A stretch of DNA of 46,437 bases from a bacterium (GTDB taxonomy: Bacteria; Omnitrophota; Gorgyraeia; Zapsychrales; Zapsychraceae), in the NCBI GenBank assembly GCA_030429765.1, contig JAUIER010000003.1, positions 208,402 to 254,838 on the forward strand, read 5' to 3'. Both the position numbers and the translations under genes were made by a program. Below are positions 1 through 46,437 of this stretch, piece after piece (position 1 is the stretch's first letter; every line of letters starts with the position of its first letter). Below the pieces are notes generated by a model, which did not search any database, was not told the DNA's origin, and saw only the letters and a program-made list of their open reading frames with translations.

Positions 1-2
1 GC

Positions 3-1184
3 AAGACATCGAAGCACGCCAGTCTGATCGATATCCCCACGGCGGCGGATTGCTTTGAATATTTCAGTTCGGTCTCATGCGACGATAAAGAAAATCCGGT
101 TAACGGGCCGGTCAACAGCCGCTCAATTTATCAACCGCGCGGTGTGGTCGCGGCGATTTGTTCATATAACTATCCGATGATTTACGCCGCCTGGAAGATA
201 GCCCCGGCGATTATAGCCGGTAATTGTGTGATCCTGAAACCATCGCCGCTGGCTTCCGCGTCGATCCACCGACTGGGGCAATTGCTTGAGCAAGTGGGTT
301 TGCCCGACGGTGTGGTTAACATTGTCACCACGACATCCAATGAAGTGGCGGAAGAATTGGTGGTATCTGAGGCCGTCGATATGATCAGTTTTACCGGTTC
401 GGGGGCCACAGGACAACGGATTATGGCCCTGGCGGCCCAGCGCACGAAGAAAGTTGTGCTGGAGCTGGGCGGGAAGTCTCCCAATATTGTGTTCGCGGAT
501 TGCAATCTGGAAGCCGCCCTGGGAGGCGCGCTGTCAGCGATCTTTATCAATCAGGGACAGATGTGTACAGCGGGATCACGTTTGTTTGTGCATGAAGATA
601 TTTATGATTCGTTTGTTGAGCGTTTGGTACAACGGACGCGGGAGTTGCGCGTCGGAGATCCGCAAAAGGCTGCGACGGAGATTGGTCCGTTAACCAGCCG
701 GGACCATCGCGATTATTTGCTGAGTGTCATTGATAAGGCGGTCAAAGCCGGTGCTCATTTGGAGTGCGGCGGCAAGGCCCCGGACGGACCGGGATATTAT
801 TTGGAGCCGACCATTTTAACAGCGGTGACGAATGAGATGGATATCGCGCAGAACGAATGTTTCGGGCCGATTTTAGCGGTGATCAAGTTTAACGCTGAAG
901 ATGATGTTGTCCGTCAGGCCAACGATTCCCGTTATGGATTGGCGGCATGTGTGTGGACGAAGGATGAAGTCAAAGCCGAACGTGTCGCCCGAAAGCTCGA
1001 GGCTGGCACAGTCTGGGTCAACACCTATGGGAACTTCTTTAATGAAGCGCCGTTTGGCGGTACCAAGCAAAGCGGATTTGGACGTGAGCTCGGACCAGAA
1101 GGACTCAAAGAGTACATGCAGGTCAAGCATGTTTGTGTCGATCAGACGCCGGGCGGAATGCCGCTCGCCGCGTCGTGGTTCTGA
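3..1184 (+). CDS. NAD(P)-dependent aldehyde dehydrogenase, 5'-truncated by window edge
   Basis: The reading frame is open from base 3, so the start lies outside the window. The product oxidises an aldehyde to the acid with NAD(P)+ through a cysteine thiohemiacetal. Visible family marks are the cofactor-binding FTGSGATGQ stretch, the general-base motif ELGGKSP (Glu codon 462-464) and the nucleophile motif GQMCTAG (Cys codon 564-566). A C-terminal PFGGTKQSGFGRE block follows. This is the betaine/lactaldehyde-type branch of the superfamily, usually about 480-500 residues, so roughly a fifth of the protein is missing. The substrate cannot be told from sequence. It lies about 530 bases upstream of the radical SAM gene on the same strand, so a link to the polyketide cluster is possible but not shown. 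Confidence 0.93.
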   Translation, partial: KTSKHASLIDIPTAADCFEYFSSVSCDDKENPVNGPVNSRSIYQPRGVVAAICSYNYPMIYAAWKIAPAIIAGNCVILKPSPLASASIHRLGQLLEQVGLPDGVVNIVTTTSNEVAEELVVSEAVDMISFTGSGATGQRIMALAAQRTKKVVLELGGKSPNIVFADCNLEAALGGALSAIFINQGQMCTAGSRLFVHEDIYDSFVERLVQRTRELRVGDPQKAATEIGPLTSRDHRDYLLSVIDKAVKAGAHLECGGKAPDGPGYYLEPTILTAVTNEMDIAQNECFGPILAVIKFNAEDDVVRQANDSRYGLAACVWTKDEVKAERVARKLEAGTVWVNTYGNFFNEAPFGGTKQSGFGRELGPEGLKEYMQVKHVCVDQTPGGMPLAASWF

Positions 1185-1270
1185 CTGTCGACATTGCGTA
1201 AAGGAATTTTATTCCTGATGGTCACGCTGATTGCACAGTTTAAAAAATTAGCGCGAAAGGTTAAATAGAT

Positions 1271-1648
1271 ATGAACTGTAAATGGACAATCATTTATGCA
1301 GTAATTTTGGTGATGGGTGGGACGCTGCTGAACGCGCGATGTGTCGACGCTGATGAGGTCGCCCAACTCAAAAAACAAGTGATAGAGCTACAGCGCCAAA
1401 GCCGTGAGCATGGGCAAAAACTCGATCAGATACTCGAGATACTTACGCAAATGCGTGAGCGCTCCGAGGCGAAAATGAAAGAGTACGAAGAATCCATGAA
1501 ACAGTATCGTGAGCGCGTCAAGCAATGGGAAGACTACAAGGCCAAATATGAGCAGCAACTGCAGCGGCATCAGGCCGGGATGGATGACTGGGAACGACGA
1601 CGCGATGAGTATGATCAACAGATAAATTCACAGGATTCGGGCGAATAG
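1271..1648 (+). CDS. small exported coiled-coil protein of unknown function
   Basis: A 125-residue protein that I do not recognise. The first 27 or so residues look like a signal peptide: a Lys near the start, a hydrophobic run (IIYAVILVMGG), then a polar region. The remainder is almost entirely charged and helical, rich in Lys, Glu, Gln and Arg with heptad-like spacing, so it should form one long coiled coil (about residues 28-115). A GAAAGG stretch stands a short way upstream of the ATG. It is probably periplasmic, perhaps a structural or spacer protein. It lies between the aldehyde dehydrogenase and the radical SAM gene with no clear link to either. Confidence 0.6.
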   Translation: MNCKWTIIYAVILVMGGTLLNARCVDADEVAQLKKQVIELQRQSREHGQKLDQILEILTQMRERSEAKMKEYEESMKQYRERVKQWEDYKAKYEQQLQRHQAGMDDWERRRDEYDQQINSQDSGE

Positions 1649-1717
1649 GTCCGGATCATCGAAGACGAATCGCCGGACGATCAATCCATTGATCGGCGAT
1701 AATTTAAGGAGATGATG

Positions 1718-3187
1718 ATGAAGGTATTATTTTTGACACCGCCACTTAAGGCTTGGGACTCACACGGCCATCACCTGGCCGCCAATCAAATGCACGCGCA
1801 GTTGGCTGCCTATCTAAGGGAAAAGAATCTGGCGGATGTCGAGGCGTTGGACTCGCGCGCGTTGGGACTGGATTGGGACGGTATGCTCAATCATGTCAAA
1901 GAGTCCAAACCGGATATAGTTTTTGTGGGTGAGTTGCTGCATTCGACATGCGGCGCGGCGGTGATCTGGTATTTTAACGAAGGATTGAGACTGATCAAGG
2001 AAGCGATGCCGAACGTGATTACGGTGGCCGGAGGCCTGTGGTATTCAGGAGATGCCGAACGACAATTGCGACTGAATCCGACCATTGATTACATCATGCT
2101 GGGCGAAGCGGAGCTGACATTAGAAGATCTGGTCAACAACATGAAAGAGCGAAAGGTTGATGATCGTGAGATCCCAGGGCTTGTGTCCCGTCGGGAAGAC
2201 GGCACGATTGTTATGGGGCCGCATCGTGATTTGATCCCGGACCTGAATGTACTGCCGATGCCGGCTTATGATTTATTTCCGATGGATAAATACGTCGGTC
2301 ACACATATTGGAAGCCGTTTGCTGAAATGATGACCTCGCGCGGATGTCCTGGGAAATGTCACTTCTGCTATGAGTGGGCGTTGTATGATTCTCGTACGGC
2401 AACCAAAGACTTTACGTCGTGGCGCGGTCTTAAAGGCAAGCGCATCGTTGATGAGCTGGACATTCTGGAAAAAGAATACGGCGTGAACACGGTTGTTATG
2501 CAGGACGACGCCTTCAACAGCGACACCGAAGCGATGATCGAATTCTGTGAAGAAAAGATCAAGCGCGGTAACAAGGTCGACTGGGTATGCCTGGGACGCG
2601 CGGATCAGTGGATATCGCAGCATAGTATTTTACCATTGATGAAAAAGGCCGGATTGTTCCTCGCCTTAACCGGTGTAGAGGTTGAAGATGATATGACGCT
2701 CACCAAGCAAGGTAAGGGTGTTACTGTCGAGCAGATTCGAAAAACAGTCCAAATTCTAAGGGAGAATGATATCGGTTCGGTTGGAACAGTTCTAATCGGC
2801 CTTAAAGAGGATACCGAACAAAAGATCAAGGAGCGACTCAGAGTGGCGGACGAGATTGATCCGGATATCTTCGCGTTAGATTACCTAACGCCGGTACCGA
2901 ATTCACCTGATTGGAAGTATGGCATCAAGCAAGGATGGTTTGATCCGGATACAATCGACTTGAAGACATGGGATTTTCAACATCCGGTTATTCCAACGGA
3001 TTACCTATCCATCGAAGATGTCGGACGATTGGGGGCGTGGTGTATGCGTGAATACTATTCAAAACCGGAACGGATTCATCGAATCATGACCAGCAATTAT
3101 GATATGAAGGTTAAGCTGTGCGTTAAGGACTTCATGGCGAACATCGCCAAGTGGGAAGCAAATTCACGCGTACAGTCCGGCGCCTAA
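1718..3187 (+). CDS. B12-binding-type radical SAM enzyme
   Basis: A 489-residue protein with an N-terminal cobalamin-binding-like Rossmann domain (about residues 1-150, opening MKVLFLTPP) and a radical SAM barrel. The 4Fe-4S cluster cysteines are plain: Cys210, Cys214 and Cys217 in RGCPGKCHFC. A canonical DxHxxG cobalamin motif is not evident, as in many members of the class. Such enzymes methylate unactivated carbons or rearrange rings without oxygen; BchE, the anaerobic Mg-protoporphyrin cyclase, is a known relative in architecture. Three ATGs occur in a row (1712, 1715, 1718). AAGGAG at 1706-1711 is correctly spaced only for 1718, so I chose that. The PCP_red-like gene follows after 17 bases, suggesting a partner. 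Tailoring of the polyketide is an inference from position. Confidence 0.85.
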   Translation: MKVLFLTPPLKAWDSHGHHLAANQMHAQLAAYLREKNLADVEALDSRALGLDWDGMLNHVKESKPDIVFVGELLHSTCGAAVIWYFNEGLRLIKEAMPNVITVAGGLWYSGDAERQLRLNPTIDYIMLGEAELTLEDLVNNMKERKVDDREIPGLVSRREDGTIVMGPHRDLIPDLNVLPMPAYDLFPMDKYVGHTYWKPFAEMMTSRGCPGKCHFCYEWALYDSRTATKDFTSWRGLKGKRIVDELDILEKEYGVNTVVMQDDAFNSDTEAMIEFCEEKIKRGNKVDWVCLGRADQWISQHSILPLMKKAGLFLALTGVEVEDDMTLTKQGKGVTVEQIRKTVQILRENDIGSVGTVLIGLKEDTEQKIKERLRVADEIDPDIFALDYLTPVPNSPDWKYGIKQGWFDPDTIDLKTWDFQHPVIPTDYLSIEDVGRLGAWCMREYYSKPERIHRIMTSNYDMKVKLCVKDFMANIAKWEANSRVQSGA

Positions 3188-3204
3188 TTCAGAGAGAAGG
3201 ATAA

Positions 3205-3483
3205 ATGATGACAGACATTCAGACCATTACATGGGAAACCCGCGCGCAGGAAAAGTACGTGGAGATGATTGCCAAGATTCCTTTGTTTCACCGGGACATT
3301 GCCAAGCAAGTCGTGGATAAGCAGGCCGTCATTAATGCGCAGGAGCGCGGATCGCCGCAGGTGGAAGAGCAGGATATCATCCGGGCATTCTTCTCGGAAG
3401 TGCCGATGACATTTTACAGTTTGATGATCAGGCTGTTTGAAAGCGTCGGGTTTGATTACAAGCCTTACGAACCACAGGCATAG
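3205..3483 (+). CDS. stand-alone PCP_red-like small protein
   Basis: A 92-residue protein. Residues about 9-58 fit the small helical domain found at the C terminus of the dark-operative protochlorophyllide reductase subunit BchB/ChlB: an initial Trp, a conserved Ala, the IPLFHRDIA stretch (family IPFFVR), an AQERG turn and a following acidic helix (VEEQDIIRAF). The tail (MTFYSLMIRLFESVGFDYKP) is not part of that domain. Here the domain stands alone beside a B12-type radical SAM gene, so it may be an accessory or electron-transfer partner of that enzyme; that is inference. ATG 3208 is an alternative start; GAGAAGGA lies upstream of both. The next gene begins 7 bases after the stop, so an operon is likely. 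Confidence 0.6.
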   Translation: MMTDIQTITWETRAQEKYVEMIAKIPLFHRDIAKQVVDKQAVINAQERGSPQVEEQDIIRAFFSEVPMTFYSLMIRLFESVGFDYKPYEPQA

Positions 3484-3490
3484 GAGGCTC

Positions 3491-4504
3491 ATGAAAATAG
3501 CGGTTATCGGGGGCGGCGCGATTGGATCAATCGTCGCGGCCCGTTTATCCCAAGCAGGAAAAGACGTATTTCTCGTCGGGCGTCCTGATCATGTCCAGGC
3601 GATCCGGTCGAATGGATTGCTGGTCAGAACAGCGGAAGGCGATGAGCGGATTCAGTTAAAGGCCGGCGAACGTCTGGATCAACCGTACGATTTGGTGATC
3701 TTTGCGACCAAGACGCAGGACCTCGAATCGGCGTACCAGCAAAGCGCTGACTTCCTTGAAGATTGTTATGTGCTCACGACACAAAACGGGGTCCAGGGGG
3801 ACAACATCCTCAGCGGACACTACGATCCGATCAAGCAGTTGAGCAGTATTGTGATGTTCGGTGCGACGTATCACCAGCCCGGTGAGGTGGTTTATAATTT
3901 TCCCGGTAATTGGATTATCGGGAAGCCGTATTCGCCTTTAGATCCTGCGTTTCACGAAATTATTGAGGCAATCACGACTGATCAGCTGCCGATTGTGGTG
4001 ACCAATAATATTGTCGGAATGAAATATGTCAAATTGTTTGTGAATTTCAACAACTGTATTCCGGCGCTGATTGGTAAGTCCATGCAGGAAACGTTTGCCG
4101 ATTTGGATATGTGCCGGCTGAGTATCCGGCTGCTCAAAGAAGGGCTGGACATCATCAACAAGGCCCATATAGAGCTTGTGTCATTACCGGATTTTCCGAC
4201 GGACAGATTGTATGGATTGACGAACATGCCGGAAGATCAGGCGGCCTCGATTATGCAGAAAACGTTAACCGGCCTGAGCAAAAAACCGCTGTACGGTTCT
4301 ATCCTGCAGAGTATCATGCGGGGCAAGACGTCCGAAATAGATTTTATCAACGGCGAGGTTGTGGCTCTGGCGAAAGGCATGCAGCAATCGGCCGGGCTTA
4401 ACGAACGCGTTGTGGACCTGGTCCATCAAGTCGAACGTCAAGGTCAGTACCTGACTATGGATGAGGTCAAAGACAAATTTGAATTAACCACAAGAGCGGC
4501 CTGA
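3491..4504 (+). CDS. ketopantoate reductase-family (ApbA/PanE-like) oxidoreductase
   Basis: A 337-residue NAD(P)H-dependent reductase. The N terminus is a Rossmann fold with the dinucleotide motif GGGAIGS (residues about 7-13), and the middle has the family's VKLFVNFNNCIPALIGK helix, where PanE has a catalytic Lys and Asn. PanE itself reduces 2-dehydropantoate to pantoate for CoA synthesis, but this clade contains many enzymes with other 2-oxo substrates. An open frame extends upstream to 3437, overlapping the previous gene. The start at 3491 is preferred because GGAGG stands just before it and the Rossmann fold begins there. It sits 41 bases upstream of the ketosynthase gene, so it may reduce a polyketide intermediate or supply pantothenate for the ACP arm. 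Both ideas are unproven. Confidence 0.85.
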   Translation: MKIAVIGGGAIGSIVAARLSQAGKDVFLVGRPDHVQAIRSNGLLVRTAEGDERIQLKAGERLDQPYDLVIFATKTQDLESAYQQSADFLEDCYVLTTQNGVQGDNILSGHYDPIKQLSSIVMFGATYHQPGEVVYNFPGNWIIGKPYSPLDPAFHEIIEAITTDQLPIVVTNNIVGMKYVKLFVNFNNCIPALIGKSMQETFADLDMCRLSIRLLKEGLDIINKAHIELVSLPDFPTDRLYGLTNMPEDQAASIMQKTLTGLSKKPLYGSILQSIMRGKTSEIDFINGEVVALAKGMQQSAGLNERVVDLVHQVERQGQYLTMDEVKDKFELTTRAA

Positions 4505-4545
4505 TACAAGCGGGTCGTCATTGGAATCTGATAAAAGGACACGAT

Positions 4546-5808
4546 ATGTCGAAAAGAAGAGTTGTTGTCACCGGGGTCGGAGTAATTTCTCCAAACGGGA
4601 TCGGGAAGGAAGCCTGCTGGAAAGGGATGATCAACGGGCAGTCCGCGATCAAGCGTGTGACCGAGTTTGATGTCTCCATGTTCAATACAAAAATTGCCGC
4701 GCAGGTACGCGATTTTGATCCGATCAAATTGGGCATGACGCGGGATGAGGCCGTCCGGACGGATCGTTTTGTGCAGTTTGCTCTTGTCGCGGCGCGCATG
4801 GCCATTGAAGACTCAGGGTTGAACTTGAGTGACATTGACAAGGAACGAATGGGTGTTTCATTAGCCAATGCCATCTGCGGAACGAAATATCTGGAAGAAG
4901 AGTTTGCCTTGGTGACCGACAGCGGACGAAATCCGATTGATCCAACCATCGTGCGGCCTGATCTGTATGACGCAGCGATGTTTAACACCCCGTCGAGCGA
5001 GATTTCAGCCAAGTATGGGCTCAAGGGCGTTTGCAATACGATTTCAACGGGATGTACGGCCGGCACCGATTCGGTGGGATTTTCATTCGAGGCCATTCAG
5101 GATGGTGATGTTGATATTATGGTAACGGGCGCCGCCGAGGCGCCGATTACGCCGATCACGTTCGGCGCGTTTGATACGGTCAATGTGTTATCGGTCCATA
5201 ATGATGAACCGGAAAAGGCATCAAGGCCGTTTGATGCGCGTCGCAATGGTTTTGTGATCTCCGAGGGGGCCGGATTGCTTGTCGTTGAGGAATTAGAGCA
5301 TGCCCGTCGACGCGGAGCGAAGATTTATTGTGAGATTATCGGATTTGGAACCACGTGTAACGCGTTTCATATGACCGATCTTCCGCCGGAAGGGCATGCC
5401 AAGGCCGCGTGTATTAATCTCGCGCTGGAAGACGCCCGGGTCAAGCCTGAAGAGATTGACTACATTAACGCGCATGGTTCTTCCACGCGGCAGAACGATG
5501 TGTTCGAAACCAATGCCTATAAAATGGTGTTCGGTGATCACGCCTACAAGGTGCCGATCAGTTCACTGAAATCAATGATCGGACATCCGCTGGCCGGCGC
5601 AAACGGGATTGAGCTGGCGGTGGGATCGTTGATCTTTGAACGAAACATGCTTCCGCCGACGATCAATCAGGAAGAAGCGGATCCGAATTGTGATCTGGAT
5701 TATGTGCCGAACGTCGCCCGTGAAAAACAGGTCAACTGTATGCTGAAGACCAGCAGCGGTTTTTCCGGCATTCATTCAGCGATGGTCCTTAAACGATTTC
5801 AAAATTAA
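4546..5808 (+). CDS. type II polyketide synthase ketosynthase KS-alpha
   Basis: A 420-residue FabF-fold condensing enzyme. All three catalytic residues are present: Cys170 in STGCTAG, His310 in NAHGSST and His347 in MIGHPLAGANG. They are spaced exactly as in FabF (163/303/340) with a shift of seven. It catalyses decarboxylative Claisen condensation of malonyl-ACP onto the growing chain. The next gene is a paralogue lacking all three residues, followed by an ACP, which is the KS-alpha/KS-beta/ACP arrangement of a minimal type II PKS rather than a fatty acid locus. AAAGGA lies upstream of the ATG. A second FabF for fatty acid synthesis is expected elsewhere in the genome. An aryl-polyene-type system is the main alternative, but the TcmN-like cyclase nearby argues for aromatic products. 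Confidence 0.93.
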   Translation: MSKRRVVVTGVGVISPNGIGKEACWKGMINGQSAIKRVTEFDVSMFNTKIAAQVRDFDPIKLGMTRDEAVRTDRFVQFALVAARMAIEDSGLNLSDIDKERMGVSLANAICGTKYLEEEFALVTDSGRNPIDPTIVRPDLYDAAMFNTPSSEISAKYGLKGVCNTISTGCTAGTDSVGFSFEAIQDGDVDIMVTGAAEAPITPITFGAFDTVNVLSVHNDEPEKASRPFDARRNGFVISEGAGLLVVEELEHARRRGAKIYCEIIGFGTTCNAFHMTDLPPEGHAKAACINLALEDARVKPEEIDYINAHGSSTRQNDVFETNAYKMVFGDHAYKVPISSLKSMIGHPLAGANGIELAVGSLIFERNMLPPTINQEEADPNCDLDYVPNVAREKQVNCMLKTSSGFSGIHSAMVLKRFQN

Positions 5809-5845
5809 ACGCCCTTAGACAGGGATTTTCAAGCAAGGATAAACG

Positions 5846-7081
5846 ATGAATAAAATTGCAATATCAGGACTAGGGGTTGTCTCTCCGAGTGGAATTGATA
5901 AGCGAAAGTTCTGGGCTAATATCAAGTCGGGACAGTCGGCCGTTGAGAAGATTGAACGCTTTGACGCTTCGAGGTATACGTCGCGGATTGCCGGACATGT
6001 GAGAGAATTGGACGCGTATAGCAATGTATCGTCAAGGTTGTTGAAAAAAATCGATTTGTTTTCACATATGGCGCTCGTCGCGTCGGAGCTGGCTATCAAC
6101 GACGCGGGGTTGGATCTGTCTAAAGAAAACCTGGAGCGGGCCGGGATCTTTATGGGTAACGCGATCGGCGGCTGGCTGTATGGTGAAACAGAGCTTCGTG
6201 ATTTGTATATCGAAGGTCGCGAAGGTGTCAGTCCTTTTATGGCGTCGGCCTGGTTTCCGGCCGCGCCGCAAGGTCAGGTCTCCATTCGATATGGGCTCAA
6301 AGGTTACAGCAAGACAATCGTGGCCGACCGGGCGAGTTCGTTAATGGCCATTGCCTATGCGGCCCGCAACTTAAACCGCGACAAGAATGACTTTATCATT
6401 GCCGGCGGCATGGAAGCGCCGGTGACGCCCTACGCTTTATTGTGTTGTCAGACATCAGGTGTGCTGACCCAGCAAAATGATACACCGCAAACGGCTTACC
6501 GACCGTACGATAAAAATCGCGACGGTTTTGCCATCGCCGAAGGGGCTGGTATCGTGATTATGGAATCGCCGGAACGCGCGGCACAGCGCGGCGCCGAGGT
6601 GTATGCGAATGTGATCGGATTTGGAACCACCACGGACGGGGTTGACCGGATTGAACCGGCCGAGGACGGCGTTCAACTGGCGCGGGCCATCACGATTGCC
6701 CTGGATAATGCAGGCCTCAAGCCAACGGATATCGATTATATCTGTCTCGACGGGGCGGCCACCAGGATTGGCGACATAACGGAAACCCGAGCGATCCGAT
6801 CGGTCTTCAACGGCCATTCGGATCAGTTGATCTGTTCGGCGCCGAAGTCCATCTACGGAAATTTACTCGGGGCGACCGGCGCGGTTGATGTGATCACCAC
6901 TGTTCTGGCGATGCAGAACGATACAGTTCCACCGACGATCAATCTCAACGAGCCGGATCCGGAATGCGATTTAAATTATTGCGCGAACACGGCACAGTCG
7001 CGGGAGATCAATAACGCCTTAGTCATCAATCGCGGACGCGGCGGGATTAATTGCGTGTTGGTCCTGCAAAAAGCAGGGTAA
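5846..7081 (+). CDS. chain-length factor (KS-beta) of the type II PKS, catalytic residues lost
   Basis: A 411-residue ketosynthase-fold protein co-linear with the preceding KS-alpha. The catalytic triad is gone: the nucleophile position is Arg162 (VADRASSL), the first His is Asp302 (CLDGAAT) and the second is Asn339 (YGNLLGATG). Known chain-length factors keep the pattern VA(E/D)QAGGL with Gln at the nucleophile position, so the local context matches the family while Gln is replaced by Arg. Chain-length factors form a heterodimer with KS-alpha and set the number of extender units through a pocket at the interface. It starts 37 bases after KS-alpha with AAGGA ahead of the ATG. The fold and gene order make the call secure; whether the Arg alters chain initiation is open. 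Confidence 0.92.
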   Translation: MNKIAISGLGVVSPSGIDKRKFWANIKSGQSAVEKIERFDASRYTSRIAGHVRELDAYSNVSSRLLKKIDLFSHMALVASELAINDAGLDLSKENLERAGIFMGNAIGGWLYGETELRDLYIEGREGVSPFMASAWFPAAPQGQVSIRYGLKGYSKTIVADRASSLMAIAYAARNLNRDKNDFIIAGGMEAPVTPYALLCCQTSGVLTQQNDTPQTAYRPYDKNRDGFAIAEGAGIVIMESPERAAQRGAEVYANVIGFGTTTDGVDRIEPAEDGVQLARAITIALDNAGLKPTDIDYICLDGAATRIGDITETRAIRSVFNGHSDQLICSAPKSIYGNLLGATGAVDVITTVLAMQNDTVPPTINLNEPDPECDLNYCANTAQSREINNALVINRGRGGINCVLVLQKAG

Positions 7082-7088
7082 TGATATT

Positions 7089-7122
7089 GACGGTTGGAGC
7101 GGTTAATTTTATATTAACCGTC
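7089..7122 (+). promoter_or_regulatory. hairpin with two competing 5' arms in the leader of the ACP gene
   Basis: CGGTTAAT (7100-7107) pairs perfectly with ATTAACCG (7113-7120) across a 5-base loop. The 3' side, AACCGTC (7116-7122), can instead pair with GACGGTT (7089-7095). The two structures are mutually exclusive. The element lies in the 78-base gap between KS-beta and the ACP, about 40 bases ahead of the GTG. There is no T-run, so it is not a clear terminator. It may protect or separately set the ACP message, since ACP is needed in excess. Function is inferred. Confidence 0.4.
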
Positions 7123-7159
7123 TAACACTTTAAATGTTCATTCAAGGGAGGAGAACAAC

Positions 7160-7396
7160 GTGAATCCAGAAGAAGCGCTCAAAACCAAATTCAATGAAGT
7201 TTTGGATTTAAAGCCGGAAGAAATCGTTTTAGATCAACCGATCGGCGAGGCCCATGACGTTGACTCGACGGAGCTTGTGGAAATATCCGTCGGATTAAAA
7301 AAGGATTATGGATTTCAACTCTCAGATAACGATTTGAAAAAGACGCATACGTTTAACGATATCGTTGAGATCCTCAAGACCAAAGGGGCTACCTAG
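7160..7396 (+). CDS. acyl carrier protein of the polyketide synthase
   Basis: A 78-residue acidic four-helix carrier protein. The phosphopantetheine attachment Ser is Ser36 in VDSTELVE (family D-S-L). Length and helix pattern are standard for type II ACPs. It starts with GTG; GGGAGGAG lies just upstream and no in-frame ATG is better placed. It follows the KS-alpha/KS-beta pair, so it is the carrier of the minimal PKS. Activation needs a phosphopantetheinyl transferase and loading needs malonyl-CoA:ACP transacylase; neither is in the window, so both are presumably borrowed from fatty acid synthesis. The stop is one base away from the ATG of a 36-residue membrane peptide. Confidence 0.9.
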   Translation: MNPEEALKTKFNEVLDLKPEEIVLDQPIGEAHDVDSTELVEISVGLKKDYGFQLSDNDLKKTHTFNDIVEILKTKGAT

Positions 7397-7397
7397 G

Positions 7398-7508
7398 ATG
7401 CCGTTCTCCCGAAAACAGCGGATGATGACAGGCTTCGTGTTGATCGGACTTTCCGTGCTGATCTGCATCTATGTTTTTTATATGATCTTCAGCAACGCGC
7501 AAAGCTGA
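7398..7508 (+). CDS. single-span membrane microprotein 1 (36 residues)
   Basis: A very short frame beginning one base after the ACP stop codon. The N terminus is basic (MPFSRKQR), residues about 11-31 are a continuous hydrophobic segment (FVLIGLSVLICIYVF and on), and the tail is short and polar (SNAQS). The charge pattern predicts the N terminus in the cytoplasm. The spacing suggests translational coupling with the ACP. I know of no counterpart in actinomycete aromatic PKS clusters. A role in tethering the synthase to the membrane is speculation. The main doubt is whether it is translated at all; its clean membrane-segment composition and position argue that it is. Confidence 0.5.
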   Translation: MPFSRKQRMMTGFVLIGLSVLICIYVFYMIFSNAQS

Positions 7509-7561
7509 AATTATTAGTGTTGTCATTCTAAAATCTGAAAAATTAAAACCGATAAGAGACT

Positions 7562-8368
7562 ATGAAAATTATAGATTTGAGTCTTCCGATCGATGATACA
7601 TTGGAAGAGACGCACGATGCCACCATCGACCGGATCACCCACGCGGACGGGGTGGAGCATTTCAACTGGGTGGTGATGAACAAACGTCCGGGTGGACAGG
7701 AGGCGTTTGACCGCGGCGAACGCGTGGCAACCAAGGAAGAGATTCCCGACGGTGAGATGCTTTCTTTGGAGATTGTTCATTCATCGGTGCATATGGGGAC
7801 ACATGTCGACGCCCCGTTTCATTACGGGAGTACGTGTGAAGGCAAGCCGGCCAAGATGATTGAAGATGTGCCGCTTGAGTGGTGTTACGGTCCGGGTGTT
7901 GTGCTGGATTTCACTCATTTGCGGTTTCCCGACGTGATCGACAAGGATCAGATCGTGCAGGCGCTCGCGAAAATCAATTACACCCTCAAGCCGATGGATA
8001 TCGTCCTGCTGCACACCGGCGGGGACAAGCAATTGGGGACGGAGGATTACATCCACAGGTACGTGGGGTGTATGCCGGACGCGATTGAGTACCTGCTGGA
8101 TCAGGGGATCAAGATGATCGGGATTGATACGATCGGGCTTGACCGCCCGTGTTTCGGGATGTTTAAGGAGTTCTTATCCACCAAAGATAAATCCAAGATC
8201 TGGCCGTCGCATTTCCTCGGACGCCGTCGTGAGTACTGCCACATGGAGCGGCTCGGACATCTGGAGAATATTCCTCAACCGTATGGATTCACTGTATCGT
8301 GTCTGCCTGTGCGTGTTCGTCATGCCGGAGCGGGATGGGCGCGGGTCGTGGCCATCATGGATGACTGA
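7562..8368 (+). CDS. metal-dependent polyketide cyclase-like protein (PF04199 'cyclase' family)
   Basis: A 268-residue protein with the complete family signature HxGTHxDxPxH: His77, Gly79-Thr-His81, Asp83, Pro85, His87. These side chains bind a divalent metal. The family includes kynurenine formamidase (KynB) and later-ring cyclases of aromatic polyketide pathways such as DpsY/MtmY/OxyN (assigned from memory). No tryptophan-degradation genes are near, whereas a minimal PKS and an aromatase/cyclase flank it, so a ring-closing role is the better reading. Its length exceeds KynB (about 210) and suits the PKS-type members. The ribosome binding site is weak (AAGAGA). Its stop is followed one base later by the ATG of a second microprotein. 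Confidence 0.8.
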   Translation: MKIIDLSLPIDDTLEETHDATIDRITHADGVEHFNWVVMNKRPGGQEAFDRGERVATKEEIPDGEMLSLEIVHSSVHMGTHVDAPFHYGSTCEGKPAKMIEDVPLEWCYGPGVVLDFTHLRFPDVIDKDQIVQALAKINYTLKPMDIVLLHTGGDKQLGTEDYIHRYVGCMPDAIEYLLDQGIKMIGIDTIGLDRPCFGMFKEFLSTKDKSKIWPSHFLGRRREYCHMERLGHLENIPQPYGFTVSCLPVRVRHAGAGWARVVAIMDD

Positions 8369-8369
8369 T

Positions 8370-8477
8370 ATGTCAGAACAAGATTCCCCTAAGTCAGGCT
8401 ATCGATTTGATCGAGATGATGTCGTCTTGTTGCTCGTGATAATCTGGTCGATTTGTATGATCGTCTTTCGCTACTAG
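8370..8477 (+). CDS. single-span membrane microprotein 2 (35 residues)
   Basis: A short frame starting one base after the cyclase stop codon; ATG 8361, overlapping the cyclase end, is an alternative. The N-terminal half is polar and net acidic (MSEQDSPKSGYRFDRDD). Residues about 18-33 are a hydrophobic span (VVLLLVIIWSICMIVF) ending close to the C terminus. No Shine-Dalgarno is obvious, which fits coupling to the upstream gene. It shares size and a single span with the 36-residue peptide after the ACP, but the two N-terminal tails carry opposite charge. I do not recognise a family. Confidence 0.45.
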   Translation: MSEQDSPKSGYRFDRDDVVLLLVIIWSICMIVFRY

Positions 8478-8680
8478 GCGAGCGGGCAATCAAGCTGTTA
8501 GATCATACAGAAACTCTATTTTATTATCCCTAGGTTCACAATTTCCCTATATATAGTACGTGTAGTCGATAACTTTTCTTGCATTTTGACCCTACTATAT
8601 ATAATATAATTAATACTTATATTAAATGGCGATTCGCGGATAACGTCACGGTATCAATCATCAATATTCTGGAGGATTCA
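8478..8680 (+). promoter_or_regulatory. AT-rich intergenic region, probable promoter of the cyclase-transporter-ketoreductase genes
   Basis: About 200 bases, far richer in A and T than the neighbours, with TATATATAG and TATATAATATAAT tracts. TATAAT occurs at 8600-8605 and 8605-8610. TTGCAT at 8579-8584 and TTGACC at 8586-8591 are the nearest -35 candidates, but none pairs with a TATAAT at ideal spacing. It is the longest non-coding gap inside the cluster and suggests a second transcription start for the aromatase/cyclase unit. Confidence 0.4.
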
Positions 8681-9133
8681 ATGGCTCATACAGTCAATTC
8701 TATTTTTATCAATGCCCCGTTTGATATCACTTTCGAGATCTCAAATCACATTGAGCGCTGGACAGAGCTTTTCGGTGACGAGTATGTCAGTGCCGAGGTG
8801 CTTAAGAGAGAAGGAAACGAGATCACCTTCCGGTTGACCAACGAAGATAATAAGACGTGGGTGTCTAAACGCTGGCTTCACCCTGAACAGCGCTATGCCA
8901 TTGCGTCCCGTCATGATCCCATGTTTCCGTTTAAGTATATGAAGATCATCTGGCTTTACTACGAGCAGGATGGCGGCACGCTGATGACCTGGATTCAGGA
9001 TTTTGAGATGGATCCAGAATTCACCACCTACACAGCCGAACAGATTGAAGGATTTATCAACGAACATTCGGTTCACAACATGGAGATTTTCAAGAAAGTG
9101 ATCGAGAAGGAAGCGGCCCAAACGGCCGGCTAG
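8681..9133 (+). CDS. polyketide aromatase/cyclase, TcmN/WhiE-VI type (SRPBCC fold)
   Basis: A 150-residue START/Bet v1-fold protein that matches actinomycete first-ring aromatase/cyclases through its whole length. The N terminus AHTVNSIFINAPF parallels TcmN, as do IERWTELF, FRLTNEDN, WVSKR, FKYMKIIW and TWIQDFEMDP. Arg64 in WVSKR aligns with the catalytic Arg69 of TcmN. These enzymes hold the nascent poly-beta-ketone and direct first-ring cyclisation and aromatisation. An in-frame extension to 8579 exists, but GGAGGA just ahead of ATG 8681 and the family start decide the call. The MFS gene follows after 12 bases. This is the strongest single sign that the locus makes an aromatic polyketide rather than an aryl polyene or fatty acid. 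Confidence 0.92.
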   Translation: MAHTVNSIFINAPFDITFEISNHIERWTELFGDEYVSAEVLKREGNEITFRLTNEDNKTWVSKRWLHPEQRYAIASRHDPMFPFKYMKIIWLYYEQDGGTLMTWIQDFEMDPEFTTYTAEQIEGFINEHSVHNMEIFKKVIEKEAAQTAG

Positions 9134-9145
9134 GCCCGAAAGATC

Positions 9146-10297
9146 ATGATATTTGAGCGATTGAAGGGTGAGCGCAGTGTTGTCTACATCCTGATGTGTC
9201 TGGGCTGTTTCGTGATCTCGTTTAATGTCGCCGCCATCTCGGCGGCCGTTCCGGAAATCAGCCGGGATTTGCGCTACTCGGATTTTGAGGTCGCTCGAAT
9301 CATTCCGTACTACTTGATGCCGTACGGAATCGGCGCGCTGCTTTACGCGCCGTTAACACGTTTTTTTTCATTCCGCCGGATCTTGTGTCTGGTTATGGCG
9401 TTCTATGGTCTGGCGTGCTATGTCTGCTCGGTCGCGACTGATCTGAATGTGTTGTTAGCCGGACGGGTGGCTATGGGAATCTCCGGTGCCGGTGTGATCC
9501 CGATGGGATTGATGCTGATCGGCGAGCATTTTGATAAGTCCATCCGCGGTCGATTGGTAGGCGTGTTCTTTAGTCATGCCTTTATCGCGTCCATTGCCGG
9601 ACTGGTTGTCGGGGCGTACGCGGATTGGCCTATGATATTCCGCGTACCGGCGGCCGCTTCGGGGATACTGCTTGTGATGTTTGGTTTTTACCGGTCGGAT
9701 ATTCTGGGATCACGGCATTCCGGTCGTATCAATTACCTGGCTGTGCTGGGAAATGTCCGTATCCGCCGGGTGTTTATGTATATTTTCGCGATCAGTTTCT
9801 TGTATCACGGGGTTCACAAGTGGTACGGTGTTTTTCTCAGCCGTGTTTACGGTTTCGATAAAGTCGCGATCAATGTCATGATTGTTTTGACGGTTATTGG
9901 CGGGATGCTCGGGCAGCTGACGGGCGGCTATTTGACCGATAAAAAAGGCCGGCGTTTCACCGTACAGGCCGGTGTCATCGGATTGTCGATCGGTATCGCC
10001 TTGCTCTATCTGAATCAGCCGGTTTATATCTTGGGGATTGTGCTGACCGCCATTTCCATTTTCTGGACAGTTGGTCATAACGGGATTTCAACCGTCCTGA
10101 CCGATTTCTCAGACGCCGATCGGCCGGCCGTGGCCAGTCTTAATTCAGCCGTTCGGTTTATCAGTGGAGGCTTAGGCTTCGCGGTGAGTACAAGATTTGT
10201 GGAGCATAGTTTCCAATTGACTTTTTTATGTGTCGGATGTTTGACGATTTTATTGTATTTCACGTTGAGGGCGGTTGTGCCTCAGGAACATTCTTAA
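9146..10297 (+). CDS. major facilitator superfamily transporter
   Basis: A 383-residue inner-membrane protein with about 12 hydrophobic segments in two halves. The loop between segments 2 and 3 (TRFFSFRRIL) is a degenerate form of the usual MFS loop; the better match is GGYLTDKKGRR in the second half. GRVAMGISGAGVIPMGLML resembles the segment-5 region of drug:H+ antiporters. It lies 12 bases after the aromatase/cyclase and 13 before the ketoreductase, so it is probably the exporter of the cluster product and may give self-protection. The substrate is not evident from sequence. The ribosome site is weak (GAAAGA) and coupling to the upstream gene is likely. Confidence 0.88.
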   Translation: MIFERLKGERSVVYILMCLGCFVISFNVAAISAAVPEISRDLRYSDFEVARIIPYYLMPYGIGALLYAPLTRFFSFRRILCLVMAFYGLACYVCSVATDLNVLLAGRVAMGISGAGVIPMGLMLIGEHFDKSIRGRLVGVFFSHAFIASIAGLVVGAYADWPMIFRVPAAASGILLVMFGFYRSDILGSRHSGRINYLAVLGNVRIRRVFMYIFAISFLYHGVHKWYGVFLSRVYGFDKVAINVMIVLTVIGGMLGQLTGGYLTDKKGRRFTVQAGVIGLSIGIALLYLNQPVYILGIVLTAISIFWTVGHNGISTVLTDFSDADRPAVASLNSAVRFISGGLGFAVSTRFVEHSFQLTFLCVGCLTILLYFTLRAVVPQEHS

Positions 10298-10310
10298 TGA
10301 AAGGATCATC

Positions 10311-11138
10311 ATGGATTTAAAAGGAAAAAATGCCATTGTGACCGGGGCGTCCAAGGGGATCGGTAAGGCGATTGCCACGCGGTTAGCCGGAGCCGGTATT
10401 AATGTGTGTCTGGCCGCGCGAACCCAATCAACACTGGATGAGGCGGTGGCCGAGCTTCAGAAGATTTCGGATGCCAAGATTATCGGCGTGAGCTGTGATG
10501 TCGGTAATTTCGGTGATTTGGAACGGCTGGTTGAAACCACGCGTAAGGAGCTGGGACCGATCGATATCTTGATGAACAACGCAGGCGTTTCCAGCCAGTT
10601 TCCATTTGAAAAGCAGCCGTTTGAGGATTTTGAACGACTGGTCCAGACCAATTATCTGGGATATGTGCGACTGATTCGGCTGGTCATCAACGAGATGATC
10701 GAACGCAAACAGGGGGCTATTATCAATTCGGTATCGGGATCAACATTGGTGGACCCGATCCCGCGCGGATTCATTACGTACAGCTCACTGAAAGTCGGTT
10801 TGCGGGCGTTCTTAAAAGGTTTGTTCTGGGAGTTACGGGATCACGGTATTAAGGTAACGTCGATTTTACCGGGGGTCGTGGCGTCAGATTTAACCGACAA
10901 GCTGGATGACATCACTCAACAGCAGCAAAGCCGGTTAATGGATCCGGATGCCGTGGCCGATATGGTCATGTTTGCGTTGAGTGTTCCGCAGAATTGCTGC
11001 CCGCTTGAATTGGCGGTCATTAATCAGCAAACGCCTTGGACCAAGCCGGTCATTGATTACAAGCAACAGATGGCTGACTGTCCGCATTGCGGGGAAAATA
11101 TCGAAGAGATGAAAAAGCGTAAAGCGCAGGTTAAATAA
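10311..11138 (+). CDS. short-chain dehydrogenase/reductase, probable polyketide ketoreductase
   Basis: A 275-residue SDR. It has TGASKGIGKA for NADPH binding, NNAG in strand 4, and the catalytic pair Tyr157 and Lys161 in YSSLK with a preceding Ser (NSVSGS). FabG and actIII-type ketoreductases share this plan; in type II PKS systems the enzyme reduces one keto group of the nascent chain, classically C9. The C-terminal tail is odd: it ends with ADCPHCGENIEEMKK, a CxxC pair that could bind zinc, followed by a basic stretch. An upstream in-frame extension to 10275 overlaps the MFS gene; GAAAGGA before ATG 10311 decides the start. A general oxidoreductase role remains possible. Confidence 0.85.
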   Translation: MDLKGKNAIVTGASKGIGKAIATRLAGAGINVCLAARTQSTLDEAVAELQKISDAKIIGVSCDVGNFGDLERLVETTRKELGPIDILMNNAGVSSQFPFEKQPFEDFERLVQTNYLGYVRLIRLVINEMIERKQGAIINSVSGSTLVDPIPRGFITYSSLKVGLRAFLKGLFWELRDHGIKVTSILPGVVASDLTDKLDDITQQQQSRLMDPDAVADMVMFALSVPQNCCPLELAVINQQTPWTKPVIDYKQQMADCPHCGENIEEMKKRKAQVK

Positions 11139-11325
11139 CCATTTGGGATAGTAGATACGTGTTGTTTGTGTCTTAGACAGCATGGGTCATTTCAAGGAAT
11201 TTTTATGACCGTCTCTGAAGCTGCTGTTTCAGGGGATGCTTAGCCAATGACTTAATTCCAACAAATGAGCATATCAATATAAGATGGTCTACAAACTTAT
11301 AACTAGGCAAAGGAGGTGATAATAC

Positions 11326-11559
11326 ATGGACAAAACAATTGCGACATTCCAGAAAAATAAATTTCAGGAAATTCGTGTGGGAATCCGGGAGTTCAAGGGC
11401 AATGATTTAATTGATATTCGAACATGGACGATGACTCAAGGAACGGAAGAAATGGTTCCGACTGCCAAAGGGGTATCAATCAATATCCACTTACTTAAGG
11501 ATTTACGAAAGTGTTTGGATGAGGTTGAACAGATCCTAAAAGAAAAAAAGATGCTTTAA
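11326..11559 (+). CDS. PC4/p15-like transcriptional coactivator-type single-stranded DNA binding protein
   Basis: A 77-residue basic protein matching the PC4 C-terminal fold: FQKNKFQEIRVGIREFKGNDLIDIR forms the strands (given here as positions 7-31), then PTAKGVSINI and a C-terminal helix LLKDLRKCLDEVEQ. Bacterial PC4-like proteins bind single-stranded or melted DNA as dimers and are thought to affect transcription or repair. AAAGGAGGTGA upstream is a near-perfect ribosome site, so the protein is probably well expressed. About 190 non-coding bases separate it from the ketoreductase, and a hairpin follows it, so it may be a separate unit. Whether it controls the polyketide genes is unknown. 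Confidence 0.8.
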   Translation: MDKTIATFQKNKFQEIRVGIREFKGNDLIDIRTWTMTQGTEEMVPTAKGVSINIHLLKDLRKCLDEVEQILKEKKML

Positions 11560-11590
11560 CCGGTGTGATCGATCGGTCAAATATTTGAAG

Positions 11591-11612
11591 TCAGCCGTAG
11601 ACAAACGGCTGA
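11591..11612 (+). promoter_or_regulatory. 8-bp hairpin between the PC4-like gene and the amidohydrolase
   Basis: TCAGCCGT (11591-11598) and ACGGCTGA (11605-11612) are perfect complements around a 6-base loop. No T-run follows, so it is either a factor-independent stall site, an RNA stability element or a protein-binding palindrome upstream of the ATG at 11641. Confidence 0.4.
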
Positions 11613-11640
11613 GCTTGCGAATCTCTATCGAAAGATATCT

Positions 11641-12552
11641 ATGTCAAAAATATATGATGCCCATAGCCACTATATGCCGCCTGAGATCGGCCAGAACACG
11701 GCTTTCTTCAAGGTAGGCTGGTCAGATGCCGAGCGACAGCTTGGGGTGATGGATGAACTCGGGATTGAGAAATCGTTGCTGCTGTATCCCACCAGTGATG
11801 CTCATTTAAATATGGGAGGATGGGCGACGGTGGCCGATGTATACAACTCCAAGATTCGGGATGTCGTCAAAGTCCATGCCGATCGCTTCATGGGAGGATT
11901 CGTCATTCCTTACGGAAATGTGAGGGGCCGTGATGAAGAGTTGACCAAATTTGATCCCAAGAGTTTCAAGGTATTTTCACTGGCCTCCAGTTACGATGGG
12001 GTCTATCTCGACGACGACTATTTTGAACCGGTCTTCGAGTTTGCCCAAAAGCACGGTGTGCCTGTTCATGTGCATCCGCAGATTTTGAACCCCATTGGAA
12101 GTGAACGCATTGAAGATCCGCTGTTGTCCCCGGTGTTAGAGTATGTATTTGACGTCTCGATGTGTCTCGGAAAGTTAATGATGTCGGGAACATTTATCAA
12201 ATTCCCCGACGTGAAATTTATTTTTGCGCATTACGGCGGCGTGCTTCCCGTCGTGAAAGAGCGTTTTGACAACACATATCAGATGCTTCGTCGTCGAGAA
12301 TTTGTCAAAGATTTAGGAAAGTTGCCGGGAGACTATTTTAAAAATTGCTACTTTGATACGAGTGGATCCAAATCGCCCGCGTCGCTGCTGTGCGCCCTGG
12401 AAGTCACGGATCCGTCACATATCATGTTTGGAAGCGATTATCCGGCCAATCAGAATATTCCTGGGGCCCTGGATGTGCTGGGGGAGGTGGGGCGTTCACC
12501 GCAGGAAACCGAGCTGATGAAATATTTAAGCTTGCAAAATTTAGTCTTTTAG
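11641..12552 (+). CDS. amidohydrolase-2 family protein (ACMSD-like), possible aromatic decarboxylase
   Basis: A 303-residue TIM-barrel metal enzyme. Metal ligands are visible: His8 and His10 in DAHSHYMP, a third His in VPVHVHP or FAHYGG, and the Asp of FGSDYP near the C terminus. The family includes aminocarboxymuconate-semialdehyde decarboxylase, gamma-resorcylate decarboxylase and 6-methylsalicylate decarboxylases of fungal polyketide pathways. After a type II PKS cluster, non-oxidative loss of an aromatic carboxyl group is a reasonable proposal, though hydrolysis cannot be excluded. There is no clear Shine-Dalgarno beyond GAAAGA. It is the last protein gene before the rRNA operon. Confidence 0.85.
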   Translation: MSKIYDAHSHYMPPEIGQNTAFFKVGWSDAERQLGVMDELGIEKSLLLYPTSDAHLNMGGWATVADVYNSKIRDVVKVHADRFMGGFVIPYGNVRGRDEELTKFDPKSFKVFSLASSYDGVYLDDDYFEPVFEFAQKHGVPVHVHPQILNPIGSERIEDPLLSPVLEYVFDVSMCLGKLMMSGTFIKFPDVKFIFAHYGGVLPVVKERFDNTYQMLRRREFVKDLGKLPGDYFKNCYFDTSGSKSPASLLCALEVTDPSHIMFGSDYPANQNIPGALDVLGEVGRSPQETELMKYLSLQNLVF

Positions 12553-12702
12553 CATACAATGCGTAATACAAAATTAGTTGAGCGGTTCATTCGGGTTTAC
12601 AAAAACTTCCGAATTTTGGAAAGTCTGTAAGTCCTTAAAATTAGCTGATTTTTGATCTCTGAGACAATTCGAAAAAAAATTCAAATCATTTGCAAAAATG
12701 GC

Positions 12703-12731
12703 TTGACAAACAGAATTATCTCAGGTATATT
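12703..12731 (+). promoter_or_regulatory. rRNA operon promoter (sigma70-type)
   Basis: TTGACA (12703-12708), 17-base spacer, TATATT (12726-12731). The stretch 12670-12700 upstream is rich in A and T with A-tracts, like an UP element. It lies about 105 bases ahead of the mature 16S. Confidence 0.88.
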
Positions 12732-12769
12732 CCTTAAATCATTCGCGGGCACATGCCCCGAAATTCAAC

Positions 12770-12781
12770 AGATCTTTGAAA
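12770..12781 (+). promoter_or_regulatory. boxA-like antitermination site in the rRNA leader
   Basis: AGATCTTTGAAA resembles boxA of rRNA leaders (E. coli TGCTCTTTAACA). A similar GTTCTTTGACAT precedes the 23S gene at 14924-14935. The pairing of the two sites supports a Nus-type antitermination role. Confidence 0.5.
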
Positions 12782-12823
12782 TTTTATTATCTCGTTAGTG
12801 CCATAAGCATTACAAATTAGTAC

Positions 12824-12836
12824 AAAAAAGCCAAGT
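12824..12836 (+). repeat. 5' arm of the 16S precursor processing stem
   Basis: AAAAAAGCCAAGT is the exact reverse complement of 14508-14520. The two arms flank the mature 16S and would form the double helix cut by RNase III. Confidence 0.75.
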
Positions 12837-12837
12837 C

Positions 12838-14416
<1,579 letters not shown>

Positions 14417-14507
14417 TCTATTCTTTTAAGATAGAAATGAAAATACTTTCCATTCACGAGTGGAAAGCAAAATCATGAGTAGTTTGAAGTCTCAAGCGCT
14501 TCAAAAT

Positions 14508-14520
14508 ACTTGGCTTTTTT
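14508..14520 (+). repeat. 3' arm of the 16S precursor processing stem
   Basis: ACTTGGCTTTTTT is complementary over 13 bases to 12824-12836 upstream of the 16S. Confidence 0.75.
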
Positions 14521-14538
14521 TATAAATTGTTCAGTGGT

Positions 14539-14581
14539 CAACAATCTGGTGCTTACCGTTAGGGTGGTATCCAGATTGTTG
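14539..14581 (+). other. hairpin in the 16S-tRNA spacer
   Basis: CAACAATCTGG (14539-14549) pairs perfectly with CCAGATTGTTG (14571-14581) around a 21-base loop, just ahead of tRNA-Ile. Probably a spacer processing structure. Confidence 0.5.
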
Positions 14582-14600
14582 TTCATTGGCCTCCGACTTT

Positions 14601-14677
14601 GGGCCCGTAGCTCAGTTGGTTAGAGCACCGTGCTGATAACGCGGGGGTCAGCGGTTCGAATCCTCTCGGGCCCACCA
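14601..14677 (+). tRNA. tRNA-Ile (anticodon GAT)
   Basis: Cloverleaf with acceptor GGGCCCG/CGGGCCC, D-arm with AGCTCAGTTGG, anticodon loop CTGATAA, T-arm GGTTCGAATCC. The discriminator A and CCA (14675-14677) are encoded. Standard position in the 16S-23S spacer. Confidence 0.96.
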
Positions 14678-14750
14678 TTTTATCGGGGAATAGAAGCTTT
14701 GAGTACAACGCAACAATGCTATTCTTCAATATATTGCTTTTAGCTATTAT

Positions 14751-14824
14751 GGGGCCATAGCTCAGTTTGGGAGAGCGCCTGATTTGCATTCAGGAGGTCA
14801 GGAGTTCGATCCTCCTTGGCTCCA
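14751..14824 (+). tRNA. tRNA-Ala (anticodon TGC)
   Basis: Cloverleaf with acceptor GGGGCCA/TGGCTCC, anticodon loop TTTGCAT, T-arm GAGTTCGATCCTC. The discriminator A is followed by TTT, so CCA is not encoded, unlike the adjacent tRNA-Ile; a CCA-adding enzyme is needed. Confidence 0.95.
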
Positions 14825-14923
14825 TTTTCTTTTTCAGGCAAGAGATAATAAAATTACTATAAATTTCACAGGCAGTACACCAATCCAGCCACTTCTGCGG
14901 AAGTGGTTCGCTATTGTCTGTAA

Positions 14924-14935
14924 GTTCTTTGACAT
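14924..14935 (+). promoter_or_regulatory. second boxA-like site, upstream of 23S
   Basis: GTTCTTTGACAT mirrors the leader boxA-like site and overlaps the start of the 23S processing arm. Confidence 0.45.
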
Positions 14936-14947
14936 ATATGTGAGATA
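14932..14947 (+). repeat. 5' arm of the 23S precursor processing stem
   Basis: ACATATATGTGAGATA is the exact reverse complement of 18125-18140, enclosing the 23S gene. Confidence 0.75.
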
Positions 14948-15088
14948 GAGAGTAAAGGTTAACATTAATGTTAACTATCGACATTATATTATTCCGTCAG
15001 TAACGCAAGTTACTGATCAGAATGGTCTAAGTAGTTCTGTAATTTTTTGCTGTAAGTTATGCGCTTACAGATTTTTTTTAAAAATATT

Positions 15089-18047
<2,959 letters not shown>

Positions 18048-18060
18048 TAAATATACGTTT

Positions 18061-18096
18061 CATTGTCTGTCATCAGTTCGCTGGTGACAGACAATG
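18061..18096 (+). other. 16-bp hairpin with UUCG tetraloop between 23S and 5S
   Basis: The arms 18061-18076 and 18081-18096 pair along their full length with one G-U, closing on TTCG. It lies inside the 23S processing stem and is followed by GTACGTTTTTT. A processing or partial termination element is likely. Confidence 0.6.
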
Positions 18097-18124
18097 GTAC
18101 GTTTTTTGAAGATTTCTTATTCTT

Positions 18125-18140
18125 TATCTCACATATATGT
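18125..18140 (+). repeat. 3' arm of the 23S precursor processing stem
   Basis: TATCTCACATATATGT pairs over 16 bases with 14932-14947. Confidence 0.75.
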
Positions 18141-18178
18141 TAAACATTTAGTGCTTATTTAATGATAAGCATCATTGA

Positions 18179-18298
18179 TTTCCGGTGGTTATACTGTAGG
18201 GGCAACACCCGTTCCCATTCCGAATACGGAAGTTAAGTCCTATAAGGTCGATGGTACTGCAGTTGCAAAGCTGTGGGAGAGTAGAAAGTCACCGGTTT
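18179..18298 (+). rRNA. rrf: 5S ribosomal RNA
   Basis: The ends pair (CCGGTGG near 18183, CACCGG near 18291). The middle has CCCGTTCCCATTCCGAA and GAAGTTAAG, the conserved 5S core. About 120 bases; ends approximate. Confidence 0.93.
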
Positions 18299-18303
18299 TA
18301 TTT

Positions 18304-18338
18304 AAAGCCCTATATCCGAGAGATATAGGGCTTTTTTT
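18304..18338 (+). terminator. rRNA operon terminator
   Basis: A perfect 13-bp stem (AAAGCCCTATATC, 18304-18316, with 18322-18334) and a 5-base loop, running into a T-tract to 18338. Directly after 5S. The 18339-18534 stretch beyond holds no gene that I can support. Confidence 0.95.
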
Positions 18339-18534
18339 GTTGATAAATCTCAACATAATGTTTAGATCAGACGCTGAATCTGCGGGATCTATGATGCTGC
18401 AACCAATATCTCACAAATCCGAAAAAACGCTTTCAAGCCTTTTATATCAATAGGTTACGTGCATATTCAGCAAAAAATTACAAGAATCGGGTCCAAAAAT
18501 TGCTCCTTTAGAGTGTATACAAGGAGGATCGGTT

Positions 18535-21500
18535 ATGAATAATGTCACCACATTTATCAAACAGGCTGTAGTCTATGTTACAGCACTTACCTTTATACTA
18601 ACGCCACAAGGGGCGATGGCTCTCCCACAGGGGGAAAACGTGGTTTATGGAAATGCCACGTTTGATCGATCGATATCGGATCAGTTAACCGTCAATCAAT
18701 CCACAGATAAACTTATAACGAATTTTGACAGCTTTTCCATAGCTCAACCGGAAAGCGTTCATTTCATTCAAAATTCGGTTTCTAGTGTAGCCCTAAACAG
18801 GGTTGTCGGGGGAGACCCGTCAGCCATTATGGGAACGCTGACAGCCACGGGAAAGATATTTGTCATCAATCCCAACGGAGTGGTGTTTGGTCATAATTCC
18901 CATGTCGACGTTGGAGGTTTGGTTGCGTCTACTCTAGATATCAGCAATGAGGACTTCCTGGCTGAAAATTATAACTTTGCCGGGCAGGGAGCCGCCGTTG
19001 TCAATTACGGGGATATCAATGCGCCCGGCGGATATGTCGCATTGCTGGGTTCACATGTCGCGAATCATGGTGCAGTAGTTGCCGAGATGGGAAGTGTTGT
19101 CCTGGCCTCAGGCGAGGCTGTAACGATGACACTGGATCCGCAAGGTCTCATCAATGTGGTGGTTGATCAGCCGACTTCTCAAGATCCAACGCGACATTAC
19201 GCGGCTGTTGAAAATAGTGGTGTTATTCAAGCCAATGGAGGGCGAGTTGTTTTAACGGCCCAAACGCTGAATGATGTTTTTGATTTTGCTGTAAATAATA
19301 CAGGCATTATAGAAGCCAAAAACTTCGAAGAGCTGAACGGGCGGATAGTTCTATCGGCCAATCATGATGTTAGTGTGGGTGGAGAGCTGCATGGGGGGCA
19401 GGTCGAGATTGTCTCGGAGTCCGGAGATGTACGCCATCGGGTAAACAGTAAGGTCGAGACATACGGTTCGAACATGATAGGTCGAGCCGGGAATGATTAC
19501 ATCCTAGACAATGGTACCGTGATCAATGCCGGTAATGGTGTGGTAGATATATATGCCGAGGAAAACTTGTATATGGGTTCATCAGAGGATCAGTACAAGT
19601 CCACTTATGATTGGGATTACGTCTCGGACACGCGCGCATACGAGTTTAGAGAATTCGGATACTATGTCGTCGATGACAATAACAATTTGGTATACGTACC
19701 GCTTGTTGTGGGCGAAGATATTGGTAAGGATGGGCTGGCCCCTATCGCCGGATCAGGCGTGGTTTATGAAGATCTTTCAGGACTAGGCCTTTACACAGTA
19801 TTTCATCGCGGAGGCAGCGGTTATATACATCCGTCGGACACATCCAATACGGACAGTTGGACATTCCATCAAGATGCTGAGTTTAATGCCGATGGTATTG
19901 AACACGTGCAAATCGATGGCATTCGTTATGGATGGGAGGATATCTTTGGTGGCGGCGACCTGGATTTTGATGATGCCGTCATTGATTTTGCATTTGATGT
20001 GGTCAAGGCTTCGCCGGGTGCGTTTATTAACTCCGATAGCAATGTTTTTCTAACTGCCCAAAATGGTTTTATTAAGCAAGTTGCGGGAGATGTGTGTGCC
20101 AAGAATCTTATGTTTTCCGCGAATCACGGAATCACTGGAACGGGCATCAATGGAGGATTTGAAGCCACAGCTCAGAAGGTATCGGCGGAGAATCGGGGCA
20201 GTGGGGATATTCGTATCGATAACAAGATCGATACCATGATTACGGATTTAAGCAATGAAGTCGGTCTCAACCCAGGAGTTGTCGGGACAGATGGAATCAA
20301 TAATCAAGTAGTAGGTGGGACGGTTGATGTCGTGAGTCGTAAAGATCTGACCATCAAGACCCAAGTTAAGGCCAAAGGCGACATTATCCTAAAGGCTTAT
20401 GAGAATATGTTTCAGAAAGAAAACGGAAAAGTTGTCATTGATCAGGATCCAAACGAGGGATTATTACCGGTTAATGTATACAGCACATCCCATCAAACCG
20501 AGCAGTGGAGTAATGACAACACCGTCGATATGGAATGGACTTTACCGGAATACACCACGGATAAATTCGATATCACGCTGGAAGCCGGCGAACAGTATAT
20601 CATGGAACCCGGAGCCAGTGTGGAATCTAATGGCGGAGACGTCAACGTCACGGCCAATGATGACATCTTATTGACATTGATTGACGCGCACAATGGTGAT
20701 GTGGCCATCATCTCACAGAACGGATCCATTATTGACAACGATCTGGACGTGGCACCGGCGGATTACGATGTCATCGGTCATCATATTCAACTCCAAGCCG
20801 ATAACGGAAGCGTGGGCGAAAATGGTAATGAGCAGGAAATCGACCTAGGCGCTCCGCACTTTGAGTTTTCGTATGTCGCTGATACCTTGAACAATACGAT
20901 TCCTGACAACATCACGGATACCTATACAGTCTCTTTGAATGAGCAAGGTGACTGGATTTACCAAACGACATTTCTGGCGGATGTTGACAATGCCAATTGG
21001 GGATTTCATTTGTTAACGATGGATGAGTCCAATAATGCGTTGTTCGCGGCGCAGCATGTCCGTCCGTTCTTCATTGATACGACAGCGCCGATTATCACAG
21101 GTGATTATCTGGCCGCGAATGAATTCGGCTGGCACAATCAGGATGTGACAGTGAGTTTCAGCGCGACGGATAATTTGTCCGGGTTCAACCCTGACGGCAG
21201 TTTAACCGCGGGGTTAAATTCAGAAACGATTACGCAAGAAGGTATCGGTCTAGTTGTCACTTCAGACGGAATCTTTGACCGGGCGGGAAATGCCGCGCAA
21301 ATTATCGATGTGGTGCTCAACATTGATCAAACGGCCCCGGTGATCACGGACTTTAATCTGCCGGATCCCAATGAATTTGGTTGGTACAATCAAGATGTCA
21401 CCGTCGATTTTAGTGCCACGGACAATCTCTCAGGCTTCAATCCGGATGGCGCGCTCAGCACGAATTTACTCTCTCAAACAAGTACAGGCGAGGGGGTAGG

Positions 21501-22860
21501 GCTGATCATCACATCGGAAGGGATTACGGATCGTGCCGGTAACGTGGCCAACCGTGTGGAGGTGGCGGTTAATGTCGATAAGACGGCTCCGGTCATTTCG
21601 GCTGATTATTTGGCAGCTAATGAGTTCGGTTGGCACAATCAAGATGTTACCGTCGATTTTAGCGCCACAGACAATCTGTCTGGATTCAATCCCGACGGCG
21701 CGTTGTCTGCCGCCTTAAATTCCGAGACAATTACGGCCGAGGGGCTGGGATTGATCGTCACGTCTGACGGAATTTTCGATCGCGCCGGGAATGCGGCTGT
21801 TCCTCTGGACGTGACACTCAATATCGATAAAACAGCGCCGGTCATTTCTGCTGATTATTTGGCGGCCAATGAATTCGGTTGGCACAATCAAGATGTCACT
21901 GTTGACTTCAGTGCGACCGACAATTTATCCGGATTTAATCCCGATGGCGCCTTGTCAACGGCATTGAATTCTGAGACGATCACTGCCGAAGGTTTAGGGT
22001 TAATTGTGACGTCGGACGGCGTCTTTGACCGCGCGGGTAATGCGGCGGAACTGATTGACGTCGTACTGAATATAGATAAAACCGCACCGGTTGTAAGTGC
22101 AGATTACCTGGCACCCAATGAGTTTGGCTGGCACAATCAAGATGTCACGGTTGACTTTAGTGCGACGGATAATCTATCTGGTTTTAATCCAGACGGAGCA
22201 CTATCAACAAACTTAAATTCTGAAACAATCACCAGCGAAGCTGCCGGTATTATTGTGACGTCAGATGGCATATTTGACCGAGCCGGCAATGCGGCGGTAC
22301 CTGTTGATGTGGTTGTAAACTTAGATAAAACGGCTCCAGTTATCACGGCTGGAGATCCAACTGGCCCAACAAACTCGAATGGCGAGTTCACTGGTGACGT
22401 GACAGTGCCATTCAGCGCAACAGACAATTTATCCGGGTTTGCCCCTGATGGAAATACCATAACCGATCTTTCCTCAGAAACGGGTCAACCCGGATTTATT
22501 GTCACCTCCGACGGTATCTTTGATCTGGCCGGAAACTTTGCGCCGGGAATTCCGGTAGGACCATTTGCAGGGCCAACCGTGACGCCGCCCACAACTCCAC
22601 CGACAGTGGTTGGGGTGCCGCTCACATTTGAATATCTTCCCAAAGAATACACTGTCTACTATGAGGTTCTCTCACCCAGTCAGTTTCTGAGCTTTGAACC
22701 GACTCTCAAAGTCGGGTTCTTCGGATATCATCCGATTACAGAGACGAATATGGTCGCCTTGGAAGAGGAGGGACTGGATCTATCCATCGAGGTCTACGAA
22801 TTCATCGAAGATCAGATGGACCGGAAAAAACGGGCGGTACCGTATTTTGCCAACTGGTAG
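18535..22860 (+). CDS. TpsA exoprotein of a two-partner secretion system with Ig-like repeats
   Basis: A 1441-residue exported protein. A signal peptide covers about residues 1-29, ending near GAMALP. Residues about 30-260 are the filamentous-haemagglutinin-type secretion (TPS) domain, with LNRVVGGDPSAIMG and the hallmark NPNGVVFG. A beta-helix-like region follows. Around residues 455-485 GWEDIFGGGDLDFDDAV resembles the Asp-rich core of DUF4114 domains, which may bind calcium. Residues about 850-1346 are six Ig-like repeats of about 83 residues (21082-22575). A Pro/Thr linker and a unique charged tail finish the protein. A strong AAGGAGG ribosome site precedes the ATG. The TpsB transporter gene follows after 170 bases. 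Likely a surface adhesin or surface-layer fibre; its ligand is unknown. Confidence 0.88.
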   Translation: MNNVTTFIKQAVVYVTALTFILTPQGAMALPQGENVVYGNATFDRSISDQLTVNQSTDKLITNFDSFSIAQPESVHFIQNSVSSVALNRVVGGDPSAIMGTLTATGKIFVINPNGVVFGHNSHVDVGGLVASTLDISNEDFLAENYNFAGQGAAVVNYGDINAPGGYVALLGSHVANHGAVVAEMGSVVLASGEAVTMTLDPQGLINVVVDQPTSQDPTRHYAAVENSGVIQANGGRVVLTAQTLNDVFDFAVNNTGIIEAKNFEELNGRIVLSANHDVSVGGELHGGQVEIVSESGDVRHRVNSKVETYGSNMIGRAGNDYILDNGTVINAGNGVVDIYAEENLYMGSSEDQYKSTYDWDYVSDTRAYEFREFGYYVVDDNNNLVYVPLVVGEDIGKDGLAPIAGSGVVYEDLSGLGLYTVFHRGGSGYIHPSDTSNTDSWTFHQDAEFNADGIEHVQIDGIRYGWEDIFGGGDLDFDDAVIDFAFDVVKASPGAFINSDSNVFLTAQNGFIKQVAGDVCAKNLMFSANHGITGTGINGGFEATAQKVSAENRGSGDIRIDNKIDTMITDLSNEVGLNPGVVGTDGINNQVVGGTVDVVSRKDLTIKTQVKAKGDIILKAYENMFQKENGKVVIDQDPNEGLLPVNVYSTSHQTEQWSNDNTVDMEWTLPEYTTDKFDITLEAGEQYIMEPGASVESNGGDVNVTANDDILLTLIDAHNGDVAIISQNGSIIDNDLDVAPADYDVIGHHIQLQADNGSVGENGNEQEIDLGAPHFEFSYVADTLNNTIPDNITDTYTVSLNEQGDWIYQTTFLADVDNANWGFHLLTMDESNNALFAAQHVRPFFIDTTAPIITGDYLAANEFGWHNQDVTVSFSATDNLSGFNPDGSLTAGLNSETITQEGIGLVVTSDGIFDRAGNAAQIIDVVLNIDQTAPVITDFNLPDPNEFGWYNQDVTVDFSATDNLSGFNPDGALSTNLLSQTSTGEGVGLIITSEGITDRAGNVANRVEVAVNVDKTAPVISADYLAANEFGWHNQDVTVDFSATDNLSGFNPDGALSAALNSETITAEGLGLIVTSDGIFDRAGNAAVPLDVTLNIDKTAPVISADYLAANEFGWHNQDVTVDFSATDNLSGFNPDGALSTALNSETITAEGLGLIVTSDGVFDRAGNAAELIDVVLNIDKTAPVVSADYLAPNEFGWHNQDVTVDFSATDNLSGFNPDGALSTNLNSETITSEAAGIIVTSDGIFDRAGNAAVPVDVVVNLDKTAPVITAGDPTGPTNSNGEFTGDVTVPFSATDNLSGFAPDGNTITDLSSETGQPGFIVTSDGIFDLAGNFAPGIPVGPFAGPTVTPPTTPPTVVGVPLTFEYLPKEYTVYYEVLSPSQFLSFEPTLKVGFFGYHPITETNMVALEEEGLDLSIEVYEFIEDQMDRKKRAVPYFANW
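21082..22575 (+). repeat. six tandem Ig-like repeats within the TpsA gene
   Basis: Units start at 21082, 21331, 21583, 21832, 22081 and 22330; most are 249 bases (83 residues), the second is 252. Each begins TAPVI/TAPVV and carries WHNQDVTV, FSATDNLSGFNPDG and FDRAGNAA. The sixth is divergent. Units 3 and 4 are nearly identical as protein but differ at many third codon positions. Confidence 0.92.
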
Positions 22861-22868
22861 TTCTTTCG

Positions 22869-22907
22869 AGAGACTTAAGTGTTTATATAATAGGCACTTA
22901 AGTCTCT
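22869..22907 (+). terminator. 13-bp hairpin after tpsA
   Basis: AGAGACTTAAGTG (22869-22881) pairs with CACTTAAGTCTCT (22895-22907). A T-run is lacking, so termination would be weak; it may allow partial read-through into tpsB or protect the tpsA message. Confidence 0.5.
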
Positions 22908-22941
22908 GACTAATTTGATAAAAATTATATAAGTCATTTAT

Positions 22942-22970
22942 TTGCATATACTTACAAAATGTTTTACACT
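22942..22970 (+). promoter_or_regulatory. possible tpsB promoter
   Basis: TTGCAT (22942-22947), 17-base spacer, TACACT (22965-22970), about 60 bases before the tpsB start. The match is moderate and rests on spacing. Confidence 0.35.
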
Positions 22971-23030
22971 TGCAGAGATGTTGAGGTGTTTTTAAGATCG
23001 CTTTGAACAGGAGCGGGCAGGAGATTTGAG

Positions 23031-24746
23031 ATGAAAAAGTTTATTTACATATTACTTGCGTTAGGTGTGAGCATGGCTTCAGGATCGGGTATGGCTCTGG
23101 CCCAACCCGCCCCGGCCGACACAGCTGGCGGATTATTGCGTCAAGATGTGGATCAGTTTCGTATAGAAGAGTTTGAACGACGCATCAAGGCTGAGCGTGA
23201 AAAGCGTCAGCAGCAAGAGGAAGAGGTCATCGAAGTCAAGGGAACGGGACCATCGGTCATGATCAGCCAGATCGATATCGAGGGTGTCAATATTATCCCC
23301 ATGAAAGACCTTCATCCGATCCTGATGGAGTATCAGAATCGCGAACTCACCATGGCAGACATTCAGGGGTTGGCCCGAAAGATTACCCAAGTTTATCGCG
23401 AGCGTGGCTTTGTGACATCACGAGCGTACATCCCACCGCAGAATATGGACAACGGCCGTCTGGTCATCAATGTGCTTGAAGGTCGGCTGGGTGATGTGGA
23501 GATTCAAGGTAACAAACATTTCAAGACATCTCTTCTGAAGAAGAAGCTGGATATGCAGGGACAGAATCAGTATTTTGACTATTCCCAGCTGCAGCGCTCA
23601 CTGGCGTATATCAATGAACATCCGGACAGGACAGCGCGTGCGGTGTTACTGCCGGGGGATCAGCCCAAGACGACCGATGTTGTCATCGAGGTTCAAGATC
23701 AGCTGCCGATACATGCAGGTTTTGAATTTGACAATCATGTCTCCCGTTTTATCCATCGTGACCGATTCGGGGTCTTTGTTGAGCATAATAACCTAACGGG
23801 AAATGATGATCGCCTGGAAATCAAAGGCTATCTTACCGACGGGAAACTCTTGAAGTCCGGACAGCTTCGTTATCTGTATCCGTTTTCACCGACCTTTGAA
23901 GCTGGATTTTACGCATTGTACAGCGAATCAGAATTGGGTCGTGAATTCAAATCGGTGCAGGCCGAGGGTGAGGCTCAATTGTATGGAATTTTCGCCACCA
24001 AAGAATTAGTCAAGAACGACACGATTGAGGTTCGATTGAACGCCGGTTTTGACTACAAGGACATTGAGAACTTCCTGCTGGGAAGTGTCAATTCGCATGA
24101 TGAACTACGGGTTTTGAAGGCCGGAATGGATTTCGATTTTGTCGATCGATTCGGCCGATCAATTCTTACATCGGAGATTCACGCCGGAATCCCTGATTTT
24201 CTGGGAGGGTCCGAGGCCAAGGACGCCATGGCGTCACGAATGGGCGCGGGTGGTAAATTTCAGAAGGGAGTATTCAATTTCTTTCGGTTACAGCCAATGC
24301 CTTACAATACTCACATCCTGTGGAAGAATTCGGGGCAGTTCACCAATCATACACTGGTCGCCTCTGAGCAATTTCAAATTGGCGGGGCCAAAAGCGTTCG
24401 CGGTTATGCGCCGGCTGAATTCTCCGGGGATCGCGGATTTTATAGCTCCGTGGAATGGTCGTTCCCGTTATGGGGGTTGTCGAAGAATGTTAAGGTTCCA
24501 TTTCGTCAAGAACGTCTGTATGACGCGGTGCGAATGGTTGCCTTCTATGATATCGGATTTATCGATAACCGTAATCCAGCTGCCGGCGAGCAGTCTAATG
24601 AAACACTTCAGGCGTATGGTTTCGGTGTGCGTCTGAATCTGCTGGATGATCTAGCGTTGCGCATTGAAGTTGGCTTTCCGATCGATGGAAAGTCCGCTGA
24701 TGGTGATCATCATCACACCTGGTTTGAGCTCAAGTATCGATATTAA
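23031..24746 (+). CDS. TpsB outer-membrane transporter (ShlB/FhaC/HecB family)
   Basis: A 571-residue Omp85-superfamily pore that moves its TpsA partner across the outer membrane. The signal peptide ends near residue 24 (ALAQ). A charged helix rich in Glu, Arg and Gln follows (about residues 40-70), as in FhaC helix H1. Two POTRA domains come next, with ISQIDIEGVNIIPM and GDVEIQGNKHFKTS, and ERGFVTSRAYIPPQ between them. The C-terminal half is a 16-strand barrel: RGYAPAEFSGDRGFYSS holds the conserved region of strand 12 and loop 6 (VRGY motif), and the protein ends on aromatic WFELKYRY. It lies directly downstream of tpsA, as expected. A strong terminator follows. Confidence 0.93.
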   Translation: MKKFIYILLALGVSMASGSGMALAQPAPADTAGGLLRQDVDQFRIEEFERRIKAEREKRQQQEEEVIEVKGTGPSVMISQIDIEGVNIIPMKDLHPILMEYQNRELTMADIQGLARKITQVYRERGFVTSRAYIPPQNMDNGRLVINVLEGRLGDVEIQGNKHFKTSLLKKKLDMQGQNQYFDYSQLQRSLAYINEHPDRTARAVLLPGDQPKTTDVVIEVQDQLPIHAGFEFDNHVSRFIHRDRFGVFVEHNNLTGNDDRLEIKGYLTDGKLLKSGQLRYLYPFSPTFEAGFYALYSESELGREFKSVQAEGEAQLYGIFATKELVKNDTIEVRLNAGFDYKDIENFLLGSVNSHDELRVLKAGMDFDFVDRFGRSILTSEIHAGIPDFLGGSEAKDAMASRMGAGGKFQKGVFNFFRLQPMPYNTHILWKNSGQFTNHTLVASEQFQIGGAKSVRGYAPAEFSGDRGFYSSVEWSFPLWGLSKNVKVPFRQERLYDAVRMVAFYDIGFIDNRNPAAGEQSNETLQAYGFGVRLNLLDDLALRIEVGFPIDGKSADGDHHHTWFELKYRY

Positions 24747-24772
24747 CCTGAGCTAGCCGTACCTCCTAAGAC

Positions 24773-24808
24773 AAGGCCTGATAATCTCCGGATTATTAGG
24801 CCTTTTTT
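24773..24808 (+). terminator. intrinsic terminator after tpsB
   Basis: A 14-bp stem (24773-24786 with 24791-24804, one G-U) on a 4-base loop, then T-rich sequence. It ends the tpsA-tpsB unit. Confidence 0.92.
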
Positions 24809-24869
24809 ATTTTTATTAAATTCCCCTATAGTATAATGACAATGAGTTTTGATAACTGGGAGGAAAACT

Positions 24870-25412
24870 ATGTTTCTAAAACGAATGATGATCTTTTTGT
24901 TGCCGGTCCTGGTATTGTTAGGCTGTTCCGCGCCGCAGGACACCGCCATCACCATCGATGATATTGAAATTTCGCTCACTGAATTTGATGAGGCCTTTGC
25001 CAAGTCGCGCTTTGCCAGGCAAGGGGCGAAAGGACGCCGGCTGTTCCTGGATGAATTTATCTCCAAGAAGTTGATCCTAAAGACCGCCGAAGATCTGGGG
25101 CTGGATCGCGATCCGGCGTTTTTGTCGGATATTCAACGGTTCTGGGAGCAGGGATTGATCAAGCGGGTGACGCTGGCTAAACAGGAAGAGCTGCTGGAAT
25201 CCATCCAAATCTCCGAGGCGGATATGTTTAAGTACTATCAGGACAATCAGGCGGCGTTCAACGGACGAAGTTACGATACGGTGCGTCCGGAAATCCGCAA
25301 TCTCATCTACGCCCAGCGTAATCTGGCGTCGATGCGTCAATGGGTCGAGTCCTTGGAGTCTGGACGGAAAATTTCTATAAATCACGATTTGCTGGGGATT
25401 GATCGAAAATAG
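24870..25412 (+). CDS. lipoprotein with SurA/parvulin N-terminal-like helices
   Basis: A 180-residue lipoprotein. The signal peptide ends in the lipobox LLGC, so the Cys near residue 19 is lipidated. The body resembles the chaperone-like part of SurA/PrsA proteins: IDDIEISLTEFDEAF, then FLDEFISKKLILKTAEDLGL and ISEADMFKYYQDNQAAF. There is no room for a PPIase domain between them, so it would be a short catalytically inactive relative. An open frame reaches back to a TTG at 24849, but GGGAGG sits correctly for ATG 24870. TATAAT at 24832-24837 could be a -10 box. It is the first of four closely spaced genes. A folding or assembly role at the outer membrane is inferred. Confidence 0.7.
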   Translation: MFLKRMMIFLLPVLVLLGCSAPQDTAITIDDIEISLTEFDEAFAKSRFARQGAKGRRLFLDEFISKKLILKTAEDLGLDRDPAFLSDIQRFWEQGLIKRVTLAKQEELLESIQISEADMFKYYQDNQAAFNGRSYDTVRPEIRNLIYAQRNLASMRQWVESLESGRKISINHDLLGIDRK

Positions 25413-25421
25413 GAGAGCTTT

Positions 25422-25994
25422 ATGGGGCAAGAATTTAAACGCCGGAAATATTTTATCGATAGTCAGTTTCAGTCAAAATTTATTCTGCGGTTTAGTTTTG
25501 TGGTGGTATTGTCGACGTTTCTCGTCGGCGCGATTGTGTTTTTTATGTCCCGGCATTCCACCACCGTCGCTATCGAGAACACGAGGGTCTTGATAAAGCC
25601 CACATCCGATTTTATCCTGCCGTTATTGATATCAACATTTCTGATCGTTTCCTTTGTCGCGGCGTGGGTGGGGATATTTCTTACCTTGATAACATCACAT
25701 CGCATTGTCGGTCCGGCCTATCGATTGACGAATGAGGTCAAGCGTTTCAGCGCGGGAGATCTTAAGGTGAATTTTAATATCCGGCAGAAGGATCAGCTAA
25801 GGGATCTGGCCGATAGCCTGGCCGAGATGTCCGGCACGTACAAGGAGAAGCATGAGGCCCTGGATGCCAGATTCGCGCAGCTCAAGGGTTTTATCGAAGA
25901 ACATCACTACTGTCTGGGGACGGATGATACGCCTAAGGTCAAACAGATGATTGAGGACATCGATCAGTCGCTGAATTTCTTTAATTCCAAATGA
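25422..25994 (+). CDS. HAMP-domain inner-membrane protein
   Basis: A 190-residue protein with two membrane segments (about residues 22-44 and 66-92) separated by a very short periplasmic loop. A HAMP linker follows (about residues 93-145, with RIVGPAYRLTNEVKRFSAGDL and DQLRDLADSLAEM as its two helices). A coiled C-terminal stretch ends the protein, with no kinase, cyclase or methyl-accepting domain. The N terminus (QEFKRRKYFIDSQFQSKFILRF) resembles that of a family of small HAMP proteins common in delta-proteobacteria and Omnitrophota. Because the output domain is absent it may pass a signal to a partner. GGAGAG precedes the start, and its stop overlaps the next ATG by 4 bases. Confidence 0.8.
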   Translation: MGQEFKRRKYFIDSQFQSKFILRFSFVVVLSTFLVGAIVFFMSRHSTTVAIENTRVLIKPTSDFILPLLISTFLIVSFVAAWVGIFLTLITSHRIVGPAYRLTNEVKRFSAGDLKVNFNIRQKDQLRDLADSLAEMSGTYKEKHEALDARFAQLKGFIEEHHYCLGTDDTPKVKQMIEDIDQSLNFFNSK

Positions 25995-26569
25995 GACGAC
26001 TGTTTTATCTAGTTGCGGCTCTTGTGTTCATGTCAGCGGCTCCGGTGGAGGCTGGACGGTTCGAAGGTGATGGTGCGCTTGTCACGAAAAGCCAGTATTT
26101 CGAGCTGTATGCGCCGGACGATTTCTCGATGGAGCATTTGCTCAATGAATTGAAGTTTGAATACTTTCTGAGCCTTGATGCCTACTTTGTTGGTGAGATT
26201 CGTGATCTGAATGATTTGCTGTGCCGGACGATTGACGCCATATTTCTGGAGATCAATGATTCATTAGGCCTTTCCGTCGAGAATTACTCCGGGACCATTC
26301 GGTTTTTAAAGGACCACAACGAACTGAACCGGGTCTTTCAGGATATCTTCAAGGTCGATTTTAACGAACGGGCCTTTTATTTTTACGAAGGCAATACCAT
26401 CTATATCTCGCTCGAAGATATAACACTGGGAATGCTGGGGCATGAGATGGCCCACGCGATTATTTCCCACTACTTTGTAGTTCCGCCTCCCAAAAAACTT
26501 CAGGAAGTGCTCTCCGGATACGTGGAATTCAAATTGAGAAAGGCGACAAATGATCTTGCGACTCCTTAG
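25991..26569 (+). CDS. exported HExxH (zincin-like) protein
   Basis: A 192-residue protein with a signal peptide (cleavage after VEA near residue 22) and a zinc-protease motif His151-Glu152-Met-Ala-His155 in GHEMAHAI. A third zinc ligand may come from HYF or from the Glu in the following helix (LQEVLSGYVEF). The fold looks like the peptidase MA-like or plant-basic-secretory class rather than a large zincin. It overlaps the preceding gene by 4 bases (ATGA) and the next by 20, so expression is coupled. It would act in the periplasm. The substrate is unknown, and it may be a structural relative without activity. Confidence 0.7.
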   Translation: MRRLFYLVAALVFMSAAPVEAGRFEGDGALVTKSQYFELYAPDDFSMEHLLNELKFEYFLSLDAYFVGEIRDLNDLLCRTIDAIFLEINDSLGLSVENYSGTIRFLKDHNELNRVFQDIFKVDFNERAFYFYEGNTIYISLEDITLGMLGHEMAHAIISHYFVVPPPKKLQEVLSGYVEFKLRKATNDLATP

Positions 26570-28211
26570 AGGGGTTTCACGATATCTATGGCTTGTGTGC
26601 CTAGTCCTCTTGGTTGTTTTGTCATCAACAAATGTGGTTGCCGTTGAGTCTGATTTAAAATCCGGGGTCAGGAATCAGCAGCTCATCAATTGGATCAAGG
26701 ACAATATCAGTCCGGTGACGGGGTTACCGTTGAGTTTCGGTACGCGTCCCCAGACACGGTTGGACGTCCTAAATGGCATTGGCGCGTCCGAGAGTGTGAC
26801 CGGGATTATTGAAAGGATCATCGTCGAGGAGGGGATGTCGGTCTATGACGCCGCGGTATGGCAGATTGTGCTTTCCAGCCTGGGCGGCGCGGAACATCTG
26901 GAGCTGGCATCACGCCCGATCGAAACCTACTGGCGGGGAAGCCTGCGGGATCTAAGGAATATCCGGGCCGGCAATGGCAGCGGTCAGCGTTTTATCTACA
27001 ACCGAAAGTATCCAGACGTGGTGTCATCTGACCTAAAAGATAAAGGCCGACGCGGATTTATATTTCGCATCAAGAATGCGCACGGCAATTATCTATCGGC
27101 GGACCCGCTGGACGGCAAGACGCAGTTCGAGGGTTTTCCCAACTGGCCCGACATTCACTGGGAGGATTGGAAGCCGATCTCGGGTGAGAATGCGTGGGTG
27201 GTGATCGCGGCGATGCATGTGTACCATCAAAAATATTATGACGCCGAGCGGGGGACGTACACCATCAATGAGGATTCAATAGAGCTGTCTCTGGCGCGCG
27301 AGCTGGCCCGGGCCGCTATTTTTTTACAGGCGGAGAACGGCGGTGTCCGGATGGCCCCGATCGGGACATATTATTTTTCGATTGAGAATATTGTGGCCGA
27401 TAACGCCGATGTGGTTGGATTGATTCTCGACGAGGCGGCGATCGAATCCAAGGCGTCGTACGACGCGCATGTCGACGAGCATGGAGTGGATCATGCCTTG
27501 CTGAATTCCGAACACACCACATGGTATTACCATGAAATTTCTACAGAGAACAATCTTTCGTGGTATACGGCATTTAGTCAGTTATACGATGTAACGGGAG
27601 ATGAAACCTATTTAAAGGCAATGGCCCGTATTGAACGTTATCTCAAGACTGTTTGGAACGATGAGGAGGGATTTTTTTATCAAGGCGCGCATTTCGATGG
27701 AACACGCTGGATTCCGAACCGTCGACATTTTGCCACGGACGTTCAGACATGGGGGGTCAGTAAACTTACGCCCCAACGGATTGATCAATGGTTTGGCTCC
27801 GGTAGTGCCTACCGTATGTGGCAGACGGCCAAGGCCAAGTCAGGGGTCTTCGATGATGAAGGGGAGGTGTTGGGTGTCGGTTATACGAGTGAGGAGGGGC
27901 AATTATCGATTGAATGGACGGTTGGGGCGATCTATGCCATGCATGAACTGGCGAACCACTATGCGGTTGAAAATCCTGTCTGGGCCCAAACGGCCGAACG
28001 TGAGGCGCGAAGCATGCGCGAGGGGATTGAATCCTTTCGTCGATCAATCAACGAAAAATTCGCGGCGTATTCTTATTCATCGCAGCGACGATGGATCCCT
28101 TTCGGCTGGTTTGCCCATGATCCCGAGGTGCTCAGCATGGTCTCGACCTGCTGGGTGATTCTGTATGATTCCGGCTACAATCCTTTCCGTCTCAATTCCA
28201 GACTTCATTGA
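26550..28211 (+). CDS. exported (alpha/alpha)6-barrel glycoside hydrolase-like protein
   Basis: A 553-residue protein with an N-terminal hydrophobic signal (LWLVCLVLLVVLSS, about residues 13-26). The body is helical with repeated aromatic-rich helices typical of six-hairpin glycosidases: ENAWVVIAAMHVYHQKYYD, NNLSWYTAFSQLYDVTGDETYLKA (seen at about residues 330-353), RRHFATDVQTWGVSKL and SIEWTVGAIYAMHELANHY. Paired Asp/Glu residues suitable for catalysis exist, but I cannot assign a family or substrate. The start overlaps the upstream gene by 20 bases and no other ATG fits better. It closes the four-gene unit. Periplasmic trimming or binding of an envelope or exopolysaccharide is a guess from context. 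Confidence 0.65.
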   Translation: MILRLLRGVSRYLWLVCLVLLVVLSSTNVVAVESDLKSGVRNQQLINWIKDNISPVTGLPLSFGTRPQTRLDVLNGIGASESVTGIIERIIVEEGMSVYDAAVWQIVLSSLGGAEHLELASRPIETYWRGSLRDLRNIRAGNGSGQRFIYNRKYPDVVSSDLKDKGRRGFIFRIKNAHGNYLSADPLDGKTQFEGFPNWPDIHWEDWKPISGENAWVVIAAMHVYHQKYYDAERGTYTINEDSIELSLARELARAAIFLQAENGGVRMAPIGTYYFSIENIVADNADVVGLILDEAAIESKASYDAHVDEHGVDHALLNSEHTTWYYHEISTENNLSWYTAFSQLYDVTGDETYLKAMARIERYLKTVWNDEEGFFYQGAHFDGTRWIPNRRHFATDVQTWGVSKLTPQRIDQWFGSGSAYRMWQTAKAKSGVFDDEGEVLGVGYTSEEGQLSIEWTVGAIYAMHELANHYAVENPVWAQTAEREARSMREGIESFRRSINEKFAAYSYSSQRRWIPFGWFAHDPEVLSMVSTCWVILYDSGYNPFRLNSRLH

Positions 28212-28254
28212 TATTATTTAATCAATGCGGAAAGATACCTCGTCTATATAGTAG

Positions 28255-28282
28255 TTGACATTTATTCGCATTGTGTTATTAT
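28255..28282 (+). promoter_or_regulatory. promoter of the marR-tolC-RND operon
   Basis: TTGACA (28255-28260), 16-base spacer, TATTAT (28277-28282). About 50 bases upstream of the MarR start codon. Confidence 0.75.
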
Positions 28283-28295
28283 TTTGTTTTACTAA

Positions 28296-28305
28296 TTGTT
28301 AGCAA
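28296..28305 (+). promoter_or_regulatory. possible MarR operator
   Basis: TTGTTAGCAA is a 10-base inverted repeat with one mismatched pair, placed around the expected transcription start. A second palindrome, AATTAATTAATT, lies at 28310-28321. MarR proteins typically bind such sites to repress their own operon. Confidence 0.4.
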
Positions 28306-28333
28306 AGCAAATTAATTAATTCGCGCGGACAAA

Positions 28334-28777
28334 ATGACTCAAACCACTCCAAATACACAAGAAACAAACCGGATTGCCGGCGAAATCGCGGTTCTGATGC
28401 CGCTGATCGCCCGTAAAGTGCTTTTCGATTTTTTTCAATCCGTGGATATCTCACAGTCACAGCTGCTAACCGTAGTGGCGGTTCACGATATGGGGGAATG
28501 TCGCCTGTCGGATTTGAGTCAGAAGATGGGGATTTCCAATCCCACCGCCTCCGGCCTTGTTGATCGTCTGGTCCAGAATGGATACATGAAACGCGAGGCG
28601 GATCCCGACGACCGAAGGGCGGTTGTTCTTTCGGTGACTGATAAAGGCACAAAGCTGACGCAGAAATTGAGAGAATCGACTCAGCAAAAGTGGAACAACA
28701 TCCTTACGGAGATTCCGCAGGCCGATCAGCGCGATTTTATTCGGATTTTAAAAGTTATTAAGGAGAAGGTCTCATGA
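28334..28777 (+). CDS. MarR-family transcriptional regulator
   Basis: A 147-residue winged-helix regulator. The recognition region is LSDLSQKMGISNPTASGLVD (about residues 56-75). The wing carries the family mark DPDDRRAVVLSVTDKG, and the flanking helices form the dimer interface. MarR proteins are usually repressors released by small phenolic or lipophilic ligands. It is the first gene of an operon with a TolC-type channel and an RND pump and overlaps the next gene by 4 bases (ATGA). The near-consensus promoter and the small palindromes downstream of it suggest self-repression with derepression of the efflux genes by their substrates. Confidence 0.92.
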   Translation: MTQTTPNTQETNRIAGEIAVLMPLIARKVLFDFFQSVDISQSQLLTVVAVHDMGECRLSDLSQKMGISNPTASGLVDRLVQNGYMKREADPDDRRAVVLSVTDKGTKLTQKLRESTQQKWNNILTEIPQADQRDFIRILKVIKEKVS

Positions 28778-30240
28778 AATATTTAACATTACCATTCGGG
28801 ATCATCGGCCTGATGTTTCTGTGTTCTACAAATTTTGTCCATGCCGAATCGCCGATGGTTCGTTTGTCGGTGGATGACGTGACCCGGATCGCGCTTGACA
28901 ACAATTTTGACATCCAATTGGCTAAGTATGATGCCTGGATCAAGGCCACGGATGGAATGAAGAGTGAATCTATTTTTGACACGATATTTAATGCTGAAGT
29001 TTCATATCGGGAGGATGAGAGCGCGCGGGCTACCACTTTCTCCGGGACGCGCACCGTGGAGAACGACTACAACATTGGATTCGCGAAAAAACTCCCGTCC
29101 GGAACGTCGCTAAACCTAGCCATGACCAACGCGCGGGATGTTACCAACTCAACTTTTTCAACATCTCCGGTCACACGTGAATCAACGCTGGAGTTATCAG
29201 TGGTGCAGGCGATGGGTAAGAATTTTCTGGGAATGCAGGATCGCGGCACAATCAAGCTTACGGAAATTGATATTGAGAATTCGGAATTTACATCACTTGA
29301 TAAACTTGAGGCCACTGTGGCCGAAGTCCAGCAGGCCTACTGGGATCTGGTTCTTCAGGCGGAGCGGGTCGAGATTGAGCGTGATATGGTTGAACAGGCC
29401 AAGAAACTCTATGATCTGCACCAAAAACAATTGAAGGACGGGCTCGTCGAGATTCCGGACGCGATTGCTTCAGAAGCCAACTATCAGCGCACGCTGAATC
29501 GATTAACACTGGCGCAAAATACCTACCAACGAAAATTAAACGTCGTCAAGCTATTGCTGAACCGGACTGACCTTGACGTGGTGATCGAACCCACGGACAA
29601 GCTTCAACTGGCCGGTTCACAAACAGCCACGATGGAAAGCCTGGATTTGGCCTTAAAGAATCGTCGGGACTTCAAGCAGGCGATGAACCTCATCAAGGCC
29701 CGGGATATCCAGTTGTCCATGAAAAAAAATAATCTGTGGCCGGAAATCAATCTGACCGCATCACTGGCCCGAAACGGTTTGGGTGACAGCTTCAATGATG
29801 CCGCCACGAAGATCAGTGAAGAAGATAATCCAAATTTCTTTGCCGGCTTAACGTTTGAAATCCCGTTGGAAAACCGCAGCGCCCGGGCGGAGTTGAAGGC
29901 CGCCGAGCTTGAGAAGGCCAGGATCTTACTCAATACCAAGTACCTCGAACGGCGCATCACCATAGAGATTGTGGACCAGGTCCGTGACTGCAACATCTTC
30001 CGGGAAGTAGCGCAGAATGAAATCGCGATCTCGGATTTACAGATTCAAAAACTTGAGGAAGAACAAAAACGATTCAACCTTGGTCGGTCAAATACCGATA
30101 TCATTATTCGTTTTCAGGAGGACGTGATTCAAGCCCGCTTATCCGCAGCCGAGGCCAAATATCGTTATCAGACGGCCTTAATTGATCTCAAACGAAAAGA
30201 ATCCACCTTGCTGAGTCGTTATTGGAACGACGAACTCTGA
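28774..30240 (+). CDS. TolC-family outer-membrane efflux protein
   Basis: A 488-residue protein with a signal peptide ending near residue 24 (FVHA). It has the internal duplication of OEP proteins: the first half opens with LSVDDVTRIALDNNFDIQLA, the second with SLDLALKNRRDFKQAMNLI. Long heptad helices (EVQQAYWDLVLQAERVEIER, LKAAELEKARILL) make the periplasmic tunnel. Trimers form a barrel in the outer membrane and a channel reaching the pump. It overlaps the MarR gene by 4 bases and stands 55 bases before the RND gene. The sequence 30241-30295 is a short leader with no separate gene. Confidence 0.92.
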   Translation: MKYLTLPFGIIGLMFLCSTNFVHAESPMVRLSVDDVTRIALDNNFDIQLAKYDAWIKATDGMKSESIFDTIFNAEVSYREDESARATTFSGTRTVENDYNIGFAKKLPSGTSLNLAMTNARDVTNSTFSTSPVTRESTLELSVVQAMGKNFLGMQDRGTIKLTEIDIENSEFTSLDKLEATVAEVQQAYWDLVLQAERVEIERDMVEQAKKLYDLHQKQLKDGLVEIPDAIASEANYQRTLNRLTLAQNTYQRKLNVVKLLLNRTDLDVVIEPTDKLQLAGSQTATMESLDLALKNRRDFKQAMNLIKARDIQLSMKKNNLWPEINLTASLARNGLGDSFNDAATKISEEDNPNFFAGLTFEIPLENRSARAELKAAELEKARILLNTKYLERRITIEIVDQVRDCNIFREVAQNEIAISDLQIQKLEEEQKRFNLGRSNTDIIIRFQEDVIQARLSAAEAKYRYQTALIDLKRKESTLLSRYWNDEL

Positions 30241-30295
30241 TCCACTTACCCACTAGCTGAACCTCAATTTATCAACACGTCATTAGGGGTGTCGT

Positions 30296-33200
30296 ATGAA
30301 GATTGCGGAACTGTCCGTTAAAAATTCCTTACTTGTTAACCTGATTTCCATATTCATTATTCTGATTGGAACCGTTTCGATGCTGCAGATGCAGCGCGAG
30401 GCGTTCCCACAGGTCGACTACGACATTGTCACCGTCACCACGGTTTGGCCGGGCGCTCCGACAGAAGACGTGGAGAAGTTTGTCACGATTCCATTGGAAG
30501 AGGAGTTGCAATCCGTCAGCGGTCTGCAGGAAGTGGATTCGCGCACGGACGAAGGTTTGTCCTATATCGGAGTTACGATCGAACCGAGTGTGGTGGACAA
30601 GCGCAAAGTGGTCAATGATATCCAGCGGGCGGTGGACCGCGTCAGGGATTTGCCGGAAGAAGCTGAAGATCCGGAGGTGTTCGAGTTAGCGACCAGCGAG
30701 TTTCCGGTCATAGAGGTGTCGATCAGCGGTCAGGTCAGTGAGAAAGTCCGTCGGGAATATGCCGAGACACTCAAGGATGAGCTGCTGGATATTGAAGGCG
30801 TCTCCCAGGTTCGGGAGATCGGATGGCGGGACTACGAGTTTTGGGTTGAGGTTGATCCGAAAAAGCTCAAAGACTATCATGTCTCGATGCAGGAGATTAT
30901 GGCCGCGCTGCAGACCCGTAATGTCACCGTTCCCGGGGGGCAATTAACGACGTCCGACAAGGAGTTTAATGTTCGAACCACGGGCGAGTTTAAAACAGCG
31001 GATGAGATTGCCGAAGTGATCATCCGGGCCAATGATTCAGGCAACTGGCTGAAGGTCAAAGATGTCGCGACGGTCAAAGAATCCTTTGAAGACGCCACCA
31101 CCATTGCCAAGGTCAACGGGAATCTGGCCAGCGCCATGGTGGTTGTCAAGACAGAGCAGTCTGACGCGATCAAGGTGGTGGATGAAGTCCAGGCGGTTAT
31201 CACGGAATTCAAGAAGCAGTTGCCCGATAACATGGACATCAAGACGGCGAATGATTTTTCGTTTTACGTCAAACGGCGGCTGGGTGTGTTGACGAACAAC
31301 GGAATTATCGGATTTATCCTGGTCCTATTTATTCTCTTCCTATTTTTGGACCCGGTCCCCGCGTTCATGACGGCTTTCGGGATTCCGATCGCGCTATGTA
31401 CCTCATTTTTAGTGATGAATCTCCTGGGTATCACGATCAACCTGGTGTCGATGCTCGGGATTATTTTGGTGCTGGGGATGCTCGTCGATGACGGGATTAT
31501 TGTCGCCGAGAATGTCTATCGGCATGTGGAAGAAGGGCTGCCGCCCCGACAGGCCGCGATCAAAGGGACCAATGAGGTCGCCTTACCGGTAACGATAACG
31601 ATTCTGACGACATTCGCGGCCTTTGGTCCGCTGATGTTTATGGATGACGTCCTTGGTAAGTTTATCCGTGAGATACCCAAAGTTGTATTGATCACTTTGT
31701 CGGCCTCGTTGTTTGAGGCGTTTGTGATTTTGCCGTCCCATTTAAGTGACGCCGTAGGTCTATTCAAAAAGAAACCCAAGCCTAAGTCTGAGAGCGGCTG
31801 GTATGCCGGGTTGATTCGGATTTATCGCACAAGTCTTGATCTGGCCTTGCGGATGCGGTATTTGGTGCTGTTTGGCATGATCGGTGTATTCGCGTTTTCC
31901 ATTTTCATTGCCACGACACAAATGAAGTTTATATTGTTCGCCGGTGATGGGATCGAGTATTTTTGGGTCAGGGCCGAAGCACAGAAGGGAACTCCGCTGG
32001 AAAAAATGAATGAATTGCTGGCGCCGGTGGAGCAGACCATCACGGAGTTGCCGGAAGATGAGCTGGAAAGTTATCGGACCTACATCGGATCGATTGAGTC
32101 TGAGGCCGGTTTTGATCCCAATGCCAAGCGCGGGACTCATTTGGCCCAGATCACCGTCTTTTTGACGCCGTCACAGCAGCGCGAACGTCGTCCAAGGGAA
32201 ATCATGGAAGAGATCCGGACCAAGATGGAAAAGATCGAGGGGTTTGAAAAACTTACCACCTTGCTCCCCAAGGAAGGTCCGCCGACGGGGGCGGATGTTG
32301 AGGTGGGAATTAAGGGAGAAGAGTATTCAGTGATGGAGAGATTGTCTGTTCCGTTCATAGCATATTTGGAAGGAACAGTGCGGCCAGATTCCTTTGTAGA
32401 CATGTTCACCAAGGCAGAGAAAGATGGATTTCTAGACAAAATCTTAAAAAGACATGCAGGGGAGCAAGCTATATCTGAAAGTAGTGCTGAGCTCGAATCT
32501 GAACAGCTATATCAAAAGCTTCGTTCCATGAGCTTACTCGATGAGACTTCAAAGCTTGTTAGTGATGTAGATAATTACTTTTTGAAAATCATGGATTGGC
32601 CTAAGGCTTTGATTTTTAAAGAGGCTCGTCGCAAGATTAGCAGTCATTTTAGCTTTCGAAAGGATTTTTCTGAATTGTCTAGGAACGAGTTTCGTCAACT
32701 GGTTGCTATACTCAAAATACATAGAAATCATGCAAAGGGAGTATCTGATATCACCACCAGCTATGATTTTGGCAAGAAACAGCTCAAGGTGGTGGTCGAT
32801 GAGGAAAAGGCCAAGAAGTATTTTCTGACGATTGGTCAGATTGCCACGACGGTGCGCAATGTATTTAAAGGCGGGGTCGCGACGACGATTAAGCCGGAAA
32901 AGGCCGAAGAGGAGATCCGTGTGGTGGTCCGGTTTCCGGAGGCGGAGCGCAATCGGTTGAATATTTTTGAGGAGATACTGGTTCCCAATTCCAAAGGGAA
33001 TTTAATCAAGCTTAGTTCTGTGGCTGCGATCGAAGAGAGTGAAGGCGTATATTTGATCAATCACGTCGACGGGAAACGGGTGCTGTATGTGACAGCCCAG
33101 GTGGATAACAAAAACGCGACATCGCTGGAGGTGAATAGGGAGCTTCAAAAGACGTTTCCGGATGGGGCTCAAGGCGAATTTGGATATACGGTTCAGTATG

Positions 33201-33787
33201 GCGGGGAATTTGAGGATCAGCAAAAGTCCGCGACCAACCTTATGCGCAGCTATCTGTTTGCCTTATTCTTGATCTTTATCCTATTGGTCGCGATGTTCCG
33301 TTCGCTGATTCAGCCGTTCATTGTGATGATCGCCATTCCATTCGGGATCATCGGGGTTATTCTGGCATTTTGGGTGCATGATATGATTCTCCCAACGGGT
33401 CGACCTTTGAATTTCTTCGCATTGATGGGGTTGGTCGGGCTGACCGGGATTGTGGTCAATGATTCGGTGGTCCTGATGGATTTCATCAACCGGCATCGGC
33501 GTGAAGGGAGTGATCGGCGGGAATCATTGCTTGAGGCCGGGGTGGTCCGCTTGCGTCCTGTCATTATGACATCGATCACAACCATTGGCGGTCTGGTCTC
33601 CGTGGCCTACGGGATCGGCGGGGGTGATCCGTTCCTTAAACCGATGGCGCTGGCCATTGTCTGGGGATTGACGTTTTCAACCGCGCTGACGCTTGTAGGC
33701 ATTCCGTGTCTGTATGCCATCGTGGATGATCTGACCGAGCAGTTTTTCCATCACTCGCTGGTTCGAAAGACAGATGAGGATGCCTAG
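30296..33787 (+). CDS. RND-superfamily efflux pump with a large in-frame insertion
   Basis: A 1163-residue inner-membrane proton antiporter, longer than the usual 1020-1050. The AcrB plan is intact: TM1, a first periplasmic domain, TM2-6 with GMLVDDGIIVAEN in TM4 carrying the proton-relay Asp pair, TM7, a second periplasmic domain, and TM8-12 with GLVGLTGIVVNDSVVLMDF. The extra length is one segment, about residues 692-813, between IAYL and GVSDITTSYDFGK in the second periplasmic loop. It is visibly richer in A and T than the rest. The operon has MarR and TolC partners but no membrane-fusion (HlyD/AcrA) gene. The pump is probably of the hydrophobic and amphiphilic efflux class; substrates are unknown. 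Confidence 0.93.
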   Translation: MKIAELSVKNSLLVNLISIFIILIGTVSMLQMQREAFPQVDYDIVTVTTVWPGAPTEDVEKFVTIPLEEELQSVSGLQEVDSRTDEGLSYIGVTIEPSVVDKRKVVNDIQRAVDRVRDLPEEAEDPEVFELATSEFPVIEVSISGQVSEKVRREYAETLKDELLDIEGVSQVREIGWRDYEFWVEVDPKKLKDYHVSMQEIMAALQTRNVTVPGGQLTTSDKEFNVRTTGEFKTADEIAEVIIRANDSGNWLKVKDVATVKESFEDATTIAKVNGNLASAMVVVKTEQSDAIKVVDEVQAVITEFKKQLPDNMDIKTANDFSFYVKRRLGVLTNNGIIGFILVLFILFLFLDPVPAFMTAFGIPIALCTSFLVMNLLGITINLVSMLGIILVLGMLVDDGIIVAENVYRHVEEGLPPRQAAIKGTNEVALPVTITILTTFAAFGPLMFMDDVLGKFIREIPKVVLITLSASLFEAFVILPSHLSDAVGLFKKKPKPKSESGWYAGLIRIYRTSLDLALRMRYLVLFGMIGVFAFSIFIATTQMKFILFAGDGIEYFWVRAEAQKGTPLEKMNELLAPVEQTITELPEDELESYRTYIGSIESEAGFDPNAKRGTHLAQITVFLTPSQQRERRPREIMEEIRTKMEKIEGFEKLTTLLPKEGPPTGADVEVGIKGEEYSVMERLSVPFIAYLEGTVRPDSFVDMFTKAEKDGFLDKILKRHAGEQAISESSAELESEQLYQKLRSMSLLDETSKLVSDVDNYFLKIMDWPKALIFKEARRKISSHFSFRKDFSELSRNEFRQLVAILKIHRNHAKGVSDITTSYDFGKKQLKVVVDEEKAKKYFLTIGQIATTVRNVFKGGVATTIKPEKAEEEIRVVVRFPEAERNRLNIFEEILVPNSKGNLIKLSSVAAIEESEGVYLINHVDGKRVLYVTAQVDNKNATSLEVNRELQKTFPDGAQGEFGYTVQYGGEFEDQQKSATNLMRSYLFALFLIFILLVAMFRSLIQPFIVMIAIPFGIIGVILAFWVHDMILPTGRPLNFFALMGLVGLTGIVVNDSVVLMDFINRHRREGSDRRESLLEAGVVRLRPVIMTSITTIGGLVSVAYGIGGGDPFLKPMALAIVWGLTFSTALTLVGIPCLYAIVDDLTEQFFHHSLVRKTDEDA
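32369..32737 (+). other. AT-rich in-frame insertion inside the RND pump gene
   Basis: About 120 codons with no counterpart in the RND family. By hand count the rows 32401-32460, 32521-32580 and 32581-32640 hold 68 G+C in 180 bases (about 38%), against 64 in 120 (53%) for rows 32221-32280 and 32881-32940. Arg codon AGA, scarce in the flanking pump sequence, recurs in and just beside it. The coded segment is charged and helical (TKAEKDGFLDKILKRH, FKEARRKISSHFSFRKDF) with no membrane span. The frame stays open on both sides, so the host gene is not broken. Confidence 0.75.
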
Positions 33788-34257
33788 ATGTACTTGGGGA
33801 TCTGTTTGGCTTCCTTGGGGAGAATTTTGTCGGTGTGAAAGGCGTACAGATACCACATCAGCATCGCCGGAAAGTAGAAGGCGATCACACACCCCGCGCT
33901 TACCCAAAACATAGACGAGCTGTAGTGATACATCGATTTAAGCTCATTGAGCTGGTAGGAATTTCCCAACACATCAAAGATCACTTTCAGGATAAACAGG
34001 ATCCGCCACGGGTAGACCTTGCGCGGGCGGAGCTGATGCAGAAATAGAAAGACCGGGACGATCTGAAAGAGATGCAGCAGGGCCTGAAGGATGTTGCAGA
34101 GATGATCCATGTAAAAATCACCTTCCATGTAGGTGAGCACCTCAAAATAAAACGCGACAGGCGAATTGGGGTGAAACATCAGGACGGCTTTTCGGACACA
34201 GGCCGTGACTAAAAAGATCAGATATATCTGGCCGATCCATTGGTATTTTCGTGGCAT
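33784..34257 (-). CDS. small multi-span membrane protein of unknown function
   Basis: A 157-residue protein with about four hydrophobic segments (IYLIFLVTACV, LLHLFQIVPVFLFLHQL, ILFILKVIFDVLG, VIAFYFPAMLMWYLY). I do not recognise a family. It is convergent with the RND gene, and the two stop codons overlap (33784-33787). There is no terminator between them. A gap of about 145 bases separates its start from the divergent Minf_1886-type gene. Confidence 0.65.
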   Translation of the reverse strand: MPRKYQWIGQIYLIFLVTACVRKAVLMFHPNSPVAFYFEVLTYMEGDFYMDHLCNILQALLHLFQIVPVFLFLHQLRPRKVYPWRILFILKVIFDVLGNSYQLNELKSMYHYSSSMFWVSAGCVIAFYFPAMLMWYLYAFHTDKILPKEAKQIPKYI

Positions 34258-34372
34258 GCCGTATTATGGCAAAAAATGTTTTGGAAATCAAAATTTTTGC
34301 GGAATTGTCCAGGACAGTACCGGTAATCCGTCCGGAAATGCGGTTCCCGTGCAGAAATTTTAGAAAAATCCT

Positions 34373-34400
34373 TTGAACAATCTTTCGGATTTATGATAAT
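34373..34400 (+). promoter_or_regulatory. possible promoter of the Minf_1886-type gene
   Basis: TTGAAC (34373-34378), 16-base spacer, GATAAT (34395-34400). It lies so close to the coding start that the transcript would have almost no leader; see the findings. Confidence 0.45.
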
Positions 34401-34402
34401 AT

Positions 34403-34810
34403 ATGGCAATTATGGAAACTGACTTCAACAGTGTGATCGAAGAAATTTGCGAATCAGATTCGCGTTACCGGGTGGATGCGTATGAGTTTGTGATGGAGGC
34501 CCTGACCTACACACAAAAGAAATTCAAATGCGCCAAACATGTGTCCGGAGAAACCATGCTCAAAGGCATGAAGGATCTGTTGATGGATAAGTATGGCCCG
34601 ATGACACTGATGGTTCTCGAGTACTGGGGAATCAAGAATACCGAAGATTTTGGCAATGTGGTCTTTAATCTCGTCGAGAAAAAGATTCTCAGCAAGACCG
34701 ACGATGACCGTATCGAGCATTTTCAGGACGCCTATGATTTTGAAGAGGTGTTTGATCGCGGATACCGTAAGAAGCTCGCCAAAAAGATCAGCCGTATGCG
34801 GTCCATGTAA
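34403..34810 (+). CDS. Minf_1886-family conserved protein (PVC-specific)
   Basis: A 135-residue soluble protein matching the uncharacterised family first noted in planctomycetes and verrucomicrobia. The marks are RYRVDAYEFVMEALTYTQ, the KHVSGETMLKGMKDL block, GPMTLMVLEYWGI, NTEDFGNVVFNLVE and a final YDFEEVFD. Function is unknown. Its presence is a taxonomic pointer to the PVC group. A second in-frame ATG at 34412 is an alternative start; neither has a Shine-Dalgarno, and a promoter-like pair ends only 3 bases before 34403. A clear terminator follows, so the gene is likely a single unit. Confidence 0.85.
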   Translation: MAIMETDFNSVIEEICESDSRYRVDAYEFVMEALTYTQKKFKCAKHVSGETMLKGMKDLLMDKYGPMTLMVLEYWGIKNTEDFGNVVFNLVEKKILSKTDDDRIEHFQDAYDFEEVFDRGYRKKLAKKISRMRSM

Positions 34811-34863
34811 TATCTGGATATTCGCCGTCGGTTTCGACCATTATAAATTTTTAAATCACCCCC

Positions 34864-34890
34864 AAGCAAGGATGTCACCTTGCTTTTTTT
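34864..34890 (+). terminator. intrinsic terminator after the Minf_1886-type gene
   Basis: AAGCAAGG (34864-34871) pairs with CCTTGCTT (34878-34885) on a 6-base loop, followed by T residues. Confidence 0.85.
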
Positions 34891-34929
34891 ATTGGTCCGA
34901 CGAAACATATATCGGATCATCGTCAGAAT

Positions 34930-36195
34930 ATGCTCAGCATTCTGTGTTTTATAACCCTCACACTTATTTGTCTTCTCGCGTATCGATTGATCGGTCGACA
35001 GCTGTTTTTAGCCGCCGGTATGGGTGTTGCCGCGGTGGCCGTCATTGAGCTGATCGTCTACGGATACTTTCTGATACTGATTGCCAAGGGGGCCTGCTTT
35101 TTTCTAATCGGAAATCAGCCGGACCTGGATGCCCTGATGAAATTACGGCTGAGCTATTCGACCTATTTCGTCCAAGCGCGGCCGGATATGGTGTATCACC
35201 TCGATGATGATCTCGGCTGGACCGTTGGAAAAAATAAGCGCACATCGATCTATCAGACCAATGCCCAGGGTATTCGCGCCAGCCGCGAGTATCCACTTAA
35301 ACCCGGGGCGTCCACGCTAAGGCTGGCCGCGTTCGGCGATTCATTTATATTCTGTGATCACGAGTCCAACCCCGATACTTGGACGGCTCAGTTGGAAGCG
35401 ATGGCCGGGAATCTTGAGGTGCTGAATTTTGGCGTCTCGGGCTACGGATTGGGGCAGAGCTATCTGCGGTATTTAAAGGATGGGCTGTCGTTTCAGCCGG
35501 ATATTATTTTGATCAACTACATCACGCTGAGCGGTCGAGATGAATTGGATGCGCGGCAGCTGGCTGAATCAAATAATCTCCGCCAGGCCCATTTTTATCG
35601 GCCTCAATTTTGGCTTCAGGATGGGATGGTGCGTTCCCGCGTGACGACACCATATGATCTGTTTGATCCGGCTTTCAGACAGCAGCATATCTACGGTCCG
35701 CTGGGAGTTGATGAACAGCAGGGAGTGTGGTCGTGGCCGATTTTTCGTTATTTGAACACCGGGCTGTTGATCAAGAACCGGCTGCTGCCTATGAAGCTGG
35801 TGGAATCAGCGGATGTCGCGTCAATGGCCGACAATCACGAGCTCAATCAAAAGATGTTGCAAAACCTGATCCAAACGGCCAAGGCCCAGGGAACATATGT
35901 GATATTCTTTTACGGTGCTCCCGTCGATGAGCTGCCGGAGGGGATACGCCGATTGCTCGTCGATTATCAGGAGCATGTGCTGTATGTGAATTCGTTGGCC
36001 GCGATCGATGCCCAATTGCCGCGGACGGATAAGGCGTACAAGAAAACCCTGCGGAATCATTCCGATCATTTTACGCCGGAGGGGAATTTGTACTATGCCC
36101 GGGCGGTGCTGGACGTCATCAAACAGCAGCGCTACAAACGTGGTACAATAGAATTTCGATTCGATTCAGACAAACAATCCTTTATCACCGAATAA
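34930..36195 (+). CDS. membrane-anchored SGNH/GDSL hydrolase-like protein
   Basis: A 421-residue protein. Two hydrophobic segments (about residues 1-18 and 24-60) anchor an extracytoplasmic domain. That domain has the SGNH blocks: FGDSFIF for the nucleophile Ser, NFGVSGYGLGQSY for the Gly block, an Asn in ILINYITLSGRDE and SDHFTPEGN for the catalytic Asp-x-x-His. Such proteins add or remove acyl groups on polysaccharides or lipids at the cell surface, for example in exopolysaccharide O-acetylation. The start codon lacks a clear ribosome site. recG begins 13 bases after the stop and is probably co-transcribed. The exact substrate is unknown. Confidence 0.75.
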   Translation: MLSILCFITLTLICLLAYRLIGRQLFLAAGMGVAAVAVIELIVYGYFLILIAKGACFFLIGNQPDLDALMKLRLSYSTYFVQARPDMVYHLDDDLGWTVGKNKRTSIYQTNAQGIRASREYPLKPGASTLRLAAFGDSFIFCDHESNPDTWTAQLEAMAGNLEVLNFGVSGYGLGQSYLRYLKDGLSFQPDIILINYITLSGRDELDARQLAESNNLRQAHFYRPQFWLQDGMVRSRVTTPYDLFDPAFRQQHIYGPLGVDEQQGVWSWPIFRYLNTGLLIKNRLLPMKLVESADVASMADNHELNQKMLQNLIQTAKAQGTYVIFFYGAPVDELPEGIRRLLVDYQEHVLYVNSLAAIDAQLPRTDKAYKKTLRNHSDHFTPEGNLYYARAVLDVIKQQRYKRGTIEFRFDSDKQSFITE

Positions 36196-36208
36196 GGTTC
36201 CATACGTT

Positions 36209-38293
36209 GTGAGCTCACTTCAGGATACATCCATTCAATTTGTCAAAGGTGTGGGGCCGGCCCGCAAGAAGTTATTCGCAAATCTCGGCGTTGAGACCAT
36301 CGAGGACCTGCTGTATTTTTTTCCGCGACGCTATGAAGATCGCCGCAACATGACGCCGATCGCTCAAGCCGTTGTCGGTGAATATCAGGCCATTTGCGGG
36401 ACCATTCAGAAGTGTTTATCCCGTAAGAGCTGGCACACCAAGAAACATCTGGCCGAGGTGACGGTGGATGACGGCACCGGACGCATTGTCTGCGTATGGT
36501 TTAATCAACCTTATCTGGACCGTTATTTTAAAGAAGGCAAGAAGGTCGTTTGTTACGGCAAAGTCGATCTCTATAAGAACAGGCTGCAGATCACCTCGCC
36601 GGATTACGAGGTCTTTGATACGTTGGAGGACGAGGAGCTGAATCTCAGTCGGATCGTTCCGGTGTATCCGCTGACCCGGGGGATGACGCAACGGTATATC
36701 CGTAAGATCATGCAGAGCTGTTTGGAGACATACCAAGATAGGCTTGAAGATGAGCTGCCGGTGGCCATCCGAAACAGGTATCGCTTGACCAATATCAAGA
36801 GTAGTATCCGTTCCCTTCATTTTCCGGAAACGCCGGAGGAACAAGAGGCGGCGATTGAGCGGATTTCATTTGAAGAGTTTTATTTCTTTCAGATATCGAT
36901 TATCCTGCGGCGGTTGAGTCTGACCCAGAAGCCGGGAATCCCGCATAAGATTTCAGATGCCCTCTGTCTGCGGTATATCGACGCATTTCCCTTTGATTTG
37001 ACCCGGGCGCAAAAACGCGTAATCCGCGAAATCCGGGAAGATATGCAGAAGCCGCGTCCGATGCTGCGCTTGCTGCAGGGTGATGTCGGCTGTGGCAAGA
37101 CCATTGTGGCGATTTTCGGGTGTCTGGCGGCATACAAAAATGGACATCAATCCGCGATCATGGCGCCGACCGAGATCCTTGCCCGGCAGCATTTCGCGAA
37201 TATCGAGCGGATGATCGCCGACGGACCGCTCAAAGGCATGCGGGCGGTATTGTTGGTGAGTCAGTATAAGAAGTCTGAACGTGACAAGATTCTCAAGGAA
37301 TTGGCGGACGGTCAGATTGATTTGGTGGTGGGGACGCACGCGCTGATTACCGACGACGTTACATTTAAAAAGTTGGGTTTCACGGTGATTGATGAGCAGC
37401 ATAAGTTCGGCGTGCGGCAGCGGGCGATCCTTGCGGAAAAGGGCGGCCATCCCGATGTGCTGATCATGACCGCGACCCCGATTCCCCGGACGCTTTGCAT
37501 CACATTGTACGGTGATTTGGATGTGTCGATTATTGATGAGGTGCCGGCCGGTCGGGGCAAGGTTGTCACGCGGCGATTCGGGCACGATGAGTCCCAACAA
37601 GTGTACCAGCTGGTCCGCAGCAAGATCAAAGAGGGGCGTCAGGCCTATATCGTCTACCCTATTATAGAGGAGTCGGAGACATTGGACCTCAAGGCGGCTC
37701 AAGAAATGTACCGGAATTTTAAGCGGACCGTGTTTAAAGATTTTCGGATTGAGTTGGTCCACGGTCAGCTCAAACAGGACCAGACGGCTGTGATCATGCA
37801 ACGGTTTAAGGATCATCAGATTGATATCCTGGTGGCGACCACAGTGCTTGAGGTGGGGGTTGACGTGGCAAATGCCAGTGTGATGGTGATCGAACATGCC
37901 GATCGTTTTGGCCTGGCGCAGCTGCATCAGTTGCGCGGACGAATTGGCCGCGGTGAGCATGATGCCGTGTGCCTACTGGTGACTGATCCCAAGACGGAAG
38001 ACGGGCAGAAGCGGATCAAGGCGATTTTATCAACGACCGATGGATTTAAGATCGCTCAGCATGATCTCGATATCCGCGGGCCGGGTAAGTTCTTTGGACG
38101 GCATCAGCACGGTTTGAATGAGCTCAAAGTGGCCAATCCTGCCACCCAATTGGATATATTGGAGGTGGCCCGCAAAGAGGCGGTGATGCTGACAGATGCC
38201 GATCCCACGCTTAAGAAGAAATCCAATCAATCTATCCGACGGACGGTCGCCCGTCGATATCCCACCTATCTGGCTATGGTTCAGGCTGGCTGA
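36209..38293 (+). CDS. recG: ATP-dependent DNA helicase RecG
   Basis: A 694-residue superfamily 2 helicase that regresses stalled replication forks and processes Holliday-type junctions. The N-terminal wedge/OB domain (about residues 1-180) contains FPRRYEDR, typical of RecG. The Walker A motif is LLQGDVGCGKT, the Walker B region is DEQHKFGVRQR (DEQH box), followed by TATPIPRT. The second helicase domain has VLEVGVDVANASVMVIEHADRFG (motif V, about residues 548-570) and QLHQLRGRIGRG. The length is normal. It starts with GTG; AAGG lies a little far upstream and translation may be coupled to the upstream SGNH gene. It ends 8 bases before the convergent DUF4197 gene. Confidence 0.97.
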   Translation: MSSLQDTSIQFVKGVGPARKKLFANLGVETIEDLLYFFPRRYEDRRNMTPIAQAVVGEYQAICGTIQKCLSRKSWHTKKHLAEVTVDDGTGRIVCVWFNQPYLDRYFKEGKKVVCYGKVDLYKNRLQITSPDYEVFDTLEDEELNLSRIVPVYPLTRGMTQRYIRKIMQSCLETYQDRLEDELPVAIRNRYRLTNIKSSIRSLHFPETPEEQEAAIERISFEEFYFFQISIILRRLSLTQKPGIPHKISDALCLRYIDAFPFDLTRAQKRVIREIREDMQKPRPMLRLLQGDVGCGKTIVAIFGCLAAYKNGHQSAIMAPTEILARQHFANIERMIADGPLKGMRAVLLVSQYKKSERDKILKELADGQIDLVVGTHALITDDVTFKKLGFTVIDEQHKFGVRQRAILAEKGGHPDVLIMTATPIPRTLCITLYGDLDVSIIDEVPAGRGKVVTRRFGHDESQQVYQLVRSKIKEGRQAYIVYPIIEESETLDLKAAQEMYRNFKRTVFKDFRIELVHGQLKQDQTAVIMQRFKDHQIDILVATTVLEVGVDVANASVMVIEHADRFGLAQLHQLRGRIGRGEHDAVCLLVTDPKTEDGQKRIKAILSTTDGFKIAQHDLDIRGPGKFFGRHQHGLNELKVANPATQLDILEVARKEAVMLTDADPTLKKKSNQSIRRTVARRYPTYLAMVQAG

Positions 38294-38301
38294 ATCCGGT
38301 T

Positions 38302-39054
38302 TTATTGGCCGAAGACTTCCTTAAGGACGTCTGTCACGCGGGCGGCCGGGTTGTTTCGGATCTTGGTTTCTTCCTGGGCCAATACATGAAACAGTCCATC
38401 GAGAGATTTGTGGACGACGTAATCATCAATGCTGGGGGCCGGTAATTTCTTGGAAAATGGGATGGCCTTGTATTTGGCCATCAGACTTTTGTATTGGGAG
38501 GTGACATCGTAATTGGATAGAGTTCGCTCGACGGTGGGTTTGAAGGCCGCGAACAATCGATCGTAGGCCTTATCCCGGAAGTAGTCCGTGGCGGCCGTAT
38601 CGCCGGCTTGATAGATCTTGACGGCATCGTCGAACGACATCTCAAAAAGTGAGTCCAAAAAGATATCCTGAGCCTGAGGCGCCGCTGCCTCGGCGGCCCG
38701 GTTCATGCCAAGGATGAAGGCGTCCAGTTGTTCATTCATACCGATCATCCGCAGGCCCTGGTCGAGCCGGCGTAATTTGTCGGGGAGCAGGAGCTTGATC
38801 TCGTCATTGGCAAAAAATCCATCGGTCCGGCCCACCGATTCAACGGCATTTTTAATGCCGACTTTCAAGGCTTCCTTGAGTCCTTCGCCGACGCGGGTTT
38901 GGCCTAGAGAAGCGGATTTGAGCGACTCAATATTTTCACTGCCCAGGGATTTGAGCCGGCTTTTGATCCAGTCAAGCTGGGCCAAGGCCGGTGAGGTCAG
39001 CAGGTGGAAGACGGTCAGTGTCATCATCAGAGTGATAGGGAAAAATTTGTTCAT
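38302..39054 (-). CDS. exported DUF4197-family protein
   Basis: A 250-residue protein with a signal peptide ending near residue 25 (SPALA). The mature part matches DUF4197: GEGLKEALKVGIKNAVESVG, NDEIKLLLPDKL, LGMNRAAEAAAPQAQDIFLD and SFDDAVKIYQAGDTAATDYF. Members are periplasmic or lipoprotein-like helical proteins with no proven function. AGGAG lies upstream of the start on the minus strand. It is transcribed toward recG and away from the OmcB-like gene, with 282 bases between the two divergent starts. Confidence 0.88.
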   Translation of the reverse strand: MNKFFPITLMMTLTVFHLLTSPALAQLDWIKSRLKSLGSENIESLKSASLGQTRVGEGLKEALKVGIKNAVESVGRTDGFFANDEIKLLLPDKLRRLDQGLRMIGMNEQLDAFILGMNRAAEAAAPQAQDIFLDSLFEMSFDDAVKIYQAGDTAATDYFRDKAYDRLFAAFKPTVERTLSNYDVTSQYKSLMAKYKAIPFSKKLPAPSIDDYVVHKSLDGLFHVLAQEETKIRNNPAARVTDVLKEVFGQ

Positions 39055-39239
39055 TTGAGCTCCTTAAGTGAAATTTTGATCCTACCGAAATTGTAACATA
39101 ACTGCTTGAAAATACATTGAATTTTGTTTACAATACCGAAATATTTTTGAGAATTACGAAAGTTTCTCAGGGTTTGCAGCATAAAAAATTTGTATTCAAA
39201 TTTGTCACAGAATGTTGGAGTTCGATCGTAAATTACTAT

Positions 39240-39268
39240 TTGACATTTGATTACAAAATTGTTACCAT
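39240..39268 (+). promoter_or_regulatory. promoter of the first OmcB-like gene
   Basis: TTGACA (39240-39245), 17-base spacer, TACCAT (39263-39268). The surrounding region 39060-39336 is rich in A and T. The transcript leader would be about 60 bases, ending in AAGGAGGAG before the ATG. The same architecture precedes the paralogue at 41096. Confidence 0.7.
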
Positions 39269-39336
39269 GAGTTACTTTTTGTCCAATATAGATTATTTCG
39301 AATCAAATCAACGTAAATTGTATTAAGGAGGAGAAA

Positions 39337-40971
39337 ATGAAACACGGCTTTTTAGTTGCAAAACTAACGGTCGCAGCGGCTCTTATTGCCAGCCTGAGTG
39401 TTTCTCCGGTTTCTGCTGATGAAATTGGTGGGGTCGAGGGTTACACAGGCGAATTTCAGCCGGTGACAACGCGATTGGACGTTCCAAAGTCAAAACGAAT
39501 GCCTGTCAAAAAGAGCTCAATGAAGGCAGCTCCAAAGAAGATGTATAAAAAGAGAGCAACAGCTCCACGGCCATCTTCAGGTTGGACAAAATCTTCAATT
39601 GCCTACCCGACAGGGAAAGTCAGCACAAGCTCTCTGTTAATCGAGAAAATGTGTCCGGCAACCGTTCGTCTTGGAAAGCCATACGAATGTACTATTAAGG
39701 TAACAAACCTTACGGACCTTAGCCTGTCGGACGTACAAGTCCACGAAGCACTTCCAGGCGGGTTTCAATTGGCCGGTGCCGAGCCAAATTTCACAAATCG
39801 CTCTGGAAACAAAGCGACATGGAATCTTGGAACAATGGAACCAAACCAGACTACGATCATCAAGATCAAGGGGCAGGCCAATTCAAAATCAGATCTGCTT
39901 TGCTGTACTTCAGCCGACTACTCAAATCCAGCGCTATGTTTGAACACAGATGTAGTTCAGCCGGCATTGGCTCTTGAGTGTAGCGCTCCAGCCCAAGTCA
40001 CAGCTTGTGAAAGAATTCCTCTAGAATACGTAGTTAAGAACACAGGTGACAGCACACTTACAGATGTAACTGTTAAGGGTGCATTGCCAAATGGTGTTGT
40101 CAGTTCTTCAGGTGGAAGCACAGTCGACCTAAGAGTCGGAACACTGGCTCCAGGTGAAGCCAAGCGAGTAGTCGCTTACGGACAAGCCAAGGATGTCGGA
40201 TCATACACGTTCAAGGGTGACGCGATGAGCTCAGACGTAGCCGCAACTTGTGGCGCGAAGACAACTCGAGTCGTTAAGCCAGGTCTGAACGTAACAACAA
40301 GTATTGACCGCAGCCAGGTCTACATTGGACGACCATTGACGTGTACAGTTAACGTCAAGAACACAAGCAACACAGACGCGACAGGAACATCATTGATGGC
40401 AAAAGTATCATCAGCCAGTGTTCAGTCAGCCAGCGATGGCGGACGCGTGTCTGGTAACTCAGCGGCTTGGAACATCGGTACATTGAAAGCCGGTGAAAGC
40501 AAGTCATACAGTGTCAAGGCAGCAACATCTGCGGCAGGGCAAGCGGTATGTGAGGCGACAGCGAATGCATCTTGTGCATCAGCGGTCAGCTCACAAGCCA
40601 AGGCATCTGTAACAGGTATTCCGGCCCTATTGCTGGAAGTTGTCGACGTTTCTGACCCGGTTGAAGTTGGTGCTTCAGAGACGTACATCATTACAGTTAC
40701 AAACCAGGGAACAGCGACGGCCCGAAACATCAAGGTCAAGACTGTATTGGAAGGCATGAAATACGTGTCTGACGCTGGACCAACCCGTGGTTCTGTAAGC
40801 GGAAACACTATCACATTCGCGCCATTGGCCACACTAGCGCCAAAGCAAAGAGCTGAGTGGAGTATCAAGACAATCGGTCAAAAAGCCGGTGACTTGCGTA
40901 CCCGCGTATCTCTTGAAAGTGATGACCTAGAACGTTCAGTTGACGAAACAGAGTCAACCCACGTCTATTAA
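39337..40971 (+). CDS. OmcB-like cysteine-rich envelope protein with DUF11 repeats (paralogue 1)
   Basis: A 544-residue exported protein; signal peptide about residues 1-27 (VSA). A basic linker rich in Lys, Pro and Ser follows (about residues 45-85), then four tandem DUF11-type beta domains. The C terminus matches chlamydial OmcB closely: ITVTNQGTATARNI, GPTRGSVSGNTITF and a final ETESTHVY against TENTHIY in OmcB as I remember it. I count 11 cysteines, including a CC pair. In Chlamydia such proteins are disulfide-linked in the outer envelope and partly replace peptidoglycan as support. The strong AGGAGGAG site, own promoter and own terminator suggest an abundant structural protein. Confidence 0.88.
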   Translation: MKHGFLVAKLTVAAALIASLSVSPVSADEIGGVEGYTGEFQPVTTRLDVPKSKRMPVKKSSMKAAPKKMYKKRATAPRPSSGWTKSSIAYPTGKVSTSSLLIEKMCPATVRLGKPYECTIKVTNLTDLSLSDVQVHEALPGGFQLAGAEPNFTNRSGNKATWNLGTMEPNQTTIIKIKGQANSKSDLLCCTSADYSNPALCLNTDVVQPALALECSAPAQVTACERIPLEYVVKNTGDSTLTDVTVKGALPNGVVSSSGGSTVDLRVGTLAPGEAKRVVAYGQAKDVGSYTFKGDAMSSDVAATCGAKTTRVVKPGLNVTTSIDRSQVYIGRPLTCTVNVKNTSNTDATGTSLMAKVSSASVQSASDGGRVSGNSAAWNIGTLKAGESKSYSVKAATSAAGQAVCEATANASCASAVSSQAKASVTGIPALLLEVVDVSDPVEVGASETYIITVTNQGTATARNIKVKTVLEGMKYVSDAGPTRGSVSGNTITFAPLATLAPKQRAEWSIKTIGQKAGDLRTRVSLESDDLERSVDETESTHVY

Positions 40972-40993
40972 TCCGCACTTGAAATAGATGAGC

Positions 40994-41036
40994 AGAAGCC
41001 TGCTTGGGATATATCCCAGGCAGGCTTCTTTTTTGT
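40994..41036 (+). terminator. terminator after OmcB-like gene 1
   Basis: A 16-bp stem (40994-41009 with 41014-41029, one G-U) on a 4-base loop, followed by a T-run. Confidence 0.95.
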
Positions 41037-41095
41037 CCTTTTTTGCACAAATATAGGAAAAATAGCGATGTCCTAGTATGGACTAGTTTGTCATA

Positions 41096-41124
41096 TTGAC
41101 ATCTTGATAGGTTAGTTGTACATT
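41096..41124 (+). promoter_or_regulatory. promoter of the second OmcB-like gene
   Basis: TTGACA (41096-41101), 17-base spacer, TACATT (41119-41124). It sits between the terminator of the first paralogue and the start of the second. Confidence 0.7.
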
Positions 41125-41192
41125 TACTAACATATATCAATTTGAGACACACCAATATACACCAAACGAAGTTTACAACCAAGAAGGGGAAA

Positions 41193-42737
41193 ATGATGAT
41201 TAAGAGGATCGCCACACTCACACTTATGGCAATGTTCGCATTTGCCAACCACACGCTTGCCTACGACGGATCATACGGATCGACTACAGTGGACAGTTCA
41301 GGTTACACCATGAGTTCTGTAAGCTCATCGGACCTAGAACCGGGATATGTCAAGACATCCCGAGCATTCCCAACCGGACGCGAAAGTTCAAGCGCGGTAC
41401 TGCTTGAGAAGCACTTTCCGGAAAAAGGCCGTGTTGGAAAGGATTTCACCTACATGATCGAGGTGACAAATTTAACTTCTGGACAGCTGGAAGGCGTTAA
41501 AGTCACAGAAGACATGCCAGACAATTTCTCTATCACAGCGTCTGAGCCTGAAGTAACCAACAAGCTATCCGGCAAAGCAACATGGGAATTGGGTACGTTA
41601 GAAGCTAATGCCACAAAGATTATCAAGGTAACCGGCCAAGCGTATGACAAAAAGAGTTCTCCTTGCTGTGCTGAAGTGGAATACGAGCTTCCGGCTCTAT
41701 GCCACAAGACAATTCTTGAAGAACCGGCTGTGGCCCTTCAATTGAACGCACCGGCTGAAATTCTTGCTTGTGACTTGATCGAGTTGGAATATGTGGTCAA
41801 GAATACAGGGGATAGCTTCCTTAACACGTTGGACATCTCCAGCGAATTGCCGAAGGGTGTTGTGACATCAAGCGGTACGGAAACGGTCAACCTGAGCGTT
41901 AATTCACTAGCGGCCGGCGAATCGCAAACTGTCAAGGTACTTGTGCAGGCTGAAGAGCCGGGACAATACCGGTTCAGCGGTGCCGTCAAAGGCGAAGATG
42001 TATCAGCCAAATCAAAAGTTCAATACACCAAAGTTGTCAAGCCAAAGGTATCGGTTGATATCAAGACCAAACGTAACAAGCAGTACATCGGTCGAAACAT
42101 TGACTATACCATCGAGGTTAAGAATACATCCGATGTCGATGCGGACGCGACAATGGTTGTGGCGGAAATTCCAGCGAACACAATGTTCGTGTCAGCCAGT
42201 GACGAAGGTCGATTGGTCGAGGACATTGTCGGATGGGAAGTTGGAACGCTTAAATCATACGAATCCAAAAAGTTGGATTTGGTCTTGAAGTCAGTAAGCA
42301 AGGGAACGGCCCGCGCCAAGGTTGGTGTTCAGGCTGCATGTTGCGATTCAAAGACAGATACGGTTGAGACTGAACTAGTCGGTATCCCGGCCTTGTTGCT
42401 TGAGGTAATCGACCTTGTTGATCCGATCGAAGTCGGCGAAGAAGAAACATACGTAATCAAAGTTACAAACCAGGGTACAGCGGATGCGACGAATGTCAGT
42501 ATCTCAGCCAAGTTTGACGGAATGGAATATGTGTCTGATTCAGGTCAAACGCAGGGTAATGTTACTGGAACCACGATCAAATTCGACGCGGTGAAGGCAT
42601 TAGGCCCGAAAGAAAGCGTATCATGGAATGTGAAAGTCAAAGGAAAACGCGAAGGTGACCTTCGATTCAGAGTATCGTTAACTAGTTCAGAGTTGACAGA
42701 TTCTGTAGAAGAAGAAGAGTCGACATTCGTTTATTAA
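41193..42737 (+). CDS. OmcB-like envelope protein with DUF11 repeats (paralogue 2)
   Basis: A 514-residue paralogue of the upstream gene, matching it end to end: signal peptide about residues 1-23 (TLA), RAFPTGRESSSAVLLEKHFP, the conserved SPCCAEVEYELPALC, GIPALLLEVIDLVDPIEVG and a C-terminal EEESTFVY. It lacks the basic Lys/Pro linker and has only 6 cysteines, against 11 in its neighbour. The CC pair and the LC of the same domain are kept. An open frame extends back to a TTG at 41142, but AAGGGGAA sits before ATG 41193 and the signal peptide begins there. ATG 41196 is equally possible. It has its own promoter and terminator. Confidence 0.87.
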   Translation: MMIKRIATLTLMAMFAFANHTLAYDGSYGSTTVDSSGYTMSSVSSSDLEPGYVKTSRAFPTGRESSSAVLLEKHFPEKGRVGKDFTYMIEVTNLTSGQLEGVKVTEDMPDNFSITASEPEVTNKLSGKATWELGTLEANATKIIKVTGQAYDKKSSPCCAEVEYELPALCHKTILEEPAVALQLNAPAEILACDLIELEYVVKNTGDSFLNTLDISSELPKGVVTSSGTETVNLSVNSLAAGESQTVKVLVQAEEPGQYRFSGAVKGEDVSAKSKVQYTKVVKPKVSVDIKTKRNKQYIGRNIDYTIEVKNTSDVDADATMVVAEIPANTMFVSASDEGRLVEDIVGWEVGTLKSYESKKLDLVLKSVSKGTARAKVGVQAACCDSKTDTVETELVGIPALLLEVIDLVDPIEVGEEETYVIKVTNQGTADATNVSISAKFDGMEYVSDSGQTQGNVTGTTIKFDAVKALGPKESVSWNVKVKGKREGDLRFRVSLTSSELTDSVEEEESTFVY

Positions 42738-42764
42738 TAGACGATCTACACAGGTAGATTCACA

Positions 42765-42806
42765 AAAAAGACGGTTTACATTAATTTGTAAACCGTCTTT
42801 TTTTAG
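42765..42806 (+). terminator. terminator after OmcB-like gene 2
   Basis: A 17-bp stem (42765-42781 with 42788-42804) whose outer A and T runs also form the T-tract. It could work in both directions. Confidence 0.95.
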
Positions 42807-42868
42807 CATGTCAAAGGCCGAATGGTCCGACTTGAATTCCAGTCGAAATTGCTGTAGACTAACCACTT

Positions 42869-43423
42869 ATGAAAATTCACGCAGGACAGTACAAGGGGCG
42901 TAATTTTTATCGGCCCGAGGGCATTCGGCCCACGCAGAGCATCGTGACCAAGTCATTGTTCGATATGCTCGGACAGGATCTGGATGGAATCATGTTCCTG
43001 GACCTGTTTGCCGGTTCGGGATCGGTGGGGCTGGAGGCTCTTTCACGCGGCGCGCGCCATTGCACATTTGTCGAAAAAGACCCGAAATGCGCGGCGGTGA
43101 TCCGTCAGAATGTGGAACTCCTTGATATCGAAAATTACAGTTTGCTCAACAGTGACGCCTTCGCTACGATCAAACATCTGTCGTCGAGGCAGGAGACGTA
43201 TGATGTGGTCTATATTGACCCTCCATATGGGCGGGACCTGGCCAAAAAGTCCTTGAAAACGCTAATGGCCTATGATATATTACAGCCCGCCTCACTTGTC
43301 ATTTTGAAGCATGAAAAGCAGGAAGTTTTACCTCCGCAAGCGGGACGATTGAAGCAAATTCGCTCCAAACGCTACGGGGGGACATTGTTGAGTATATATC
43401 AGATAGTCGAAGGTGATTCGTAA
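42869..43423 (+). CDS. rsmD: 16S rRNA (guanine966-N2)-methyltransferase RsmD
   Basis: A 184-residue SAM-dependent methyltransferase that modifies G966 of 16S rRNA during small-subunit assembly. It shows the N-terminal GQYKGR and RPTQSIVTKSLFDML blocks of RsmD, the SAM site LDLFAGSGSVGLEALSRGA, and the N-methyltransferase motif DPPYG. The length fits the family. It lies 19 bases upstream of coaD, a pairing seen in many bacteria. Confidence 0.95.
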   Translation: MKIHAGQYKGRNFYRPEGIRPTQSIVTKSLFDMLGQDLDGIMFLDLFAGSGSVGLEALSRGARHCTFVEKDPKCAAVIRQNVELLDIENYSLLNSDAFATIKHLSSRQETYDVVYIDPPYGRDLAKKSLKTLMAYDILQPASLVILKHEKQEVLPPQAGRLKQIRSKRYGGTLLSIYQIVEGDS

Positions 43424-43442
43424 GTTATTGCAGGAGTAATGG

Positions 43443-43946
43443 ATGAGTCGAGTAGCGCTTTACCCGGGCAGTTTTGACCCGGTGACCTATGGGCATATAG
43501 ATTTGATTACCCGGGCCTCACGTATTTTCGACAAAATTATTGTTGCGGCCGCCGAGGATACGCAGAAACGGACCTTGTTTACATGTGCCGAGCGCGTCGA
43601 AATGCTGACGGACGTGACACGGGACATCCCCAATATCGAAGTGGTGGCGTTTAAAGGGCTGGTTGTGGATTATGCTCAGGATCGCGGTGTAAATGTCTTA
43701 TTGCGCGGATTACGGATGATCAGTGATTTCGAATTTGAGCTTCAGATGGCGCTGACAAATCGCCGATTGAATGAAAAAATTGAGACGCTCTTCCTGATGC
43801 CGTCTGAAGGCCATTCATTTGTTTCGTCGACCCTGTTAAAAGAGGCGGCCAGCCTGGGAGCGGACACATCATCGTTTGTCCCGCCGTCGGTCAATCAACG
43901 GCTTAAGGATAAACTGGCTGAACAGCAAAACTCGGCGGTATCGTAA
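43443..43946 (+). CDS. coaD: phosphopantetheine adenylyltransferase CoaD
   Basis: A 167-residue nucleotidyltransferase making dephospho-CoA from ATP and 4'-phosphopantetheine, the penultimate step of CoA synthesis. The start YPGSFDPVTYGHIDLI holds the TxGH-type motif. LLRGLRMISDFEFELQMALTN and the C-terminal SFVSSTLLKEAA (ISSTxVKE motif) are diagnostic. GGAGTAATGG lies ahead of the ATG. CoA made here ultimately feeds the ACP arms of both fatty acid and polyketide synthases, but the gene is housekeeping. Confidence 0.97.
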   Translation: MSRVALYPGSFDPVTYGHIDLITRASRIFDKIIVAAAEDTQKRTLFTCAERVEMLTDVTRDIPNIEVVAFKGLVVDYAQDRGVNVLLRGLRMISDFEFELQMALTNRRLNEKIETLFLMPSEGHSFVSSTLLKEAASLGADTSSFVPPSVNQRLKDKLAEQQNSAVS

Positions 43947-43966
43947 CGATTTGTCGGTGGTAAGAG

Positions 43967-44419
43967 ATGGAAAAGATAAAAGTTCGGGATATCCGTGAAG
44001 GCGGTATCCGGATCGAGGATACGATTGATCCGTCGATATTTGAATTAACACAGCAGGATTACTTACAGCTTATCCAGCCCGTCAGCGTTAAGGCCCGGCT
44101 GAGAAAGTTCGAGACAACGGTGCTGACCGAAATTGATGTCGCGACGCGTTTCACTTGCAAGTGTTATCGAACGCTCGAACAGTTGGAGCGGGATTGGAGC
44201 GACAGTTTCACGCTCGACTACGAATTGGAACCGCAGCAGGAAGAGCTGGATCTTCAAGACGATATCCGTCAGGAGATTATTCTTCGGCTGCCGACGAGAG
44301 TGTTGAGTGATAAGGCAGACGAAAAGGTTGAGGTTGCGGAGACCGCGTCGACGGAAGACGAAGATGAGCGTCCGGACAACACGTATCGTCCGTTCGAAGG
44401 TTTAAAAGATTTAGAGTAA
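43967..44419 (+). CDS. YceD/DUF177-family protein
   Basis: A 150-residue acidic protein at the usual place of the YceD (DUF177) family, just before rpmF. The core is CKCYRTLEQLERDWSDSF, the family's C-x-R-C region in modified form (CKCYR), followed by DYELEPQQEELDLQDDIRQEIILRLPTR (about residues 84-111), the expected nucleic-acid-binding or 23S-related segment. Members are implicated in 23S rRNA accumulation. The C-terminal region is very rich in Glu and Asp. GTAAGAGATGG precedes the start. Confidence 0.85.
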   Translation: MEKIKVRDIREGGIRIEDTIDPSIFELTQQDYLQLIQPVSVKARLRKFETTVLTEIDVATRFTCKCYRTLEQLERDWSDSFTLDYELEPQQEELDLQDDIRQEIILRLPTRVLSDKADEKVEVAETASTEDEDERPDNTYRPFEGLKDLE

Positions 44420-44481
44420 ATCAGCTATTATCAGGGAACAGGTTGCTATTTTCCAATATGCAGCATAAACAGGAGTAAATC

Positions 44482-44682
44482 ATGGCACATCCAAAAAGAC
44501 AGCATTCAAAACAACGAAGCCGCAAGCGACGTACGCATCAGAAAATTGCCGAAAATTTCGGTACGCTTTCAACCACCGGAAGTTCGATGGGATATCAGCA
44601 CCGGGTGGATCCGGTAACCGGTATGTACAAAGGACGTCAGATTGTCGCGATTAAATTGAAAGAAAAAGAAGAAAAAGCCTAA
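44482..44682 (+). CDS. rpmF: 50S ribosomal protein L32, cysteine-free form
   Basis: A 66-residue basic protein with the L32 N terminus (AHPKRQHSKQRSRKRRTHQK). The two CxxC zinc pairs of the standard protein are absent: the region where they should lie reads TLSTTGSSMGYQHRVDPVTGMYKGRQIV with no Cys (residues about 28-55). HRVDP..G.YKGR keeps the family's HRVCP-x-CG-YYKGR frame, so this is the C-minus, zinc-independent type. GGAG precedes the ATG. The yceD-rpmF-plsX-fabH order is widely conserved. Confidence 0.95.
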   Translation: MAHPKRQHSKQRSRKRRTHQKIAENFGTLSTTGSSMGYQHRVDPVTGMYKGRQIVAIKLKEKEEKA

Positions 44683-44764
44683 TATTGTATTGATTTTCCC
44701 ACGTTAGGCTCTATAAAGAGATAAGGGGTCGCTGGAATTCTCACGGCCTAAATATATATATCAC

Positions 44765-44781
44765 TGCATTGGTTCAATGCA
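44765..44781 (+). promoter_or_regulatory. inverted repeat upstream of plsX
   Basis: TGCATTG (44765-44771) and CAATGCA (44775-44781) around a 3-base centre, 28 bases before the plsX start. It could be an operator for a lipid-synthesis regulator or an RNA hairpin. No regulator gene is near. Confidence 0.4.
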
Positions 44782-44809
44782 TTCAACAGATTTCTTCGGA
44801 ACCCGTTAA

Positions 44810-45817
44810 ATGAAAATTGTTGTTGATGCGATGGGCGGCGACTATGCCCCCCAAGCCGTCGTGGAAGGTGTTACTCTGGCTGTCAAGGAGCTGGACGTTG
44901 AGATCGCTCTCGTCGGCCCCAAAGACGTGGTTCAGTCAGAGCTGAATCGCTGTGGTTGCCCCGAAGACAAAGTTGAAATCATTCACGCCTCTGAAGTTGT
45001 TGCCATGGACGAGCCGGCAATAACTCCTCTTCGAAAAAAGAAAAATTCATCCATCTCCGTCGGTATTAATCTGCTTAAAGAATCCGGTTATGACGCGTTT
45101 ATATCTGCGGGAAACACCGGCGCGGTGGTGGCTGCCTCGACGATTAATCTGGGAATGCTCGAAGGTGTAGAGCGTCCGGCCATCGGACTGGTGATTCCGA
45201 ATTTAAAAAAGCTTTCATTTCTGATTGATGTGGGCGCGAACGCCGAGGCCAAGCCTGAGCATCTGCTGCAATCGGCGCTGATGGCCAAGATCTACGCGCG
45301 CGAGGTCCTGGGGATCGAATCACCGACTATCGGTCTGCTCAACATCGGTGAAGAGGCCGGTAAGGGCGGGAATCTTGCCAAAGAGGCTTATAAGCTGATG
45401 GAGGGGCGCATCAAAAACTTTATCGGAAATGTGGAGGCGAACGAGGTTTACACCGGCAAGAGTCATTGTATTGTGTGTGACGGATTCGTCGGGAACATTG
45501 TCCTCAAGGTTTCCGAAGGATTTGTGGAATCAGCCGGCAAGCTGGTTAAGCGTGAGATCAAGAAAAGTCCGATCGCGATGCTCGGCGCCTTTTTAATGAA
45601 GATCGGCATGGGAGATATTCGCAAGCTGGTTGATTACTCCGAGTACGGCGGCGCGCCGCTTTTGGGTGTCAATGGTGTCGTGATGATTTCGCACGGACGA
45701 TCGTCCCCCAAAGCCATCAAAAACGCGATCCGCGCGACCAAGCGTGAGATCGAACACAACATTCTCGCGGAGATGCGCAAAGAATTAAACAAGTCATACT
45801 GCCCGCAACAAGACTAG
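44810..45817 (+). CDS. plsX: phosphate acyltransferase PlsX
   Basis: A 335-residue enzyme that makes acyl-phosphate from acyl-ACP, the entry to phosphatidic acid with PlsY. Hallmarks are the N-terminal VVDAMGGDYAP, SAGNTGAVVAAS, LLNIGEEAGKG and CDGFVGNIVLK. The length is standard. No strong ribosome site lies before the ATG. The fabH gene follows after 17 bases. Confidence 0.96.
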   Translation: MKIVVDAMGGDYAPQAVVEGVTLAVKELDVEIALVGPKDVVQSELNRCGCPEDKVEIIHASEVVAMDEPAITPLRKKKNSSISVGINLLKESGYDAFISAGNTGAVVAASTINLGMLEGVERPAIGLVIPNLKKLSFLIDVGANAEAKPEHLLQSALMAKIYAREVLGIESPTIGLLNIGEEAGKGGNLAKEAYKLMEGRIKNFIGNVEANEVYTGKSHCIVCDGFVGNIVLKVSEGFVESAGKLVKREIKKSPIAMLGAFLMKIGMGDIRKLVDYSEYGGAPLLGVNGVVMISHGRSSPKAIKNAIRATKREIEHNILAEMRKELNKSYCPQQD

Positions 45818-45834
45818 GACACATAAGGACCCTC

Positions 45835-46437
45835 ATGGATCACATAGGAATTATCGGACTCGGACACCACCTTCCTGAGCAGGTTTTAAGCAATAGCGAT
45901 TTGGAAAAGATTGTCGATACCTCAGACGAGTGGATCACCACGCGCACGGGTATCAAAGAGCGGCGGATTGCGTCCAAGCACGAAAAGAACAGTGATCTGG
46001 CGATCGGCGCGGCGCGTCAGGCCGTTAAGAACGCGGGACTTAAGCCGAAGGACATCGAACTGATCATCGTGGCCACGATATCGCCTGACAGTAATTTCCC
46101 GTCGGTGGCGTGTCTGGTACAGAAAGCGATCGGCGCTCAAAAGGCGGCGGCTTTTGACATTAGCGCGGCGTGTTCTGGTTTTTTGTACGGCGTCACCACC
46201 GCCAAGCAGTTTCTGCAGTCCGGCATGTACCGCAACGCGCTGGTGATTGCTTCGGAGAAGATCACCGATTTAATTGATTGGAACGACCGGGCCACCTGCG
46301 TCTTGTTTGGTGATGGGGCCGGGGCCTGTGTGTTGGGCGAGGTCGCGCCGGGACATGGGATTTTGTCAGACTTTATGCATGCCCAGGGACAGTTCGGCGA
46401 GCTGATGTCGGTTATCAGCGAAGGGCGCGATCCGATG
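45835..46437 (+). CDS. fabH: beta-ketoacyl-ACP synthase III (FabH), 3'-truncated by window edge
   Basis: The first 201 residues of a thiolase-fold enzyme that starts fatty acid synthesis by condensing acetyl-CoA with malonyl-ACP. It opens with GIIGLGHHLPEQVLSN; DEWITTRTGIKERRI and the nucleophile motif DISAACSGF with Cys113 (Cys112 in E. coli) are present. The frame is still open at the end of the window; the His and Asn of the triad lie beyond it. Its place behind plsX marks it as the housekeeping FabH, not a PKS starter enzyme. Confidence 0.95.
   Translation, partial: MDHIGIIGLGHHLPEQVLSNSDLEKIVDTSDEWITTRTGIKERRIASKHEKNSDLAIGAARQAVKNAGLKPKDIELIIVATISPDSNFPSVACLVQKAIGAQKAAAFDISAACSGFLYGVTTAKQFLQSGMYRNALVIASEKITDLIDWNDRATCVLFGDGAGACVLGEVAPGHGILSDFMHAQGQFGELMSVISEGRDPM

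Follow-up and report, generated by a model that had tools for sequence, protein, structure and literature searches.

A gene for an RND efflux transporter in the window, i.e., the whole stretch of 46,437 nucleotides analysed here (positions 208402-254838 of contig C1 from a 3.3-Mb genome in 34 contigs of an uncultured member of the Omnitrophota), carries an additional 119 codons of foreign composition, joined in frame at a site which is uninterrupted in the pump genes of 107 other Omnitrophota genomes. The explanation that we favor, with moderate confidence, is a recent and private acquisition of a foreign, non-mobile coding fragment, by which a still working pump would have obtained a tolerated, peripheral helical appendage. 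The features concerned are compiled in the following table.

Features of the pump operon and of the insertion site (window coordinates).
Feature	Position	Strand	Basis or remark
MarR-family regulator, first gene of pump operon	28334..28777	+	Pfam MarR 1.1e-15
TolC-type outer-membrane efflux protein (OEP)	28774..30240	+	Pfam OEP 4.1e-25
RND efflux transporter gene (AcrB/AcrD/AcrF family) with insertion	30296..33787	+	Pfam ACR_tran (PF00873), fold, orthologues
Left flank, coding for helix alpha1 of PC2 (residues 675-691)	32318..32368	+	homologous to relatives, AT-leaning, locally diverged
Segment between L691 and G815, 123 codons, AT-rich, predicted all-helical (low confidence)	32369..32737	+	
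Right border: first conserved codons GVSDI, PC2 strand beta2	32738..32752	+	

The transporter is encoded by a single open frame of 1163 aa and matches the ACR_tran profile at 3.1e-186, as is to be expected of an RND transporter. Likewise, its model matches the structures of AcrB, MtrD and CusA (Foldseek E about 1e-63, target-normalised TM about 0.86), and identity to its orthologues is between 50 and 76%. The transmembrane Asp pair (D398, D399) and Arg (R1087) of RND transporters are in place, and these proton-relay residues are invariant, together with N1055, throughout the 17 orthologues compared. When excluding the insert, similarity of the pump to 15 other orthologues amounts to 0.589, compared to 0.597 for its nearest relative. 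From these values and the invariant proton-relay residues, the evolution rate of the host gene is ordinary and no sign of decay is discernible. The bacterial HAE-1-like RND transporters AcrB, MtrD and AcrD share with the window pump the fold, the length outside the insert, the proton-relay positions and the MarR and TolC neighbours. In contrast to these systems, however, the latter has 119 additional residues in the alpha1-beta2 turn of PC2 and an operon lacking an adaptor gene, a trait that is common to its relatives, too. In the sister genome G001, the pump is absent at the corresponding place, where the contig ends nearby, and an orthologue is not found elsewhere in that genome either. Hence, within the genus the pump is probably dispensable. 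The orthologous pump of another genome, G018 (L007 136-470, minus strand), is extended at its C-terminus by about 110 residues that have no Pfam match; this extension was compared with the insert and found to be unrelated.

For locating the insertion, the protein was aligned with RND homologues, fixing the borders at L691 and G815. Between the conserved motifs IAYL (688-691) and GVSDI (815-819), the window protein has 123 residues, and exactly 4 residues are found at the same place in every orthologue compared from the family and the order. The net in-frame gain is thus 119 codons (357 nt, at about the position given for the segment in the table). Accordingly, the original prediction of an in-frame insertion of about 120 residues without family counterpart is borne out. 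Its location was also correctly assigned, while the proposed range of 32327-32750 is slightly wide, as the stretch up to 32368 encodes a conserved helix. At the DNA level, the exact left border is uncertain; the helix-coding part is AT-leaning as well. This adjoining helix is unusually diverged, ranking in about the lowest 3% of stretches, which is consistent with local accommodation. To establish the state of the site in relatives, the 136 residues that cover this region in the nearest orthologue were run against 384 genomes of the class. Matches were obtained in 108 of these genomes, 107 of them being uninterrupted and constant in length to about one residue. The sole interrupted match is the one from the window's own genome. 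Since the site is uninterrupted in the 107 other genomes, it was ancestrally empty and the segment is a gain in the lineage of the window.

Composition clearly sets the segment apart from its host gene. Over the three codon positions, its G+C content amounts to.49/.33/.35 (mean 39%), compared to.55/.35/.64 (mean 51%) for the remainder of the gene. The AT-richness reported initially is therefore real, whereas the drop of 15 G+C points then stated has to be specified as about 12 points for the segment as a whole, reaching about 16 at the deepest, and as about 30 at third positions. Against a background of 202 long ORFs from a 435-kb sample of the same genome, the insert represents the largest in-gene GC3 dip (-0.30), about five standard deviations away from the per-gene minima (mean -0.095, sd 0.039). 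The codon-usage log ratio toward AT-rich accessory genes is clearly positive only at residues from about 661 to 840. Codon use of the insert resembles that of AT-rich accessory genes of its own genome, for example, a methyltransferase cluster near C10:117-121 kb. As previously claimed, the host frame is open through the segment, and it is the only open one, while none of 2000 shuffled sequences is open. In line with this, a clear coding score is obtained solely in the host frame (0.158 versus 0.019 ± 0.045 for shuffles), and the encoded amino acid composition is ordinary for a protein, albeit free of cysteine. Most likely, the segment was formerly coding in its native frame and is not random DNA; considering its composition, a foreign origin is probable. 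Besides, the island at G000:C10:117368-120708 (in L062-L063), to which the methyltransferase cluster belongs, has a G+C content of only 32-38% in a genome of about 50% and carries a DNA cytosine methyltransferase-like gene plus neighbours, likely being a restriction-modification acquisition.

Homologues carrying the segment, which the original prediction had named as evidence against itself, were searched for mainly in the Omnitrophota phylum as well as in phages, plasmids and viral contigs, and were not found. A second copy is missing from the segment's own genome at both protein and DNA level, and credible homologues are absent from 384 genomes of the phylum, 384 genomes of the class and 81 genomes of the order. 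The six weak matches from the phylum search (E from 4.5e-4 to 8e-3 per genome) are only slightly more numerous than chance would give over 384 genomes and correspond to unrelated proteins or frames. Also phages, plasmids and viral contigs hold nothing that credibly resembles the segment, and PDB, Pfam, NCBIfam, PHROGs and PADLOC gave no credible match. A weak similarity to Pfam AAA_2 (PF07724; E 0.0019, positions 37-100 of 166) is not reproduced by shuffling, as none of 10 shuffled or reversed segments scored below 0.05. However, with 18.7 bits it stays under the curated cut-off of 27 and the segment is devoid of a Walker A motif; hence, this identity was not accepted.

Structurally, the insertion site lies in the porter subdomain PC2, at the turn that links helix alpha1 to strand beta2. 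The docking part follows later in the same loop, in agreement with the predicted porter-domain position ahead of the docking segment. The full-length model retains the PC2 elements on both sides, with strand 668-674 and helix 677-692 ahead of the insert and strands 816-821 and 825-834 behind it, and the insert is modelled as helices between these elements at a pLDDT of only about 38-54; when modelled alone, the segment reaches a value of 45. Porter helices are located at the outside of the ring (PMC8277102). As the turn in question ends a helix on this outer face, the added helical part would probably point or bulge outward. Taken together, we propose that about 119 codons of an AT-rich protein-coding gene, whose origin is probably horizontal, were joined into the pump gene by illegitimate recombination. 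In frame at both ends, this fragment would have landed at the PC2 turn and the pump would have kept working, with the outward helical segment most likely being a tolerated passenger and not a new functional part. Divergence of alpha1 beside the insert could, on the other hand, mean adaptation rather than mere tolerance.

Alternatively, an unrelated fragment might have been joined into the pump gene during assembly, the real gene being normal. Such a chimera would be in line with an insert that is present in one genome only and has no homologue elsewhere in the sets searched, and the sister genome G001 offers no pump for comparison. However, this would take two joins within one gene, with frame and strand preserved at each, on either side of a segment which is open and coding-like in exactly the frame of the host. 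Moreover, AT-leaning codon use spreads slightly into the conserved flanks, and the assembly of the 255-kb contig extends across a complete rRNA operon (16S, tRNA-Ile, tRNA-Ala, 23S and 5S; window 12838-18297), a feature not commonly seen in fragmented metagenome assemblies and suggestive of good quality. Because of the two in-frame joins required and of the contig spanning the rRNA operon, we regard an assembly artefact as unlikely. Following the rRNA operon, the window also encodes a two-partner secretion pair (18535-24746), consisting of a ShlB/FhaC-type transporter and a TPS-domain exoprotein of 1441 aa that contains a 249-nt (83-aa) tandem repeat.

Somewhat less probable is an acquired functional domain, i.e., a helical segment providing the pump with a new property such as docking of another periplasmic partner. 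The open coding frame and the ordinary protein composition would fit this explanation, as would the diverged adjoining helix alpha1 and the location in PC2, a subdomain lining the substrate cleft (PMC8277102). Nevertheless, the segment is conserved in no relative, its unameliorated composition is indicative of a recent event and no family match exceeds the cut-off. The operon context does not support such a role either. Genes are arranged in the order MarR-TolC-RND without a gene for an adaptor (membrane fusion protein) in the window at 28334-33787, and the same order, likewise adaptor-less, is present at L032 and L034, where the insert is missing. Furthermore, several HlyD_D23 adaptors are encoded elsewhere in the window genome. 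Hence, the suggestion that the added residues replace a missing partner had to be abandoned, since insert-free relatives are equally adaptor-less and adaptors are available from other loci. The adaptor-less MarR-TolC-RND operon is conserved across the family. Similarly doubtful is the specific variant in which a fresh helical PC2 domain, not yet adapted in composition, equips the adaptor-less RND pump with a new interaction or a substrate gate.

Rickettsia palindromic elements are in-frame mobile elements residing inside coding genes (PMC10969869), and the open, in-frame segment within a conserved host protein is reminiscent of them. A mobile element sparing host genes in this manner had also been envisaged in the original prediction, and is now very improbable. 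In contrast to the Rickettsia elements of about 150 bp, the window insert has 357 bp and is thus more than twice as long, affects no other genes, and shows neither repeated copies in the genome nor a palindromic structure. Searching for further copies retrieved only the segment itself, as protein and as DNA, and its inverted repeats are exclusively short or imperfect. RNA folding is no better than that of shuffled sequences (z 0.32). Direct repeats at the expected spacing of 357 nt do not exceed a match of 3 nt, so that a target duplication is missing. Terminal inverted repeats are absent as well, with a best inverted match across the borders of 7 nt; the combination of both features typical of an insertion sequence or MITE is consequently lacking. 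The segment is also unseen in hundreds of Omnitrophota genomes and in phages, plasmids and viral contigs. Finally, removal of the segment after expression, as an intein or a self-splicing intron, is hardly conceivable, although such an element would likewise interrupt a conserved gene in frame: the segment has no Cys and ends with HRNHAK before GVSDI, at variance with the known requirements applied by eye (N-terminal Cys/Ser, C-terminal His-Asn with Cys/Ser/Thr next), an intein family match was not obtained and Rfam gave no match, including introns, at E up to 1.

Thus, a foreign coding fragment acquired recently and tolerated by the pump is the explanation we retain, and it reveals neither a new mobile element nor a new pump mechanism. 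Its significance is rather to be seen against the very constant length of the RND porter turn, which varies by no more than about one residue in the 107 other Omnitrophota genomes. If the insertion is real and expressed, there is room for more than 100 foreign residues in a moving part of an efflux pump, and the window gene would represent an early stage of domain insertion with the foreign origin still visible in its composition.
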